From: Aureimonas mangrovi
GTDB taxonomy: Bacteria; Pseudomonadota; Alphaproteobacteria; Rhizobiales; Rhizobiaceae
Length of the DNA: 64,000 nucleotides
Direction: 5' to 3'
Assembly (NCBI RefSeq): GCF_014058705.1
Contig: NZ_CP059692.1
Location: forward strand, 3,150,001 to 3,214,000
In this document: piece after piece, positions 1-64,000 of the stretch
Numbering within the stretch: the first letter of the stretch is position 1
Layout of the letters: each line of letters starts with the position of its first letter
Program-made: the position numbers and the translations under genes
Notes under the pieces: model-generated
The model's input: the letters and a program-made list of their open reading frames with translations, nothing else
What the model was told of the DNA's origin: nothing
The model's database searches: none

Positions 1-64
1 TCTCGGCCGTGTCTCGATTTCGCCAAGGTGGTCGCCGAAGGCCGAGGGAACCGACAGGAACAGA

Positions 65-2017
65 ATGAAAGACGCGCGGAGCGTGAGACCCCTCATTGGC
101 GACGAGCCGCCGCTGATCGCAGACCGCAGGCGCCGGCCGGACCGGCGTCAGGTCTCCGCGCGTTGGCTGGCCGGCACGCTTCTGACGGGTCTGACCTCGA
201 CGGCTCTCATGGGCATCGCGCTCTCTGCGGCACATGATGGGCGCACCCACATGGCCAGCCCAGCCGCGCGCGTCGTCGCCGCTGCCGCAGCAGCCGCCCC
301 TCCCGGCCAGTTTCTCGAAAAGGGAGAGCGCGTCTTCGCGACCGCCATCCCCATGCCGCGCTCGCGGCGCACGATCGAGGTGTCGACGGTGACGGTGGAG
401 GGCGAGCGCGAGGTCATCCGCAGCCAGCCCTTCGCCTATGCCTCGATGCTTCTGGCCGCCCGCCAGGCGCCGAGCGCCGACTATCCCGCCTTCGATCCAC
501 TCGCCGTCTTCTCGCAAGACGAGGAGGACGAACCGGCGACGGCTCCTGTCGATGCCGGGCAGATCTACGGCGGTCGTGTCGAGCCGGACGTCGCGCTGTC
601 GATGGAGCCATTCGACTTCGCGGATGCCGAGAAGGATACCGTGGACGACATCGGCACCTTCGAGGCCGAGAAGCTGGTGAGGGCGACGGCCGGGCGGCTC
701 GACCGCCAGCCGATCCAGGTCGCGGCGTTCCGCTCCTTCGATCCCGGCCGCTTCGATTCGATCAGCGATGCGACGAGCGGATACGTCCCCGGTTCGGCCT
801 TCCGCGTCGTGCAGGAGAACGTTTCGGTCGCGCAATCCGACGGCATCGACGCAACGCGCGAGCGCTATTTCGAGGAGATCGTGCCCTTCCGCGAGGAGCG
901 CGGTATCGCCGAAGCCCTTGCTGAGAGCGGCTACGACGCGGCCGATGTCGAGCAAGGGGCCGCAGCCCTCGCGGGCTTCCTCAAGCGCGACACGCTGGAG
1001 GCGGGCGAAGTGCTGCGTGTGGGGCTCAAGGGCGTCGGCGAGGCCGAGACGATCGTGCGCCTCTCCGCCTACAAGGGCGAGCGGCACCTGAAGACGGCCG
1101 CCGCGCGCTCGGATGGCACCTTCGTGGAGGGGCCCGAGCCCGCGCTCAGCCGCTCCGTGGCGGAGGCCTTCGACGAGAACGCGGTGGAGGCGCCGCTTCG
1201 CGCCAACATGCCCACCGTCTATGATGGGATTTGGCAGGCTGCGCTCGCCCACGGACTGAACGACCGCCTCAGTCAACGGCTGATCCGCCTCTTGGCGGCC
1301 GATGTCGATTTCCAGTCGCGACTGTCCGCCACCGATCGTCTGACGGTCCTCTACTCGCTGGAGCCCGGCCGCGAGAACGCGAGCGCGGAATCCGAACTCC
1401 TCTTCGTCGAAGCTGCCTTCGGCGACACGCGCAAGCGCTTCTATCGCTTCTTCTCCGAAGAGGACGACAGCGTCGACTATTACGACGAGGAAGGGCGCTC
1501 GACGCGCCAGTTCCTGTTGCGCAATCCCGTGCCGACCGGCCGCTTCACGTCGAATTTCGGCGAGCGGCGCCATCCCGTCCTCGGCTACAAGCGCATGCAC
1601 TGGGGCGTCGACTGGGCGGCGCCGCGCGGCACCCCGATCCTGGCGTCGGGCGGCGGCGTGGTGAAGCAGGCGGGCTGGTCGAGCGGCTACGGGCGCCAGA
1701 CCATCATCCAGCACGCCAACGGCTACGAGACCTCCTATTCGCACCAGAACTCGATAGCCAAAGGGGTGACGGTGGGTGCGCGCGTGCGGCAGGGACAGGT
1801 CATTGGCACCGTCGGCTCGACCGGTCTGTCGACCGGCAACCATTTGCACTACGAGGTTTCAGTCAACGGAAAGCGCGTCGACCCGCTGCGCATCCGCCTG
1901 CCGGAAGGTCGCGCCCTGCAGGGCGACGAGCTCGCCCTCTTCCAGCGCGAGCGCGAGCGCATCGATGCCTTGATGGACGACGCCGGCGAGGATGTGCGCA
2001 TCGCCGGACGCCAGTAG
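65..2017 (+). CDS. M23 family metallopeptidase (LytM-type murein endopeptidase), membrane anchored
   Basis: This 650-residue protein has a basic N-terminus and one hydrophobic segment at about residues 33-55, so it is probably anchored in the inner membrane with a periplasmic body. The C-terminal part carries a LytM/M23 domain: the first zinc ligands sit in HWGVDW (His near 512, Asp near 516) and the last in HLHYEV (His near 593 and 595). The family cleaves peptide cross-links in peptidoglycan, and all key ligands are present, so it should be active. The long middle region is typical of alphaproteobacterial M23 proteins. The start has AGGA five bases upstream. A convergent extensin-like gene follows. 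Confidence 0.9.
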   Translation: MKDARSVRPLIGDEPPLIADRRRRPDRRQVSARWLAGTLLTGLTSTALMGIALSAAHDGRTHMASPAARVVAAAAAAAPPGQFLEKGERVFATAIPMPRSRRTIEVSTVTVEGEREVIRSQPFAYASMLLAARQAPSADYPAFDPLAVFSQDEEDEPATAPVDAGQIYGGRVEPDVALSMEPFDFADAEKDTVDDIGTFEAEKLVRATAGRLDRQPIQVAAFRSFDPGRFDSISDATSGYVPGSAFRVVQENVSVAQSDGIDATRERYFEEIVPFREERGIAEALAESGYDAADVEQGAAALAGFLKRDTLEAGEVLRVGLKGVGEAETIVRLSAYKGERHLKTAAARSDGTFVEGPEPALSRSVAEAFDENAVEAPLRANMPTVYDGIWQAALAHGLNDRLSQRLIRLLAADVDFQSRLSATDRLTVLYSLEPGRENASAESELLFVEAAFGDTRKRFYRFFSEEDDSVDYYDEEGRSTRQFLLRNPVPTGRFTSNFGERRHPVLGYKRMHWGVDWAAPRGTPILASGGGVVKQAGWSSGYGRQTIIQHANGYETSYSHQNSIAKGVTVGARVRQGQVIGTVGSTGLSTGNHLHYEVSVNGKRVDPLRIRLPEGRALQGDELALFQRERERIDALMDDAGEDVRIAGRQ

Positions 2018-2069
2018 CCGGCGGCAGACGCCGCGGGATGTCATCCACTGCAGCGTGATCCGCGGACGC

Positions 2070-3407
2070 TTAGCGGCAATAAAGCGAGCCGTTGGAGCGC
2101 GCCGCGATGTCGAAGTGGAAATGCTCCGCATGATCGGCGTCCGTGCCGGGGCCGAGCACGGTCCGGAACGGACCGCAGGCCGCGCGGCGGATGTCTGCGA
2201 GGAACTCGTCTTCGGGCGAACCGGCCTCTTGCGCCTCGATGACGATGGGCGCGCGGCCCTCCCATTCGAGGGCGCCGATGTCGACCGCACTCCCCTTCCC
2301 GTGCTCCGAAAGCCCGTTCTCGCTCGCCCGGTCCCGGCAGACATAGGTCGAAGCGTGCCGCAGGGTCGCCGGCGCCGCTTCGTCCAGATGTTCCCGCGCC
2401 GCCGGCACCAGCGCCTCGCTGACCCAGATGTCGAGCGCAAGCGCGGTTCGGCAGAGCATCTGCGTTTCCGGGGCCATCGCGGTGCCGGCCGAGAAGCGAG
2501 TCAGCTGGATCGGTCGCAGAACGCCGCAGGCGCCTTCGGCAACACTCGGGCCCACGGTGAATTCGGCGCCGCGCGCACGCAGTTCCTCCTCGCATTCCAT
2601 CGCGTCATCGACCGCCGCGGCCGCCTCCACACTTGCGTCCGGTGTCACGCCGGCGGGCTCGACCTCAGGCGCTGCCGGCTCCGGCACGGTGCGGGCCTTT
2701 TCGGGGGAGACATAGGCAGGCGTCGGCTCGGGCTCCAGCTCGGGCTCACTGGCCGGCGGATCGTCATTGCGCGCTTCGTCGGCTTCGCCGCCGGGCGCTG
2801 CAGGCTCGCTCTCGTGCGAACCCGCCCCTGCCTCCTGCTCCGCCTCCGGCGCAGCCTCCTCGTCTGCGTCCTGCGGACGGGCGTCGACGTCTCGCGACGT
2901 TTCGCCGTCATAATCCGCATCGGGATCGTCTGCCGGGCGATCAGCCGGTGCCGGCGTCGGCACCCCATCCGGCGTCTCGGGCGGAGCGCTGGCCGCGTCC
3001 TGAACTGCATTATCGGGCGCGGGCTCATCCGCGGCTTCGGAAGAAGGTTCCTCGGCCTCGATCTGTGATGGCGTCTCCTCGCCTGTCTCGAGCGTTTCCA
3101 CGGCGTCGTCGTCCGCGAGCGGCACCTGGCCATCGTCAGGCTGGGCGGCGGCAGGCTCCTCCGGCTCTTCACTCGTCGCCCCGGCGTTCTCGGGTCGCTC
3201 CTGCGGCAGCGGCACGTTGCTTGGCGCCGGTGGTGGCGTGCTGGGCCTTGAAGGCGCTTGAGCACGCTGCTGGCGACGCGCCGGCGACGCGCCGTCCTGC
3301 GAGACGGGCGGGCCGAAAATGCGTTCGAAGCGCTCACCGAGCGATTGAGCATGGCCGGGCGCGGTGCCGACCATCAGAGCGGCAACAGCCGCCACCAAAA
3401 TACGCAC
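2070..3407 (-). CDS. Extensin-like C-terminal domain protein, secreted
   Basis: The product (about 445 residues) begins with a signal peptide (VRILVAAVAALMVG ... GHAQ), followed by about 220 residues rich in Pro, Ala, Glu and Asp, probably an unstructured periplasmic linker. It ends with the extensin-like C-terminal domain (PF06904 type), recognisable from the paired cysteines and the terminal DADHAEHFHFDIAARSNGS stretch. The domain resembles D-Ala-D-Ala metallopeptidases, so a cell-wall role is likely. I prefer the GTG start because a GAGGG ribosome-binding site lies 7 bases ahead of it; an in-frame ATG at 3428 would spoil the signal peptide. The L,D-transpeptidase gene ends 29 bp upstream, so the two are probably cotranscribed. 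Confidence 0.85.
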   Translation of the reverse strand: MRILVAAVAALMVGTAPGHAQSLGERFERIFGPPVSQDGASPARRQQRAQAPSRPSTPPPAPSNVPLPQERPENAGATSEEPEEPAAAQPDDGQVPLADDDAVETLETGEETPSQIEAEEPSSEAADEPAPDNAVQDAASAPPETPDGVPTPAPADRPADDPDADYDGETSRDVDARPQDADEEAAPEAEQEAGAGSHESEPAAPGGEADEARNDDPPASEPELEPEPTPAYVSPEKARTVPEPAAPEVEPAGVTPDASVEAAAAVDDAMECEEELRARGAEFTVGPSVAEGACGVLRPIQLTRFSAGTAMAPETQMLCRTALALDIWVSEALVPAAREHLDEAAPATLRHASTYVCRDRASENGLSEHGKGSAVDIGALEWEGRAPIVIEAQEAGSPEDEFLADIRRAACGPFRTVLGPGTDADHAEHFHFDIAARSNGSLYCR

Positions 3408-3436
3408 ACCCCTGCCCTCCCCGGCCATCGGGAATG

Positions 3437-4834
3437 CTACTCGATGAACTCGACCGTGACGCCGGGCGTGACCAGCTTGGCGAGTTCCGTCGCATCCCAG
3501 TTCGTCAGCCGCACGCAACCATAGCTGTTCGTCTTGCCGATCTGCGAAGGTTCCGGCGTGCCGTGAATGCCGTAGGTGGGTTTGGACAGAGCGATCCAGA
3601 CCGTGCCGACAGGGCCGTTCGGGCCAGGCGGGATCGTCAGGATGCCGGTGTTCTCGCCCTGCTGGAAGTTGATCTTGGGATTGTAGGTGTAGTTCGGATC
3701 GATCGCGATACGGCTCACCTCGACCACGCCGGTCGGCGATGGCGTCGACGTCGAGCCGATGGTGGCGGGATAGGCGGCGACGAGGTTGCCCGCCTCGTCG
3801 TAGGCACGCACTTGCGTGCGTCCCTTGTCGGCCTCGATGCGCGTGACCTTGGTGGTCACGTTCGAGCCGGTGTTCATCACCTTCAGGATCGTGCCGGGAC
3901 GTGAGAAATCCGCGCCCGGATTGATCTCGCGCAGATATTGCTCGTCCATGTGGAAGCGCTCGGCCAGCATTTCCGAGACACGCTCGAAGGACATGTGCGA
4001 GAGGAGCGCCTTCTCGCCGTAGTCGCTCGGGATCGAGGCGACGTAAGGCCCGCCGACGTCCTCGTTGGTGATCGTGTAGGACATGACGGCCGGGCCGCCA
4101 GTCGCGTCGAGTTCCTCGAGAAGCACCTGCGGGTCCGAGAAGTCGATGCTCCGCCCGGTCATCTCCTGATAGGCTGCCACGGCCTTATTGACGTTGGAGC
4201 CCATGCGCCCGTCGATGACACCCGGCGAGGCGCCGGCGCGATCGAGGATCACTTGAAAAGCCGCGACCGCAGCCTTGGAGTCGGGTCCCGTAGGCCCTAG
4301 GATGGCCGGAGCCGGATCGCTCTGCCGCTGCTCCACGCCGTCGCCCGGCACCTGCGGGCCGATCGAGCCGGTGGCGTAAGGATCGGTGCCGAAGTCGGGG
4401 GTGTTGTTCCAGGGGTCGCCGGCACCGGGACCCGGCAGCGGGCTCGCCTCGACGGCACCTTGGGTCGCGGGCCCACCCCAATTCGGCCGGTATGGGTCCT
4501 GTCGCGCGTCGTACACGGGCGTCCCGCCAGGTCCCGCCCGGCCCTCGAGCACGGCACCCGGCGGCGGCGGTCCGTTCAGGACGATCGCGCCGCCCTGACC
4601 TTGCGGCTGGCCGCCCCGTTCCTCGATCGAGACGACGCGGCCATAAGCGTCTACCGTGACGATGCGCCCGTATTCATCGACGAAGCTTTCGGTGCCGTCG
4701 TAGAAGCCCCGGTCTTCGTAGACCGGACCACGATCATAAGGTTCGTAGAACTGCGCGGCCGCCGGCAGAGCGCAAGCGGCGATTACGGCCGTCAAGATGC
4801 CCGAGAGCGTCGCCCGCTTCATCCCGCGCCCCAT
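3437..4834 (-). CDS. L,D-transpeptidase, YkuD family
   Basis: A 465-residue secreted protein: signal peptide (MKRATLSGILTAVIAACALPAAAQ), a Pro/Gly-rich linker, a peptidoglycan-binding-like helical segment around residues 220-270, then the YkuD catalytic domain. The active-site pattern is complete: HGTPEP near residue 424, then SYGCVRL with the catalytic cysteine near 440. The family makes 3-3 cross-links in peptidoglycan or attaches proteins to it, which matters in polar-growing Hyphomicrobiales. The chosen ATG has GGAGG five bases upstream, better than the upstream ATG at 4885. It lies in one unit with the extensin-like gene. Confidence 0.93.
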   Translation of the reverse strand: MGRGMKRATLSGILTAVIAACALPAAAQFYEPYDRGPVYEDRGFYDGTESFVDEYGRIVTVDAYGRVVSIEERGGQPQGQGGAIVLNGPPPPGAVLEGRAGPGGTPVYDARQDPYRPNWGGPATQGAVEASPLPGPGAGDPWNNTPDFGTDPYATGSIGPQVPGDGVEQRQSDPAPAILGPTGPDSKAAVAAFQVILDRAGASPGVIDGRMGSNVNKAVAAYQEMTGRSIDFSDPQVLLEELDATGGPAVMSYTITNEDVGGPYVASIPSDYGEKALLSHMSFERVSEMLAERFHMDEQYLREINPGADFSRPGTILKVMNTGSNVTTKVTRIEADKGRTQVRAYDEAGNLVAAYPATIGSTSTPSPTGVVEVSRIAIDPNYTYNPKINFQQGENTGILTIPPGPNGPVGTVWIALSKPTYGIHGTPEPSQIGKTNSYGCVRLTNWDATELAKLVTPGVTVEFIE

Positions 4835-4981
4835 AGCAACCTCCAAGTCCCGTGCCGGCTCCGCGCCAGCACAACGCATACACATCGCCAGAGCTTACCC
4901 GGCTAACGAGTGCCAAATGAACCTGACATGAAGATGGTTTCGTGGAGGAAGCCAGATGACGGTTTCGAGAGCGGACGAAGA

Positions 4982-5458
4982 TCAGGAGGCCGGAGTTGTC
5001 GCCGGCTGTGCAGAAAGCGGCGGCCGTGAAACTTCGTCCGGCGGCCGGCGGCGCGGGCCGACGAAACCGGAAGTCTCCTCTTCCGGTCGCAAGCGGATCA
5101 CGACCGGGTTCGGAACGTGGTCGTATGCCGCGCCCGTGTAGAGATCGACGCCGACACCGACGACCGTTGGGCCACCAAGCGCGTTGCGCGCGACACTGCC
5201 CGCACCGGCGAGGCTGACGCGCCGCTTCACCTCCACTGTCTGCGTCTCGTAACCGCGCGCTGAGGCCGTGACGGAGAAGTCGGCGCTGCGCGGTGCGCGA
5301 ACCTTGCAGGGCCCGACGCAGGCCGGGCCGAGGCTTGTGCGAACGGTCGCGTTGCGCGGCTCGACATCGATCGCCACCTCATCGCCGGTGCCGCGCGAGA
5401 TCGTGCCGCAGGCGCTCAGGGACGCCGCGTAGAGAAGGGGAAGAAGGGTGCGATACAT
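4982..5458 (-). CDS. Lipoprotein with PEGA-like domain
   Basis: A 158-residue protein with a lipoprotein signal peptide: the lipobox LSACG puts the acylated cysteine near residue 17. The body (VAIDVEPRNATVRTSLG ... CKVRAP ... FSVTASARGYETQTVEV) looks like a PEGA-type beta-domain, the short surface domain often found in envelope lipoproteins. Two internal cysteines (ACVGPC) could form a disulfide. A proline-rich tail ends the protein. No enzymatic motif is visible. It is transcribed away from the PRC-barrel gene. Confidence 0.75.
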   Translation of the reverse strand: MYRTLLPLLYAASLSACGTISRGTGDEVAIDVEPRNATVRTSLGPACVGPCKVRAPRSADFSVTASARGYETQTVEVKRRVSLAGAGSVARNALGGPTVVGVGVDLYTGAAYDHVPNPVVIRLRPEEETSGFVGPRRRPPDEVSRPPLSAQPATTPAS

Positions 5459-5607
5459 GGCGCGCGGCTTTAGCCTGCGTCCATCGCCCCCGCAAGCATG
5501 GCGCGATCAAGATGCAGGGAACAGTGAGGCGGACCCGCCCGTTAGGGATGCGAACCCCCTATGACCGGGCGCCCCATTGCCCGGCCAAGACCGGAAGGAG
5601 AGACCAG

Positions 5608-5994
5608 ATGTCTTCGACCTTGGGCACCAGCATGCAGGATCCCGTGCAGATCGGCGCGGACGCCATCGAGGCCAGCCGCGTCAACGGCACGAAGGTCTAC
5701 AACACCGACGGCGACAGCCTCGGCCATATTCACGACGTCGTCATCGGCAAGCGCGACGGACATGTGAAATACGCGATCATGTCCTTCGGCGGCTTCCTCG
5801 GGATCGGCGAAGAGTATCACCCGCTCCCGTGGAACATTCTGAAGTACGACGAGCGACAGGGTGGCTACGTCGTCGGTCTGACCGTTGAGCAACTCCAGGG
5901 TGCGCCGCGCTACGCCGAGCGAGACCGGCCAAACTGGGAAGACGAGGCCTACGGCCGCCGCGTGAACGACTATTACGGCGTCGGCTACTACTGA
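5608..5994 (+). CDS. PRC-barrel domain protein
   Basis: A 128-residue soluble protein made almost entirely of one PRC-barrel domain (about residues 20-95, VNGTKVYNTDGDSLGHIHDV ... KYAIMSFGGFLGIGEEYHPLPW). The family includes small stress-linked proteins and the RimM/photosynthetic H-subunit fold; the exact role of single-domain members is unknown. The start has AAGGAG 8 bases upstream. A strong hairpin terminator follows and is shared with the convergent clpB. Confidence 0.88.
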   Translation: MSSTLGTSMQDPVQIGADAIEASRVNGTKVYNTDGDSLGHIHDVVIGKRDGHVKYAIMSFGGFLGIGEEYHPLPWNILKYDERQGGYVVGLTVEQLQGAPRYAERDRPNWEDEAYGRRVNDYYGVGYY

Positions 5995-6017
5995 GCCGGC
6001 AAGCGTTGCGAAACAAG

Positions 6018-6044
6018 AAGGGCGGCCCTGGGGCCGCCCTTTTT
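6018..6044. terminator. Bidirectional rho-independent terminator between PRC-barrel gene and clpB
   Basis: A GC-rich inverted repeat (AAGGGCGGC ... GCCGCCCTT) is followed by a T-run in the plus direction and touches the clpB stop codon. It can end the PRC-barrel transcript and probably also the clpB transcript. Confidence 0.85.
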
Positions 6045-8668
6045 CATGTCGCGCACTGATCAGGCCGCTTCGGCCCTGTCGCCGCAAGCTTGGAGCCGAC
6101 GACGTGAAAGATCAGATGGTCACCGCCCCCGGTGATCTTCACGCGATCTTCGTCCTTGACCTCGCCGAGCAGGATCTTCTCGGCCAGCGGATCCTGAACC
6201 TCGCGCTGGATCACGCGCTTCAAGGGACGGGCGCCGTAGGCCGGATCGTAGCCCCGCGTCGCCAGCCAGTCGCGCGCCTCCTCGTCGAGTTCGACCACGA
6301 TCGAGCGCTCGGCAAGCAGCTTGTCAAGCCGCGCGATCTGGATGTCGACGATTGCGCCCATCTCCGAACGCTTGAGGCGGTGGAAGAGGATCGTCTCGTC
6401 GACACGGTTCAGGAACTCTGGCCGGAAGCTCATCCGCACCACGTCCATCACCTTGTCGCGAACGCTGTCGACATCCTCGTCGTCTCTCAATGCGGTCAGA
6501 TACTCCGCGCCGAGGTTCGAGGTCATCACGATCATCGTGTTGCGGAAATCGACCGTACGACCCTGCCCGTCCGTCAGCCGCCCGTCGTCGAGCACCTGAA
6601 GGAGGACGTTGAAGACATCAGGATGCGCCTTCTCGATCTCGTCGAACAGCACGACCTGATAGGGTCGGCGCCGAACCGCTTCCGTCAGGACGCCGCCTTC
6701 CTCGTAGCCGACATAGCCCGGAGGCGCGCCGATCAGCCGGGCCACGGAGTGCTTCTCCATGAACTCGGACATATCGAGCCGCACCATCGCGGTCTCCTCG
6801 TCGAAGAGAAAGCTGGCCAACGCCTTTGTCAGCTCCGTCTTGCCGACGCCCGTGGGGCCGAGGAAGATGAATGAGCCGATCGGCCGGTTCGGATCCTGCA
6901 GGCCTGCGCGGGCACGCCGGACGGCCTTCGAGACGGCCTGCACGGCCTCGCCCTGCCCGACGACGCGCTTGGCCAGCACGTCCTCCATGCGCAGGAGCTT
7001 GTCGCGCTCGCCCTCCATCATCCGGTCGACCGGGATGCCGGTCCAGCGCGAGACGACCTGCGCGATGTGATCGCGCGTCACCGTCTCCTCGACCATCGAG
7101 CCGCGATTGTCGGACGCCTCGGCCTCGCGCAATTCGCGCTCGAGCTGGGGGATCTCGCCATAGGCAAGTTCGCCCGCGCGCTGGAACTCGCCCTTGCGCT
7201 GGGCGATCGCCAGCTCGTTGCGGGCCGCGTCCAGTCGCTTCTTCAGCTCCGCCGCGTTGCCGAGCTTTTCCTTTTCGGCCTGCCAGGAGGCCGTCAGCGT
7301 GGCGGACTGCTCCTCGAGGTCGGCAAGATCGCCCTCCAGCCGCTCGAGCCGGGATTTCGCGCCATCGTCGCTCTCGCGACGCAGCGCCTCGCGCTCGATC
7401 TTGAGCTGCATAATGCGCCGGTCGACTTCGTCCAGCGCCTCGGGCTTGGAATCGACGGCCATGCGAAGGCGCGCGGCGCCCTCGTCCACGAGGTCGATCG
7501 CCTTGTCCGGCAGGAAGCGGTCGGTGATGTAGCGGTTGGAGAGCTGGGCGGCCGCCACGAGCGCGGAATCGGAGATCCGCACCCTGTGGTGCTGCTCGTA
7601 TTTCTCCTTCAGGCCGCGCAGGATCGAGATCGTGTCCTCAACCGTCGGCTCGGACACGAAGACCGGCTGGAACCTGCGCGCCAGCGCCGGATCCTTCTCG
7701 ACATGCTTGCGGTACTCGTCGAGCGTCGTCGCGCCGACGCAGTGCAGTTCGCCGCGCGCGAGGGCCGGCTTGAGCAGGTTGGAGGCGTCCATCGCCCCGT
7801 CCGCCTTGCCAGCGCCGACCAGCGTGTGCATCTCGTCGATGAACAGGATGATGCCGCCGGCGGCCGCTTGGACTTCCGACAGGACGGACTTCAGCCGCTC
7901 CTCGAACTCACCGCGATATTTGGCGCCAGCAATGAGCGCGCCCATGTCGAGCGCCATCAATTGCTTGTCGCGCAGGGATTCGGGCACGTCGCCGTTGACG
8001 ATGCGCAGCGCAAGCCCTTCCGCGATCGCGGTCTTGCCCACGCCCGGTTCACCGATGAGAACGGGGTTGTTCTTGGTGCGGCGTGACAGGACCTGCACCG
8101 TGCGGCGGATCTCGTCGTCGCGCCCGATCACCGGATCGAGCTTGCCGTCGCGCGCGTCGGCTGTGAGGTCGCGCGCATATTTCTTGAGCGCATCGTAGCC
8201 GCCTTCGGCCGACGCGGTGTCGGCGGTCCGGCCCTTGCGCAATTCGTTGATGGCGGTGTTGAGGCCCTGCGGCGTCACACCCGCCTTGCCAAGAATATCG
8301 GCCGTCTTGGCCGATTTCTCCATCGCGAGCGCGAGCAGCAGCCGCTCGACGGTGACGAAACTGTCGCCCGCCTTCTTGGCGACATCCTCGGCGGTCGTGA
8401 AAACCTTCGCGAGCGCTGGCGCCATATACATGCCGCTGCCGCCCGAAACCTTCGGCATCGCGGCCAGCACCGCGTCGACACCCATGCGCACGTCCTGCGG
8501 GCGACCGCCCGCGCGCTCGATGAGGCCCGTCGCCAGACCTTCGGGGTCTTCGACGAGCACCTTCAGCATGTGCTCGGGCGACAGTTGCTGGTGGTCCTGC
8601 CGGACAGCCAGCCCCTGCGCGGCCTGAACGAAGCCGCGCACGCGTTCCGAGAGCTTTTCCATATCCAT
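6044..8668 (-). CDS. clpB: ATP-dependent disaggregase ClpB
   Basis: An 874-residue Hsp100 chaperone that works with DnaK to pull proteins out of aggregates. Domains in order: ClpN repeats (1-150), first AAA+ domain with Walker A GEPGVGKT (near 205), the coiled-coil M-domain (about 400-530, rich in Glu/Arg/Leu), second AAA+ domain with GPTGVGKT (near 605), and the C-terminal small domain. The length matches the family. The start at MDMEKL is set by GGAG 7 bases upstream and by alignment to family N-termini. I looked for a sigma-32 promoter upstream and found none convincing. Confidence 0.97.
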
Positions 8669-8799
8669 GTCGTATCTCCAGTCTGCGCGCCTCCCGTTCG
8701 GCAAGGCGCAGCAAGGGGTGGGATCCAGCCCCCATGCGGCGGGCCGTTCGAAGAGGGATATGGGAAGCTTCGCGGGCCTGCGGTAGAGCCATTGACGCG

Positions 8800-8826
8800 A
8801 AAGGGCCCGGCTCTCTCGAACCGGGC
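8800..8826 (-). terminator. Probable terminator after the DUF4167 gene
   Basis: On the minus strand, a 9-bp stem (GCCCGGTTC / GAGCCGGGC, one G-U pair) with a GAGA loop is followed by CCTTT. It sits between the DUF4167 stop and clpB. The short T-run makes it weaker than the other terminators here. Confidence 0.5.
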
Positions 8827-8852
8827 ACTCGTCTATCGAACTGCAGTGGTGA

Positions 8853-9935
8853 TCAGTTGTTGGATGCCAGGAGGAACGCAGGAAGCGTGCTCTCGCCTTC
8901 CGGCGATGCCTCGTCTTCCGCCGGCTTCTTGCGAGGACGGCCGGGACGGCGCTTCACCGGAGCCTCGGCGTCGCCTTCGGGCGCCGCGTCGACGGGCGCG
9001 GTCACCTTGCGTGGGCGGCCGGGACGGCGCTTCACCGGCGCCTCGCTAACGCCCTCGGCGGCCGCATCCGCGCTGACGGTCGCAACGGCTTCGGCCGGGC
9101 CGGCCGGCACCTCGGCGTTCGTCTCGCCGAGCGGCTGACGACGCGGGCGGCCCGGACGACGACGCGCGGGCACATCACCGGCATCGACTTCGCCGGCGGC
9201 TTCGACGGCAGCGGTCGGCGTCGCGGCCTCATCCTCGGCGGCCGGGGCGCGATCCTCGTAGCGACGTTCGTCGCGCTCGCGACGATTGTCACGGCGATTC
9301 TCATCACCACGCGGCGCGTCGGCGGTTCGCTCGTCAGCGTCGCCGTCGGAAGGCTGGCCGCCACCATTGTTGAAGTCGCGGCGATCCCGGTTGTTGAAGT
9401 TGCGGTCGTTGCGATCGCGGAACTCGCGGCGATCGCGATTGCGCTCTCCGCGGTTGCCGTTGTCGCGATTGCCGCCTTCGCGGTTGCCGTTGTCGCGGTT
9501 GTTGTGATCGCGCTGGCCGTTCTCCCCGCGATTGCGGTCGAAATCGCGGCGCTCGCCGCCATTCTCGCGTCCGCCGTTCTGGCGGTCGTAGCCGTTCTGC
9601 TGCTGCGGCGCGAAGCCCTCCTGGCCCTCGCCGTCGCCGTCTTCATCCTCGGCGTCGTAGTCGCGCTCGACCTGCGCGGGCTGATAGGAGCCCTGCGCGG
9701 CGGCGACGATGCGGCCGTAATGCTCGGAGTGCTGGAAGTAGTTCTCGGCCATCACGCGGTCGCCCGCCGAGGTCGCGTCACGCGCAAGCGCGGCATACTT
9801 CTCGGCGATGTGCTGGGCGGTGCCGCGGATCTTCACGTCCGGGCCGTTTGATTCGTAGCTGCGCGAAAGCGGGTTCGGGCCCTTGCGGCCGCGGCCGCGC
9901 ATCCGCTTGTTGTTGTTCTGCTGTCCTGGCCTCAT
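8853..9935 (-). CDS. DUF4167 domain protein with RG/RN-rich middle and three C-terminal AT-hook-like motifs
   Basis: A 360-residue protein. The N-terminal about 95 residues are the DUF4167 domain (KRMRGRGRKGPNPLSRSYES ... AENYFQHSEHYGRI), characteristic of Hyphomicrobiales. A low-complexity Arg/Asn/Asp/Gly stretch (about 120-235) resembles RNA-binding RGG-type regions. The tail has three RRPGRPR(K/R) motifs (about residues 262, 305 and 327), which match the AT-hook minor-groove DNA-binding core GRPR. Function is unknown; nucleic-acid binding is my inference. The ATG start has AGGA five bases upstream. The gene stands alone downstream of prfA-prmC. Confidence 0.88.
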   Translation of the reverse strand: MRPGQQNNNKRMRGRGRKGPNPLSRSYESNGPDVKIRGTAQHIAEKYAALARDATSAGDRVMAENYFQHSEHYGRIVAAAQGSYQPAQVERDYDAEDEDGDGEGQEGFAPQQQNGYDRQNGGRENGGERRDFDRNRGENGQRDHNNRDNGNREGGNRDNGNRGERNRDRREFRDRNDRNFNNRDRRDFNNGGGQPSDGDADERTADAPRGDENRRDNRRERDERRYEDRAPAAEDEAATPTAAVEAAGEVDAGDVPARRRPGRPRRQPLGETNAEVPAGPAEAVATVSADAAAEGVSEAPVKRRPGRPRKVTAPVDAAPEGDAEAPVKRRPGRPRKKPAEDEASPEGESTLPAFLLASNN

Positions 9936-10282
9936 GCTCTTCCTGTCCTGGATCATCCGGCCTCTGGCCGGCGGGCCTACACATCGCGGCTGACCGTCAG
10001 CGGTCGTTCCGCGCGTCGGTTTCAGGAGCGTTGCGCGCCCACTCGCGGGGCGCCGCACATGCTCACCGAATTCGATCTGGTTGCCGTCGAGCGATCGGAT
10101 CGCCACGTCGACGGATTGCGGAGCCTTTGTCCGCCACCGGTCTGCCAATGCAACCGGTTCTTGCGGGGTTTCCCCGTTCGCTTCCGTCTGTTCTTCTCGT
10201 CCTTAGAAGTTTGGGGGCGGTCTCACAAGGCGTTTTTCGCGCAAACCACGGCTGTTCCCACCTTTTCATGACGCATTTCACG
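9936..10282. other. Intergenic region prmC / DUF4167 gene
   Basis: About 350 bp with no credible gene on either strand. On the minus strand TTGTGA (10223-10228) and TAAGGA (10200-10205) are 17 bp apart and could be the promoter of the DUF4167 gene, which would give it a leader of about 260 nt. No clear terminator for prmC is visible. Confidence 0.35.
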
Positions 10283-11170
10283 TCAGGGAAGCTGATCGGC
10301 ACCAAGGGGGCGGAACCAGAGCGCTCGCTCGACGCCGCCAAGGTCGGCCGCCACCTCATGCAGGGCCCAACCGGCATCTTCCATGATGGCGCATACGTCC
10401 TGCAGTTGTCCCGCCCCGATCTCGAAAAGAACATCCGGCACCCCGAAGGTGCTCCCGGATAGCTGTCGGGCGATCGCGCGATAGGCATCCAGCCCGTCTT
10501 CTCCTCCATCGAGCGCAAGATGCGGATCGAATTCTCGCACGTCGCGGTCGAGACGAAGAATGTCCGATGTCGGTATATATGGGGGGTTGGAGACGACCAA
10601 ATCAAGACGGTCGGCTATCGGCGCGAGATAATCTGCGGCCACGGGCCAGAAGCGCGAGGCGACGCCGGCGTCCTGCGAATTGGAGCGTGCTGTGACAAGA
10701 GCGCCGGGCGACAGGTCGACGGCAATGCAGCGCGCCTTTGGAAACAGCGCAAGAAGCGAGACGGCGATGGCCCCGCTACCGGTGCCGAGATCGGCGATGA
10801 GCGGCGCATCCTTGTCGCTTTCGCGCAGGGCCCGCGCGGCCAGTTCCACCAGCGCCTCGGTATCGGGCCTCGGCTCCAGCGTTTCCGGCGAAAGCGCGAA
10901 TTCGTGATCGTAGAAGGCTCGCCGCCCGAGAATTCGGTGAACGGGCTCTCTCGCCTCGCGCCGGGCGAGCAACGCTTCGAAGACGGCAAGCGTGTCGGAA
11001 TTAGGCGTTTCAGCGGCGCGCAGCCTCAACTCGGCCCTTGTCGCCGCGAAGGCCTCTCGGGCCAGAAGCTCGACGTCGAGGTCGGGCGTGGCGCCGCCGG
11101 CGGCACGCAGGCGCTCGCGCGCCATGCGCAGGATCTCGCCGAGCGAGGGGCGCGCCGCGTCGTCAGGCAT
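10283..11170 (-). CDS. prmC: Peptide chain release factor N5-glutamine methyltransferase PrmC
   Basis: A 295-residue SAM-dependent enzyme that methylates the GGQ glutamine of release factors. It shows the N-terminal helical domain, the SAM motif [16 protein letters not shown] and the substrate-binding NPPYIP loop that defines the family. The start ATG overlaps the prfA stop by 8 bp (ATGCCTGA), so it is translationally coupled to its substrate RF1, the classic pairing. Confidence 0.96.
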
Positions 11171-12242
11171 CGGCACCGACGGCGGCCAGGAGGGCTGCCT
11201 GGTGATCGGCCACCAGCGCATCGATCAGTTCGTCCATCTCGCCCTCGATGACGCGGTCAAGCTTGTAGAGCGTCAGGTTGATGCGGTGGTCCGTCACCCT
11301 CCCCTGCGGGAAATTGTACGTCCGGATGCGCTCGGAACGGTCGCCCGAGCCGACCTGGCTCCTGCGCGCGGCCGAGCGCTCATCGTCCGCCTTCTGGCGC
11401 TCCATGTCGTAGAGACGCGCCTTGAGCACCTGCATCGCGCGGGCGCGGTTCTGGTGCTGCGACTTCTCCGAGGACGTCACGACGATGCCTGTCGGCAGAT
11501 GCGTGATGCGCACGGCCGAATCGGTCGTGTTGACGTGCTGGCCGCCGGCGCCCGAGGCGCGCATCGTGTCGATGCGGATGTCTTCAGCGCGAACCTCGAT
11601 GTCGATGTCCTCGGCCTCCGGCAGAACGGCGACGGTGGCCGCCGACGTGTGAATGCGGCCCTGGCTCTCGGTCGCCGGTACGCGCTGGACGCGATGGACG
11701 CCGCTCTCGAATTTCAGGCGCGAGAAGACGCCGCGTCCCTTCACGGAGGCGATGACCTCTTTGTACCCGCCGACTTCGCCCTCGGACGCCTCCAGCACCT
11801 CGACCTTCCAGCCGTGAAGATCGGCGTATCGCTGGTACATGCGGAAGAGATCACCGGCGAAGAGTCCGGCCTCCGAGCCGCCCGTGCCGGCACGGATTTC
11901 CAGGATCGCGCCCTTCTCGTCGGCGGCGTCCTTGGGCAGGAGCAGGATCATGATTTCCTTCGAGAGCGCCTCGATGCGTTCGGACACCTCGTCGGCCTCC
12001 GCGCTCGCCAGATCGCGCATCTCGCGGTCCGAGGCCGGGTCGTCGATGAGGGCGCGAAGGTCCGCCAGTTCCTTCTCGCTGGCCTCGAAGGTCCGGATGG
12101 CGGCAACGACGTCCTCCAGCGAGGCGAATTCGGCAGCGACCTTGGAATAGACCTCGTGATCGGGCCCATCGGCCATCACGGCCTCCAGATAGGCCGAGCG
12201 CTTCAGGATTTCGCTCATCGTGGCTTGCGGCAGGATCGCCAT
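11163..12242 (-). CDS. prfA: Peptide chain release factor 1
   Basis: A 359-residue class I release factor that ends translation at UAA and UAG. The GGQ catalytic motif is present in [18 protein letters not shown]. The start MAILPQ aligns with the short N-terminus usual in this order, although no strong Shine-Dalgarno sequence is visible. It is coupled to prmC downstream and sits 49 bp from ptsP upstream, so ptsP-prfA-prmC may be one transcript. Confidence 0.97.
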
Positions 12243-12291
12243 GGCACTCGCAATTCGGGCTGGAAGTGGAACGTGACTCGACCGCGCCGAT

Positions 12292-14559
12292 CTACAGCGG
12301 AATGGCGCGCTCGGCCGCGTATTCCTCGAGGAAGCGACGCAAGCTTCGCGTCTCGTCGCTCGCGCACATGAACGCTTTCAACGCGTCGCGCAATTGCCCG
12401 ATGTCGAGTTCGAGGAGCATCGCCTTCACCGGGCCGATGGCCGAGGACGTCATCGAGACGGAGCGCAGGCCGAGCGCGAAGAGCGCCATCGCGGGAAGCG
12501 GGCGGCTCGCCATCTCGCCGCACAGCGTTACCTCGACGCCGTTACGCTCCCCCGCTTCGACGATCGTCCGCAGAGCCTTGAGGAAGGGCTTGGACAAAAC
12601 GTCATAGCGCGAGGCGACACTGGCATTGCCGCGGTCGGCCGCGCTGAAGAACTGGAAGAGATCGTTGGAGCCGATCGACACGAAGTCGGTCAGCGCCATC
12701 AGTTCGTCGAGCTGGAAGAGGAGCGAGGGCACCTCGATCATCGCGCCGAGCTTGACGTCGCGCGGCATCGCGTGGCCGAAGCGTTCCAGATGCGCGAGCT
12801 CTCGCCGGACGAGTTCGCGCGCGCGCGCCATCTCTGCGACGTCCGTCACCATCGGGAACATGATCTTCAGGTCACGGCCACCGGCCGCTTTCAGAAGCGC
12901 ACGAAGCTGAGTGCGCATCAGGCCCGGCCTGTCGAGAGCCAGCCGCAGCGCACGGTAGCCGAGCGCCGGATTGTCCTCGGGCGACTGGTGCAGATAGGGC
13001 AGCATCTTGTCGCCGCCGACGTCGAGCGTGCGGAAGGTCACGGGCCGTTCGCCGGCCGCATCGAGGACGGCCGCATAGAGCCGCTCCTGCTCGCGTGCGC
13101 GCGGCAGCGTCGAGGCCACCATGAACTGCAGCTCGGTGCGGAAGAGGCCGATCCCCGCCGCGTTCGCCTGATCGAGCTGCGGCAGGTCGACCAGAAGGCC
13201 GGCATTCATCAGGAGATCGATCTTCACGCCGTCGCGCGAGCGCGCCTCGACGTCGCGAAGCTCGCGATAGCGTTCCTGGCGCCGCGCGCGGAACTGGACG
13301 CGTTCGGCGAAGACCTTCTCCACCTCCACCGGCGGGCGGATATGGACGACGCCCTCCTCCCCGTCGAGCAGGATCGGGTCGCCGTTCTCGACGAGCGAGA
13401 CCGCGCCCGTCGCCTGCCCGACAACCGGGATGCCGAGCGCCTTGGCGACGATCACGACATGGCTCGTCGCGGCTCCTTCTTCGAGAATCAGGCCGCGCAG
13501 CCGCTCGGGGTGATAGTCCAGAAGCTCGGCGGCGCCCATGGAACGGCACACGATGATGGCGTCGGCGCGCTCGTCTTCCTCGAAGGGATCGGCGATCTTG
13601 CCCATGAGCTGGCGCAGAAGCCGGTTGGCGAGGTCGTCGAAATCATGCAGGCGCTCGCGCATGAACGGGTCGCTCATGTGCATCATGCGCGCGCGCATGT
13701 CGGACTGCACCTTCTCCACCGCCGCCTCGGCCGAGAGGCCGTTGCGCACCGCCTCCTCCAGCCGCCGCACCCAGCCGCGATCATGCGCGAACATGCGGTA
13801 GGCTTCGAGCACCTGCCGATGCTCGCCTTCCGCGGGCATGTCGCGACGCTCCAGCATGTCCTCGATGGCGCGGCGAAGGCTGGCGATCGAAGCGGACAAG
13901 CGCTCGATCTCGGCCTCGACGTTCTCATTGAACAGGTTGGTGACGACGACACGCGGCTCGTGCAGGAGGACGTGACCGAGGCCGATGCCGTCGGCCAGCC
14001 CGATGCCCTCCAGATGCACGGGCCTGGAAAGATCGAGAACGACGCCGGGCCGCGATATGCCTTCCAGGCTGCCGGCCGCGATCATCTCGGCGACGACCAT
14101 GGCCACCGTCTCCAGCGCCTCGGCCTCCTCCTCGCGATAGAAACGGTTGGCCGCATTCTGGACGACGAGCACGCCGAGCGTGCGCCCGGCCCGCAGCACG
14201 GGGACGCCGAGGAAGGAGTTGTAGATCTCCTCGCCCGTCTCCGGCAGGTAGGTGAAGGCGGGATGGCGCTGCGCGTCGTTGAGGTTCAGCCCGCGGGCCG
14301 TGGCCGCGATGGTGCCGACGAGGCCCTCGCCGAGCTGAAGCTGGGCCAGATGGACCGACTTCGGGTTGAGGCCCTGCGTGGCGTAGAGCTCAAGCACGCC
14401 GTCGGCGCGCAGAATGTAGAGCGAGCACACCTCGGCCGCCATCGTGCCGGCGATCTGGCGCACGATTTCATCGAGCCGGGCCTGCGGCTCGATCTGTTCG
14501 GCCATCAGCTCGCGCATCTTGCGCAATAGGACGCGCGGGCCGAGCGACTCGCTTCGCAT
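12292..14559 (-). CDS. ptsP: Phosphoenolpyruvate-protein phosphotransferase PtsP (EI-Ntr)
   Basis: A 755-residue first enzyme of the nitrogen phosphotransferase system, which passes phosphate from PEP to NPr and then EIIA-Ntr in regulation rather than sugar uptake. An N-terminal GAF domain (about 1-165) is followed by the EI helical part, the phosphohistidine domain ([15 protein letters not shown]) and the PEP-binding barrel ([10 protein letters not shown] ... ending in a CGEMAS motif). Linked to lysC upstream, as in many Hyphomicrobiales. The ATG is preferred over the TTG three bases earlier; GGAAG lies 9 bases upstream. Confidence 0.96.
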
Positions 14560-14631
14560 CAAGGGCGTCTTCCGTCAGACGTGATCCGGGAGGCGGCGAA
14601 TCCCCACCGATCCCCCGCATTCCAAGATGGA

Positions 14632-15891
14632 TTAGACCGGAGCTTTGTCGAGCCCGTAGACCGAATGCAAGGTCCGCACGGCCAGCTCGGTGAACTCGCC
14701 GTCGATCAGGATGGAGATCTTGATCTCCGACGTGGTGATGGCGCGGATGTTGATGCCGCGCCCGGCAAGCGCCTTGAAGGCGGTGGCGGCGACGCCCGTG
14801 TGCGAACGCATGCCGATGCCGATCACCGAGACCTTGGTGAGGCCGCGCTCTGACTGGACGACGTCAAAGCGCATCTCGGACTTGGCATCCTCGATCACCT
14901 TCGTCGCCTTGGCGAGATCGCCCGCCGGCACGGTGAAGGTCATGTCCGTGCGCGTGCCGTCCTCGGAGACGTTCTGCACGATCATGTCCACGTTGACGCC
15001 CGCATCGGCGAGCGGGCCGAAGATCGCCGCCGCAATGCCGGGGCGATCCTCGACACGTCGCAGCGAAATCTGCGCCTCGTCCTTGGCGTAGGCGATGCCG
15101 GTGACGACCTGGGCTTCCACGATTTCATCCTCGTCGCAAATGAGGGTTCCGGGCGGGTTTTCGAAATCGCCCATGCCGGGCGCATCCGGGTCCTCGAAGG
15201 AGGAGCGCACGAAGGTGCGCACCTTGTGGACCATGGCAAGCTCGACAGAGCGGACCTGCAGCACCTTGGCGCCGAGCGAGGCCATCTCCAGCATCTCCTC
15301 GAAGGAGACGCGGGCCATGCGCCGCGCCTTCGGCTCGATGCGCGGATCGGTCGTGTAGACGCCATCGACGTCCGTGTAGATGTCGCAGCGGTCGGCCTTC
15401 AGGGCCGCCGCGAGCGCGACCGCCGAGGTGTCGGAGCCGCCGCGGCCGAGCGTGGCGATGCGGCTGTCGGGCGCGATGCCCTGGAAGCCGGCGACCACCG
15501 CGACCTGTCCGTCCGCGAAGCGTCGCACGATTTCCGAGCCGTCGATATCCTGGATGCGCGCGGCGCCGTGCTGCCCGTCGGTGCGCACGGGAATCTGCCA
15601 GCCCATCCAGGAACGGGCGTTCACGCCCATGCGCTGCAACGTGATCGCGAGAAGCCCGGCGGTGACCTGCTCGCCGGACGCGACGACCGCGTCGTATTCG
15701 CGCGCATCGTGGATCGGAGATGCCGCGCGGCACCATTCCACCAGTTCGTTGGTCTTGCCCGACATCGCCGAAACGACCACGGCCACGTCATGGCCGGCGT
15801 CCACCTCGCGTTTGACGTGGCGCGCCACGTTCGCGATGCGATCGAGATCGGCGACGGAGGTGCCGCCGAATTTCAGGACGAGACGGGCCAT
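14632..15891 (-). CDS. lysC: Aspartate kinase
   Basis: A 419-residue enzyme that phosphorylates aspartate, the first step to lysine, threonine and methionine. It begins with the canonical [15 protein letters not shown] nucleotide-binding motif and ends with two ACT domains (about 265-415), the feedback sensors. Length and motif order are normal. It is divergent from ubiG. Confidence 0.97.
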
Positions 15892-16079
15892 GGAGCTGTT
15901 GCCGGTTCTGAGCTGACCGAAAGGTGGACGAGGCGAGGTGCCGTCCCAGATCCTTCGCATGGGCCTTGAACGACAGGCAGGGCGGGCAGTAGCGGGTTTG
16001 GGTTCGATCTGCAAGAATGCACCCCGAAAGCGCCTGCCTTGCGCGCGCTGAAATCGACCGACCGCAGGACATGCCGCAG

Positions 16080-16823
16080 ATGAGCCAGCAACGTGCCACC
16101 ACCATCGACGAGGGCGAGGTCGAGCGCTTCTCGCGTCTGTCGGCCGAATGGTGGAACCCCGAGGGCAAGTTCAAGCCGCTTCACAAGTTCAACCCGGTGC
16201 GCCTCGCCTATGTGCGCGAGGAGATCTCGGGCAATTTCGGCCGCGACCTGACCTCCACGCGCCCCTTCGAGGGCCTGCGCATTCTCGATGTCGGCTGCGG
16301 CGGCGGGCTGATCTGCGAACCGCTCTCGCGCCTCGGCGCCGACGTCGTGGGCGTCGATGCTTCGACGACGAATATCGAGGTGGCCCGGATCCATGCCGAA
16401 CAAGGTGGGCTGGCGATCGACTACCGTGCCGAGACGGCCGAGGCGCTGGACGCGGCGGGCGAGCGGTTCGACGTGGTGCTCGCGCTGGAAGTGGTGGAAC
16501 ACGTCGCCAACGTCGATCTCTTCCTGTCGTCCGTCGCCAACATGGTGAAGCCGGGTGGGCTGCTCTTCGTCGCCACGATCAACCGCACAATGAAGGCGCT
16601 GGCCTTTGCGATCGTCGGCGCGGAATACGTTCTCGGCTGGCTGCCGAAAGGCACGCACCAGTACTCCAAGCTTGTGACCCCGTCCGAGATCGAGGGGCCG
16701 GTCAAGCGTTCCGGTCTTTCGATGATCGACGAGACCGGCGTCGTCTACCACCCGCTCGCCGACGAATGGCGCCGCTCGAAGGACATGGACGTCAACTACA
16801 TGGTGCTCGCACGCCGGCCATAA
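16080..16823 (+). CDS. ubiG: Ubiquinone biosynthesis O-methyltransferase UbiG
   Basis: A 247-residue SAM-dependent enzyme that performs both O-methylations in ubiquinone synthesis. Family signatures are the N-terminal [19 protein letters not shown] stretch, the SAM motif [14 protein letters not shown] and the later [10 protein letters not shown] segment. Three in-frame ATGs are possible (16017, 16071, 16080); I choose the last because the protein then has the usual length and AGGA lies about 10 bases ahead. It is divergent from lysC, a conserved arrangement. Confidence 0.95.
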
Positions 16824-17126
16824 CGCAGCCCATCGACGCGCTCGTCCTCAACTTGGGCGTTGTCGGCCGAGATCGCAGGGCACTCGGCCACTGCCCCGGA
16901 AGCAGTGGCGCAGTTATCGCCTTGCGGACGGTGGACGCCGGCCCGTCGCTGCGGTCTTCGATGCGTCCGGCAACGAGGCATCGGCGGGAAATACAGATCT
17001 TAGCCTCCTCCTGGGTGCGTGAGCGTCATGCCCTTTGCACCTGAGCGCATGGCTTGCTAATACCTGCCGATTGCAGTCAACATTTTTCGGGGGTCGCGCG
17101 CGATTCCCGTAATTGAAGGCTTGTCC
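16824..17126. other. Intergenic region ubiG / small unknown gene
   Basis: About 300 bp. Apart from the promoter at 17035-17063, I see no gene, RNA or strong hairpin here. Confidence 0.4.
17035..17063 (+). promoter_or_regulatory. Sigma-70-type promoter for the small unknown gene
   Basis: TTGCAC and TAATAC are separated by exactly 17 bp and lie about 65 bp upstream of the next start codon. This is a near-consensus housekeeping promoter. Confidence 0.6.
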
Positions 17127-17606
17127 ATGACCGCATCCCAGTGCCTTCAGATGCCGGCCGCGCAGGATCGCACGGTGCTTGCCTTCCCGCGCTGCCCGAC
17201 GGCCGGGCGCTTCGCGCAGACCCACGCCCTCAGCGAGGATGAGCGCATCGACCTGGATCGGCTGCGCTGGCTGGCACTGCGCTCGCGTCTTGCCCCGCGC
17301 CCCGATCTCGAACGCGCCTGCTTCCTGCTCGCAGCCGGCACCGGCGCCTCGCTCGAGCGCTATTCCATCGCCTTCTTCCGCGGCCTTGCCGACTACGCCT
17401 CGCGGGAAATGACGGTCTATCGCCCAGGCGCCCGGAGCGCGAGCGACGACGAGATCTGGATGCTGCGCCTTATCGCAGCATGGCGACGTGGTGAGGAAAG
17501 CGCGGCTGCCGCGCTCGTTGCCTGGCGAGTCGAGAAACCCCATCGCCGCTGGATGCGTTTCCTGTCCGCCGGCCTCGTCCGGGCCCTGGACGAAAAGCCA
17601 GTTTAG
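17127..17606 (+). CDS. Conserved hypothetical protein
   Basis: A 159-residue soluble protein that I do not recognise by domain. It is largely alpha-helical by eye, with a Leu/Arg-rich centre (LRWLALRSRLAPRPDLERACFLLAAG) and Trp-rich C-terminal half (DEIWMLRLIAAWRRGEE ... RRWMRFLSAGL). GAAGG lies 7 bases ahead of the ATG and a good promoter precedes it, so it is very likely a real gene. Its stop codon lies inside the Irr-box-like site of the following dps gene. Confidence 0.75.
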   Translation: MTASQCLQMPAAQDRTVLAFPRCPTAGRFAQTHALSEDERIDLDRLRWLALRSRLAPRPDLERACFLLAAGTGASLERYSIAFFRGLADYASREMTVYRPGARSASDDEIWMLRLIAAWRRGEESAAAALVAWRVEKPHRRWMRFLSAGLVRALDEKPV

Positions 17607-17618
17607 AATGATTCAAAA
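17602..17618 (+). promoter_or_regulatory. Irr-box (ICE)-like iron regulatory site upstream of dps
   Basis: The sequence TTTAGAA-TGA-TTCAAAA is a 17-bp dyad differing at one half-site base from the TTTAGAA-N3-TTCTAAA motif as I recall it for Irr, the haem-responsive iron regulator of Rhizobiales. It lies 5 bp upstream of the -35 element of the dps promoter. Control of an iron-storage gene fits the known Irr regulon. Whether it activates or represses cannot be read directly. Confidence 0.72.
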
Positions 17619-17623
17619 GAGGG

Positions 17624-17652
17624 TTGATTGAACGACCCTCGCGATCTACATT
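17624..17652 (+). promoter_or_regulatory. Promoter of the dps-like gene
   Basis: TTGATT and TACATT are separated by 17 bp, about 57 bp upstream of the start codon. A second dyad, TTGGA-N5-TCCAA (17651-17665), overlaps the end of the -10 element and the predicted transcription start. Confidence 0.6.
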
Positions 17653-17709
17653 GGACCTATTCCAAACTAGGACGGTCGGCAGCGCGCCGGCGAGACGCAG
17701 GAGATGATG

Positions 17710-18180
17710 ATGGGACTGGTTGCCGCGAAGATCGAGCCGAGCGCGAAGGAAGACATCGTCGGCGGCCTTACCCAGGCTCTCGCCGAGACTGCGATCGAAA
17801 CGCTGAAGGCGCAGAACTTCCACTGGAACGTGACGGGCATGTCCTTTGGGCCGCTGCACGAGCTGTTCCAGAAGATCTACGAGGATCACTTCGAGGGGCA
17901 GGATACGCTCGCCGAGCGCATCAAGCAGTTCGACATGCATGCGGAGGGCCGGTACTCGGTCTATCTCGAGCGCTCTGCGATCGAAGAGCATGACGGCCAT
18001 GCCGACGCCAGGACGATGATCGAGATCCTGATGAAGGATCAGGAGACGCTGTCCTCGACGCTCTCGGCGCTGGCGCAGGTTGCAGAAGAGCACGGCGACT
18101 GGGCGACCAACGATCTGGCCACCGCGCGCATCGAAGTCCACGACAAGTTCGCCTGGATGCTGCGCGCGCACCTCAAGTAG
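17710..18180 (+). CDS. dps: Dps-family DNA starvation / ferritin-like protein
   Basis: A 156-residue four-helix protein of the Dps family. These form 12-subunit shells that oxidise and store iron and protect DNA from peroxide. The signature FHWNVTGMSFGPLHELFQKIYEDHF supplies the ferroxidase His and Asp/Glu ligands between subunits. Three ATGs occur in a row (17704, 17707, 17710); because AGGAG directly touches the first, I choose the third, giving a spacing of 6. An Irr-box-like site precedes the promoter and a perfect terminator follows, so it is monocistronic. Confidence 0.93.
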   Translation: MGLVAAKIEPSAKEDIVGGLTQALAETAIETLKAQNFHWNVTGMSFGPLHELFQKIYEDHFEGQDTLAERIKQFDMHAEGRYSVYLERSAIEEHDGHADARTMIEILMKDQETLSSTLSALAQVAEEHGDWATNDLATARIEVHDKFAWMLRAHLK

Positions 18181-18206
18181 GCCATGCCGAACGACGAGAC
18201 GAACGG

Positions 18207-18236
18207 GCCCGCCGGAGCGATCCGGCGGGCTTTTTT
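18207..18236 (+). terminator. Rho-independent terminator of dps
   Basis: A perfect 10-bp stem (GCCCGCCGGA / TCCGGCGGGC) with a GCGA loop is followed by six T. Confidence 0.93.
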
Positions 18237-18498
18237 CTTACTGAATGGAAGCTTTGCCGGTCGGCTTGCGACATTCGGCCTCCGGCCGATCGCGGTACGG
18301 CCGAGGCAAATGGCTGCGGGTCTGGCCGGTTCGTCGGTGTTGAGCTGCCGAGTGCGGGGGACGCTTTCCGCTCCCGCTCGCCCGGATTCCAGCCGTGAAA
18401 GCGACCGGGCGTTGCAGCACGTCGCCGACTGGCTGCCAGCGCTCCACCGCTGAGCGGCCCGCTGCTGGTCTGCGTTCTCCCGGTGCGCCGTGCCCTCC
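18237..18498. other. Non-coding gap between dps terminator and DUF1289 gene
   Basis: About 260 bp between convergent transcripts, without a credible reading frame, promoter or RNA that I can identify. Confidence 0.35.
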
Positions 18499-18783
18499 TC
18501 AGCCCGCGTCCTCAAGGTCCAGCGGACATGGCACACCCTCGCGCTCGCACTTGCGGCGGTAGGCGATCGCCCAGAAGGCCGGGTTCTTGTGTTCGGCCTG
18601 CAGGCGAGCAAGCAGCGCCTCGAAGAAGGCGCGCTTGGCCTCGGCGCCGCCACTTGCGGGAAACGTATCCTTCTCGAGCTTGGTCATGGAGCAGCCGACG
18701 CAGCGGCCCTGCCGCTTGTACTTGCACACGTCGACGCAGGGGCTCGGGGCTGCCGCCCATGCCTGCCTGATCGGATCGTCCAC
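18499..18783 (-). CDS. DUF1289 domain protein (copy 1)
   Basis: A 94-residue protein with the DUF1289 cysteine pattern: SPCVDVCKYKRQGRCVGCSM, four cysteines spaced to bind a metal, plus two more in CERE ... PCPL. The family is widespread in proteobacteria with no settled role; metal binding is inferred. The GTG start is chosen because GAGG lies 7 bases ahead and it avoids overlap with the upstream paralogue; longer in-frame starts exist. It is the last gene of a run from grxC. Confidence 0.8.
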   Translation of the reverse strand: MDDPIRQAWAAAPSPCVDVCKYKRQGRCVGCSMTKLEKDTFPASGGAEAKRAFFEALLARLQAEHKNPAFWAIAYRRKCEREGVPCPLDLEDAG

Positions 18784-18818
18784 CGCCGCACCTCGCACCC
18801 TGTCTGGAATGCCTCCAG

Positions 18819-19157
18819 TTAGGCGGGGACGCTCTCCTTTTCCACTGGTGATGCGGAACGCGGAAGCTTGTCGAGCGGACAAGGCCGCTCGCGCCGCTCG
18901 CAGCGGCGACGGTACATGCGCGTCCAGTAGGCGAGCCGCCCGGCCTCTTCGAGCCGTTCGGTGAGTTGCAGGAAAAACGCCTTCTTCTCGGCCTTGCGCT
19001 TCATGCGTTTAAAGGCCTTCTTTTCCGGCTTGGTCATCCGGCACCCGATGCAATGGCCGCGATCGCGGAACTTGCACACGCCGATGCAGGGGCTCGGCGC
19101 CTTGCGCCAGACCTTGCCCGGCGGCTGAAGGCGGGCCGGCGCCTCGCCAGCGCTCAA
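18819..19157 (-). CDS. DUF1289 domain protein (copy 2, upstream paralogue)
   Basis: A 112-residue paralogue of the next gene downstream: SPCIGVCKFRDRGHCIGC, then MTKPEKKAF, a basic Lys-rich helix, and C-terminal YRRRCERRERPCPLDKL shared in pattern with copy 1. It begins with TTG, unusual but well supported: GGAGG lies 7 bases upstream and TTGA overlaps the stop of the DUF1178 gene, indicating translational coupling. Role unknown. Confidence 0.83.
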   Translation of the reverse strand: MSAGEAPARLQPPGKVWRKAPSPCIGVCKFRDRGHCIGCRMTKPEKKAFKRMKRKAEKKAFFLQLTERLEEAGRLAYWTRMYRRRCERRERPCPLDKLPRSASPVEKESVPA

Positions 19158-19609
19158 TGCTTGTCCTCCGGCAGCGCCGGCAGCGGGAAGGCCGGCACGC
19201 CATCTTCCACAAGGCCCCTGATCTCCTCCGGCGAAGCCTCGCCATAGATGCGTCGCTCCTCGGCCTCGCCGAAATGGATGCGCCGGGCCTCCTCCGCGAA
19301 ACCGCGGCCGACATTGTCGGCATTGGCCCGGACTTCACGAGCGATCTCGACCATTTTCGCATGGAGCGCGGCGAGCTTTTCCGACGCCGGGCCGCCCGCG
19401 ACAGGTTCGGCCTGAGCCCGCAAAGGAGCGGACGTCTCGCGCCCGGCCTTGACGGCCGGCGCCATCAGCGCCTTCGCGACATGGGTCGCGCCGCATGCAG
19501 GGCACTCCACGAGCCCGGCCTTCGCCTGGCGCTCGAAATCGTCTCCGGACCGGAACCAGCCATCGAAGGTGTGCCCCGCCGGCTCGCAGCGCAGATTGAA
19601 GTGGATCAT
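19154..19609 (-). CDS. DUF1178 family protein
   Basis: A 151-residue protein starting MIHFNLRCEPAGHTFDGWFRS with a second CxxC in VECPACGATHVAKALMAP, together a likely zinc ribbon, as in the DUF1178 family. The C-terminal half is helical and acidic. The family has no proven function. Its ATG overlaps the nitrilase stop (ATGA), a coupling with nitrilase that is common in alphaproteobacteria. Confidence 0.9.
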   Translation of the reverse strand: MIHFNLRCEPAGHTFDGWFRSGDDFERQAKAGLVECPACGATHVAKALMAPAVKAGRETSAPLRAQAEPVAGGPASEKLAALHAKMVEIAREVRANADNVGRGFAEEARRIHFGEAEERRIYGEASPEEIRGLVEDGVPAFPLPALPEDKH

Positions 19610-20460
19610 GCGGGCAGGGCCGGGAAATCCGCCTGGAAATCGCGTCGATTCTTCAGGTTCGGGATCTTGCCGCGCGTCGCGGCGACCGACGAGGGATCGA
19701 TATCGGCAAACGCGACGCCCGGCTCGTTGCCGTTGACTTCCGCGAGGATACGGCCCCAGGGGTCGATGATGATCGAGTGGCCGTAGGTCTCGCGGCCGTC
19801 TTCGTGGACGCCGCCCTGCGCGGCGGCGATCATGAAGGCACCGTTCTCGATGGCGCGCGCGCGCAGGAGCACGTGCCAATGCGCCTCGCCCGTCTGCCGG
19901 GTGAAGGCGGCAGGCGCCGTCAACACCTGAGCACCCGCCAGCGCCTGAGCACGGAAGAGCTCCGCAAAGCGCATGTCGTAGCAGACGGCGAGGCCGAACC
20001 TGACGTTCTCCCCGCCGAGCGGCAGATCCGCCACGCCCGCCGCGGTGCCCGGCTCGTAGGTCCGCGATTCGCGCCAGCTCTCGCCATTGTCGAGATCGAC
20101 GTCGAACATGTGGATCTTGTCGTAGGTCGCGATCCGCCCCCCGTCCGGGCCGAAGAGGAACGCGCGGTTGGCGGCCATGCCGCCCGGCGCACCCACGGCC
20201 GTCGAGCCGATATGCAGGACGATGCCGTGATCGGCCGCCAGCGCGCTCGCGGCCGCGACCACCGGGTCCTCCGCCTCGGGCTTGAGCTCGGCCATCAGCT
20301 GCGCGCGGTCGCGGCAGAGCATCCCCGTCATCTCGGGCGTCTGCACATAATGCGCACCGCCGGCGGCCGCCTCCGCGACGAGTTCCCTCAGGGCGCTGAC
20401 GTTCGCTTCCGGCGAGATGCCCGAGCGCATCTGGACGACGGCGGCCTTGAAACCGGCCAT
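19606..20460 (-). CDS. Carbon-nitrogen hydrolase (nitrilase superfamily, Nit-like)
   Basis: A 284-residue nitrilase-superfamily amidase with the catalytic triad Glu (QTPEMTG), Lys (YDKIHMFDVD) and Cys (LAVCYDMRFAELF). The KIHMFDVD and YDMRF motifs place it in the Nit1/Nit2-like branch; members hydrolyse deaminated glutathione or omega-amides, so repair of deaminated glutathione is a reasonable inference next to glutaredoxin. It begins 5 bp after grxC and overlaps the DUF1178 gene. Confidence 0.92.
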   Translation of the reverse strand: MAGFKAAVVQMRSGISPEANVSALRELVAEAAAGGAHYVQTPEMTGMLCRDRAQLMAELKPEAEDPVVAAASALAADHGIVLHIGSTAVGAPGGMAANRAFLFGPDGGRIATYDKIHMFDVDLDNGESWRESRTYEPGTAAGVADLPLGGENVRFGLAVCYDMRFAELFRAQALAGAQVLTAPAAFTRQTGEAHWHVLLRARAIENGAFMIAAAQGGVHEDGRETYGHSIIIDPWGRILAEVNGNEPGVAFADIDPSSVAATRGKIPNLKNRRDFQADFPALPA

Positions 20461-20465
20461 GGCGC

Positions 20466-20720
20466 TCAAGCCGCCAGCAGCGGGTCGAGCCCGCCTTCGC
20501 GGTCGAGAGCGTAAAGCTCGTCGCACCCGCCGACATGCGTTTCGCCGATGAAGATCTGCGGGAAGGTCGCGCGACCGGAGCGCTGCATCATCTCCTGGCG
20601 CAGCTCTGGCTGGTAGGTCGCGTCACGCTCCTCGTAAGTCGCGCCCTTGGCGTCGAGCAGGCTCTTGGCACGTGCGCAATAGCCACAAAACTGGCGCGTG
20701 TAGATCACGATCTCGGGCAT
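20466..20720 (-). CDS. grxC: Glutaredoxin 3
   Basis: An 84-residue thiol oxidoreductase using glutathione. The active site is CGYC (in RQFCGYCARAK) instead of the usual CPYC; both cysteines remain, so it should still act as a dithiol enzyme. The TFPQIFIG cis-proline loop and GGCDELYAL segment are standard. AGAGG lies 5 bases ahead of the ATG. It heads the nitrilase-DUF1178-DUF1289 run. Confidence 0.94.
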   Translation of the reverse strand: MPEIVIYTRQFCGYCARAKSLLDAKGATYEERDATYQPELRQEMMQRSGRATFPQIFIGETHVGGCDELYALDREGGLDPLLAA

Positions 20721-20801
20721 GCCATCCTCTCGGAAAATCAAGCCCTCCATATGCTTCGGGCAATCGTCGGGCGCAAGCCTGCCGCCGGTCGCGCGGCCGA
20801 A

Positions 20802-21527
20802 TCAGGGGGCGCGGGAGAAGGTGAGGACATCGACCTCCCGCGCCCCAGCGCGGCGAAGGGCCCGCGAAGCGCTGGCGATGGTGGAGCCCGTGGTAAAGAC
20901 GTCGTCGACGAGGAGGACGCGCCGGCCCTCGATTTCGCCCCGCCGTTCTGGCTGCACGGCGAAGGCCCCGCGCACGTTGCGCCGACGCGCCTCGGCGCCG
21001 AGGCCGACCTGCGTGCGCGTCGCCTTCACGCGCTGGAGAGCGAGCGGGCGATACGGCACGCCGGACGCCTTTGCGATGGCCCGCGAGAGTTCCGCGGCCT
21101 GGTTAAACCGGCGACGAAACAGGCGCCCACGATGCAGGGGCACGGGTACGATGGCCTCGGCATCGGCCAAGAGCTCCATCCCGGCGCGCAGCATCCAGCG
21201 CGACATCAGGACGGCGAGTTCGGTGCGGTCCGAATACTTCAGCGCAGAGACGAGGCGGGCCGCGAGATCGTGGTGGATCACCGCCGCACGTGCCCGCGCA
21301 AAGGGCGGCGGCTCGGCGATCGCGGCCGGGGAGACGGCGCCCTCCCCCATCTCGTGCGCGAACGGCGTGCCGAGAATTTCGCAGAAAGGGCGCTCGATGA
21401 AGACGAGGCCGGACCAGCAACGCGCGCAAAGCGCCGAGGCCTGCCCCACCGCGCTCTGGCATCCGGCACAGACAGGCGGATAGAAGAAGCGTTCGACCGG
21501 CGCGAGCGCCACACGCCAGACCGACAA
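20802..21527 (-). CDS. ComF family phosphoribosyltransferase-like protein
   Basis: About 241 residues with an N-terminal zinc-finger region (FYPPVCAGC ... ALCARCW) and a C-terminal phosphoribosyltransferase-type fold ending with VLLVDDVFTTGSTIASAS. ComF proteins are needed for DNA uptake in naturally competent bacteria, but here the function is unproven. The start is uncertain: a TTG with AGGG 7 bases upstream gives the usual family length. It is divergent from the methyltransferase and upstream of grxC, a conserved neighbourhood. Confidence 0.88.
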   Translation of the reverse strand: MSVWRVALAPVERFFYPPVCAGCQSAVGQASALCARCWSGLVFIERPFCEILGTPFAHEMGEGAVSPAAIAEPPPFARARAAVIHHDLAARLVSALKYSDRTELAVLMSRWMLRAGMELLADAEAIVPVPLHRGRLFRRRFNQAAELSRAIAKASGVPYRPLALQRVKATRTQVGLGAEARRRNVRGAFAVQPERRGEIEGRRVLLVDDVFTTGSTIASASRALRRAGAREVDVLTFSRAP

Positions 21528-21623
21528 GACTTCGCCCTTTCCCTCGCCTGCCGCGCACCCCAACTGAGCTGCGGGGCCCCGACGATAGCCGAACGCCCGG
21601 CCCCGACAAGCCCGGAGACCTCC

Positions 21624-22508
21624 TTGAGCCAGCAGGACACCCAAGCCGCCCCTCTCGATCGCGCGCTGCTCGACCGGCAACGCCGCCGTCATTGGCGCGG
21701 ACCCGAGGCGCCACCCGCCTTCCTCGCCGAGTCCGTGGCGCAAGAACTGACCGAGCGTCTGTCGCTCGTCCAGCGCCGCTTCGACATCGGGATGGACCTC
21801 GCCGGCCATCGCGGCGAACTGGCGGGGCACATCGCGGCCGGCGGACAAGTGGAGTGGCTGGTGCGCGTCGAGCGCGACCCGCTCTGGCTCGAAGGGTCGG
21901 CGCTTGCGATCGTCGCGGACGAGGAGGCGCTGCCGCTGGCGGACGAAAGCGTCGATCTCGTTCTGTCCAACCTCTCGCTGCACCTCACCAACGACACGCC
22001 CGGCACCTTCGTGCAGATCCGCCGCGCCCTGAAGCCGGACGGGCTGTTCCTCGCGGCGATGCTCGGCGGCGAAACGCTCACCGAGCTTCGCCAGTCGCTG
22101 ATCGTCGCGGAGGCCGAGATCGCGGGCGGCGCCGCGCCGCGCGTTCTGCCCTTCGTGGAACTGCGCGATGCCGGCGCCCTTCTCCAGCGCACGGGGTTCG
22201 CGCTGCCGGTGATCGACCAGGACCGGCTGACGGTGCGTTACGACACGATGTTCGAGTTGATGGCGGACCTGCGAGCGATGGGCATGGCGAACATCCTGAC
22301 CGCTCGCTCACGCCGGCCCGCGACGCGCAAGCTCTTCCTGCGCGCTGCCGAAATCTATGCCGAGCGCTTCGCCGACGCGGACGGGCGCATCCGCGCCACC
22401 TTCGATGTCGTGTATCTTTCGGGATGGCGACCGCATGACAGCCAGCAGAAGCCGTTGCGGCCCGGCAGCGCCAAGGCGAGCCTCGCCGAGGCTCTCACCA
22501 GGAAGTAA
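21624..22508 (+). CDS. SAM-dependent methyltransferase (BioC / NDUFAF5-like)
   Basis: A 294-residue class I methyltransferase. The core ALPLADESVDLVLSNLSLHL and FVQIRRALKPDGLFLAAML match the group that includes BioC and mitochondrial NDUFAF5, an arginine hydroxylase of complex I. The exact substrate is unknown. It begins with TTG, supported by GGAG 6 bases upstream, and is divergent from comF, as in related genomes. Confidence 0.88.
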   Translation: MSQQDTQAAPLDRALLDRQRRRHWRGPEAPPAFLAESVAQELTERLSLVQRRFDIGMDLAGHRGELAGHIAAGGQVEWLVRVERDPLWLEGSALAIVADEEALPLADESVDLVLSNLSLHLTNDTPGTFVQIRRALKPDGLFLAAMLGGETLTELRQSLIVAEAEIAGGAAPRVLPFVELRDAGALLQRTGFALPVIDQDRLTVRYDTMFELMADLRAMGMANILTARSRRPATRKLFLRAAEIYAERFADADGRIRATFDVVYLSGWRPHDSQQKPLRPGSAKASLAEALTRK

Positions 22509-22514
22509 CGGGGC

Positions 22515-22811
22515 TCAGCAGGCGCCGCGGCGCGATCCGTCCGGGAAGTAGAGGCAGGGCCCGGCACCCGGCGCCTGAAGAACCGACCGGCTCACCGTGT
22601 ATCGCTCAGCGCCCGTGTCGATGGAGCCCGTCATCATCTCATCGATGCCTGCCTCGGCCATGCGGGCCGAGCGGTGCTCGAAGCCGTTGGTAATCGCCAT
22701 GACGAAGACGAGAGCGAGCGAGCCGAAGATCACAGAGGCGCGCAGGAGAGCGCGGCGCAGTTCCCGCAGCGCCATCGTTCCGCTGTCCTGCCTCGTCTCG
22801 CGTGCCGCCAT
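22515..22811 (-). CDS. Small membrane protein, unknown function
   Basis: A 98-residue protein with one transmembrane segment (about 27-45, ASVIFGSLALVFVMAI). The remainder is exported or periplasmic, with two cysteines at the very C-terminus region (PCLYF, RRGAC). No recognised domain. A start at the internal ATG 22775 is also possible. Confidence 0.65.
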   Translation of the reverse strand: MAARETRQDSGTMALRELRRALLRASVIFGSLALVFVMAITNGFEHRSARMAEAGIDEMMTGSIDTGAERYTVSRSVLQAPGAGPCLYFPDGSRRGAC

Positions 22812-22897
22812 CGTCTCTTTCCGTCCGGTGCAAAGCTCGTCCGGGCGCGAGAATGGCGCGCGATCGGTAAGATTCGATTAAAAGCGCCTGCCTTCGG

Positions 22898-23302
22898 TCA
22901 GAAGAGATCGACGAGATGCGGGATCAGCGGAATGTCGGCAGGCGGCATCGGGTAGTCGCGCAGTTCGCGCCGCTTGACCCATTTCACCCTCTGCCCTTCG
23001 CGCCCCTGTGCAATACCCTCGTAGCGCCGGCAGACATAGAGCGGCATCAGGAGGTGAAAGTCCTCGTAGGTGTGGCTCGCGAAGGTGAGCGGCGCGAGGC
23101 AATCGACCTTCGTGGTGATGCCGATTTCCTCGTCGAGTTCGCGGATCAGCGTCTCCTCCGGCGTCTCGCCCGGCTCCACCTTGCCGCCCGGGAACTCCCA
23201 CAGGCCGGCCAGCGACTTCCCCTCCGGCCGCTGCGCCAGAAGCACACGGCCGTCGGCGTCAAGAAGCGCGCAGGCCGCGACGAGAAGGATGGGATGGGGC
23301 AT
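22898..23302 (-). CDS. mutT: 8-oxo-dGTP diphosphatase MutT (Nudix)
   Basis: A 134-residue Nudix hydrolase that removes oxidised dGTP from the nucleotide pool. The Nudix box is complete (GGKVEPGE, then RELDEEIGI), and the N-terminal VAACALLDADGRVLLAQRPEGK strand is MutT-like. It lies downstream of the argJ-GNAT pair, a conserved order in Hyphomicrobiales. Confidence 0.92.
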   Translation of the reverse strand: MPHPILLVAACALLDADGRVLLAQRPEGKSLAGLWEFPGGKVEPGETPEETLIRELDEEIGITTKVDCLAPLTFASHTYEDFHLLMPLYVCRRYEGIAQGREGQRVKWVKRRELRDYPMPPADIPLIPHLVDLF

Positions 23303-23316
23303 GGAAACCTTGCTAT

Positions 23317-23642
23317 TCAGAGGAGAGCACCGGGAACGAAAGGATCGAGGACATCGACGCCCATCGCCTGGAAATTCTTCGCGTTGCGAGTAAGGAGCTT
23401 AAGGTCGTGGGCACGGGCGATCGCGGCGATCTGCGTGTCCGCCCAGGCCGGCGCGTGACCGGCGCTGGCAGCAATGTCGAACAGGACTCCGGAGAGCTTC
23501 CCCACCGCGACTTCCACCGGCAGGAGACGGTCCCCATAGAATTCGACGAGGAGTGCCAGCCGGCGAAATGCCGGTCACCGGAGCCTACCTTCAGCGGCGA
23601 CGATGCGGAAACGACAAAGGTATCAAGCAGGAAGCCTTTCAC
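23317..23642 (-). pseudogene. Decayed VapC-type PIN-domain toxin
   Basis: The start (GTG, VKGFLLDT) keeps the first PIN aspartate, and the end in another frame keeps ADTQIAAIARAHDLKLLTRNAKNF, typical of VapC. Between them the reading frame shifts and about 40-50 codons, including the part with the catalytic Glu, are missing. Just upstream, the last codons of a possible antitoxin (RARFVDL*) overlap this start by GTGA. I read this as a dead vapBC remnant between mutT and the GNAT gene. Confidence 0.72.
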
Positions 23643-23700
23643 AGATCGACGAAGCGCGCCCTGACCACTCAGGTCAGATAAGCGGCAGAGAGGTTTGCGA

Positions 23701-24486
23701 TCAACCGCCGCCGGGCGGCATTCGGTAGACGTAGCGATAGGCCTCGGTGAACCCGAGCCCGCGATAGAGCGCGAGGCCGCCCTCGTTCACCGCCTCCACC
23801 TGAAGCCAGCCGGTGCGCGCGCCACGATGGAGCGTATGGCGCAGCGCCGTGCGGATCATGTCGCGCGCCACGCCCTTGCGGCGCATGGACGGCGTCACCG
23901 CGACATCGAGGATGCCGGCGAGATCGTTGTCGGTGATGGCGAGCGCCGTCGCGATCGCGAGGCCGCGACGGTTCTCCTGCACGAAGAATGCGGCCGCGGG
24001 GCGGATCGAGGAGAGAACCTCCCACAGCCCCGCCCGCATCTCGGCCGGGCGTTCGTGCACGACAAGGCTCGCTTCCAGATAGCGCTCGCCGTCGCGGATC
24101 GGGATGCGGTCGATCGCGTCGGACAAATCGAGCGCCGTCAGGTCAGCCGTGAAGACAATCGATTCCGCCTCGCGCGACCAGCCCTGCGCATCGAGTTCGG
24201 CGACGAGTTCGGGTGGCGCCAGCGGCGACTGACGGAAGATCAGCGGCCGGCCGGCTTGCGCAAAGCGTTTCCGCGCCCTGTCGATGCGCGCGGGAATGTC
24301 GCTCCTGTCGCCCGGATCGAGCGGATTGACCGAGTTCAGCCGCTTGGCCGGAAAGCTCGGCGTGATCCGCACCGCCCACGTGCCGTCATAGACAGTCGAC
24401 TGAGCCGGCCAGGCGCGAAAGCCGGCCGCCTCCAGGCGTCGGACGATCGCGAACTGGCGCAGCCTCTCAGCTTCGATAGTCTCCAT
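23701..24486 (-). CDS. GNAT family N-acetyltransferase
   Basis: A 261-residue protein: an unassigned N-terminal half (about 1-130) and a C-terminal GNAT domain with the acetyl-CoA loop [17 protein letters not shown] and [17 protein letters not shown]. The substrate is unknown. It overlaps the end of argJ by 20 bp, so it is translationally linked to arginine synthesis, an arrangement seen widely in this order. Confidence 0.9.
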
Positions 24487-25699
24487 TGATCGCGACGTAC
24501 TCCTTGGTCAGGTCGCAGGCATAGACCGTCCAGCGTCCCGAGCCGAGCCCGAGCGACACCCGGATCGCGATTTCGTCGGCCTTCATTGCCGCGGAAGCCT
24601 CGGCCTCCGAGTAGGCCGGGTCGCGCTCGCCGTCCACGGCCACGCGCACATCCCCGAACCAGATGGCCAGGCGGTCGCGGTCGGCGGGCTCGCCCGCCTT
24701 GCCGACGGCCATGACGACGCGGCCCCAATTGGCGTCTTCGCCAGCGACGGCCGTCTTCACCAACGGCGAATTGGCGATCGACATGGCGATGCGCTTGGCG
24801 GACGCGTCATTCTCGGCGCCCTCCACCGTCACCTGGATTTCCTTGCGCGCGCCTTCGCCGTCACGCGCCACCTGCCGCGCGAGATCGAGGAGCACTTCGT
24901 CGAGGGCGTCGGCGAAGCCCGCAAGACGCGGATCGGCCGCATCCGTGATCTCCTCGTTACCAGCCTTGCCGGTGGCGAAGAGGAGCAGGGTGTCGGAGGT
25001 CGAGGTGTCGCTGTCGACCGTCACGGAATTGAAGGACGGCGCGGTCGCTTTCGCCAACAGGGCCTGCAGCGCGGCAGGGGCGATGGCCGCATCCGTCGCG
25101 ACGAAGGAGAGCATCGTGGCCATATCCGGCGCGATCATGCCGGCGCCCTTGGCGATGCCGTTGATGCGCACGGCCGTGCCCGCGACCTCGGCTTGGCGCG
25201 TCGCGACCTTCGGAAAGGTGTCGGTCGTCATGATCGCCTCGGCGGCCTCGCGCCACAACGCCGGCTCGGCCCTTTGCGCCATTCCCGCTAGAAGGCCGGA
25301 GAACCGGGCAGCGTCGAGCGGCTCGCCGATGACGCCGGTCGAGGCGAGGAAGACCTCGCTCGTCCGGCAGCCGACCGCCGCCGCTGCCGCCTCGGCCGTC
25401 AGCCGCGTCGTCTCGCGGCCCTTCCTGCCGGTGAAGGCATTGGCGTTTCCGGAGTTGACGACCACGGCGCGCGCACGCCCGCCCCTCAAACTCTCGCGGC
25501 AGAAGTCGACCGGCGCCGACGGGCATTTCGAGGTCGTGAAGACGCCCGCAACCGACGTGCCCTCGTCCAGCGTGACGAGAAGGAGGTCGGTGCGGTTCCG
25601 GTACTTGATGCCGGCCTCGGCCGTGGCGATCGCGACACCGTCGATCGGCGAGAGTTCGGGATAGGTCCGGGGCGCGAGGGGCGAGATTGCAGCGCTCAT
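24467..25699 (-). CDS. argJ: Bifunctional glutamate N-acetyltransferase / acetylglutamate synthase
   Basis: A 410-residue enzyme that recycles acetyl groups in arginine synthesis: it moves acetyl from N-acetylornithine to glutamate. It shows the self-cleavage site in [18 protein letters not shown], where the Thr of MATML becomes the nucleophile of the beta subunit. The start is MSAAIS, in line with family N-termini. Confidence 0.96.
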
Positions 25700-25785
25700 G
25701 TCGGGATGCGGCCTTGGCTTGGGTGCTGTTGACGAACGCGAAAACGGCGGGCCCTTTCGAGCCCGCCGCCGGAACATGTCGCGCC

Positions 25786-26841
25786 TTACTGCGCAGGCTG
25801 CTCGGCCGGCGCCTCGCCGTCGGGCGCGGCCTCGGCTGGCGCGGGAGCGGCCTCGTCGGCAGCGGCGTCCTCGGCCGCTTCCGGCTCGCCGGACATCATC
25901 GCCTCCATCGCCTCGATCTGCGCCTGCACGGCCGGGTCGACATACTCGACCTCCAGATCGGCGCGGGCCGCCTGCACGACCTCGATGTATTTCTCGCGCA
26001 TGACGATCTGCATGACCTCCTCGCGCACGTCCTCGAAGGCGGGCGGCTGGGATTCACGCTTCTCGACGAGCTGGATGACGTGCCAGCCGAACTGCGTCTC
26101 GACCGGCTCTTCCGTGTAGCTGCCGGGCTCGAGTTCGAAGGCGGCTTCCTCGAAGGCCGGGACCATCTGACCGGCGCGGAAGAAGCCGAGATCGCCTCCC
26201 TGCTGGCCGGAGCCGGGGTCGTTGGAGCGCTCGGTCGCGATCGCCTCGAAATCGGCTCCGCCGTCGAGCTCGGCGATCACCTCGCGCGCCTCCTCCTCGG
26301 TCTCGAGCAGGATATGGCGGGCATGAATCTCCTCGACCGGCTCGAGCGCCGCGATCTCCTGCTCGTAGCGGGCGCGAAGCTCATCGTCGGTGATGGCGTC
26401 GACGCCCTCGCGCTCGAAATAGGCGTTGTGGAGAGCCCGGTCGCGCAGAAAGGCGACGCGACGCTCGACCATCGGGTCCTGATCGAGCCCGGCCTCGGCG
26501 GCCTCCAGGCTCAGCGAGCGGATGTCGATAAGCGCTGCGAGGATCGCGATGCGGCGCTGCTCGGGCGGGAGTTGGCCGAACTGGGGACCGAGATCGGCGG
26601 CCGCCGCCGCGATGTCGCTTTCGGTGATCTCGGAGGTGCCGACGCGCGCGACGACGGTCTCCGGCGCCGGGGCCTCGGCGGGCGCCTCGGCCGCAGGCGC
26701 GGCTCCCTCAGGTGTCTCCGCGGCAGGGGCCTCGACGGCCGGCGTCTGCGCGGGCGCGGCGTCCTGCGCGAGCGCGGGCCAGGCCACGGAAGAAAGGAGC
26801 AGGGCGCCGGCGCAGGCACGCGCGAGGGGCTGAAGGGTCAT
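25786..26841 (-). CDS. Periplasmic peptidyl-prolyl cis-trans isomerase (PpiC/SurA-like)
   Basis: A 351-residue secreted foldase: signal peptide ([20 protein letters not shown]), a long Ala/Pro/Glu linker, SurA-like helices, then the parvulin domain ([17 protein letters not shown] ... [20 protein letters not shown] ... QFGWHVIQL) and an acidic tail. It helps fold outer membrane and periplasmic proteins. AAGGA lies 7 bases ahead of the ATG. It is divergent from secA, which fits a shared export role. Confidence 0.92.
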
Positions 26842-26939
26842 GCAGTCGTCCTTAAAACGGTCAAGTCGATGGTTCTCCAGCCCTAAAAGGACGCAGGAGG
26901 CCCACGCGTTCCCGCCTTGCCGGAGCCGACGGGGCGGCG

Positions 26940-26968
26940 TTGACATCGCATGGGGGCCCTCTTATCTC
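26940..26968 (+). promoter_or_regulatory. Promoter of secA
   Basis: TTGACA and TATCTC are separated by 17 bp, about 128 bp upstream of the secA start. The -35 matches the sigma-70 consensus perfectly. Confidence 0.72.
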
Positions 26969-27096
26969 TCGCCCGTTCCGAAAGTCCAGCCGCATCCGGT
27001 CAGTTTCACAGGGTCGAAACCGAACCCGCCGGGCGCGGCGGGCGAAGAGCCGACCCTCCGGTCGTGCCCGTGATCTTCTAGCGGAAGGACCCATCG

Positions 27097-29826
<2,730 letters not shown>

Positions 29827-29833
29827 GCCCAAA

Positions 29834-29866
29834 AAAAGGCCGCCGGATCGCTCCGGCGGCCTTTTT
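29834..29866. terminator. Terminator between secA and the oxidoreductase gene (bidirectional)
   Basis: A strong stem (AAGGCCGCCGGA / TCCGGCGGCCTT) with A-run and T-run on the two sides follows the secA stop by 5 bases. It can terminate both convergent transcripts. Confidence 0.92.
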
Positions 29867-29878
29867 CGTGTCTCTTGA

Positions 29879-30493
29879 TCAGTAGGCGACCGAGAAGCGC
29901 TTGCGGCTGTGGGCGGGCCGCTCGATCTCGTCGGCAATCGCGATCGCATAGTCTTCATACGAAATCTGCGAGTTGCCGTTCGCATCGGCCATGAGTTCGT
30001 CGCCGCCGAGGCGGAACTGGCCTGTCCGCTCGCCCGGCACGAAGAGCGCGGCCGGCGACAGGAAAGTCCAGTCGAGATCGTCGACGGTTTTGAGGTGGTC
30101 GAGGAAGGCTGTGCCGGCGCTCGCTTCGGCGTGGTAGGCGGCAGGAAAGTCCGGCTGGTCGACAAGCCGCTTGCCCGGCGCGACCTCGAGGCTGCCCGCA
30201 CCGCCGACGACGAGGTAGCGCCCGACGCCTGCTTCCTTCACGATGGAAACGAGCCGCGACGCGCTGATGTCTGCGAAGCGCACCGCGCTGACGGCGACAT
30301 CGTGGCCGCGCAGGAGTGCGACGATACCCTCACGGTCGTCCAGATCGCCAGCGGCCTTCGTCACGCCCGGCAGTTCGGGGATTTTGTCGACGTTGCGCGC
30401 GATCGCGGTCACCTGATGGCCCCGGCCGGACAGTTCCTGCAGGATACGGCGGCCGACATTGCCGGATGCGCCAATGAGAGCGATTTTCGCCAT
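29879..30493 (-). CDS. NAD(P)-binding oxidoreductase (atypical SDR, YwnB-like)
   Basis: A 204-residue Rossmann protein with the dinucleotide motif IGASGNVGRRI and the YLVVGGAGSLEV strand typical of atypical SDRs (NmrA/YwnB type). Substrate unknown; relatives are called NAD(P)H-dependent or flavin reductase-like. It is divergent from the HxlR regulator, which probably controls it in response to redox or electrophile stress (inference from similar pairs). Confidence 0.9.
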   Translation of the reverse strand: MAKIALIGASGNVGRRILQELSGRGHQVTAIARNVDKIPELPGVTKAAGDLDDREGIVALLRGHDVAVSAVRFADISASRLVSIVKEAGVGRYLVVGGAGSLEVAPGKRLVDQPDFPAAYHAEASAGTAFLDHLKTVDDLDWTFLSPAALFVPGERTGQFRLGGDELMADANGNSQISYEDYAIAIADEIERPAHSRKRFSVAY

Positions 30494-30510
30494 CTGCTCA
30501 TCTCCATTTG

Positions 30511-30544
30511 GTCTGCGATGCAGACATGGTCTATCTTACAGACC
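30511..30544. promoter_or_regulatory. Putative HxlR operator: two adjacent GTCT/AGAC dyads
   Basis: Two inverted repeats lie next to each other in the divergent promoter region: GTCTG-N5-CAGAC and GGTCT-N7-AGACC, with half-sites of one type (GTCTG/GGTCT). They lie 18 bp from the oxidoreductase start. This is the expected layout for an HxlR dimer pair controlling both genes. Confidence 0.55.
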
Positions 30545-30623
30545 TAGCTAGCCGGCACCGTCGGCCCCTCGCAAGACGGCATCGCTGGGTGACACGGTCA
30601 CGCGCTGCTGACCGAAGATCTGG

Positions 30624-31019
30624 ATGATGATGTCGCAAGTTGCCGCCGCCCCCTTCTCTTCGCTTTCCGGGCGCCATTTCGAGCAGCCGTGCCCGATCCG
30701 CGACGTTCTCGACCGGATCGGCGATCAGTGGACCTTCCTTGTCCTCGGTGCGCTCGGCGGCGGAACGAAGCGCTTCAGCGAACTCGCCCGCGAGATCGAC
30801 GACATCTCGCGGCAGATGCTTTCGCGCACGCTGCGTCGTCTCGAGCAGGACGGACTGGTGAAACGCACCGTCTTCGCGCAGGTGCCCCCGCGCGTCGACT
30901 ACGAGCTCACCCCTCTCGGGCGTTCCTTCCTGGGCCCGCTGGAGGCGCTGGTGAATTGGGCCGATGAGAACCACGGCGCCATCGTGGACGCCCGGCAGCA
31001 CTTCGCCGAGCGCGGATAG
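30624..31019 (+). CDS. HxlR family transcriptional regulator
   Basis: A 131-residue winged-helix regulator. CPIRDVLDRIGDQWTFLVLGAL and the RQMLSRTLRRLEQDGLVKR recognition helix are characteristic of HxlR. The N-terminal Cys is the redox-sensing position in several members. Three ATG-like codons begin the frame. It is divergent from its likely target, the YwnB-like oxidoreductase. Confidence 0.92.
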   Translation: MMMSQVAAAPFSSLSGRHFEQPCPIRDVLDRIGDQWTFLVLGALGGGTKRFSELAREIDDISRQMLSRTLRRLEQDGLVKRTVFAQVPPRVDYELTPLGRSFLGPLEALVNWADENHGAIVDARQHFAERG

Positions 31020-31025
31020 CTGCGC

Positions 31026-31406
31026 CTACATCTTGTTCAGATGCAGGATGTTGCCGTCCGGGTCCTTGAACCACACCATCTTCATGTCGCCGGCCACATG
31101 GATGTCGCCCTGAAGCGTCACCCCATCCATGTCGGTGTAGTGCTCGAACGCGACGCCCTTGCCCTTCAGGTCTGCGACGATCGCATCGATCTCCTCGCCG
31201 CAGTCCCAGACGACCGAATTGGCCCGGTTGGTTCCGGCCTCGGCCGAGACATAGACCACGAGCGTCGTCACGCCGGTGTTGAAGACGAGGACACCTTCCT
31301 CGCCTTCCTCCGCGAGGGTCAGTCCGAGCGTGTCGCCGTAGAAGCTGCGGGCGCGGTCGATATCGCTCACCGCGACGATGGCCGACGACGTTTTGTCCTT
31401 CAGCAT
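31026..31406 (-). CDS. VOC superfamily protein (glyoxalase-like)
   Basis: A 126-residue vicinal-oxygen-chelate fold protein: TSSAIVAVSDIDRARSFYGDTLGL at the front and MKMVWFKDPDGNILHL at the end. The family includes glyoxalase I, dioxygenases and resistance proteins; the substrate is not readable. GGAGG lies 7 bases ahead of the chosen ATG. Confidence 0.87.
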   Translation of the reverse strand: MLKDKTSSAIVAVSDIDRARSFYGDTLGLTLAEEGEEGVLVFNTGVTTLVVYVSAEAGTNRANSVVWDCGEEIDAIVADLKGKGVAFEHYTDMDGVTLQGDIHVAGDMKMVWFKDPDGNILHLNKM

Positions 31407-31584
31407 GGCGGATCCTCCCATTGCTATCCGCCTCAACGGCCTGGCGACAGGGCCGTTCCACGCCAGACGACACCGTCATGCATCCGTCACTACGTCTTCG
31501 CAGAAGACATCAAATTAAGCCGAGACTACATTTTGAATACATGACAATATAAAAATAATGGAATTGTTCGACTTTAATATTCGA
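31407..31584. other. AT-rich intergenic stretch upstream of the mntP promoter
   Basis: From about 31495 to 31584 the DNA is far richer in A/T than the rest of the window (for example CAATATAAAAATAAT). No credible gene is present. It may hold binding sites for upstream control of mntP, but no recognised motif was found. Confidence 0.45.
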
Positions 31585-31612
31585 TTGACTTCTCCTCGGC
31601 GGATTGTAGAAG
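31585..31612 (+). promoter_or_regulatory. Promoter of mntP
   Basis: TTGACT and TAGAAG are 16 bp apart. The predicted start of transcription falls at about 31619, immediately before the riboswitch core. Confidence 0.55.
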
Positions 31613-31620
31613 ACTTCGTA

Positions 31621-31737
31621 TCGGGGAGTAGTCGCTGCAAGTTGCAGGGGTCGGTCAACATGCTCGCGCAAATGCGCGTGGCCGGCCCAGCCGAAGGATT
31701 CGGCCTGACAAGACCGTGCACCGCCCGTCATGGGCGG
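31621..31737 (+). ncRNA. yybP-ykoY manganese riboswitch upstream of mntP
   Basis: Conserved yybP-ykoY elements are present in order: CGGGGAGTAG (31622-31631), GGTCAACATGCTCG (31653-31666), and CCTGACAAGACCG (31704-31716). A hairpin CCGCCC-GTCAT-GGGCGG (31721-31737) follows and may be part of the expression platform. The family binds Mn2+ and induces Mn efflux genes; here it precedes mntP directly. The mntP Shine-Dalgarno (CAGG) lies about 20 bases beyond that hairpin, so control of translation is possible. Confidence 0.85.
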
Positions 31738-31766
31738 CCCGCTCACACGCTCTGCAGGTGCCCGCC

Positions 31767-32330
31767 ATGTCTCCGCTTTCGATTGTCATCCTCGCCTTAG
31801 GCATGTCCGTCGACGCGCTGATCGCCTCGACCAGCAGAGGCGCCGCGCTGAAGCGGCCTTCAGTCGTGGAGGCGGTGCGCACCGGCATGGTGTTTGGCGT
31901 CGTCGAGGCCATCACGCCGCTGATCGGCTGGGCCGCGGGCGTTGCCGCATCGGCCTATATCGCGCAGGTCGATCACTGGATCGCCTTCGGGCTTCTGGGC
32001 GCGGTCGGCGGGCGCATGGTCTTCCACGCTCTGACACGGGCTGCGGAGGAAGACGCCCCGGCGCCGAACCGCTCGGCCTGGCTCCTGGTCGCGACCGCTG
32101 TCGGCACCAGTCTCGACGCGATGGCCGTCGGCGTGTCGCTCGCCTTCCTCGACGTCAACATCCTCGTCATCGCCGCGGCGATCGGCCTTGCCACCATGCT
32201 GATGTCGACCGGCGGCATGCTGGCCGGCCGCCTCATCGGCGCGCGCTTCGGCCGCTACGCCGAGATCGTCGGCGGTCTGGCGCTGATCGCGATCGGCGCC
32301 ACGATCCTCGTCGAGCACCTGAGCGCCTGA
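31767..32330 (+). CDS. mntP: Manganese efflux pump MntP
   Basis: A 187-residue six-helix membrane protein with the two repeated signature motifs [11 protein letters not shown] and [12 protein letters not shown], whose aspartates are needed for Mn2+ export. The family protects against manganese excess. It is expressed behind a yybP-ykoY riboswitch, the standard pairing. Confidence 0.93.
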
Positions 32331-32737
32331 GATCCGGCTTCAGCCGCGCCGCAGGCATAGCCTCAGGGCGATCATGCAGGCCGTTGCGAGCACTGCGCTG
32401 TCATCAGATCCTTGAGTTCGATGCGCCCGCATGTCCGGGGCATTCGACACAAGCTCGACACCGCGTGCGGCGGAGCCGCAATGTTCGGGAAGCGCAGACC
32501 TCGACCAAGCGAGGATGCGAAGGGTCGCAATGCACAGCCGCGTTCGTAAGACCATGAACGGCACCGAACGAGCGCGGGGGCCTAAAGTCGCGTGCGAGCG
32601 CGTCGCGACTCTAGCCGGCGAATTGACCGGTGATACGGCCGACCTGGAGCGCAGCCGTCAGCGTAGAGTGAAAGACAGAACCGCTCAGCAGCCGGCGACG
32701 CGGACAGGCCAAAGATCGCAGTGCCGCGCAGTCTTCC
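32331..32737. other. Long intergenic region mntP / L,D-transpeptidase
   Basis: About 400 bp. It holds two perfect short hairpins, TGCGGC-GGA-GCCGCA (32466-32480) and AGTCGCG ... CGCGACT (32586-32610), neither followed by a T-run. No gene with family similarity was recognised; it may contain gene remnants or a small RNA. Confidence 0.35.
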
Positions 32738-33745
32738 CTACCGGGGACCAAGGAGCGACCGGAACACCGAGGTCTGAGCGTCGACCTTGTTGCCCAGCCG
32801 GTCGTAGCCGACGCGGCGGTTCTGCTCGCGCGCATAGGCCTCGGCCGTGATCGGATCGCCAGTGCGGTAGGAGAATGAAGACGCGACCGCAAAGTCGCTC
32901 GGCTTCATCTGTGCGATGAGTTCCGCTTCCTTGGCCTCATCGGCGATGCGGCGGGCGGCGACGGCCTCGGGCTCTTCCATGACCGGGCACTCACCGGTTG
33001 CCGAAAGGGTCGTTCCGTCCTCGAGCTTGGCGTCGAAGACGTAGCGTTTCTCGCAGACGGCCGTCGAGACAGGGCGCTTCGACAGCTCGAAGCGGTCGTA
33101 GCCCTGTTTGAGGTTGCGCCAGAAGGCCATGTGCTCGTTGTTGCGGTGACGCGCCATGTTCTCGGGCGTCATGCGGAACGGATAGGCCTGAATCTGGAAA
33201 TTGCGCTGGCCACCCTCGAAGGCGTGCCGGGCGAGCGCGTAGATCTCCTCGATCTGATGGTTGTCCATCGCGTAGCAACCCGAGGAGTTGCACGAGCCGT
33301 GGATCATCAGGTTGGAGCCGGTAAAGCCGTTCGCCTGATCATAGGCGTTCGGATAGCCCATGTTGACGGCCAGGTGATGCGCCGAGTTCGGGTTCAGGTG
33401 GCCGCGCGTGATGTTGTAGAAGCCCTCAGGGGCCTGACGGTCGCCTTCGGCCGTCTTGGGCCCGAGCTTTCCGGACCAGGCGCACATCGGATAGGTCTTC
33501 AGGAGCGCGTAGGAGCCGTCGGTCGTCTGCTTCCAGACCTCCAGCTCGGACTCCTCCTTGAACAGGCGCACCAGAACGGGCGAGTTCACGCCCATGTTCT
33601 TTTCGCCGATCATTCGAACCAGCGTGGGCGGGAGCGGCGCGTTGGCGCCCATCAGATCTTCGAGGCCTGTTCCGGGCTGGCAACCTGCCAGAACGGTCAA
33701 TCCGAGCGCGGCAACGGCGGCAAGGCCAAGACGTCTCGCGGACAT
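32738..33745 (-). CDS. L,D-transpeptidase (YafK/ErfK-like), lipoprotein
   Basis: A 335-residue lipoprotein: signal peptide with lipobox LAGC, then an L,D-transpeptidase catalytic domain with HGSCNSSGCYAM (catalytic Cys) and YPMCAWSGKLGPK, typical of the YafK (COG3034) branch. The C-terminal extension holds AYAREQNRRVGYDR. It differs from the YkuD-type enzyme at 3.4 kb. GAGGGG lies 7 bases ahead of the ATG. Confidence 0.9.
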   Translation of the reverse strand: MSARRLGLAAVAALGLTVLAGCQPGTGLEDLMGANAPLPPTLVRMIGEKNMGVNSPVLVRLFKEESELEVWKQTTDGSYALLKTYPMCAWSGKLGPKTAEGDRQAPEGFYNITRGHLNPNSAHHLAVNMGYPNAYDQANGFTGSNLMIHGSCNSSGCYAMDNHQIEEIYALARHAFEGGQRNFQIQAYPFRMTPENMARHRNNEHMAFWRNLKQGYDRFELSKRPVSTAVCEKRYVFDAKLEDGTTLSATGECPVMEEPEAVAARRIADEAKEAELIAQMKPSDFAVASSFSYRTGDPITAEAYAREQNRRVGYDRLGNKVDAQTSVFRSLLGPR

Positions 33746-34055
33746 GGTCGATCCCCTCGATGCCTCCAGCGGAACCGCGGAGGCGAGATGCGTCGAACCC
33801 GGCGGTGCCGGACCTTTCATCGTCGAGACCATGCCCCGCGAAGCTCGCGAAGGGCCCAGCCTCCATCCCCTCTTTTCACGCCGTCAACCTTTCCCGGCGG
33901 TTAACGGCATGCAGCCAATCGAAAGCAAATTTCCAAAGGACCGCGACGACGCGCGACCACTTCGCGCGCGAATGTGGCAAAATCGCCGCGCCTTGAGAAC
34001 CTTAAAATGCGGGAAGGCGGACAGAAGACGCGCGCCTGTGGCCGCTGGGCCGCGC
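33746..34055. other. Intergenic region L,D-transpeptidase / accA
   Basis: About 310 bp upstream of the L,D-transpeptidase and downstream of accA (both minus strand). No gene, RNA or clear terminator seen. Confidence 0.35.
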
Positions 34056-35015
34056 TCAGACCTTGAGGTCGCGCCCCATGGCGAGGAATTTCTGTCGCCG
34101 CTCGCGTTTCAGCGCCGGCCCGTCGAGGCCCGCAAGTTCGGCGAAGGCCGCGCTCACCGCCCGGCCCGCCGCGTCGATCGCGGCCTCGGGGTCGCGATGC
34201 GCGCCACCGGTCGGCTCCTCGACCACCGTGTCGATGACGCCGAAGCTCTTGAGGTCCTGCGCGGTGATCTTCATGGCCTGGGCCACGTCCTTAGCGCGCG
34301 CAGCGTCCCTCCACAGGATCGAGGCGCCAGCCTCGGGCGAGATCACCGAATAGATGGCATGCTCGAGCATCAGGACGCGGTTGGCCGCCGCAATCGCGAT
34401 CGCGCCGCCCGAGCCGCCCTCGCCGATCACCAGCGAGACCAGCGGCACCGAAAGGCGCAGGCACGTCTCGGTCGAACGGGCGATGGCCTCAGCCTGCCCG
34501 CGCTCCTCCGCGCCGATGCCCGGATAGGCGCCGGCCGTGTCAACGAGCGTGAGGACGGGAATGCCGAAGCGGTCCGCCATCTCCATGATGCGCACGGCCT
34601 TGCGGTAGCCCTCGGGCCGCGCCATGCCGAAATTGTGCTTCAGGCGCGTCTGCGTGTCGGCGCCCTTCTCCTGCCCGATGACCGCGATCGCCTCGCCGTT
34701 GAAGCGGCCGAAACCGGCGATCACGGCATGATCCTCAGCGAAGTAGCGGTCGCCCGCCAGCGGCGTGAAATCGGTGATCAGCCGCGAGAGATAGTCGACG
34801 CAATGCGGCCGGTCGGGATGGCGCGCGACGAGCGTCTTCTGCCAGGGGTTCAGCTTCTTGTAGAGGTCGATCAGCGCATCCCTGGAGCGCTTCTCGAGGC
34901 GGGCGATGTCGTCGGAGACGTCGAGTGAGCCCTCGTCCCCGCTGATCCGCTTCAGTTCGATGATCTGGCTGTCGAGATCGGCGACGGGCTTTTCGAAGTC
35001 GAGATAATTGTGCAT
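34056..35015 (-). CDS. accA: Acetyl-CoA carboxylase carboxyltransferase subunit alpha
   Basis: A 319-residue subunit that, with AccD, transfers carboxyl from biotin to acetyl-CoA, the first step of fatty acid synthesis. Motifs: TLVDTAGAYPGIGAEERGQ, IGEGGSGGAIAI and YSVISPEAGASILW. Length is typical. Confidence 0.97.
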   Translation of the reverse strand: MHNYLDFEKPVADLDSQIIELKRISGDEGSLDVSDDIARLEKRSRDALIDLYKKLNPWQKTLVARHPDRPHCVDYLSRLITDFTPLAGDRYFAEDHAVIAGFGRFNGEAIAVIGQEKGADTQTRLKHNFGMARPEGYRKAVRIMEMADRFGIPVLTLVDTAGAYPGIGAEERGQAEAIARSTETCLRLSVPLVSLVIGEGGSGGAIAIAAANRVLMLEHAIYSVISPEAGASILWRDAARAKDVAQAMKITAQDLKSFGVIDTVVEEPTGGAHRDPEAAIDAAGRAVSAAFAELAGLDGPALKRERRQKFLAMGRDLKV

Positions 35016-35136
35016 CCGTCAGCGGCTCAGAGGCCGTCCTTTGGGCAGGGCAAAAGATCGCAGCAGGCGCCCCGCGTCGATTGGCGCGCAAACTGACGAT
35101 CCAGCCCCGCGATGTCAAGAAACCGGCGTTCGGCGA

Positions 35137-36075
35137 TCAATCCTCCGCAAGCTCGCTCAGCGGGTGATGGTCGGTGACGAGACGCACCAGCCGCTCCTCC
35201 AGAACATGCGTGTAGATCTGCGTGGTCGAGATGTCGGAATGGCCGAGGAGCTCCTGCACGGCCCGCAGATCCGCGCCGTTCTGCAGAAGGTGGCTCGCGA
35301 AGGCGTGACGCAGGACGTGGGGCGAAATCTTTGTCGGAGAAAGCCCGGCGCGCGCCGCGAGCTCCTTCAGATCGCGCGCGAAGGCCTGCCGCGTCATGTG
35401 CCCGCTTTCGGACAGCGCCGGAAACAGCCAGGTCGGCTCCGCCCCGCCATGAGCGCTGCGCGCCGCGCGCGCAGCCTCGGCGAAGGCCGCCATCGCATCG
35501 CGAGCGCGCTCTCCGATCGGCACCATGCGCTCCTTGCCGCCCTTGCCGCGCACGATGATCGCCCCGCCCCGCGCGCGCAGAACCGAACGCGGCAGGGCGA
35601 CGAGTTCGGAAACGCGCAGGCCCGTCGCATAGAGAAGCTCGACCAACGCATGCAGCCGGCGGGCACGGGCGAGCGCCGTCGGCTCCAGCGAGGCGTCGCC
35701 CGCCTCTTCCTCGGCCCGGTCGAGAAGCCGCCCGGCCTCGTCCTCGCTCATGATCTTGGGAAGCGCGCGGGCGCGGCGGGCGCCCTCGATCGGCGTCGTC
35801 GGATCGTCGGCGCGGTGCTTCTCGACATAGAGGAAGCGATAGAACTGGCGCAGCGCCGAAAGCCGGCGAGAGCGGCTGGCAGGCGCGAAGCCGCGACGGT
35901 CGAGATCGGCGAGATAGTCGCGCAGCGCCGCCGTCGAGGCCCCCGCGAGCGTCGTGCCTTCGCCGGCAAGGAACTGCCCCGCATCGTCGAGGTCCCGGCG
36001 ATAGGCGGCGAGCGTGTTGAGCGCGGCCCCTCGCTCCACCGCGACCATCTCCAGGAAGAGCTCGGCCTCGCGCAA
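35137..36075 (-). CDS. xerD: Tyrosine recombinase XerD
   Basis: A 312-residue recombinase that with XerC resolves chromosome dimers at dif. The catalytic set is complete: Arg (TGLRVSELV), Lys ([10 protein letters not shown]), HxxR ([13 protein letters not shown]), His ([12 protein letters not shown]) and Tyr (IYTHV). The TTG start is inferred because the conserved N-terminus begins only a few residues later and no ATG lies upstream; no strong ribosome-binding site is seen. It starts 5 bp after the small membrane gene upstream. Housekeeping neighbours argue against a mobile element. Confidence 0.93.
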
Positions 36076-36079
36076 CGCG

Positions 36080-36262
36080 TCAGTCCGGCACGGGGCCGAT
36101 CGGGCGCTGGCGTATCGGCTGGCGACCGAGCCCCTCCAGCGGCACGGACTGCACGATCGTGCCCTGGCGCGGTTCGACGAAATGGATGAGCGCGGCCATC
36201 GCCGCGACGACGAGGCCGGCGACCAGGGCAAGAACCGTGAGGAGGCGGACGAGGGTCGGCAT
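36080..36262 (-). CDS. Small membrane protein between aroK and xerD
   Basis: A 60-residue protein with one transmembrane helix (about 6-28, [20 protein letters not shown]), then [19 protein letters not shown]. Similar small genes are common in this spot in Hyphomicrobiales. Function unknown. The start is uncertain because no clear Shine-Dalgarno is present. Confidence 0.6.
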
Positions 36263-36417
36263 CGTATGGCGTTCGAGGTCCGGGCCGGTTGCGGTGTCCC
36301 TCCCGTAGCGTATCGCGCGGCTGGGCGACAAGCGCGGCGCCGCGCCTTGACGCCGCAGAGCCTTTGCTGTTTGCCCGCACAGACCCTTTGCGAACAGGAT
36401 GGACTTGTCCTTCGGCG

Positions 36418-37008
36418 ATGACGACGATCGGCCCCGCGACACGCACGGTGGAAGGTGAGGCGCTCGCGCGTCTGGCCGGCCGCTCGCTCGCGCTCGTCGG
36501 ACTGATGGGCGCGGGCAAGACGACCATCGGGCGGCGCGTCGCGGGGCGCCTCGGCCTGCCCTTCTTCGACAGCGACCACGAGATCGAGGCGGCGGCCCGC
36601 ATGAGCGTCCCGGAACTCTTCGCCGCCTATGGCGAGCCCGAGTTCCGCGCGCTCGAGCAGCGCGTCATCGCGCGGCTCTGCGAAAGCGGCCAGGCCGTCA
36701 TCTCGACAGGCGGCGGCGCTTACATGCGGCCGGAGACGCGTGAGGTTCTGAGCCAGCGCGCCGTCACCGTGTGGCTACGCGCCGAACTCGACGTCCTGAT
36801 GGACCGCGTCGGGCGGCGCCCCGGGCGGCCGCTTCTGCAGGCCGCAGATCCGCGCGCCGTCATGCGCAAGCTGATGGACGAGCGTTATCCGATCTACGCG
36901 CAGGCGCAGATCACCGTGGATTCGCGCGACGTGAAACGGGACGTGATCGCCGAGGAGATCGTGACGGCGCTCGCGGACGGCACATTCGGAAAGGAAGAGC
37001 GGGCATGA
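36418..37008 (+). CDS. aroK: Shikimate kinase
   Basis: A 196-residue kinase that phosphorylates shikimate on the way to chorismate. P-loop [21 protein letters not shown] and the STGGGAY motif are all present. It is coupled to aroB by ATGA overlap. Confidence 0.96.
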
Positions 37009-38147
37009 GCGAAGCGGCCTCCAGCCAGACCGGCGCCATGCGCCGCGTGCGAGTCGATCTCGGGCCGCGCTCCTACGATATCCTCGTCGGACCGGGCCTT
37101 CTGGAGCGGACGGGCGAGGAGATCGCCGCCCGCCTGCCCCGTGTTCGCGCCGCCATCGTCAGCGATGCGCATGTCGCCGCACTTCATCTGGACGCGCTCC
37201 TCGCCTCGTTCGACACCGTCGGCATCGAGGCGGTGCCGATCGTTCTGCCGGCCGGAGAAACGACGAAGAGCTTCTATCACCTGACCGAACTCGTCGATCG
37301 CATCATCGAGGCGAAGCTCGAGCGCGGCGACGTGGTGCTCGCGCTCGGCGGCGGCGTGATCGGGGATCTGGCGGGCTTTGCCGCCGGCATCGTGCGGCGT
37401 GGCATGCGCTTCGTGCAGGTGCCGACGTCGCTTCTGGCGCAGGTCGATTCCTCCGTCGGCGGCAAGACGGGCATCAACTCGCAGCGCGGCAAGAACCTCG
37501 TCGGCGTCTTCCACCAGCCGGCGCTCGTCGTTGCCGACACCGCCGTCCTCGACACATTGAGCACGCGCGAATTCGCGGCCGGCTATGCCGAGGTCGTCAA
37601 ATACGGGCTGATCGACCGGCCCGGCTTCTTCGCGTGGCTCGAAACCAACCGCGAGGCGATCTTCACCGGCAGCGACGCGGCCCGCACGGAAGCCGTCGCG
37701 CGCTGCTGCGAGGCCAAGGCCGAGGTGGTGGCCGGTGACGAGCGCGAGGACGGTGCGCGCGCGCTTCTCAATCTCGGCCACACCTTCGGCCATGCGCTGG
37801 AATCGGCGGTCGCCTACGATCCGGCCCGCCTCGTCCACGGCGAAGGGGTATCGATCGGCATGGCCCTCGCGCATCGCTTCTCCGTGCGGCTCGGCCTTTG
37901 CCCGGAGGAGGACGCCGCACGCATCGAGGCGCATCTGCGCGCCGCGGGCCTGCCGACGCGCATCGCTCAGATCCACGGTCCCGCGCTCGACCCGGCGGTG
38001 CTGATGGACAAGATCGCGCAGGACAAGAAGGTCAGCCGGGGGCAGCTGACCTTCATCCTGACGCGCGGCATCGGCAAGGCGTTCATCGCCCGCGATGTGG
38101 AGCCGGACGCCGTGCTCGAATTCCTCGGCGCCGAAGGACGCGCCTGA
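37005..38147 (+). CDS. aroB: 3-dehydroquinate synthase
   Basis: A 380-residue NAD- and metal-dependent enzyme that closes the ring in the shikimate pathway. GGGVIGDLAGFAA, PTSLLAQVDSSVGGKTGIN and the metal ligands in HTFGHALE are intact. It overlaps aroK by ATGA, so the two are coupled. Confidence 0.97.
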   Translation: MSEAASSQTGAMRRVRVDLGPRSYDILVGPGLLERTGEEIAARLPRVRAAIVSDAHVAALHLDALLASFDTVGIEAVPIVLPAGETTKSFYHLTELVDRIIEAKLERGDVVLALGGGVIGDLAGFAAGIVRRGMRFVQVPTSLLAQVDSSVGGKTGINSQRGKNLVGVFHQPALVVADTAVLDTLSTREFAAGYAEVVKYGLIDRPGFFAWLETNREAIFTGSDAARTEAVARCCEAKAEVVAGDEREDGARALLNLGHTFGHALESAVAYDPARLVHGEGVSIGMALAHRFSVRLGLCPEEDAARIEAHLRAAGLPTRIAQIHGPALDPAVLMDKIAQDKKVSRGQLTFILTRGIGKAFIARDVEPDAVLEFLGAEGRA

Positions 38148-38154
38148 CGCTGAT

Positions 38155-38856
38155 TCAGCGAGCCGCGCGACCGCGCGCCGGCAGCGCGAAGCGCCGCCGC
38201 CAGTGCAGCGGCACGAAATGGATGAGAAGCGCGAGAACGAGCGCCCAGAGGGCGGCGGCGGCCAGTGCGTTCCGCCCGAGTGCGCCGTAGGCGAACGCGC
38301 CCGCCACCGCACCAGCCAGCATGCCGAGCCACGGCACGATCTGATATCCCCAGCGCCGTCCCGGCTCCCCCATCAAGGCCCGGCCGAGGGCACGCCCGAA
38401 GCGCGACAGCGCACCGGTGACGAAGGTGACCGAGAAGGAGAGGCCGTCGATCTGCTCCAACCCGGCATTGAGCATCCCCATGCCGAGGACGGCCGGCAAA
38501 ATGCTCCACGGCAGGGGCCCGACGACAAGCGGGGCCGCCGTCAGCCCCGCTGCGACCAGAAGCAGCGGCGGATGGCGGCGCCCGGTCAAACGCATGATGA
38601 TCTCGCCGAAGGCGTTCCCCGCGACGAAGGTGGCGAGCAGCGCGGCCAGCAGGACGATCTCGCCGCCATCACCGCGCGCCAGCGCGAGGCCGAACTGCGT
38701 CGTGTTGCCGCTCATGAAGGAGACGTACTGGCCGACGAGGATGAGGCCGACGACGTCCGTCATCCCCGCCAGCGCGGCGAGCGCGAAGGTGAAGCCGATG
38801 CCGATCGCAAAGCGCGCCCGCCGCGCCTTGCGATAGCGCTGCCGCCGCGCGCTCAC
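38155..38856 (-). CDS. DUF1275 (YoaK-like) membrane protein
   Basis: A 233-residue protein with about six transmembrane helices. TDVVGLILVGQYVSFMSGNTTQFG is the DUF1275 signature (normally D-x-[ILV]-x-F-x-x-x-G-F-x-x-x-x-T-G-N). Function unknown; transport is assumed. The GTG start overlaps the bolA stop (GTGA). Confidence 0.87.
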   Translation of the reverse strand: MSARRQRYRKARRARFAIGIGFTFALAALAGMTDVVGLILVGQYVSFMSGNTTQFGLALARGDGGEIVLLAALLATFVAGNAFGEIIMRLTGRRHPPLLLVAAGLTAAPLVVGPLPWSILPAVLGMGMLNAGLEQIDGLSFSVTFVTGALSRFGRALGRALMGEPGRRWGYQIVPWLGMLAGAVAGAFAYGALGRNALAAAALWALVLALLIHFVPLHWRRRFALPARGRAAR

Positions 38857-39152
38857 CGACGAGAGGGCTCGCCGGGCGCCTTCGCCTCGATGGCCAGCGC
38901 ATGGACACCGGCGGCGAGTTCGGCCGACAGCGCCGCGTTCACCGCGCGATGCCTGTCGAGGCGGCTCTTGCCCTCGAAGGCCTGCGAGACGAGGCGCACG
39001 CGAAAATGGGTTTCGCCCGCACCGTCGAAGGGCGCGTGGTGGCTGGTGTCGTGGTGATGGCCGGCATGCAGGTGGCTCTCGTTGACCACTTCGAGAGCCG
39101 TCGGCGCGAAGGCCGATTGCAGCTTGTCGCGGATGGCGGCTTCGACGGACAT
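38853..39152 (-). CDS. BolA family protein
   Basis: A 99-residue protein with the BolA fold, including the FRVRLVSQAFEGKSRLDRHRAVNAAL helix-turn-helix-like segment. BolA proteins bind Fe-S clusters with monothiol glutaredoxins and can act in transcription. A His-rich loop (ESHLHAGHHHDTSHH) may add metal ligands. It is divergent from the J-domain gene, a conserved pair. Confidence 0.92.
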   Translation of the reverse strand: MSVEAAIRDKLQSAFAPTALEVVNESHLHAGHHHDTSHHAPFDGAGETHFRVRLVSQAFEGKSRLDRHRAVNAALSAELAAGVHALAIEAKAPGEPSRR

Positions 39153-39279
39153 GAAAACGACCCTTTCGGCAGTTCGAAAAGCGGTGGCGAGGCTCCTCGC
39201 CTCCAGCCGGTCTAGAGACCGCTTTTCCCGCCTGTCAATTCTTGTTCGCACCCTTTCGCAGCCCCATAATCGACGCCTG

Positions 39280-39900
39280 ATGAAGCTCGACAGCAAATAT
39301 TTCGACCGCATCCGCGTAAGGCCGGAGGGCAAGACCGCCGCTCCCACGCCCGAGACGCATGTCTGCGCCTGGGCTGACTGCGTGGAGCCCGGCACCCACA
39401 AGGCGCCGATGGGCCGCGACCAGGAAGGCGCCTACTATCATTTCTGCGTCGATCACGTGCGGCTCTACAACAAGAGCTACAACTACTTCTCCGGCCTTGG
39501 AGACCAGGACATCCAAGCCTATCTGAAGGCTTCGCTGACGGGCAACCGGCCGACCTGGAAGATGGGGTCCAACTCGTCGGGCGCGATGCCGTCTTCCGCG
39601 CCGAGCGGCAAGCCTCGTCGCTGGAGCAGGCACACGCGCGACACCTACAACCTCTTCGAGGGCGAAACCGGCGACAAGCGGCCCGAGCGCGCGCCGCGCA
39701 AGGCCCGTTCGCTCGAGCTGAAGGCGCTTCAGACGCTCGATCTGCCGGAGAATGCGGGTGGTGAGAAGATACGAGTGCGCTATAAGGCGTTGGTGAAGCA
39801 ATATCATCCCGACGCCAACGGTGGTGATCGCGGGTCGGAGGACCGGCTGCGCGAGGTCATCCAGGCCTACAAGCTGCTGCGACAGTCGGGTTTCTGTTAA
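39280..39900 (+). CDS. J-domain protein with N-terminal Cys/His motif
   Basis: A 206-residue DnaJ-like co-chaperone whose J-domain is C-terminal (about 140-206, RVRYKALVKQYHPDANGGDR with HPD). The N-terminal part has a possible zinc site, CAWADC then HFCVDH. It probably recruits DnaK to a specific client. It stands between bolA and cobS. Confidence 0.9.
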   Translation: MKLDSKYFDRIRVRPEGKTAAPTPETHVCAWADCVEPGTHKAPMGRDQEGAYYHFCVDHVRLYNKSYNYFSGLGDQDIQAYLKASLTGNRPTWKMGSNSSGAMPSSAPSGKPRRWSRHTRDTYNLFEGETGDKRPERAPRKARSLELKALQTLDLPENAGGEKIRVRYKALVKQYHPDANGGDRGSEDRLREVIQAYKLLRQSGFC

Positions 39901-40004
39901 CCGCCGCGCATCGTTCGCGCGGCCGGCCGGGCGTGCATCAGGTTCCCCGCGTCGAAGCATGACAATCGAGCCGGGTCCTTGCGCCTCGGCCGCCTGGAGG
40001 TGTG

Positions 40005-40997
40005 ATGAGTGCAGCGGAAGCGATAGCGGATACGGCCGGCCTGCCCGACACGATGGTTTCGGTCCGCGAGACCTTCGGCATCGACAGCGACATGAAGGTG
40101 CCGGCCTTCTCGGCCCCCGACGCGCACGTGCCCGAGATCGACCCGGACTATCTGTTCGACAAACAGACGACGCTCGCCATCCTCGCGGGCTTCGCCCGCA
40201 ACCGCCGCGTCATGGTTTCCGGCTTCCACGGCACCGGCAAGTCCACCCATATCGAGCAGGTCGCCGCGCGCCTCAACTGGCCCTGCGTGCGCGTCAATCT
40301 CGACAGCCATGTCAGCCGCATCGACCTCGTCGGCAAGGACGCCATCACCGTGCGCGACGGCAAGCAGGTGACGGAGTTCCGCGACGGCATCCTGCCCTGG
40401 GCCTACCAGAACAACGTCGCGCTCGTCTTCGACGAGTACGATGCGGGCCGCCCGGACGTCATGTTCGTGATCCAGCGCGTGCTCGAATCCTCAGGCCGCC
40501 TGACGCTGCTCGACCAGAGCCGCGTGGTGCGCCCACATCCGGCCTTCCGCCTCTTCGCCACCGCCAACACGGTCGGTCTCGGCGACACGACGGGCCTCTA
40601 TCACGGCACGCAGCAGATCAATCAGGCGCAGATGGACCGCTGGTCCATCGTCACCGTCCTCAACTATCTGCCGCACGACAACGAGGTCGGCATCGTTCTT
40701 GCCAAGGCCAAGCATTTCGACACCAAGGAAGGACGGCATACCGTCTCGAAGATGGTGCGTGTCGCAGACCTCACTCGCGCCGCCTTCGTCAACGGTGACC
40801 TGTCCACGGTGATGAGCCCGCGCACCGTCATCACCTGGGCCGAGAACGCCGAGATCTTCGGCGATGTCGGCTTCGCCTTCCGCCTGACCTTCCTCAACAA
40901 GTGCGACGATCTCGAGCGCCCGCTTGTCGCTGAGTTCTACCAGCGCGCCTTCGGTCAGGAGTTGCCGGAGAGCGCCGCCAACGTGGCTCTGGACTAG
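40005..40997 (+). CDS. cobS: Aerobic cobaltochelatase subunit CobS
   Basis: A 330-residue AAA+ subunit of the ATP-dependent chelatase that inserts cobalt into hydrogenobyrinic acid diamide. Walker A ([13 protein letters not shown]), Walker B (LVFDEYDAG) and sensor segment ([13 protein letters not shown]) are clear. GGAGG lies 4 bases ahead of the ATG. It is followed 7 bp later by cobT. Confidence 0.96.
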
Positions 40998-41004
40998 GCG
41001 AACG

Positions 41005-42909
41005 ATGGCAGGGCGTATCGGCGACAACACCAAGCCGGCCAAGGGCGCGGCAGTGGACCGCGAGCCGTTCAGGCGCGCGGTCGCCGGCTGCATGCGCGCC
41101 ATCGCCGGCGAAGCCGAACTCGAGGTCGCCTTCGCCAACGAGCGCCCCGGTCTTTCGGGCGGGCGTGCTCGCCTGCCCGACCTTCCCAAGCGCGCCACCC
41201 GGAACGACATCGCCGTCACGCGCGGCATGGCCGATGCGATGGCGCTTCGCCGCGCACGCCACGATGCGCGCGTCCACGCCACGCTCTCGCCGGACGGGCG
41301 CGAGGCGCGCGCCGTCTTCGACGCCGTCGAGCAGGCGCGCTGCGAGGCGATCGGTGCCAATGCGATGGCCGGCGTCGGCGACAATCTCGCCTCCATGCTG
41401 GAGGACAAGTATTTCCGCTCCAACCTTGCGGATGTGACCGACCGCGCCGAAGCCCCGCTGGAAGACGCCGTGGCGCTGATGGTGCGCGAACGCCTGACCG
41501 GACGCGGCGCGCCAGCGAGCGCGCGCGCCGTAGTCGATGTCTGGCGTGACTTCGTGGAGGAGAAGGCCGGCCCTTCGCTCGACAGGCTTTCCGGCGCCAT
41601 CGAAAGCCAGGAGGCGTTCGCGCGCGCCGTTCGAGACCTCCTCGTCTCCATGAACATGGCCGAGGAACTCGCCCAGAGCGACCCCGAGGAGGAGAGCGAG
41701 GACGAGGAAGCCGGTGACCGCCAGAACCGCGACAACGAGGACGGCGGCGAGGAGAAGGAAGCGGGCCAGGACGAGGCGCAGGCCGAAAGCCGCGAGGCCG
41801 AGGGCGCCAACGAGGAAGCCGCCGAGGCCGAAGGCGCCGAGATGAGCGCGGACGAACCGGTGGACGAAGAAGACGGCCCGGATTCGCACACGCCGAACGA
41901 ATCCCGCCGCCCCGACCAGCCGTTGACCAGCCAGCCGGGCGACAGCGACTACACGATCTTCACGCAGGGCTTCGACGAGGAGGTCGGCGCCGAGGAACTG
42001 TGCGACGAGGCCGAGCTCGACCGGCTGCGCGCTTTCCTCGACAAGCAACTCACCGCCCTGCAGGGCGCCGTCGGGCGTCTGGCAAACCGGCTGCAGCGAC
42101 GCCTGATGGCGCAGCAGAACCGAGCCTGGGACTTCGATCTTGAGGAGGGCTATCTCGACACGGCGCGCCTGACCCGCATCGTGACGGACCCGATGCAGCC
42201 GCTTTCCTTCAAGATGGAGCGCGACACGGACTTCCGCGACACGATCGTCACGCTTCTCATCGACAATTCCGGATCGATGCGCGGGCGGCCGATCACAGTC
42301 GCGGCCACCTGTGCCGACATTCTCGCCCGCACGCTGGAGCGTTGCGGCGTCAAGGTCGAAGTTCTCGGCTTTACGACCCGCGCCTGGAAGGGCGGCCAGT
42401 CGCGCGAGGCGTGGCTGCGGGCCGGCAAGCCGGCGCGGCCGGGCCGGCTGAACGACATCCGCCACATCGTCTACAAGAGCGCCGACGCGCCCTGGCGCCG
42501 CGCGAGGCGCAATCTCGGCCTGATGATGCGCGAGGGGCTCCTGAAGGAGAACATCGACGGCGAGGCCCTGATCTGGGCGCACAACCGCCTTCTCGCGCGC
42601 CCCGAGCAGCGGCGCATCCTGATGATGATCTCGGACGGTGCGCCGGTCGACGATTCGACGCTTTCGGTAAACCCCGGCAACTATCTGGAACGGCATCTGC
42701 GCGCGGTGATCGAGGAGATCGAGACCCGCTCGCCCGTCGAACTTCTGGCGATCGGCATCGGCCACGACGTGACGCGGTATTACCGCCGCGCGGTGACGTT
42801 GACCGACGCCGAGGAACTGGCCGGCGCGATGACCGAGCAGCTTGCGGCACTCTTCGAGGAGGAGACCGTCAAGGGGCCGGTTCGTCGCATGGCCGGCGGC
42901 CGCCGATGA
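41005..42909 (+). CDS. cobT: Aerobic cobaltochelatase subunit CobT
   Basis: A 634-residue partner of CobS. An N-terminal helical domain is followed by a long acidic, Glu/Asp-rich linker (about 225-310) and a C-terminal von Willebrand A-like domain with the MIDAS core [12 protein letters not shown]. This is the normal CobT layout. It ends in ATGA overlap with the phytase-like gene. Confidence 0.96.
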
Positions 42910-43904
42910 GGCATCGCTTCGTCGCCGCGCTCCTTGCCGGCGGCCTTCTCCTACCCCAATCCGTGCTGGCTCAGGACGCGAAGACGCCCGTGGAGATCAC
43001 CGCGCGCGCCATCCCCTCCTTCGACGCGCGTTCGGGCGAGACGCGCTTCGGCGCGCTCGAATATCGCGGCGGCTTCACCTATCGCGGCTCGGATCGCCGC
43101 CTCGCCGGCGTTTCCGCCTTCCGGTTTCGCGAGGCGGGCTCAGGCTTTCTCGCCGTCACCGATACCGGCCTCTGGTTCGAGGGTAGAATATCGCGCGACA
43201 GCGCGGGCCGGCCGACCGGCTTCGAAGACGCGAGGATCGCTCCGATCCTCGACGTGAACGGCCGCGCGCAGACCCGAAAGGGAGATGCGGACGCGGAAGG
43301 TCTCGCGATCGACGGCGGTCGCGTCCTCGTCTCCTTCGAGCGCGACCATCGGATCGAGGCCTTCGATCCAGGAAATCCTCTGGAAAGCCGGCCGACGCCG
43401 GTGCCGCAGCCGATCCCGCTTCGCGAGCTTCGCTCCAACGCCGCGCTCGAGACGGTCGCCGTTTCGCCGAACGGAATGACGATCACCATCGCCGAACAGT
43501 CGATCGACATGGACGGGAACCTCTTCGCCGCGATCCTCGGCTCCTCGGGCGGCATCTTCAAGGTCCGCCGCGAGGTGCCTTGGCACGCGACGGACGGTGC
43601 TTTCCTGCCGGGCGGCGACTTTCTGCTGCTGGAACGGCGCTACGAGGGTTTCGGCCGCGTCGGCATGCGCATCCGGCGAATCGACGGCGAGACGATCGAG
43701 GTCGGCGCCATCGTCGACGGCCCGGTGATCATGGAGGCCGATCTTTCCCAGGAGATCGACAACATGGAAGGGCTCGACGTCTTCGTGAACGAGACGGGCG
43801 AGACGATCCTCGGCCTCGTCTCCGACGACAACGGCTCGTTCTTCCAGCGCAATCTCTATCTGGAATTCCGGTTGGTTGAGGACGACGCCGGCGCATCGGG
43901 CTAA
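42906..43904 (+). CDS. Secreted esterase-like phytase family protein
   Basis: A 332-residue secreted protein: signal peptide ([20 protein letters not shown]) and a beta-propeller of the esterase-like phytase type (PF13449), seen in [33 protein letters not shown] and [14 protein letters not shown]. Substrate is unknown. Its ATG overlaps the cobT stop, so it is cotranscribed with the cobalt chelatase, a link common in this order but unexplained. Confidence 0.88.
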
Positions 43905-43949
43905 GGCCTTTCATAAACGGCCTTCAAAGCACCACCGGGAAAGGCCGAT

Positions 43950-44324
43950 CTATTCCCCGTAGTCGTTGAGGAAGAGCCGGTTGCCCGCCGGATCGAGCAG
44001 CGTCAGCGTACGCGCGCCCCAGGGAGCGCTTTCGATTCCTGGCCGCAGGAACGGATAATCCTTCGCTGAGAGCTCCGCGTGCAACGCCTCGACACCGCGC
44101 ATCCGCACGAACACCGCCGAACCCGGCGTCGCATCGCCATGATGCTGCGAGAGATGCAATGTCAGCCCGCCCCGCACGATCTGCATGTAGAGCGGCAGGG
44201 CGGCCGCGAAGCGATGCTCCCACTCGATCGCGAAGCCAAGATAGCCCTCGTAGAACCGGCGTGTCGCGGCCTCGTCATAGAAGCGCAGGATGGGGATCGC
44301 CTCCTGTAGCTCGACCCCGCTCAT
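43950..44324 (-). CDS. Glyoxalase/bleomycin resistance-like (VOC) protein
   Basis: A 124-residue VOC protein: EAIPILRFYDEAATRRFYEGYLGF at the N-terminus and TLTLLDPAGNRLFLNDY at the C-terminus. It resembles the small bleomycin-binding proteins; a resistance role is not proven. GGAGG lies 5 bases ahead. Confidence 0.88.
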   Translation of the reverse strand: MSGVELQEAIPILRFYDEAATRRFYEGYLGFAIEWEHRFAAALPLYMQIVRGGLTLHLSQHHGDATPGSAVFVRMRGVEALHAELSAKDYPFLRPGIESAPWGARTLTLLDPAGNRLFLNDYGE

Positions 44325-44342
44325 GCCATCCTCCCAGGACGT

Positions 44343-45047
44343 TTAGAGAGATGCGCGCGCCGCCTCTTCGCGCATCGGCAGGACGGCGCCGACCACGAGA
44401 CGATAGGGCACCAGTCCGAAAAGGGCGATCGCAAGCTTCACCGCGAAGTCACCCAGCGCCCATGAGATCCAACGCGGAGCATCGGCTGCGAGAACGCCGA
44501 GAAGCGGCGCGGCCTCCAGCGCGAAGGGCTCGTTCGGGCCGAGGATGACGAAAAGCGGCGCGAAGGCCAGCGCGAAGAACATCGCGGTGTCGAAGATCGA
44601 GCCGACGACGCCCGCCAGGAACGGCGCCTTCCACCAGGATTGCCGGCGCAGGCGGTTGAAAACGAGGATGTCCATCAGTTGTGCGGCGAGGAAGGCCGAG
44701 CCCGACGCCAGCGCCAGCCGCACGAGGCGCGCGCCGGAAATCTCGAAGGGCATCCAGCCGAGCGCGTAGAGGAGCGGCGGGAAGACGACCGACGAGGCAA
44801 TCGCCGTCGCAAAGCCGAGATACACGACGCGCCGCGCCATGCGCGGGCCGAACAGGCGATTGTTGATGTCCGTGACCACGAAGGCGAACGGGTAGACGAA
44901 CGCGCCCCACGTCAGGATGTCGGCGAGTTGCAGCGCGCCGAGTTGCCCTTCCAGCGGAAACTGGACGGCGATGTTGGCCATCAGGACGATGATCGTCATC
45001 GCGACGACGGGCAGGATGTAAGCGCGCCAGGACGCGGTCGGGCTCAT
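44343..45047 (-). CDS. Queuosine precursor transporter (YhhQ family)
   Basis: A 234-residue protein with about six transmembrane segments and the YhhQ/VUT signature FVVTDINNRLFGPRMARR. The family imports preQ0, preQ1 or queuine, bases used to make queuosine in tRNA. The ATG start is at 45047: an in-frame ATG upstream would put the riboswitch inside the coding region. GGAG of the ribosome-binding site lies in the riboswitch pseudoknot. Confidence 0.93.
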   Translation of the reverse strand: MSPTASWRAYILPVVAMTIIVLMANIAVQFPLEGQLGALQLADILTWGAFVYPFAFVVTDINNRLFGPRMARRVVYLGFATAIASSVVFPPLLYALGWMPFEISGARLVRLALASGSAFLAAQLMDILVFNRLRRQSWWKAPFLAGVVGSIFDTAMFFALAFAPLFVILGPNEPFALEAAPLLGVLAADAPRWISWALGDFAVKLAIALFGLVPYRLVVGAVLPMREEAARASL

Positions 45048-45054
45048 GCCGGGG

Positions 45055-45087
45055 CTCCATTTTTTTAGGCTGGGGTATGGCACCAGC
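45055..45087 (-). ncRNA. preQ1-I riboswitch controlling the queuosine precursor transporter
   Basis: On the minus strand the 33-nt leader has the H-type pseudoknot of preQ1-I: stem P1 GCTGG/CCAGC with the loop TGCCATACC, an A-rich tail (CTAAAAAA), and ATGG that can pair with CCAT of the loop (P2). The ACCCCAG segment matches, from memory, that of the Thermoanaerobacter switch, including the Cys-like C that contacts preQ1. P2 covers GG of the Shine-Dalgarno GGAG, so ligand binding should block translation. Confidence 0.78.
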
Positions 45088-45109
45088 GCGAGAAGCTTAC
45101 GCTCTCCAG

Positions 45110-45139
45110 AAAAAAGGCCCCGCGAAAGACCGCGAGGCC
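45110..45139 (-). terminator. Terminator of rpmB
   Basis: On the minus strand a stem (GGCCTCGCG / CGCGGGGCC, one G-U pair) with loop GTCTTT is followed by six T. It lies 26 bp after the rpmB stop and just before the preQ1 switch, so partial readthrough may supply the transporter transcript. Confidence 0.87.
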
Positions 45140-45165
45140 GTCGATTTCACACCATGATCGGCCGA

Positions 45166-45465
45166 TCAGGCCGCGGCGGCGGTCTCCGAGACCTTCTTGG
45201 CGATCTGGCGCTTCAGGAGACGGGCGCGCTGCGACAGCTCCTTCTCGTCGGCCTTGGCGAGGAAGGCGTCGAGGCCGCCGCGGTGCTCGACCGAACGCAG
45301 AGCGTAAGCCGAGATGCGCAGACGGTAGCGCTGGCCGAGCGCGTCGGAGATCAGCGTGACGTTGCACAGGTTCGGCAGAAAGCGACGACGCGTCTTGTTG
45401 TTCGCGTGGCTGACATTGTTGCCGCTCTGGACGGCCTTGCCGGTCAATTCGCAAGCGCGCGACAT
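45166..45465 (-). CDS. rpmB: 50S ribosomal protein L28
   Basis: A 99-residue ribosomal protein with the standard [20 protein letters not shown] start and [10 protein letters not shown] core. AAGGTG lies 6 bases ahead of the chosen ATG; an upstream GTG is too close to the ribosome-binding site. Confidence 0.97.
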
Positions 45466-45568
45466 GGACTTCACCTTTCAACTGCGACAAACCCCGGCGA
45501 TGCGCCGCCGCTTCTCGAAAGCGGCGCGATCAGCGACCGGGGGACGTGATCTTGGAATTCGAGGGCTG

Positions 45569-45597
45569 CCTATAGTCGCTGGTGCGCGAAGCGTCAA
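45569..45597 (-). promoter_or_regulatory. Promoter of rpmB
   Basis: On the minus strand TTGACG and TATAGG are 17 bp apart, giving a leader of about 97 nt. The leader can form a hairpin (GCCGCTT / AAGCGGC, about 45509-45527) that may be regulatory. Confidence 0.7.
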
Positions 45598-45707
45598 GCT
45601 ATGGGCGACGCGGCAGCCCGAAGGCCTGCCGGAATTCGGCCCCATGCTTGCCGCATGAAGCATTCCGACGCAACCTGTCGGCGACGAACACCCGGAACCC
45701 GCCCTCG

Positions 45708-46484
45708 ATGATTCGCCGCCCGCTTCTAGCCGCCCTCGCCATCCTGATGCTGGTGCCCTTTCCGGGCCGCGCGCAGGAGACGCCGCTGACGACGCGCTAC
45801 TCCGTTTCGCTGATCGGCCTGCCGGTCGGGCGCGCGCACTTTCGCACGACCATCTCGGGCGATCGCTATTCGGTGTCGGGGGACCTCGCCTCCGCCGGGC
45901 TCGCCGCCCTCGTCTCGCGCGTCGACGGCACGAGCTCGGTTTCCGGCCGCATCCGGCGCTCAGGGCTCGCGGCCGATCGCTACAGTCTCGCCTACACGGC
46001 GGACGGAAAGTCGTGGTCGAGCGACGTTGCCATGCGCAACGGCGCGGTAACGTCCTCGCAGGTCGCCCCGCGACGCGAGGAAACCCCGCCGGCCGACTTT
46101 GTCCCGGTGTCTCGCGGCCAGCTCCGCTCGGTGGTTGATCCGTTAAGTGGCCTGATGATCCGCGCCGAGCCCGAGAACATCTGCAACCGGACCCTGCCGC
46201 TCTACGATGGCTGGTCGCGGCTCGACCTTCGCATGAGCGACGGGGGCCGCCGCGCCTTCTCCGCCACGGGCTTCTCGGGCGATGCCGTGGTCTGCAACGT
46301 CACGATCAGCCCGGTTTCCGGCTATCGGCGCGGCTCGCGCGGGCTGCGCTTCCTGGAAGGGCAGACGTTGCAGATCTGGTTCGCGCCCGTGCGCCAGACG
46401 GGCATCCATGCACCCGTCTACGCGCGTATACCGACGCAGGTCGGCCCACTGACCCTCACCGCGACGGTCTTCGCCGCGCCCTGA
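45708..46484 (+). CDS. DUF3108 domain protein, secreted
   Basis: A 258-residue protein with a signal peptide (LLAALAILMLVPFPGRAQ) and a DUF3108 beta-domain: TRYSVSLIGLPVGRAHFRT and IWFAPVRQTGIHAPVYARIPTQ. The family is periplasmic or surface-linked with no known enzymatic activity. It ends 3 bp before the convergent DUF985 gene. Confidence 0.87.
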   Translation: MIRRPLLAALAILMLVPFPGRAQETPLTTRYSVSLIGLPVGRAHFRTTISGDRYSVSGDLASAGLAALVSRVDGTSSVSGRIRRSGLAADRYSLAYTADGKSWSSDVAMRNGAVTSSQVAPRREETPPADFVPVSRGQLRSVVDPLSGLMIRAEPENICNRTLPLYDGWSRLDLRMSDGGRRAFSATGFSGDAVVCNVTISPVSGYRRGSRGLRFLEGQTLQIWFAPVRQTGIHAPVYARIPTQVGPLTLTATVFAAP

Positions 46485-46487
46485 CCC

Positions 46488-46937
46488 TCAGGCGCCTTTC
46501 GGCGCACGCGGCGTCGGGCGCCAGTCCGGCGGCGCCATCTCGAAGCTCTCGAAGAGAAAGCCCGGCGCCACCGTGCAGCCGACGAGCGTGTACGCGCCGA
46601 GGCTCGTCGCCGTCTGCCACCAGCCGGCAGGGACGGTGAACTGCGGCGCCTCGCCCGCGCTGATATTCGGCCCGAGACGGTGGCTCGAGGCATCGTGCCC
46701 GTTCGACGACACGGTGATCACGAGCGGCGCCCCGGCGTAGAAGTGCCAGGTCTCGGCGGCATCGCGTACGCGGTGCCATTCCGATGTCTCGCCGACCTCG
46801 AGAAGATAGTAGATCGCGGTCGAGCGGGCGCGGCCGTTCCCATCAACCGCCTCGTCGCGAAAGGTCTCGCGATACCAGCCGCCCTCGGGATGCGGCTCGA
46901 GGGCGAGGCTTTCGATCAGACGGCGCGCCTCGCTCAA
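46488..46937 (-). CDS. DUF985 cupin protein
   Basis: A 149-residue cupin-like protein: EPHPEGGWYRETFRD, STAIYYLLEVGETSEWHRV and FTVPAGWWQTA match DUF985. Some relatives bind sugars or metals; function unknown. The start is a TTG that overlaps the gloB stop (TTGA), with GGGACG as a weak ribosome-binding site. Confidence 0.86.
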   Translation of the reverse strand: MSEARRLIESLALEPHPEGGWYRETFRDEAVDGNGRARSTAIYYLLEVGETSEWHRVRDAAETWHFYAGAPLVITVSSNGHDASSHRLGPNISAGEAPQFTVPAGWWQTATSLGAYTLVGCTVAPGFLFESFEMAPPDWRPTPRAPKGA

Positions 46938-47704
46938 AACACGTCCCGCCGCTTGCGCAGTTCGGTGAAGATCGCGACCGGATCACTCACATCCATGCCG
47001 AGTTCTGCGGCGAGATCCTCGTCGTCGACGCGCAGGAAAGGATTGGTGCGCTTCTCCTTCTTGAGACTGACAGGGAGCGTCGGCTTGTGCGCGACGCGCT
47101 CCTCCTCCACCTGCCGCACGCGTTCGCGCAGCCGCGTGTTGGCCGGGTCGACCTCAACCGCGAAGGCGGCATTCTTGGCGGTGTATTCGTGGCCGCAGTA
47201 GAGCATCGTCTCTTCGGGCAGGGCGCGCAGTTTCTGCAGGCTCTCCCACAGCATCGCCGCATCGCCTTCCAGCAGCCGACCGCAGCCCATCGAGAACAGC
47301 GCATCCCCGGCGAAGACCGCCTCGGCCTGCGGCATGTAGTAGGAGACCGAGCCGAGCGTGTGGCCGGGCGTGTCGATCACCTCGATGTCGATCGCGCCGA
47401 TGGCAAACCCGTCGCCGCCCGACACCGTACGGTCGATGCCGGGGATGCGATCCGCCTCGCCCTTCGGCCCGATGATCTCCACACCGAAGCGCTGTTTCAG
47501 CGCCGTGTTCGCCTCCACGTGATCGCCGTGGTGATGGGTCGTCAGGATGTGGGTGAGCGTCCAGCCTTCCTTTTCGAGAGCGGCGACGATCGGGCCCTCC
47601 TCCGGCGCGTCGATCGCGATCGTCTGGCCGCCGGCCGCATCGTGGACGAGCACGCCGAAATTGTCGCTGCGGCACATGAACTGGCGGATCTCGATGGCAC
47701 CCAT
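46934..47704 (-). CDS. gloB: Hydroxyacylglutathione hydrolase (glyoxalase II)
   Basis: A 256-residue metallo-beta-lactamase fold enzyme that releases lactate from S-lactoylglutathione. The metal motif THHHGDHVE, DTPGHTLGSVSYY and the C-terminal substrate segment RTNPFLR are present. GGAG lies 7 bases ahead of the ATG. It is divergent from the methyltransferase, a conserved pair. Confidence 0.95.
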   Translation of the reverse strand: MGAIEIRQFMCRSDNFGVLVHDAAGGQTIAIDAPEEGPIVAALEKEGWTLTHILTTHHHGDHVEANTALKQRFGVEIIGPKGEADRIPGIDRTVSGGDGFAIGAIDIEVIDTPGHTLGSVSYYMPQAEAVFAGDALFSMGCGRLLEGDAAMLWESLQKLRALPEETMLYCGHEYTAKNAAFAVEVDPANTRLRERVRQVEEERVAHKPTLPVSLKKEKRTNPFLRVDDEDLAAELGMDVSDPVAIFTELRKRRDVF

Positions 47705-47845
47705 GACGCCTCTCCCCTTCCTGATGGATCGAAGCGGCAAGATAGGGCCGCGCGAGCGGTTCGGCACGCCCCTTCGCGCGTCTTGCGGGTTCCGGCCCCG
47801 CTTCCGCACCTATAAGATCGGCACGGAGTGGCCGCCGGGAGCATC

Positions 47846-48583
47846 ATGAACGCCGACATCGTCGATCTGCGGGACTTCTACGCGACCCGCCTCGGGCAGG
47901 CGGCCGCGCGCTCGGTCACGATGGCGCTCGCGCCGCTGTGGCGCCCTGTCCATCAGGAGCGGCTGGTCGGCTTCGGCTACACGCTGCCCTATCTCGACAG
48001 GGTGGGCCGGGACGCCGAGACCGTCTTGGCGCTCATGCCGGCCTCGCAAGGCGCCCTCTCCTGGCCGCCCGACGCGCTCTCGCGCACCGCGCTGGTGGAG
48101 GGTGACGAACTGCCCCTGGCCGATTCGTCGATCGACCGCGTGCTCATGGTCCATGCGCTGGAGTTCGCCGAGGACCCGGCGCGCACCTTGCGCGAGGTCT
48201 GGCGCGTGTTGGCGCCCGGCGGGCGGCTCGTCCTCGTGGTGCCGAACCGCACGGGCGTCTGGACGCGCTTCGACCGCACGCCCTTCGGCTCCGGCCGCCC
48301 GTGGTCGCGCAGGCAGGCGGGCCAGCTCCTGCGCGAGGCGATGTTCACGACCTCGGGCTTCTCGGAAGCGCTGCTCTTTCCGCCCTTCCGCCGCGCCGGG
48401 CTTCTGAACTTCGCGGCCCCGCTGGAGGCGACGGGACGGCGTTTCTGGCCCCTCTTTGCCGGCGTCATCGCCTTCGAGGCGACGAAGCTCGTCTATCGCG
48501 GCCTGCCTGTCACGAAGAACGAACGCGCGAGGATCCGCGCCACGCGCCCCGTGCTCGTGCCGCAGGGCGCCGCGACGCGGTAG
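47846..48583 (+). CDS. SAM-dependent methyltransferase (gloB-linked)
   Basis: A 245-residue class I methyltransferase; motif post-I ADSSIDRVLMVHALEFAEDPARTLREVWRVLAPGG is typical, but the glycine-rich motif I is weak. A conserved partner of gloB in Hyphomicrobiales; substrate unknown. The start has GGGAG a few bases upstream. Confidence 0.85.
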   Translation: MNADIVDLRDFYATRLGQAAARSVTMALAPLWRPVHQERLVGFGYTLPYLDRVGRDAETVLALMPASQGALSWPPDALSRTALVEGDELPLADSSIDRVLMVHALEFAEDPARTLREVWRVLAPGGRLVLVVPNRTGVWTRFDRTPFGSGRPWSRRQAGQLLREAMFTTSGFSEALLFPPFRRAGLLNFAAPLEATGRRFWPLFAGVIAFEATKLVYRGLPVTKNERARIRATRPVLVPQGAATR

Positions 48584-48666
48584 GCATCGTGCTTGCCACG
48601 CGGCGCGCACCCGTTCAAAAGACCGGAAAAGACAATGGGGAGGGACGCCCGAAGGGCGCCGATGCC

Positions 48667-49638
48667 ATGCCGAAGCTTTTGATCGCAGCCCTGACGACGC
48701 TCGCCCTCCTCCTGCCCGGCGCCGCGCTGGCGCAAGGCACCTATCCCGAGCAGACGATCACGCTGGTCGTCCCCTTTCCGCCGGGCGGCACGCTGGACAC
48801 GGCAGCCCGCCTCATCGCCAGCGAACTCGAAGGCTCGCTCGGCCAGACCGTCCTCATCGACAATCGCTCCGGCGCGGGCGGCAATATCGGCGCCGACGTC
48901 GTCGCCAAGGCCGAGCCCGACGGCTACACGCTTTTGATGGGCGCGCTCTCGACGCACGCGGTCAATGTCAGCCTGTATCCCGACATTCCGTTCGATCCGA
49001 TCGCCGACTTCACGCCGATCACCCTCGTCGCGACGACCCCCAACGTTCTCGTCCTCAACAGGGACGTGCCCGCGACGAACCTCGCCGAATTCCTCGAACT
49101 CGCGCGAGCCGAGCCGGACGGCTTCGCCTTCGCCTCGGGATCGAGCGGCAGCGCGGGGCATCTGGCGGGCGAACTCCTGAACGAGGTCGCGGGTATCCAG
49201 ACGGTCCACGTGCCCTATCGCGGCTCGGCACAGGCCATGCAGGCGGTGCTGGCGGGCGAGGTGCAGTTCATCTTCGACAACCTCGCCTCGGCCTCGAGCC
49301 ATATCGATGCCGGCGTGGTGACGCCTCTCGCGGTGACGACGGCCGAGCGCTCGCCCTTCCAGCCGGACCTTCCCACGATGGCCGAGGCCGGCGTCGAGGG
49401 CTTCGACCTCACCACCTGGTTCGGCATCTTGGCGCCCGCCGGCACGCCCGAGCCGATCGTCGAGACGCTCAACGGCGCGATCCGCGACGCGCTCGCGACG
49501 CCGCGCCTGACGCAGGCGCTGGCCGCGCAGGGCACGGAGGCCGCGCCGTCGACCCCGCAGGAGTTCGCCGACTTCATCTCGGCCGAGATCGAGAAATACG
49601 CCGCGATCATCCAGAACGCGAACATCACGCTGGAGTAG
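48667..49638 (+). CDS. Tripartite tricarboxylate transporter substrate-binding protein (Bug/TctC)
   Basis: A 323-residue periplasmic protein: signal peptide (LIAALTTLALLLPGAALAQ) and the Bug fold, with LVVPFPPGGTLDTAARLIA, NRSGAGGNIGADVVAKAEPDGYTLL and VPYRGSAQAMQAVLAGEV. These bind carboxylates for TctAB permeases. No tctA/B is nearby, so it is an orphan binding protein, as is common in this family. Confidence 0.93.
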   Translation: MPKLLIAALTTLALLLPGAALAQGTYPEQTITLVVPFPPGGTLDTAARLIASELEGSLGQTVLIDNRSGAGGNIGADVVAKAEPDGYTLLMGALSTHAVNVSLYPDIPFDPIADFTPITLVATTPNVLVLNRDVPATNLAEFLELARAEPDGFAFASGSSGSAGHLAGELLNEVAGIQTVHVPYRGSAQAMQAVLAGEVQFIFDNLASASSHIDAGVVTPLAVTTAERSPFQPDLPTMAEAGVEGFDLTTWFGILAPAGTPEPIVETLNGAIRDALATPRLTQALAAQGTEAAPSTPQEFADFISAEIEKYAAIIQNANITLE

Positions 49639-49642
49639 GCGC

Positions 49643-50251
49643 TTAGAGAAAGCTGACCCAATGCTCTTCGGAAACGATCGAGATAGGTACGCCTCGGCTT
49701 CGATAGTCGGACGCCTTCTCGATCTTCCGGCCGAAAGAGGAATGCTTCCATGATTCGGTCGCATACACCCCGACAACGAGAACATCGGTCTTCCGCGTCA
49801 GCGAGGCGACACTGGCGCCCTTCCTCTCGACTGCCGCCTCGCAGGCTTTGCGATTGCCGTAGTTGAACGTTCCGGTGAAGGTGTAGACCTTCGTGGGGAA
49901 CCAGAGGCTTGGCGCGGGCGAGCACAAGGGTAGCGTCGTTGATTTCAGGACCTCACCGAGTTCGAAGTCTCGAGCCGACAACGCCGACAGGGTCTCCAGC
50001 AACTCGTGAGCCTCTTCTTCGTCGAGAATGCCATCGTCAAGGACATCGGCAACGCGGTGGTAGAGTGTTGCGATGACGGGGTGATCGCTAACGCCCCGAT
50101 TGGCCGCGAGCCACTTCTGCAGAAATTCCACCTCGGGCTGGTTGAGCGCACCGTCCGCCGTAAGACCACGGCAAATACCGATCAATTCATCAATCTGGCG
50201 ATCGCTGATCCGTTCTCGTCCAAAGTGGACCAACTCGGCTTGGGTCTTCAC
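49643..50251 (-). CDS. BRCT domain protein with TerB-like N-terminal helical region
   Basis: About 202 residues. The C-terminal half (about 120-202, KVYTFTGTFNYGNRKACEAAVERKGA ... LVVGVYATESWKHSS) is a ligase-type BRCT domain, which usually binds DNA ends or partner proteins. The N-terminal half looks like a short acidic helical EF-hand/TerB-like region (LTADGALNQPEVEFLQKWL, DDGILDEEEAHELLETL). The start is uncertain: GTG 50251 has GGGAG 8 bases upstream; ATG 50281 is an alternative. It sits alone between metW and the Bug gene and looks lower in GC than its neighbours, a possible transferred gene. Confidence 0.8.
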   Translation of the reverse strand: MKTQAELVHFGRERISDRQIDELIGICRGLTADGALNQPEVEFLQKWLAANRGVSDHPVIATLYHRVADVLDDGILDEEEAHELLETLSALSARDFELGEVLKSTTLPLCSPAPSLWFPTKVYTFTGTFNYGNRKACEAAVERKGASVASLTRKTDVLVVGVYATESWKHSSFGRKIEKASDYRSRGVPISIVSEEHWVSFL

Positions 50252-50315
50252 GATCACGGCTCCCGATGTTTTGCACACCATGCCACGCTGCACTACAAGC
50301 GCAAGGGTTGCGCCC

Positions 50316-50987
50316 TCACCGCTTCAGCACGAACACGCCCTGGCTGCCGAGGAGGTTCCACATCGCCCAGGGCAGGCGCATGCCCATCTTCTGCCCCTGC
50401 GAGTTGAGCGCGACGGCGGTCTCGACCGAGGCGCCGAGTTCACCGGCCAGCGCCACGAAATCCTCGATCGTGCAGAAGTGGATGTTCGGGGTGTCGTACC
50501 AGGAATAGGCGAGGCTGCGCGTCACCGGCATCCGCCCCTTCACCAGGAGCGACAGCCGCACCGGCCAGTAGCCGAAATTCGGGAAGGACACGATCGCCCT
50601 ACGCCCGATACGCAGAAGCTCGGAGAGCACGAGCTTGGGGTTCTGCGTCGCCTGGATGGTCTGCGACAGGATCACGTAGTCGAAGGCGTGGTCCGGGTAG
50701 TGGACAAGGTCGCGGTCGGCGTCGCCCTGCACCACCGAAAGGCCGCGCGCCACGCATTCGTTGACGCCCGGCTGGCTGAGCTCCATGCCCCGCGCGTCAA
50801 CGCCGCGGCGGCGCTCCAGAAGCTCCATCAGCGAGCCGTCGCCGCAGCCCACGTCCAGGACGCGGCTCCCGGGCTCGACGAGGTCTGCGATGATCTTCAG
50901 ATCGACGCGGTCCGTCTCGGGCGCGGCCAGACGGCTCGTCGGCAGGGGCTCGGCCGCGATCTTCTCGTCCATCGGGTGAGCGCTCAT
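50316..50987 (-). CDS. metW: Methionine biosynthesis protein MetW
   Basis: A 223-residue SAM-dependent methyltransferase-like protein. [17 protein letters not shown] and [23 protein letters not shown] are typical MetW. It activates or assists MetX. The ATG overlaps the metX stop (ATGA), so it is coupled to metX. Confidence 0.94.
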
Positions 50988-52168
50988 GCCAGCCCCCGCG
51001 CCCGCGCGGCCGAAGCGATGAAGCCCTTGATGGCGCCGAAGAACTGCGGTTCGTCGAGCAGGAACGCGTCGTGGCCCTTGTCGGTCTCGATCTCGACGAA
51101 GGAAACCGAGGCGGCGGCGGCGTTCAGCGCATGAACGACGGCGCGGCTCTCCTCGGTCGGGAACAACCAGTCGGACGAGAAGGACACGAGGCAGAAACGC
51201 GTCGTCGTGCCGCGAAAGGCTTCGGCGAGCCGGCCGCCATGCTCGGCTGCGATGTCGAAATAGTCCATCGCGCGCGTGAGATAGAGATAGGCGTTGGCGT
51301 CGAACCGGTCGACGAAGCTGGTGCCCTGGTGGCGCAGATAGCTCTCGATCTGGAAGTCGGCGTCGAAGCCGAAGCCGAGCTGGTCGCGATCCTGCAGGTT
51401 GCGCCCGAACTTGCGATGCAGCGCGGCCTCCGAAAGATAGGTGACGTGCGCGGCCATGCGCGCGACGGCGAGCCCTTTGTGGGGGCGCACGCCCGCCTCG
51501 ATGTAGCGCCCGCCGCGCCAGTCCGGGTCGGCCATCACCGCCTGACGGCCCACTTCGTGGAAGGCGATGTTCTGCGAGGAATGGCGCGCGCCGGTGGCGA
51601 CCGGCAGCGCGGCGAAGACGCGCTCGGCGTGGGCGGAAGCCCATTGCAGCACCTGCATCCCGCCCATCGAGCCGCCGATGACGGCGAAGAGCTGGTCGAT
51701 GCCGAAGCGATCCACCAGCATCGTCTGCGCGCGCACCATGTCGGCGATGGTGAGCACGGGCAGGTCGATGGCGTAGGGCTTGCCGCTCTGCGGGTCGATC
51801 GAGGCCGGACCGGTCGAGCCCATGCACGAACCGATGACGTTGGAGCAGATGACGAAGAAGCGGTCGGTGTCGACCGGCTTGCCGGGGCCGACGATGGAGG
51901 ACCACCAGCCGGGCTTGCCGGTCACCGGGTGGCGGCTCGCCACATACTGGTCGCCCGTCAGCGCGTGGCAGACATAGACCGCGTTCGACTTGTCGGCGTT
52001 CAGCTCGCCATAGGTCTCGTAGGCGATCTCGAAGGGTGAGAGCGTATAACCGGAATCGAGTCGCAACGGGGTATCCGGGCCGAACCGCATCACGGCGGAG
52101 GTCGGCTCCAGTGCCTCCCTGCGACCCAGGACGGCCTCCTCCTGCGGGGTTTTCGCGCTCGCGCTCAT
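50984..52168 (-). CDS. metX: Homoserine O-acetyltransferase
   Basis: A 394-residue alpha/beta-hydrolase enzyme that acetylates homoserine in methionine synthesis. Nucleophile Ser in IGGSMGGMQ, catalytic Asp in SDWLFP and His in KGHDAFLLD are in place. The ATG is used (AGGG 6 bases upstream); a GTG lies 3 bases earlier. Upstream I checked for a SAM-II riboswitch but the match is poor. Confidence 0.96.
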
Positions 52169-52315
52169 CACGTTCCCTGGGGCCTCTCGGCTCGCCCGAC
52201 AGTTGAACCCCTTCTGCTATCGCCGGGCGCCCGCCAGATCAACGCTTCTTTGCAAGCCGCGCCGCGCGCCGCTAAAGCAACGGCGACGACAGGTAAGCGA
52301 GGGGAGAGGACGGGC

Positions 52316-53071
52316 ATGGCAGGCAACGACGCGACGCGCCTCGGCGAATTGCGCGCGCAGATCGACGCGGTGGACGAGAGCGTCCACCGCCTCCTGATGC
52401 AGCGCGCGAGCGTGATCGACGAGCTGATCCGCGTGAAGGGCGCCGCGCGCGGCGGCGCCGCCTTTCGCCCGGCGCGCGAGGCCGACATGATGCGCCGGCT
52501 CGCCGCACGCCATTCCGGGCCGCTGCCGCTTACGGCTCTCGAGCATCTGTGGCGCGAGATCATCTCCACCTTCACGGCGCTGCAGGCACCCTTCGAGGTC
52601 TTCGTCTCCGCCGGGCCGGACATGGTGGCGGCCGTCGAGGCAGCGCGCTTCACGGTCGGCTTCTCCGTTCCGATGACCGTCTTGCCCGATGCGGCCTCCG
52701 TCGTCGCGCGCATCGAGGAGGGCGGGGACCGGCTCGGAATCGTCCTGCTGTCCGAGACCGGAACCGACTGGTGGGCCGCGATGGACGGTGCGCGCGTCGT
52801 CGCGAAACTCCCCTTCTTCGAGGCAGAGACGCGGCAGGCCGGCACGCCCGCCCTCGTGATCTCGCCGGCGCTCGCAGACCCCACCCCGTTCGAGGTGGAG
52901 TGCTTCGTCCTGACGGGCGGGCCGGACGAGCTGCTTCCCGGCGGTGCCGAACTCCTGGCGGCTACCAAGACGAGCCGACTGATCGCGTTGCCGGCCGGTG
53001 CCGAAAGGCCGGCGGGCCTCGACATGCGCCCCGCCGGGGGCTATGCGGCACCGCTGACGGCGAAGGGCTGA
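52316..53071 (+). CDS. Chorismate mutase with long C-terminal extension
   Basis: A 251-residue protein. The first about 90 residues are an AroQ-type chorismate mutase ([33 protein letters not shown]), which makes prephenate. The remaining about 160 residues contain no motif that I recognise and are conserved in related genomes only by position; they may be a regulatory domain. It is 31 bp from hisC and belongs with hisC-tyrC as a tyrosine/phenylalanine set. Confidence 0.9.
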
Positions 53072-53102
53072 ACGCCACTTTCGCGTGAAGGATCGACAAG
53101 CC

Positions 53103-54206
53103 ATGCAGACCCTCGACAAGGGCCCCGTACCCAAGCCCGGCGTGATGGACATCGAGGCCTATCAGCCCGGCAAGAGCCACGCGCCCGAAGGCGTCGAGCT
53201 GCACAAGCTGTCCTCCAACGAGACGCCGCTCGGCGCTTCGCCGAAGGCACGCGCCGCCGTGGCGGCCGCCGCCGAGACGCTCGAGCTCTACCCCGACGGC
53301 CAGTCCACCGCGCTGCGCAACGCGATTGCGGCCGCCCACGGCCTGAACGCGCGCAACATCCTCGTCGGCAACGGCTCAGACGAGCTGCTGGGGCTTCTCG
53401 CGCAGGCCTATCTCTCGCCGGGCGACGAAGCGATCCACACCGAGCACGGCTTCCTCGTCTACGACATCTATATCCGCGCGGCGGGTGCGAGCCCGGTCGT
53501 GGCGAAGGAGAGAGACGAGCGCGCCGATGTCGATGCCATCCTCGCCTGCCTCTCGGAGCGCACGAAGATCGTCTTCCTCGCCAACCCGAACAATCCGACG
53601 GGCACCTACCTGCCCTTCGACGAGGTGCGGCGCCTGCATGCCGGCCTGCCGGCGCACGTTCTTCTCGTCCTCGACGCTGCCTATGCCGAATATGTGCGCC
53701 GCAACGACTACGAGGCCGGCGTCGAGCTCGTCTCGCAGTCGGCGAACGTCGTGATGACGCGCACCTTCTCGAAGATCCACGGCCTCGCGGCGCTGCGCAT
53801 CGGCTGGATGTACGCGCCCAAAACCATCCTCGACCCCTTGAACCGCATCCGCGGGCCGTTCAACGTCAATGCCGCTGCGATCGCGGCGGGCACGGCGGCG
53901 ATCGCCGACCGGGGCCATGTCGAAGCCGCCGTTTCGCACAACGCGAAATGGCTGGAGCGGTTGACGGAAGACTTCGCGCGCCTCGGTCTGCGGGTGACGC
54001 CGTCCGTCGGCAACTTCCTGCTCGTCCACTTCCCGGACGAGGCGGGACGGACGGCGGCCGACGCCGACGCGTTCCTGACGCAGCGCGGCTTCATCCTGCG
54101 GCGCGTCACCGGATACGGCTTCCCGAACGCGCTGCGCATGACGGTCGGTTCCGAGAAAGCCAATCTCGGCGTCGTCGCCGCGCTCGAAGACTTCCTGCGG
54201 ACATGA
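53103..54206 (+). CDS. hisC: Histidinol-phosphate aminotransferase (HisC-type)
   Basis: A 367-residue PLP enzyme. PLP lysine in [15 protein letters not shown] and the NPNNPTGT motif fit HisC. It may also act on prephenate or aromatic keto acids, because it lies between chorismate mutase and tyrC with an ATGA overlap to tyrC. The ATG is chosen over an upstream GTG at 53085. Confidence 0.94.
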
Positions 54207-55150
54207 GCGAGCCGCTCTTTCCGCGCGTCGCGCTACTCGGCATCGGCCTCATCGGCTCCTCGATCGCCATCAATCTGCGCGATCGGGGCCTGGCCGGAGA
54301 GATCGCCATTTCGACGCGCAGCCAGGCGACGCTCGCCCGCGCCGAGGAAATCGGGCTCGGCACCTCGTATCACACCGACGCAGGCGAGGCAGTGCGCGGC
54401 GCGGACCTCGTGATCCTGTGCGTGCCGGTCGGCGCCTGCGGCCCGCTTGCGGCGCAGATCGCGGGCGATCTGGCCGAGGGCGCGATCGTCACCGATGTCG
54501 GCTCGGTGAAGGGCTCGGTCGTCGCCGACATGGCGCCGCATCTGCCGCCGCACGTCCATTTCGTGCCCGGCCACCCGATCGCGGGCACCGAGCAGTCCGG
54601 CCCGGACGCCGGCTTCCTCGAACTCTTCGAGAACCGCTGGACGATCCTGACGCCCGTGCCCGGCACCGCCGAGGACGCGACAGCCCGCCTCACCGCGCTG
54701 TGGGAGGCGATGGGCGCGCGCGTCGAGACGATGACGCCCGAGCACCACGACCTCGTGCTCGCGATCGTCTCCCATGTGCCGCATCTCATCGCCTACAACA
54801 TCGTGGGCACGGCGGCCGATCTCGAGACGGTCACACAGTCGGAGGTCATCAAGTTCTCGGCCTCCGGTTTCCGCGACTTCACGCGCATCGCTGCGTCAGA
54901 CCCGACGATGTGGCGCGACATCTTCCTGACCAACCGCGAGGCGGTGCTGGAGATGCTGTCGCGCTTTTCGGAGGACCTCGCCTCCCTGCAGCGGGCGATC
55001 CGCTGGGGTGACGGCGATGCGTTGTTCGACCTCTTCACCCGCACGCGGGCGATCCGGCGCTCGATCGTCGAGGCCGGCCAGGACACGGCGGAAGCCAATT
55101 TCGGCCGCCAGCCGCCACGCAAGGACGCCTGGAACGAACCCGGCGAATAG
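54203..55150 (+). CDS. tyrC: Prephenate/arogenate dehydrogenase
   Basis: A 315-residue NAD-dependent enzyme. [16 protein letters not shown] binds NAD, and [14 protein letters not shown] and [18 protein letters not shown] are family motifs. It converts prephenate or arogenate to the tyrosine precursor. It overlaps hisC by ATGA. Which substrate it prefers cannot be told from sequence. Confidence 0.93.
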
Positions 55151-55152
55151 GA

Positions 55153-56178
55153 TCAGATCGGCGGGATGCGCCCGAGCGGGATGAAGCCGAGCTGCGCGCG
55201 CCCGTTCTGAACCTGGATCTCGACGATCGTGCGCCCGTCCTCCTGGCGACCGACGAGGTTGAGTGCCCCCACAAGCGTTCCCGCGATCGCCTCCGAGCCG
55301 GGAATCAGCCGCCCGACGAGCGCGGCGATGGCTTCCGGCTGCCCGAGGGAAAGCGTGAAGTCGCCCGAGATTTCCCCCGTGTCCGCGATCGAGAAGGGCC
55401 CGCTCGCCTCGGCGACGGCGCCGCCCGGGACCACCAGATAAAGCGAATGCACCGTGCCCGAACGGCCCCGTAGCGCCGTTTCGATCCGCCCGCCCGGCAG
55501 GCCGTCGGAGAGCCACGAGGCCGCGCCCGCGACCGTCATGTTCGCGGAAGCGGTGAAGGTCGGCAGTTCGCCGATGCCGGGCGTCGTCACCGTGACCCCC
55601 CAATCCTCGACGTAAAGGTCGAGATCGTCGCCGTTGCGGCGCGAATGAATCTCCAGCGCGTCGGAGCGTGCGAACTCCGCACCCGCGCCGCCCTCGGGCG
55701 TGCGCAGCGCCATCGACGGGGCCTCGATGGCGACGGAGAGCTGCGAGAGCCCGTCGTTTTCGAAGCGCGCCGAGGCCTGGCCGAGCGTCCAGTCGAGAAG
55801 GAGCGGCGGCAGGTCCGGCGCGTCGACCGCCACCGGTGCGGTGAACTCGCCGACGATATGGCGCGGATCGTAGACCTGCGCCGCGGTGCGCAGCGAACCG
55901 CCGCTGGCGCGCACGCCACTCTCTGGCGCATCCACCGCGACGGTGTCGCAGGCGAGGCCGATGCGGAACGGATAGCCGAAGACCTCGCGATTCTCGCAGG
56001 TGACCGCGACACCGTCGCCCGCGGCCGCCTCGATGGCCGCGACGACACGCCGGTCGAGTTCGCCGGCGAGATAGTACCATGCCACCGTGAGCGCGGCGGC
56101 GAGCAGCACGACGACGAGGATGACGCCGATGAAGACGCGACTTGCGCCCGAGCGCCGCTTGGTGCTTGACCCTGCCAT
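55153..56178 (-). CDS. DUF2125 domain protein, membrane anchored
   Basis: A 341-residue protein with one N-terminal transmembrane helix (VFIGVILVVVLLAAALTVAW) and a large periplasmic DUF2125 domain (VTCENREVFGYPFRIGLACD ...). The family is restricted to alphaproteobacteria and has no known function. Two cysteines in CEN and LACD may pair. It ends 2 bp from tyrC. Confidence 0.88.
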   Translation of the reverse strand: MAGSSTKRRSGASRVFIGVILVVVLLAAALTVAWYYLAGELDRRVVAAIEAAAGDGVAVTCENREVFGYPFRIGLACDTVAVDAPESGVRASGGSLRTAAQVYDPRHIVGEFTAPVAVDAPDLPPLLLDWTLGQASARFENDGLSQLSVAIEAPSMALRTPEGGAGAEFARSDALEIHSRRNGDDLDLYVEDWGVTVTTPGIGELPTFTASANMTVAGAASWLSDGLPGGRIETALRGRSGTVHSLYLVVPGGAVAEASGPFSIADTGEISGDFTLSLGQPEAIAALVGRLIPGSEAIAGTLVGALNLVGRQEDGRTIVEIQVQNGRAQLGFIPLGRIPPI

Positions 56179-56250
56179 CCTGTTGCCCTTTCCCGGCGGT
56201 TCGTCACGAGCGACCGTGTTGACCAGCAGAGCCCGAGGAACACAAGCTTC

Positions 56251-56763
56251 ATGACCGATCTATGGGTGTTCGGATACGGATCGCTGATCTGGCGCCCCGG
56301 CTTCGAATACGAGGAGCGGGCCAAGGCGCGCCTGTCCGGCTACCACCGCTCCCTGTGCGTGCGCTCCCACGTCCATCGCGGCACGCCGGAGCGTCCCGGC
56401 CTCGTCTTCGGGCTGGATCGCGGCGGCTCCTGCGTCGGCATGGCGTTCCGTGTGGCGGGAGCGAGAGCCGAAGAGACGATCGACTATCTGCGCGGGCGCG
56501 AGCTCGTCACCCATGTCTATCGTGAAACGACGCTGCCGGTTCGCCTTCTCGACGGACGCGGCGTCAGGGCGCTGGTCTACATCGTTGATCGCGGCCATGC
56601 GCAATATGCCGGGCGTCTCTCGGCGAGCGACGCAGCGGCGATGGTGGCGCGCTCGCACGGGCAGTCCGGGTCGAACGACGAGTACGTCACCGCCGCACTG
56701 ACCGAGATTCATCGAATGGGGCTTAAAGACCGCTGGCTGGAGGATGTCGTCGCCAGGCTTTGA
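56251..56763 (+). CDS. Gamma-glutamylcyclotransferase (ChaC family)
   Basis: A 170-residue enzyme that releases 5-oxoproline from glutathione or gamma-glutamyl peptides. WVFGYGSLIWRPGFEY is the substrate-binding motif of ChaC. Length is typical. It is divergent from the DUF2125 gene and ends 3 bp from the acyltransferase gene. Confidence 0.92.
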   Translation: MTDLWVFGYGSLIWRPGFEYEERAKARLSGYHRSLCVRSHVHRGTPERPGLVFGLDRGGSCVGMAFRVAGARAEETIDYLRGRELVTHVYRETTLPVRLLDGRGVRALVYIVDRGHAQYAGRLSASDAAAMVARSHGQSGSNDEYVTAALTEIHRMGLKDRWLEDVVARL

Positions 56764-56766
56764 CGT

Positions 56767-57540
56767 TCAGCCCTCTGCAAGGCGGTCGCGCACGAGTTCG
56801 CTCATCGGCAGATCCGGTCTTTCCGCGTAGGCTTGGCGCATCAGATCGTTCGAGCCGGCCTCGATCTCCTCGCGCAGTTGCGCGATGAAGGGCTCGCGCG
56901 GCAGGCCTGGCCCGATCGCCGGCATGAAGCGGGCGCGGATGGTGCCCGGTTCGCGCTTGAAGGCCTTGCGGGGCCAGAAAAGACCCGAATTGACGGCCAC
57001 GGGCACGATCGTCAGGTCGAGCTGCGAATAAAGGTAGTGGACGCCCGGTCGGTAGTTCGGCGCGGCGCCCGGCGCCACGCGGGTGCCTTCGGGGAAGATG
57101 ACGATGTGCCGTCCCTGCTCAACGGCTGCGTGCACGGAACCTAGAAGCGAGGGCAGCACTGCGCCGCGCTTGGAACGGTCTACCGGGATCATTCGCATCC
57201 GCTTGGCGTACCAGCCGAAGATCGGGATCGCCATCAACTCCTTCTTCAGGATGAAGGCCGGCCTCGTCAGTTCCGGGATGAGCGCGAACGTCTCCCAGAA
57301 GGACTGGTGCTTGGAAGCGATGATCGCCCCGCCCGCCGGGATGTTCTCCTGCCCGCCGATTTCCGTGCGCGTACCGGCGACGACGCGCAGGATCCACAGG
57401 CTGGAGCGCGCCCAGTTGCTAACGATACGCCAGCAGACCCGCTCGGGGACGACGAAGAACACCGGCAGAAAGAACAGCATCTGGCCGACGAGATTGGCGT
57501 AGAAGGCCAGATGGAATGCGAGCGATCGCAGGATGATCAT
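56767..57540 (-). CDS. 1-acyl-sn-glycerol-3-phosphate acyltransferase (PlsC family)
   Basis: A 257-residue membrane-linked acyltransferase. The active-site motif is HQSFWE, the alphaproteobacterial form of HX4D with Glu; the substrate motif FPEGTR is intact. It makes phosphatidic acid or a related lipid. The ATG start lacks a clear Shine-Dalgarno. Confidence 0.9.
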   Translation of the reverse strand: MIILRSLAFHLAFYANLVGQMLFFLPVFFVVPERVCWRIVSNWARSSLWILRVVAGTRTEIGGQENIPAGGAIIASKHQSFWETFALIPELTRPAFILKKELMAIPIFGWYAKRMRMIPVDRSKRGAVLPSLLGSVHAAVEQGRHIVIFPEGTRVAPGAAPNYRPGVHYLYSQLDLTIVPVAVNSGLFWPRKAFKREPGTIRARFMPAIGPGLPREPFIAQLREEIEAGSNDLMRQAYAERPDLPMSELVRDRLAEG

Positions 57541-57645
57541 GCCGGTCGTGCTTGTCTCCGCAGTGAAGGCGGGCCGAAGGGCCGCCCCCGCGAGGGCGCC
57601 TTCTACAGCATTGGCCGGCAAACCGGAATCGCTTTTCCGGGCGGC

Positions 57646-58443
57646 CTACGGTTCCGGCGTGCCTGCATGCCCCGCGCTGCTGTGCTGGGCGATCTGGCGC
57701 GCGCGCATATGGGCATAGTCGACGCCGAGCGCGATCCGCGCCTTCACCGCCAGCACCTTGGCATATTCGGTGGCCAGAAGCCGCAGCCCTAGTCGCGTCG
57801 GGGCACCGTCCGGCCGCCACAGCTTCTCCAGCGAGACCGGATAGGGCACCACGGCCGGCGCGTCCGGCACGCTCGCCAGCTCGATCATCGAGCGCGGCAT
57901 GTGATAGTCGGAGGTCACGAGGATGAGGCGCCGCAGCCCATGCTCGCGCGCCCAACTCACCGTCGCCTCTGCGTTGCCGACCGTATCGAGCGCGGCGTAG
58001 TCGAGATCGACGCAGCACTCGAAGAGAGCCGGATCGGCAGAGGTCAGGCGCGAGAGGCTCAGCGGGCCGGTGCCCGGATTGACTCCGCTGATGAGGAGCC
58101 GCTGGCCCTCGCCGCGCTCCAGAAGACGAACGGCGCGCTCCACGCGTTGCGATCCGCCGGTTAGGACGACGATCCCGTCCGCCCCGCTGATCGAGGCCGG
58201 GGTGCTGAGCGCCGCCACCTCCTGTGCGAAGCGCATGAAGCCGCCGGCGAGATAAGCGCCGCCGGCCACGAGCACCAGAAGGGCGAGTACAAGGGCGAGC
58301 TTCGCGCGCCCGCGCCTCTTCCCGCCTGTCTTGCCGCCACTCTTGCGCATTTGCCGTTTCGTCCAGACCCGTGCTGCCGAAGGCGCCCTTTCGCATGCCG
58401 AGGATGCCCCGGCCTTGAACGGGCGAGCCGAAGGTTCGTTCAT
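57646..58443 (-). CDS. YdcF family (DUF218) membrane protein
   Basis: A 265-residue protein with one transmembrane helix (about 50-68) and a DUF218/YdcF domain (GIVVLTGGSQRVERAVRLLERG ... RRLILVTSDYHMPRSMIEL). The family may bind SAM or act in envelope polysaccharide synthesis; unproven. ATGA overlap with the ftsX stop indicates one operon with ftsEX. Confidence 0.88.
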   Translation of the reverse strand: MNEPSARPFKAGASSACERAPSAARVWTKRQMRKSGGKTGGKRRGRAKLALVLALLVLVAGGAYLAGGFMRFAQEVAALSTPASISGADGIVVLTGGSQRVERAVRLLERGEGQRLLISGVNPGTGPLSLSRLTSADPALFECCVDLDYAALDTVGNAEATVSWAREHGLRRLILVTSDYHMPRSMIELASVPDAPAVVPYPVSLEKLWRPDGAPTRLGLRLLATEYAKVLAVKARIALGVDYAHMRARQIAQHSSAGHAGTPEP

Positions 58444-59435
58444 CGCTCCACAGGCGACAGCATGTCGATGGCCGCAAGCTGGCGCATCACCGTCAGGCGC
58501 GAGGTCAGCGCCGTCACGAGCCCGATCGCGAGAACCAGCGCGAAGATCGAGAGATAGCCTGTCCAGCCAACAGCGAAGGAGCCGAAAAGCGCGGTGATCT
58601 GGTCGGCCTGCGGCGTCGCGCTGTTAGCGCTCGCCCACCAGCCGACGCCGGCGAAGACGAGGAGCGCCGCCGCACCGCCCGCGAGCGAGCCGGCGAGCCC
58701 GAGCCGCAGGAAATGGCGCTGGAACTCGCCCGCGATGAACCCCGAGCGTGCGCCGACGAAATGCAGCACCTCGATGATCTGCCGGTTGCCGGACATCGCG
58801 CCACGCGTGGCGAAGACGACCGTCAGGATCGTCGCCACGAGGACCAGCGAGAGGATCGCGACGCCGGCCACCACCGTGGCGCGCGCCATCGAGACGAGCC
58901 GCGAAATCCAGGCGCGGTGATCGTCGAGGCTCGCCTGCGGCACCGCGTTCTCGATGTCGGCACGAAGGGCCGCGAAGTCGGGCGGCGCCTCCTCGTCGAT
59001 CCCGAGGATCAGGAGCCGAGGCACCGGGAGTTCCGACAGGTCCGTGCCGGCGCCGAGCCAGGGCTCGAGGAGGCGGCTCGTCGCGTCGTCACCAAGGACA
59101 TCGACCGAGACGACGCCCGGCATCCCGGAGAGCCGATCGCGCAGGAGCGCAAGGGCCCCCGCCATGTCGAAGCCCTCCTCCGGCTCGACCTGCACGGTGA
59201 TCTCGCGCGAAATCTCGCTCTCCCAGTCGGACGCCGTGTCGGAGACGAGGATGACGGCGCCGAGCGTCAGGGCGGCGAGGAAGGTCATGATGGCGATCAC
59301 CGTCATCAGCGCGCGGCCCGCGACGTTGCCGGGCGGCACGATCGGCGTCAGCCGCCGGCGCTCGGCGCGGCGCTCGAGGATCGCTGCAAGACGCGCAGGA
59401 AGGCGCGCGCGAAGGCGTGCGGCGAGCTCAGTCAT
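58440..59435 (-). CDS. ftsX: Cell division protein FtsX (ABC permease-like)
   Basis: A 331-residue membrane protein with four transmembrane helices and a periplasmic loop (about 60-160). With FtsE it controls periplasmic peptidoglycan hydrolases at the septum. The start overlaps the ftsE stop by 8 bp (ATGACTGA). Confidence 0.93.
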   Translation of the reverse strand: MTELAARLRARLPARLAAILERRAERRRLTPIVPPGNVAGRALMTVIAIMTFLAALTLGAVILVSDTASDWESEISREITVQVEPEEGFDMAGALALLRDRLSGMPGVVSVDVLGDDATSRLLEPWLGAGTDLSELPVPRLLILGIDEEAPPDFAALRADIENAVPQASLDDHRAWISRLVSMARATVVAGVAILSLVLVATILTVVFATRGAMSGNRQIIEVLHFVGARSGFIAGEFQRHFLRLGLAGSLAGGAAALLVFAGVGWWASANSATPQADQITALFGSFAVGWTGYLSIFALVLAIGLVTALTSRLTVMRQLAAIDMLSPVER

Positions 59436-60087
59436 AGATCTGAAGCCGCCCGTCGGCGAGGATGAGCCGGCGCGCCTCCACCTGATCCATCAGGGCGAGG
59501 TCGTGCGTGGCGATGACGACGGCAGTACCGGTGCGGTTCAGCTCCATGAACAGGCGTAGAAGGCGGCGGGCGAGCGGCGGATCGACATTGCCGGTCGGCT
59601 CATCGGCGAGGAGAATGTCGGGCCGGTCGATCAGCGCGCGGGCGATCGCGGCGCGCTGCTTCTCGCCGCCCGAAAGAACGACCGGCGGCGCGTTCATGCG
59701 CTCGCCCAGGCCCACCCAGCGGATGAGGTCCACGACGTCCTGGCGGTAGGTGGTCTCCTCGAGGCCGCGCACGCGCAGCGGCAGCGCGACGTTCTCGTAG
59801 GTGGAGAGATGGTCGAGCAGGCGGAAGTCCTGGAAGACGACACCGATGCGCCGGCGAATGGCCGGCAGATCGGTGCGCGAGAGCGTCGAGGCGTCCTTGC
59901 CGAGCACGGTGATGAGGCCGCGCGTCGGCTTGATCGCGAGGAACAGCATGCGCAGGAGGCTCGTCTTGCCGGCGCCCGAAGGCCCCGTCAGGAACTGGAA
60001 GGACTGGCGCCCGATCTCGAAGGACAGGTCTCGCAACACTTCCGGGCCCATGTCGTAGCGCAGGCCGACATTCTCGAATCGAATCAC
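59428..60087 (-). CDS. ftsE: Cell division ATP-binding protein FtsE
   Basis: A 219-residue ABC ATPase: Walker A GPSGAGKTSLLR, signature LSGGEKQR, Walker B ILLADEPTG. GTG start with GGGGA five bases upstream. It heads the ftsE-ftsX-ydcF operon. Confidence 0.95.
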   Translation of the reverse strand: MIRFENVGLRYDMGPEVLRDLSFEIGRQSFQFLTGPSGAGKTSLLRMLFLAIKPTRGLITVLGKDASTLSRTDLPAIRRRIGVVFQDFRLLDHLSTYENVALPLRVRGLEETTYRQDVVDLIRWVGLGERMNAPPVVLSGGEKQRAAIARALIDRPDILLADEPTGNVDPPLARRLLRLFMELNRTGTAVVIATHDLALMDQVEARRLILADGRLQIYD

Positions 60088-60310
60088 AGCCGTCCCCCGG
60101 CCACAGTACCGCGCTCCCGTCCGATGCCGCGCCCGTCGCGGCCCACCCTGATGGATACGCCTTTGTGTCGCTTTGATGCCCGCGTCCCGTCAACCAAAGC
60201 CCTTGCCGGGTCTTCGCATGGGCTTCATCCTTCGTTAACCATGAAGACCTTACCCATTCCTGAACAGGCAGACAGAGGCCTGGACAGGCAGAGAATGAAA
60301 GGACGGCCGC

Positions 60311-60562
60311 ATGACGCATCCGGCGGATTTTGAGCGACGGACCATGCGACGCAGCGCACCGCGCGGCCTCATCATCGAGGGCGTAGCCCATTCTGACCGC
60401 CGCCCGTCCGGCATTGACAGTGCTGCGCCGGCGCCGCTCACCGACCTTGCCGCGCGCGCCAACACGCGCCCCTACCAGTCGCTCCTCGACGATGCGGTGC
60501 GCCTCGCGCGCCGCTGCGGGCCGGACGCCGCCTCGCTCCTGCGCGCGCTGCCCTCCTCCTGA
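60311..60562 (+). CDS. Small hypothetical protein
   Basis: An 83-residue basic protein with no known domain. The start is well supported by AAGGA seven bases ahead. It lies 18 bp from hpt and may be cotranscribed with it. The codon pattern looks ordinary, so it is probably real. Confidence 0.55.
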   Translation: MTHPADFERRTMRRSAPRGLIIEGVAHSDRRPSGIDSAAPAPLTDLAARANTRPYQSLLDDAVRLARRCGPDAASLLRALPSS

Positions 60563-60580
60563 CGCCGGTATCCTGACCCC

Positions 60581-61123
60581 ATGATCACCGTGCGCGGCCG
60601 CAGCATCGAGACGCTCTATTCGCGCGAGGAGATCGCAGAGACAGTCTCGCGCCTTGCGGCCGAGATCGCCAGGACGGCGCGAGAGGACATCCTCGTCGTC
60701 GCCGTCCTCAAGGGCTCCTTCGTCTTCGCCGCGGACCTGATCCGCGCCATGCACGCGGTCGGCCTTGCGCCAGAGGTCGAGTTCATCTCGCTGTCGAGCT
60801 ACGGGGCGGGCACGGAGGGTGGCGAGGTTCGCATCCTGCGCGACGTGGAGAGCGACGTTTCGGGCCGCCAGGTGCTTCTCGTCGACGACATCCTCGAATC
60901 GGGCCGCACGCTGCTCTTTGCGCGCGACCTGATGCTGGAGCGCGGTGCCGCCCGCGCCGAGGTCGCCGTCCTTCTCGACAAGGCGATGCGCCGCAAGGCG
61001 AAGATCGAGGCCGACCATGTCGGCTTTGACTGCCCGGATCATTTCGTCGTCGGCTACGGCATGGATGTCGGCCACGCCTTCCGGGAACTGCCTTTCGTCG
61101 GCCGGGTGATCGACGGCGTGTAA
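60581..61123 (+). CDS. hpt: Hypoxanthine phosphoribosyltransferase
   Basis: A 180-residue purine salvage enzyme that makes IMP or GMP. PRPP motif VLLVDDILESGRTL and the base-binding DFVGF-like segment (DHVGFDCPDHFVVGYGMD) are present. No strong ribosome-binding site. Confidence 0.95.
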   Translation: MITVRGRSIETLYSREEIAETVSRLAAEIARTAREDILVVAVLKGSFVFAADLIRAMHAVGLAPEVEFISLSSYGAGTEGGEVRILRDVESDVSGRQVLLVDDILESGRTLLFARDLMLERGAARAEVAVLLDKAMRRKAKIEADHVGFDCPDHFVVGYGMDVGHAFRELPFVGRVIDGV

Positions 61124-61196
61124 AGCTCCGCGAAAGGATTGGCGGTCAGACTGGCGACAGGCCGGCTCTTTATGCTGGCCGAAGGAGTTTGAGGCG

Positions 61197-61640
61197 ATGG
61201 CCAGGATTCTCGTTGCGGAGGACGATGCAGGCGTGCGGCTTCTGACCGCGCGGGCCTTACGCCTCGACGGGCATCAGGTGGACGTCGCCGAGGACGGCGA
61301 GGACGCGCTCGAGCGCATCGTCGAGGCTGACGGCGCCTACGATCTGGTCCTGTCCGATATCCGCATGCCGGCCATGACCGGCATCGAGCTCGCCCATGCC
61401 GCCCATGCCGGCTTCCCCGGCCTGCCAGTGCTCCTCATGACGGGCTTTGCCGAGCAGCGCGAGGCGGCTGACGATCTTGTCTCGATCATCTGCGGCGTCG
61501 TCGATAAGCCATTCACGGTCGCCGACATCCGCCTTCGTGTCGCGCAGGCGCTCCTGTCCGCTGCGAACCGGCCGCACCCGCAGGGTGAGCCGCGCTCCGA
61601 GGCCAGCCCCCAGCCCGAGCGGCTTCGCCGCTACGGCTGA
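61197..61640 (+). CDS. Single-domain response regulator
   Basis: A 147-residue receiver protein with acidic pocket (AEDDAG), phospho-acceptor Asp in LVLSDIRMPAMTG, Thr in LLMTGFAEQ and Lys in VVDKPF. No output domain: it must act by protein contact, like CpdR. A disordered Pro/Glu/Arg tail extends past the receiver. The position beside hpt and ftsEX is conserved in this order. Confidence 0.9.
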   Translation: MARILVAEDDAGVRLLTARALRLDGHQVDVAEDGEDALERIVEADGAYDLVLSDIRMPAMTGIELAHAAHAGFPGLPVLLMTGFAEQREAADDLVSIICGVVDKPFTVADIRLRVAQALLSAANRPHPQGEPRSEASPQPERLRRYG

Positions 61641-61646
61641 TCCTGA

Positions 61647-62438
61647 TCAGGCAGGCTGGCGCGCGACGAAGAACAGCCGCGGAAAGGCCAGAAGACGCTT
61701 GCCGTCGGCCCGCTCGGGATAGCCCGTTTCCATCGCCTGCGTGTAGCGCTCAAGGAAAAGCGGCTTCAGATCGTCCGGCAACGGGTCGACGAAGGGCTTG
61801 AGCCCTGTCGAGCGGAACCAGTCGGTGATCGCGGCGGCGTCCGTCATCGGGTGCTGGTAGTGCGTCATCCAGATCTCGACGGCAGCGCCCGCACCGGCCA
61901 GCCAATCATAATATTGCGCCAGCGGGGCGATGGGCTCGCGCGCTTCGCCCGCGCCGGTCAGATGCTTCGCGAAAGGGGCTTCGCGGGCGATATCATGCAT
62001 CGCGGTCTGGCTCGGATCGGCGAGGTTGTCGGGCACCTGCGCCGCGAGCAGGCCGCCCGGCACAACGGCATCGAGAAGGCGCGGGATCAGCGTCTCGTGG
62101 CCGCGCACCCATTGCAGCGCGGCGTTGGAATAGACGAGGTCGAAGGGCCGTGCGGGCCGGAAGTCGGCAATGTCGGCCGTCTCGAAGCGCGCGCCCGGCA
62201 CGCGGCGCCGCGCCTCCTCCAGCATGGCCGGAGACAGATCGAAGCCGGTGATCTCAGCCTTCGGAAAGCGCTCAACCAGAAGCTCGGTCGAATTACCGGG
62301 CCCGCAACCGAGATCGGCGATGCGCAACGCCTCGCCCTCGGGGCGACCGGGAAAGCTGCACCGCGCGAGGAGATCGCGCGCGGGGCGCGTCCGCTCGTCC
62401 TCGAAGCGAGTGTAGAGCGTGGGGTTCCAGTCGGCCAT
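61647..62438 (-). CDS. tam: Trans-aconitate 2-methyltransferase
   Basis: A 263-residue SAM enzyme that methylates trans-aconitate, an inhibitor of aconitase. WNPTLYTRFEDERTRPARDLLA and LRIADLGCGPGNSTELL are family motifs. GGAGGA lies 9 bases upstream. It ends 6 bp from the response regulator. Confidence 0.94.
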   Translation of the reverse strand: MADWNPTLYTRFEDERTRPARDLLARCSFPGRPEGEALRIADLGCGPGNSTELLVERFPKAEITGFDLSPAMLEEARRRVPGARFETADIADFRPARPFDLVYSNAALQWVRGHETLIPRLLDAVVPGGLLAAQVPDNLADPSQTAMHDIAREAPFAKHLTGAGEAREPIAPLAQYYDWLAGAGAAVEIWMTHYQHPMTDAAAITDWFRSTGLKPFVDPLPDDLKPLFLERYTQAMETGYPERADGKRLLAFPRLFFVARQPA

Positions 62439-62589
62439 CGGCGTCGTTCCTCCATCGGACGCCGCCTGCATAACGCGCTCCGCACGCCTTGTCAGGGCGT
62501 GCGGAGCAGGCACTTCAACACTTTGGATCTGCGCATCAGGCTTTCCGAAAACCGATGACGGTCTTCGGGCCGATGCTGGGCGCGCCTTG

Positions 62590-64000
62590 TCAGGGCGTGC
62601 GCAGGAGGCGTTCGAGATAGTCGCGCTCGAGCTGCGGCGAGAGGCTGTCGCCCAGCCGCTCACGAATCTCGTCGAGAATGCGTCGAGCGCGCTGGACGTC
62701 GATCTCATCCGGAACTTCGACGTCCTGCCCGAAGTCGGGACCCTGCGTCTGACGCTGGCGGCCGAGCGGGTCACGCCCGGAATTGCGCTGGCCGGGGCCG
62801 AAGCCGGGTCCCGGCTGGCCCATGCCGGGCTGCGGCTGGCCGCCCTGCCCCTCGCCCATCGCCTGCTGGAGCTGCTGCATCATCTCGCCGGCACCGCGAC
62901 GAAGCGCCTCCATCGCCTGCCCCTGCCGTCCGACGGCCTCGCCGTCCTGCCCTTCGCCGAGCGCCTCGGCGGCGCCACCCATCGCCTCGCCGGCCTCGCC
63001 GAGCCCTTCGCTCGGCTCCAGCCCCATACCTTCCATCGCCTCCTGCAGCGCCTGCAGGCGCTCCTGCAAAGCGTTCTGCTCGCCCTGCAGGCCTTCCATC
63101 GCCTCGCGCAGTTCCTCCTCGGTCATGGTCGAGGGCTCTCCTGGCGAGCCGGGCATGCCCTCCTCACCCATCTGGCGGCGCGCCTGCTCGCGGCCGAGCG
63201 CGAAGGTCTGGTCCATCAGCTCCTGCTGGCGCTGGAGCATCTCGCCCAGCTCGTTCATCTGGCGCTGGGCCTCGCTCTCGCCCTGCTGTTGCTGGCCGCC
63301 GCCCTGCTGCTGCATAGCCTGAAGGTTGTTCATCATCGACTGAAGTTCGGAGAGGAGCTGCTGCGCCGCCTCGCGCGAGCCCGAGCGCGCAAGGTCCTCG
63401 ATCCGGTCGAGCATGCGGTCGAGGTCCTGCGGGCGCAGCTCCTGCGCGTCGCCCATCTGCATCTGGTTCTGCGGCGGCGCATTGCGCATCGCCTCGGCCA
63501 TCGCCTGCATGAACTCCTGCATGGCGGCGCGAAGCTCGTCCATCAGTTCGGCGATCTCCTCCTCGGAAGCGCCATCACGAAGCGCTTCGGCAAGGTTCTC
63601 CTGCGCATCGCGCAGCCGCCGCTCGGCGAGCGAGAGATTGCCGTCCTCGATGCCAAGCGCGATTTCCCAGAGGAAATCCACCGCCGACAAAAGTGCCGCG
63701 TCGTCGTAGGCGCCCGCGATGCGCTCGCGCACCGCGCGAAGGGCGAGATAGTCGCCGGAGCGCTCGATGAAGCGATCACCGTGGAGCGTGACGGCGTCGA
63801 GCATGTCGACGACGCGTGGCGCGGCGTTGGCGTCGAGCGCGAGAATGCGGCGCTGCTCCACGACGGCGCGCGCGAGCGGGTTGGTGAAACGCCGCTCCGG
63901 CAGCGTCATTTCCAACGGATCGGACGCGCTCTCGCGGCCTGCGTCGTCCCGCGCGTGGAGCGTCATCGCCACACGCGCCCCGGCGTAGGGACTCTCGACG
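62590..64000 (-). CDS. TIGR02302/DUF4175 family protein, 3' portion (partial)
   Basis: The reading frame is open to the window end, so the 5' part is missing. At least 470 residues are seen. It has a Q/M/G-rich helical region (LQAMQQQGGGQQQQGESEAQRQ, GMGQPGPGFGPGQRN) and long coiled-coil-like Glu/Leu segments, typical of the large DUF4175 membrane proteins of alphaproteobacteria. Function unknown. Confidence 0.88.
   Translation of the reverse strand, partial: VESPYAGARVAMTLHARDDAGRESASDPLEMTLPERRFTNPLARAVVEQRRILALDANAAPRVVDMLDAVTLHGDRFIERSGDYLALRAVRERIAGAYDDAALLSAVDFLWEIALGIEDGNLSLAERRLRDAQENLAEALRDGASEEEIAELMDELRAAMQEFMQAMAEAMRNAPPQNQMQMGDAQELRPQDLDRMLDRIEDLARSGSREAAQQLLSELQSMMNNLQAMQQQGGGQQQQGESEAQRQMNELGEMLQRQQELMDQTFALGREQARRQMGEEGMPGSPGEPSTMTEEELREAMEGLQGEQNALQERLQALQEAMEGMGLEPSEGLGEAGEAMGGAAEALGEGQDGEAVGRQGQAMEALRRGAGEMMQQLQQAMGEGQGGQPQPGMGQPGPGFGPGQRNSGRDPLGRQRQTQGPDFGQDVEVPDEIDVQRARRILDEIRERLGDSLSPQLERDYLERLLRTP

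Follow-up and report, generated by a model that had tools for sequence, protein, structure and literature searches.

The definition of the type III architecture of preQ1-I riboswitches, and the model for it, are said to come from McCown 2014. The closest described system to the element reported here is the type III riboswitch in the leader of E. coli yhhQ (AUUGGG-UUCCCUCAC-CCCAAU-GGUUAAUC-AAAAAGG), which has been solved experimentally. According to passages of PMC10622847, its ligand pocket comprises U6, C14, the G5-C15 pair, A25, A26 and A27, with a ceiling formed by C8-A28-U11 and A13; P2 consists of the pairs C9-G30, C10-G29 and U11-A28, and U7 holds A27 against the ligand. The same passages report that mutants of U6, C14, C15 and A27 (U7, C15, C16 and A33 in the 36-mer numbering) lose or nearly lose regulation.

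Types I and II of class I (RF00522) share with the element described below a P1 helix, a specificity C beside P1, an A-rich tail and a P2 pseudoknot, but solved examples have longer loops (passages of PMC10622847) and are found mainly with queCDEF and queT genes (passages of PMC11625349). The preQ1-II and preQ1-III classes have the same ligand, and preQ1-II is also associated with queuosine-precursor transport genes, although both have larger folds of other topology (passages of PMC11625349) and neither gives an Rfam match in the window, by which we mean the whole 64 kb stretch of DNA analysed here. Passages of PMC5372724, citing McCown 2014 among others, state that preQ1 riboswitches of several classes govern yhhQ, depending on the bacterium. 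The cited papers locate type III almost only in gammaproteobacteria or Pseudomonadota, whereas the hosts considered here are Rhizobiaceae-like bacteria. An alphaproteobacterial yhhQ preQ1 element is not named in passages of PMC2258182, PMC3766115, PMC5372724, PMC9495176 and PMC1273637, nor does one appear in the titles or opening abstract lines of the papers listed in literature searches; an earlier listing in McCown 2014 is possible.

The leader of yhhQ in the window reads GCUGG-UGCCAUACC-CCAGC-CUAAAAAA-AUGG-AGCCCCGGC-AUG (Table 1), in which P1, the 9-nt loop, the A-rich L3 and AUGG would be able to form an H-type pseudoknot overlapping GGAG. By analogy with E. coli, A25-A27 of L3 are predicted to line P1 and to touch the ligand. 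The initial annotation had described the P1 pairing GCTGG/CCAGC, a CCAT loop, and an A-rich tail with a pairing ATGG, at 45047-45087 between the rpmB terminator and the yhhQ start; all of these parts were located, the coordinates are right with the element on the minus strand, and the placement agrees with a terminator-like hairpin upstream (45139-45116) and an ATG at 45047. The stem of this hairpin ends 28 nt upstream of P1, and no sigma-70-like promoter was found in 44980-45240 around the leader. The motif AUG (45060-45058) lies 13 nt upstream of the yhhQ ATG and is therefore outside the yhhQ frame. The encoded protein scores 85.1 bits against TIGR00697 (cut-off 50.95) and does not reach the cut-off set for PRK11212, a narrower model (105.4 bits, with 252 needed). 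A glyoxalase-superfamily gene (PF19581; 43950-44324, minus strand) follows yhhQ after a gap of 18 nt and may share its transcript.

Table 1. Features of the yhhQ leader and its surroundings in the window (element positions numbered from the first base of P1).
Feature	Coordinates	Strand	Remarks
yhhQ, queuosine precursor transporter, 234 aa	44343..45047	minus	TIGR00697, PF02592 (Vut_1)
yhhQ start codon ATG	45045..45047	minus	basis: reading frame
Shine-Dalgarno GGAG of yhhQ	45055..45058	minus	starts inside P2; 7 nt ahead of ATG
Riboswitch-like element, 31 nt	45057-45087	minus	directly ahead of yhhQ
P1 5' strand GCUGG, positions 1-5	45083..45087	minus	pairs with 45069-45073
9-nt loop UGCCAUACC, positions 6-14	45074..45082	minus	
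Loop parts			U6 = L1; C8-U11 = P2 5' strand; C14 (45074) = predicted preQ1-specificity base
P1 3' strand CCAGC, positions 15-19	45069..45073	minus	
A-rich L3 CUAAAAAA	45061..45068	minus	
P2 strand AUGG, positions 28-31	45057..45060	minus	pairs with CCAU 45077-45080
Terminator-like hairpin after rpmB	45116..45139	minus	10-bp stem and T-run
rpmB (50S ribosomal protein L28), upstream neighbour	45166..45474	minus	TIGR00009

A geometric scan of both strands of the window, requiring a 5 bp P1, a 9-nt loop, an A-rich tail of 6-11 nt and a 4 bp P2, returns two places, one of them the yhhQ element; 30 first-order Markov windows average 0.2, so that on geometry alone the finding is no more than suggestive. 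The energy of single-sequence folding is unremarkable (z of 0.88 for 56 nt and -0.70 for 32 nt), and in the 56-mer the hairpin is missing from the minimum-energy fold and present in the centroid. The case for the element rests on its conservation and covariation among relatives.

We use the term family (f1) for Rhizobium-, Mesorhizobium-, Aurantimonas- and Aureimonas-like leaders, higher groups being named by inference. Model R1, built from 23 distinct sequences, finds the element at E<=8.6e-5 in 162 of the 180 family genomes sampled, with one match in the genome of the window; at E<=0.01 the count is 166, the additional four lying at E 0.0013-0.0084 and two of them being infB-like coding stretches. 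Among the 14 family genomes that give no match at this level, G024 has yhhQ but not the motif (L104). Sampling of the order gave matches in 9 of 10 family members at E<1e-9 and in none of 239 genomes outside the family at E<1e-3, and in a sample of 299 genomes from the phylum all 13 with matches at E<1e-7 belong to the family; these genome searches score a limited number of candidates per genome and may miss weak members. In the leaders of YhhQ relatives the motif is found in 101 of 110, with many duplicates between the two collections, and is absent from L029, L052, L062, L070, L072, L080, L104, L107 and L109; motif-less leaders include those of Roseibium, an Afifellaceae MAG and Methylobrevis. 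Several weak R1 matches (L151, L156, L162, L264, L265 and L341) are coding and were rejected, being read by eye as IF2 (infB); the sequence CTGGTGGCATNACCCAGCA within this infB-like stretch strongly mimics the P1-loop part of the motif and so acts as a decoy. Weak matches in family f216 were set aside as mostly an A-run before ATG, among the matches listed, and four others (L154, L169, L266 and L269) have no explanation.

Distinct-context loci carrying the motif number 151, and in every one of them YhhQ is encoded downstream on the same strand; the association is independent of the way in which the locus was fetched for the 69 obtained via R1, but not for the 82 obtained via YhhQ. Within alignment A2, whose 89 family rows were selected for carrying the motif, U6, C9, A10 and U11 are present in all 89 and C14 in 86, the remaining three having an inserted base that still leaves a C beside P1. 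The A-run is equally constant, columns 30-32 and 34-36 being A in 90 of 90 rows and column 33 in 87. All of the bases essential in E. coli are kept (U6, C15 and A27 in 89/89, and C14 save in the three insertion rows). That unpaired loop bases are conserved to this degree and match the E. coli ligand pocket, and that 151/151 motif loci precede yhhQ, makes it very unlikely that the leader is a ligand-free translation-initiation element or RNA thermometer, in which the A-run would enhance initiation and a weak pseudoknot would tune it, even though the motif contains the start codon or the Shine-Dalgarno, the folding energy is unremarkable, and A-rich stretches ahead of AUG favour initiation.

The pattern defining the 151 loci fixes U6, C9-A10-U11, C14, a paired P1 and the A-run before UG, but leaves positions 7-8 and 31 free, and yet these covary. 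G7C8 occurs with G31 in 30/30 loci and G7G8 with C31 in 78/78, so that the bases at loop position 8 and tail position 31 always vary jointly (C8-G31 or G8-C31) across the 108 G7 loci; in the 43 loci with U7C8, base 31 is A in 28, C in 10, U in 5 and G in none. A FastTree tree was built for 93 YhhQ proteins, thinned from 149 distinct ones, and leaves 38 of its 90 inner branches open. On it the 7-8 type changes eight times and base 31 fits in 93/93 rows, although well-supported branches alone force fewer changes, namely two (GG), three (UC) and three (GC). Independent tree pairs point the same way for GC with G31 (3/3 in the expected direction), and for GG with C31 (n=2) a mean of 1.5 are as expected and 0.5 show no difference; both sets are too few to reach 0.05. 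In the small alignment A1 the proposed structure exceeds all 500 shuffles for cells paired and for covariation score, whereas the single pair changed on both sides is no better than the shuffles (498/500 reach 1). Sliding the structure by +2 gives a covariation score of 0.070 compared with 0.061 for the proposed structure, but pairs only 21.7% of cells.

P1 itself varies little: positions 2-5 are CUGG/CCAG in 88 of 89 A2 rows, and the single compensatory change within the family is CCGG/CCGG in L261. The near-invariant, palindromic CTGG/CCAG might suggest an inverted repeat (CTGG-N9-CCAG) serving as a DNA operator for a transcription factor, an idea that we find scarcely credible given the second, interleaved pairing, whose 8-31 covariation involves the base that follows the motif AUG, the nearly constant distance to the start codon or Shine-Dalgarno, and the close identity to an RNA of known crystal structure. 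A comparison of P1 and P2 across relatives for compensatory changes had been proposed with the initial annotation; it bears out P2, which covaries, and for P1 yields just the change in L261 plus a compensatory difference from the E. coli-like form. A preQ1-I-like pseudoknot that would hide the yhhQ Shine-Dalgarno, as first annotated, is the best reading of the leader, supported by the P2 covariation in relatives, with preQ1 as its presumed ligand.

The comparison with E. coli was made using E. coli and its nearest YhhQ relatives, which belong to the same phylum but another class ("gamma"). Among 31 loci (E. coli and the 30 nearest fetched), GGG-UUCCCU-NNC-CCC followed by an A-run and then GG is found in 28, the exceptions being L184, L193 and L195. 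The Rhizobiaceae-type element and the E. coli type III element share the gene yhhQ, an H-type pseudoknot, a 9-nt loop that begins with U6 and ends with the specificity base C14, G4-G5/C15-C16 atop P1, C9 and U11 of P2, an A-rich L3 with A25-A27, and an initiation signal hidden by P2. The Mesorhizobium-type loop UUCCAUCAC differs from UUCCCUCAC by one base, C10 to A, matched by G29 to U, and the U7C8 form of Mesorhizobium and Aquamicrobium keeps U6, U7, C8, C9, U11, C12, A13 and C14 of E. coli; with equal base frequencies, a match of 8 or more of the 9 loop letters has a chance probability of about 1e-4. As a consequence of the swap from C10-G29 to A10-U29 the tail AGG becomes AUG with the pairing kept. 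The two forms also differ in the third P1 pair (3-17), which is U-A in the Rhizobiaceae-type and G-C in E. coli, in P2 (CAU/AUG as against CCU/AGG), and in the hidden signal, which is the start codon in 127 of 151 Rhizobiaceae-type loci as opposed to the Shine-Dalgarno in E. coli.

Divergence is greater in the G7 forms, to which the window belongs: U7 is lost, A13 is lost in some, and the extra pair 8-31 is gained. The pairing in the window would form the P1 and P2 of the type III H-type pseudoknot, with 10-29 and 3-17 compensatory relative to the E. coli-like form; the specificity C before the P1 3' strand and U6 after the 5' strand are both present, as are the A-rich L3 and the position upstream of yhhQ. 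In place of the type III UU after the P1 5' strand the window has UG (UU occurs in the 43 U7C8 loci of the 151), and in place of AC before the 3' strand it has CC; in the set of 148 loci, A13 is found in 39/39 U7C8 loci with a 2-nt L2, two more having 3 nt. The type III P2 tail AAGG is replaced by A-AUGG, although the P2 strand still holds the start of GGAG. Since UU, AC and AAGG are lacking, the window element is not filed as type III by strict features but as a variant that would work like type III.

The loss of U7, with G in its place in the window as in 108 of the 151 loci, means that the pocket wall differs from that of E. coli, and with the preference of E. coli YhhQ for preQ0 in import (passages of PMC10622847) it could suggest that the same fold, at least in G7 forms such as the window, senses another 7-deazaguanine (preQ0 or queuine). 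We consider this improbable, as the bases reading the guanine-like face and edge common to these compounds (U6, C14 and A27) are retained save in three insertion rows, and the E. coli form is reported to bind preQ0 some 138-fold more weakly than preQ1 (passages of PMC10622847).

At E<=1, a gamma-like type III model (R3, from 8 equal-length sequences of 19 distinct ones) picks up none of the family loci (61 sources, 233 kb). With filters off, on 66 nt, matches are in register but weak, scoring 9.3 bits (E 0.0021) at L019 and 1.8 bits (E 0.2) in the window, and across the whole window the best R3 matches fall away from the yhhQ leader. The Rfam model RF00522 (gathering threshold 39 bits) has no match in the window, nor any up to E<=10 when run on 71 nt of it. 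An expected hit to the preQ1-I model thus failed to materialise, but the 91-nt E. coli yhhQ leader likewise goes unmatched, so the miss in the window does not discriminate. The same model finds no match on Rhizobium and Rhodobacteraceae-like leaders, and among 289 genomes of the class none is over the cut-off, with weak matches (E<=10) in 177 taken as noise; of 14 control genomes one is over the cut-off and ten, E. coli among them, have some match. A type III sequence pattern run on the 289 class genomes matches 27, compared with about 58 for the backward control, and reveals no further group; a repeated pattern case (L311/L312) was rejected, being read by eye as coding sequence.

Two expression platforms can be distinguished by position 19, which is G (part of AGG) in 127 of the 151 loci and C, giving an extra P1 pair, in 24. 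At G19 loci CCAGG supplies an AGG 8 nt ahead of the motif AUG, which lies within the open YhhQ frame in 127/127. At C19 loci, the kind found in the window, 18 of the 24 have a motif AUG that falls outside the open YhhQ frame, and the start is likely to be downstream, commonly by 13-17 nt, with AUGGA as the Shine-Dalgarno. The P2 strand is therefore the start codon in most loci examined, a point missing from the initial annotation, and the Shine-Dalgarno in most Aureimonas loci. In Rhizobium GG-CA forms (e.g. L028:1459-1500) an alternative hairpin, GGUG-GCAU-CACC, could form in competition with P1 and possibly represents the apo state; the CA that it needs is present in 58 of 77 GG loci of the 148-locus set.

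A second compact yhhQ leader, of the form CAAG-(9-12 nt loop with CCG)-CUUG-UNAAAACGGA, is observed in family f48, probably Rhodobacteraceae (L202-L209 and L211-L218). Hand-written patterns requiring the pairing find it in 16 of 17 fetched f48 loci, with two P1 pairs changed on both sides and an invariant P2 (CCG/CGG). RF00522 does not match it (L211), and a model of this leader searched against 220 class genomes at E<1e-4 matches only G082 and G214 (f48) and G199 (f29). It looks like a second preQ1-I-like variant that would hide the Shine-Dalgarno.

The yhhQ leader is a real cis-acting RNA and very probably an OFF switch that senses preQ1 and has the type III architecture of preQ1-I. From the observed anatomy, conservation, covariation, gene association, reading frames and E. 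coli match we infer its ligand, three-dimensional fold and direction of control, and we hold with considerable confidence that it is a minimal preQ1-I riboswitch turning translation off. When plentiful, preQ1 would pair with C14, stack on P1 and lock the P2 pseudoknot, which in Aureimonas would bury AUGG, the start of the Shine-Dalgarno AUGGAG, and in most relatives examined the yhhQ start codon together with the first base of codon 2. With P2 as the start codon and the AGG Shine-Dalgarno at the P1/L3 border, the whole initiation site in these relatives would fall within the RNA. When preQ1 is scarce, P2 would open, YhhQ would be made and the precursor imported.

We think it probable, with less assurance, that the Rhizobiaceae-type represents a distinct preQ1-I subtype in which the ligand-locked helix comprises the start codon and the first base of codon 2, the same strand being the Shine-Dalgarno in Aureimonas, where the start codon has moved downstream. 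If so, the first coding base would be constrained by riboswitch pairing. What looks new is the occurrence in Rhizobiaceae-like bacteria and the start codon in P2 (127/151 loci). In length the natural RNA is comparable to the engineered 30-mer crystallised from E. coli; a description of the alphaproteobacterial core as the shortest natural one was dropped, L178 and similar loci having an equally short L3.

All five family genomes tested encode QueF and TGT. Three of them, G000, G003 and G349, have strong matches to QueC (E about 1e-56). For G427 and G825 the QueC matches reach about 23 bits against a cut-off of 22, cover 60-75 of 210 positions within long frames, and are read as other proteins; these strains may therefore depend on imported preQ0. 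They are possible queuosine users by preQ0 salvage only, the switch being carried by their importer. An importer repressed by preQ1 would fit genomes both with and without QueC.

The shortness of this natural RNA makes it a ready structural target. The loci also offer a natural series for the base-by-base evolution of an expression platform, from the Shine-Dalgarno in E. coli and its kin, to the start codon in most of the Rhizobiaceae-type, and to the Shine-Dalgarno in Aureimonas. The finding would bring a large plant- and animal-associated alphaproteobacterial family, unflagged by Rfam, under type III-like preQ1 control.
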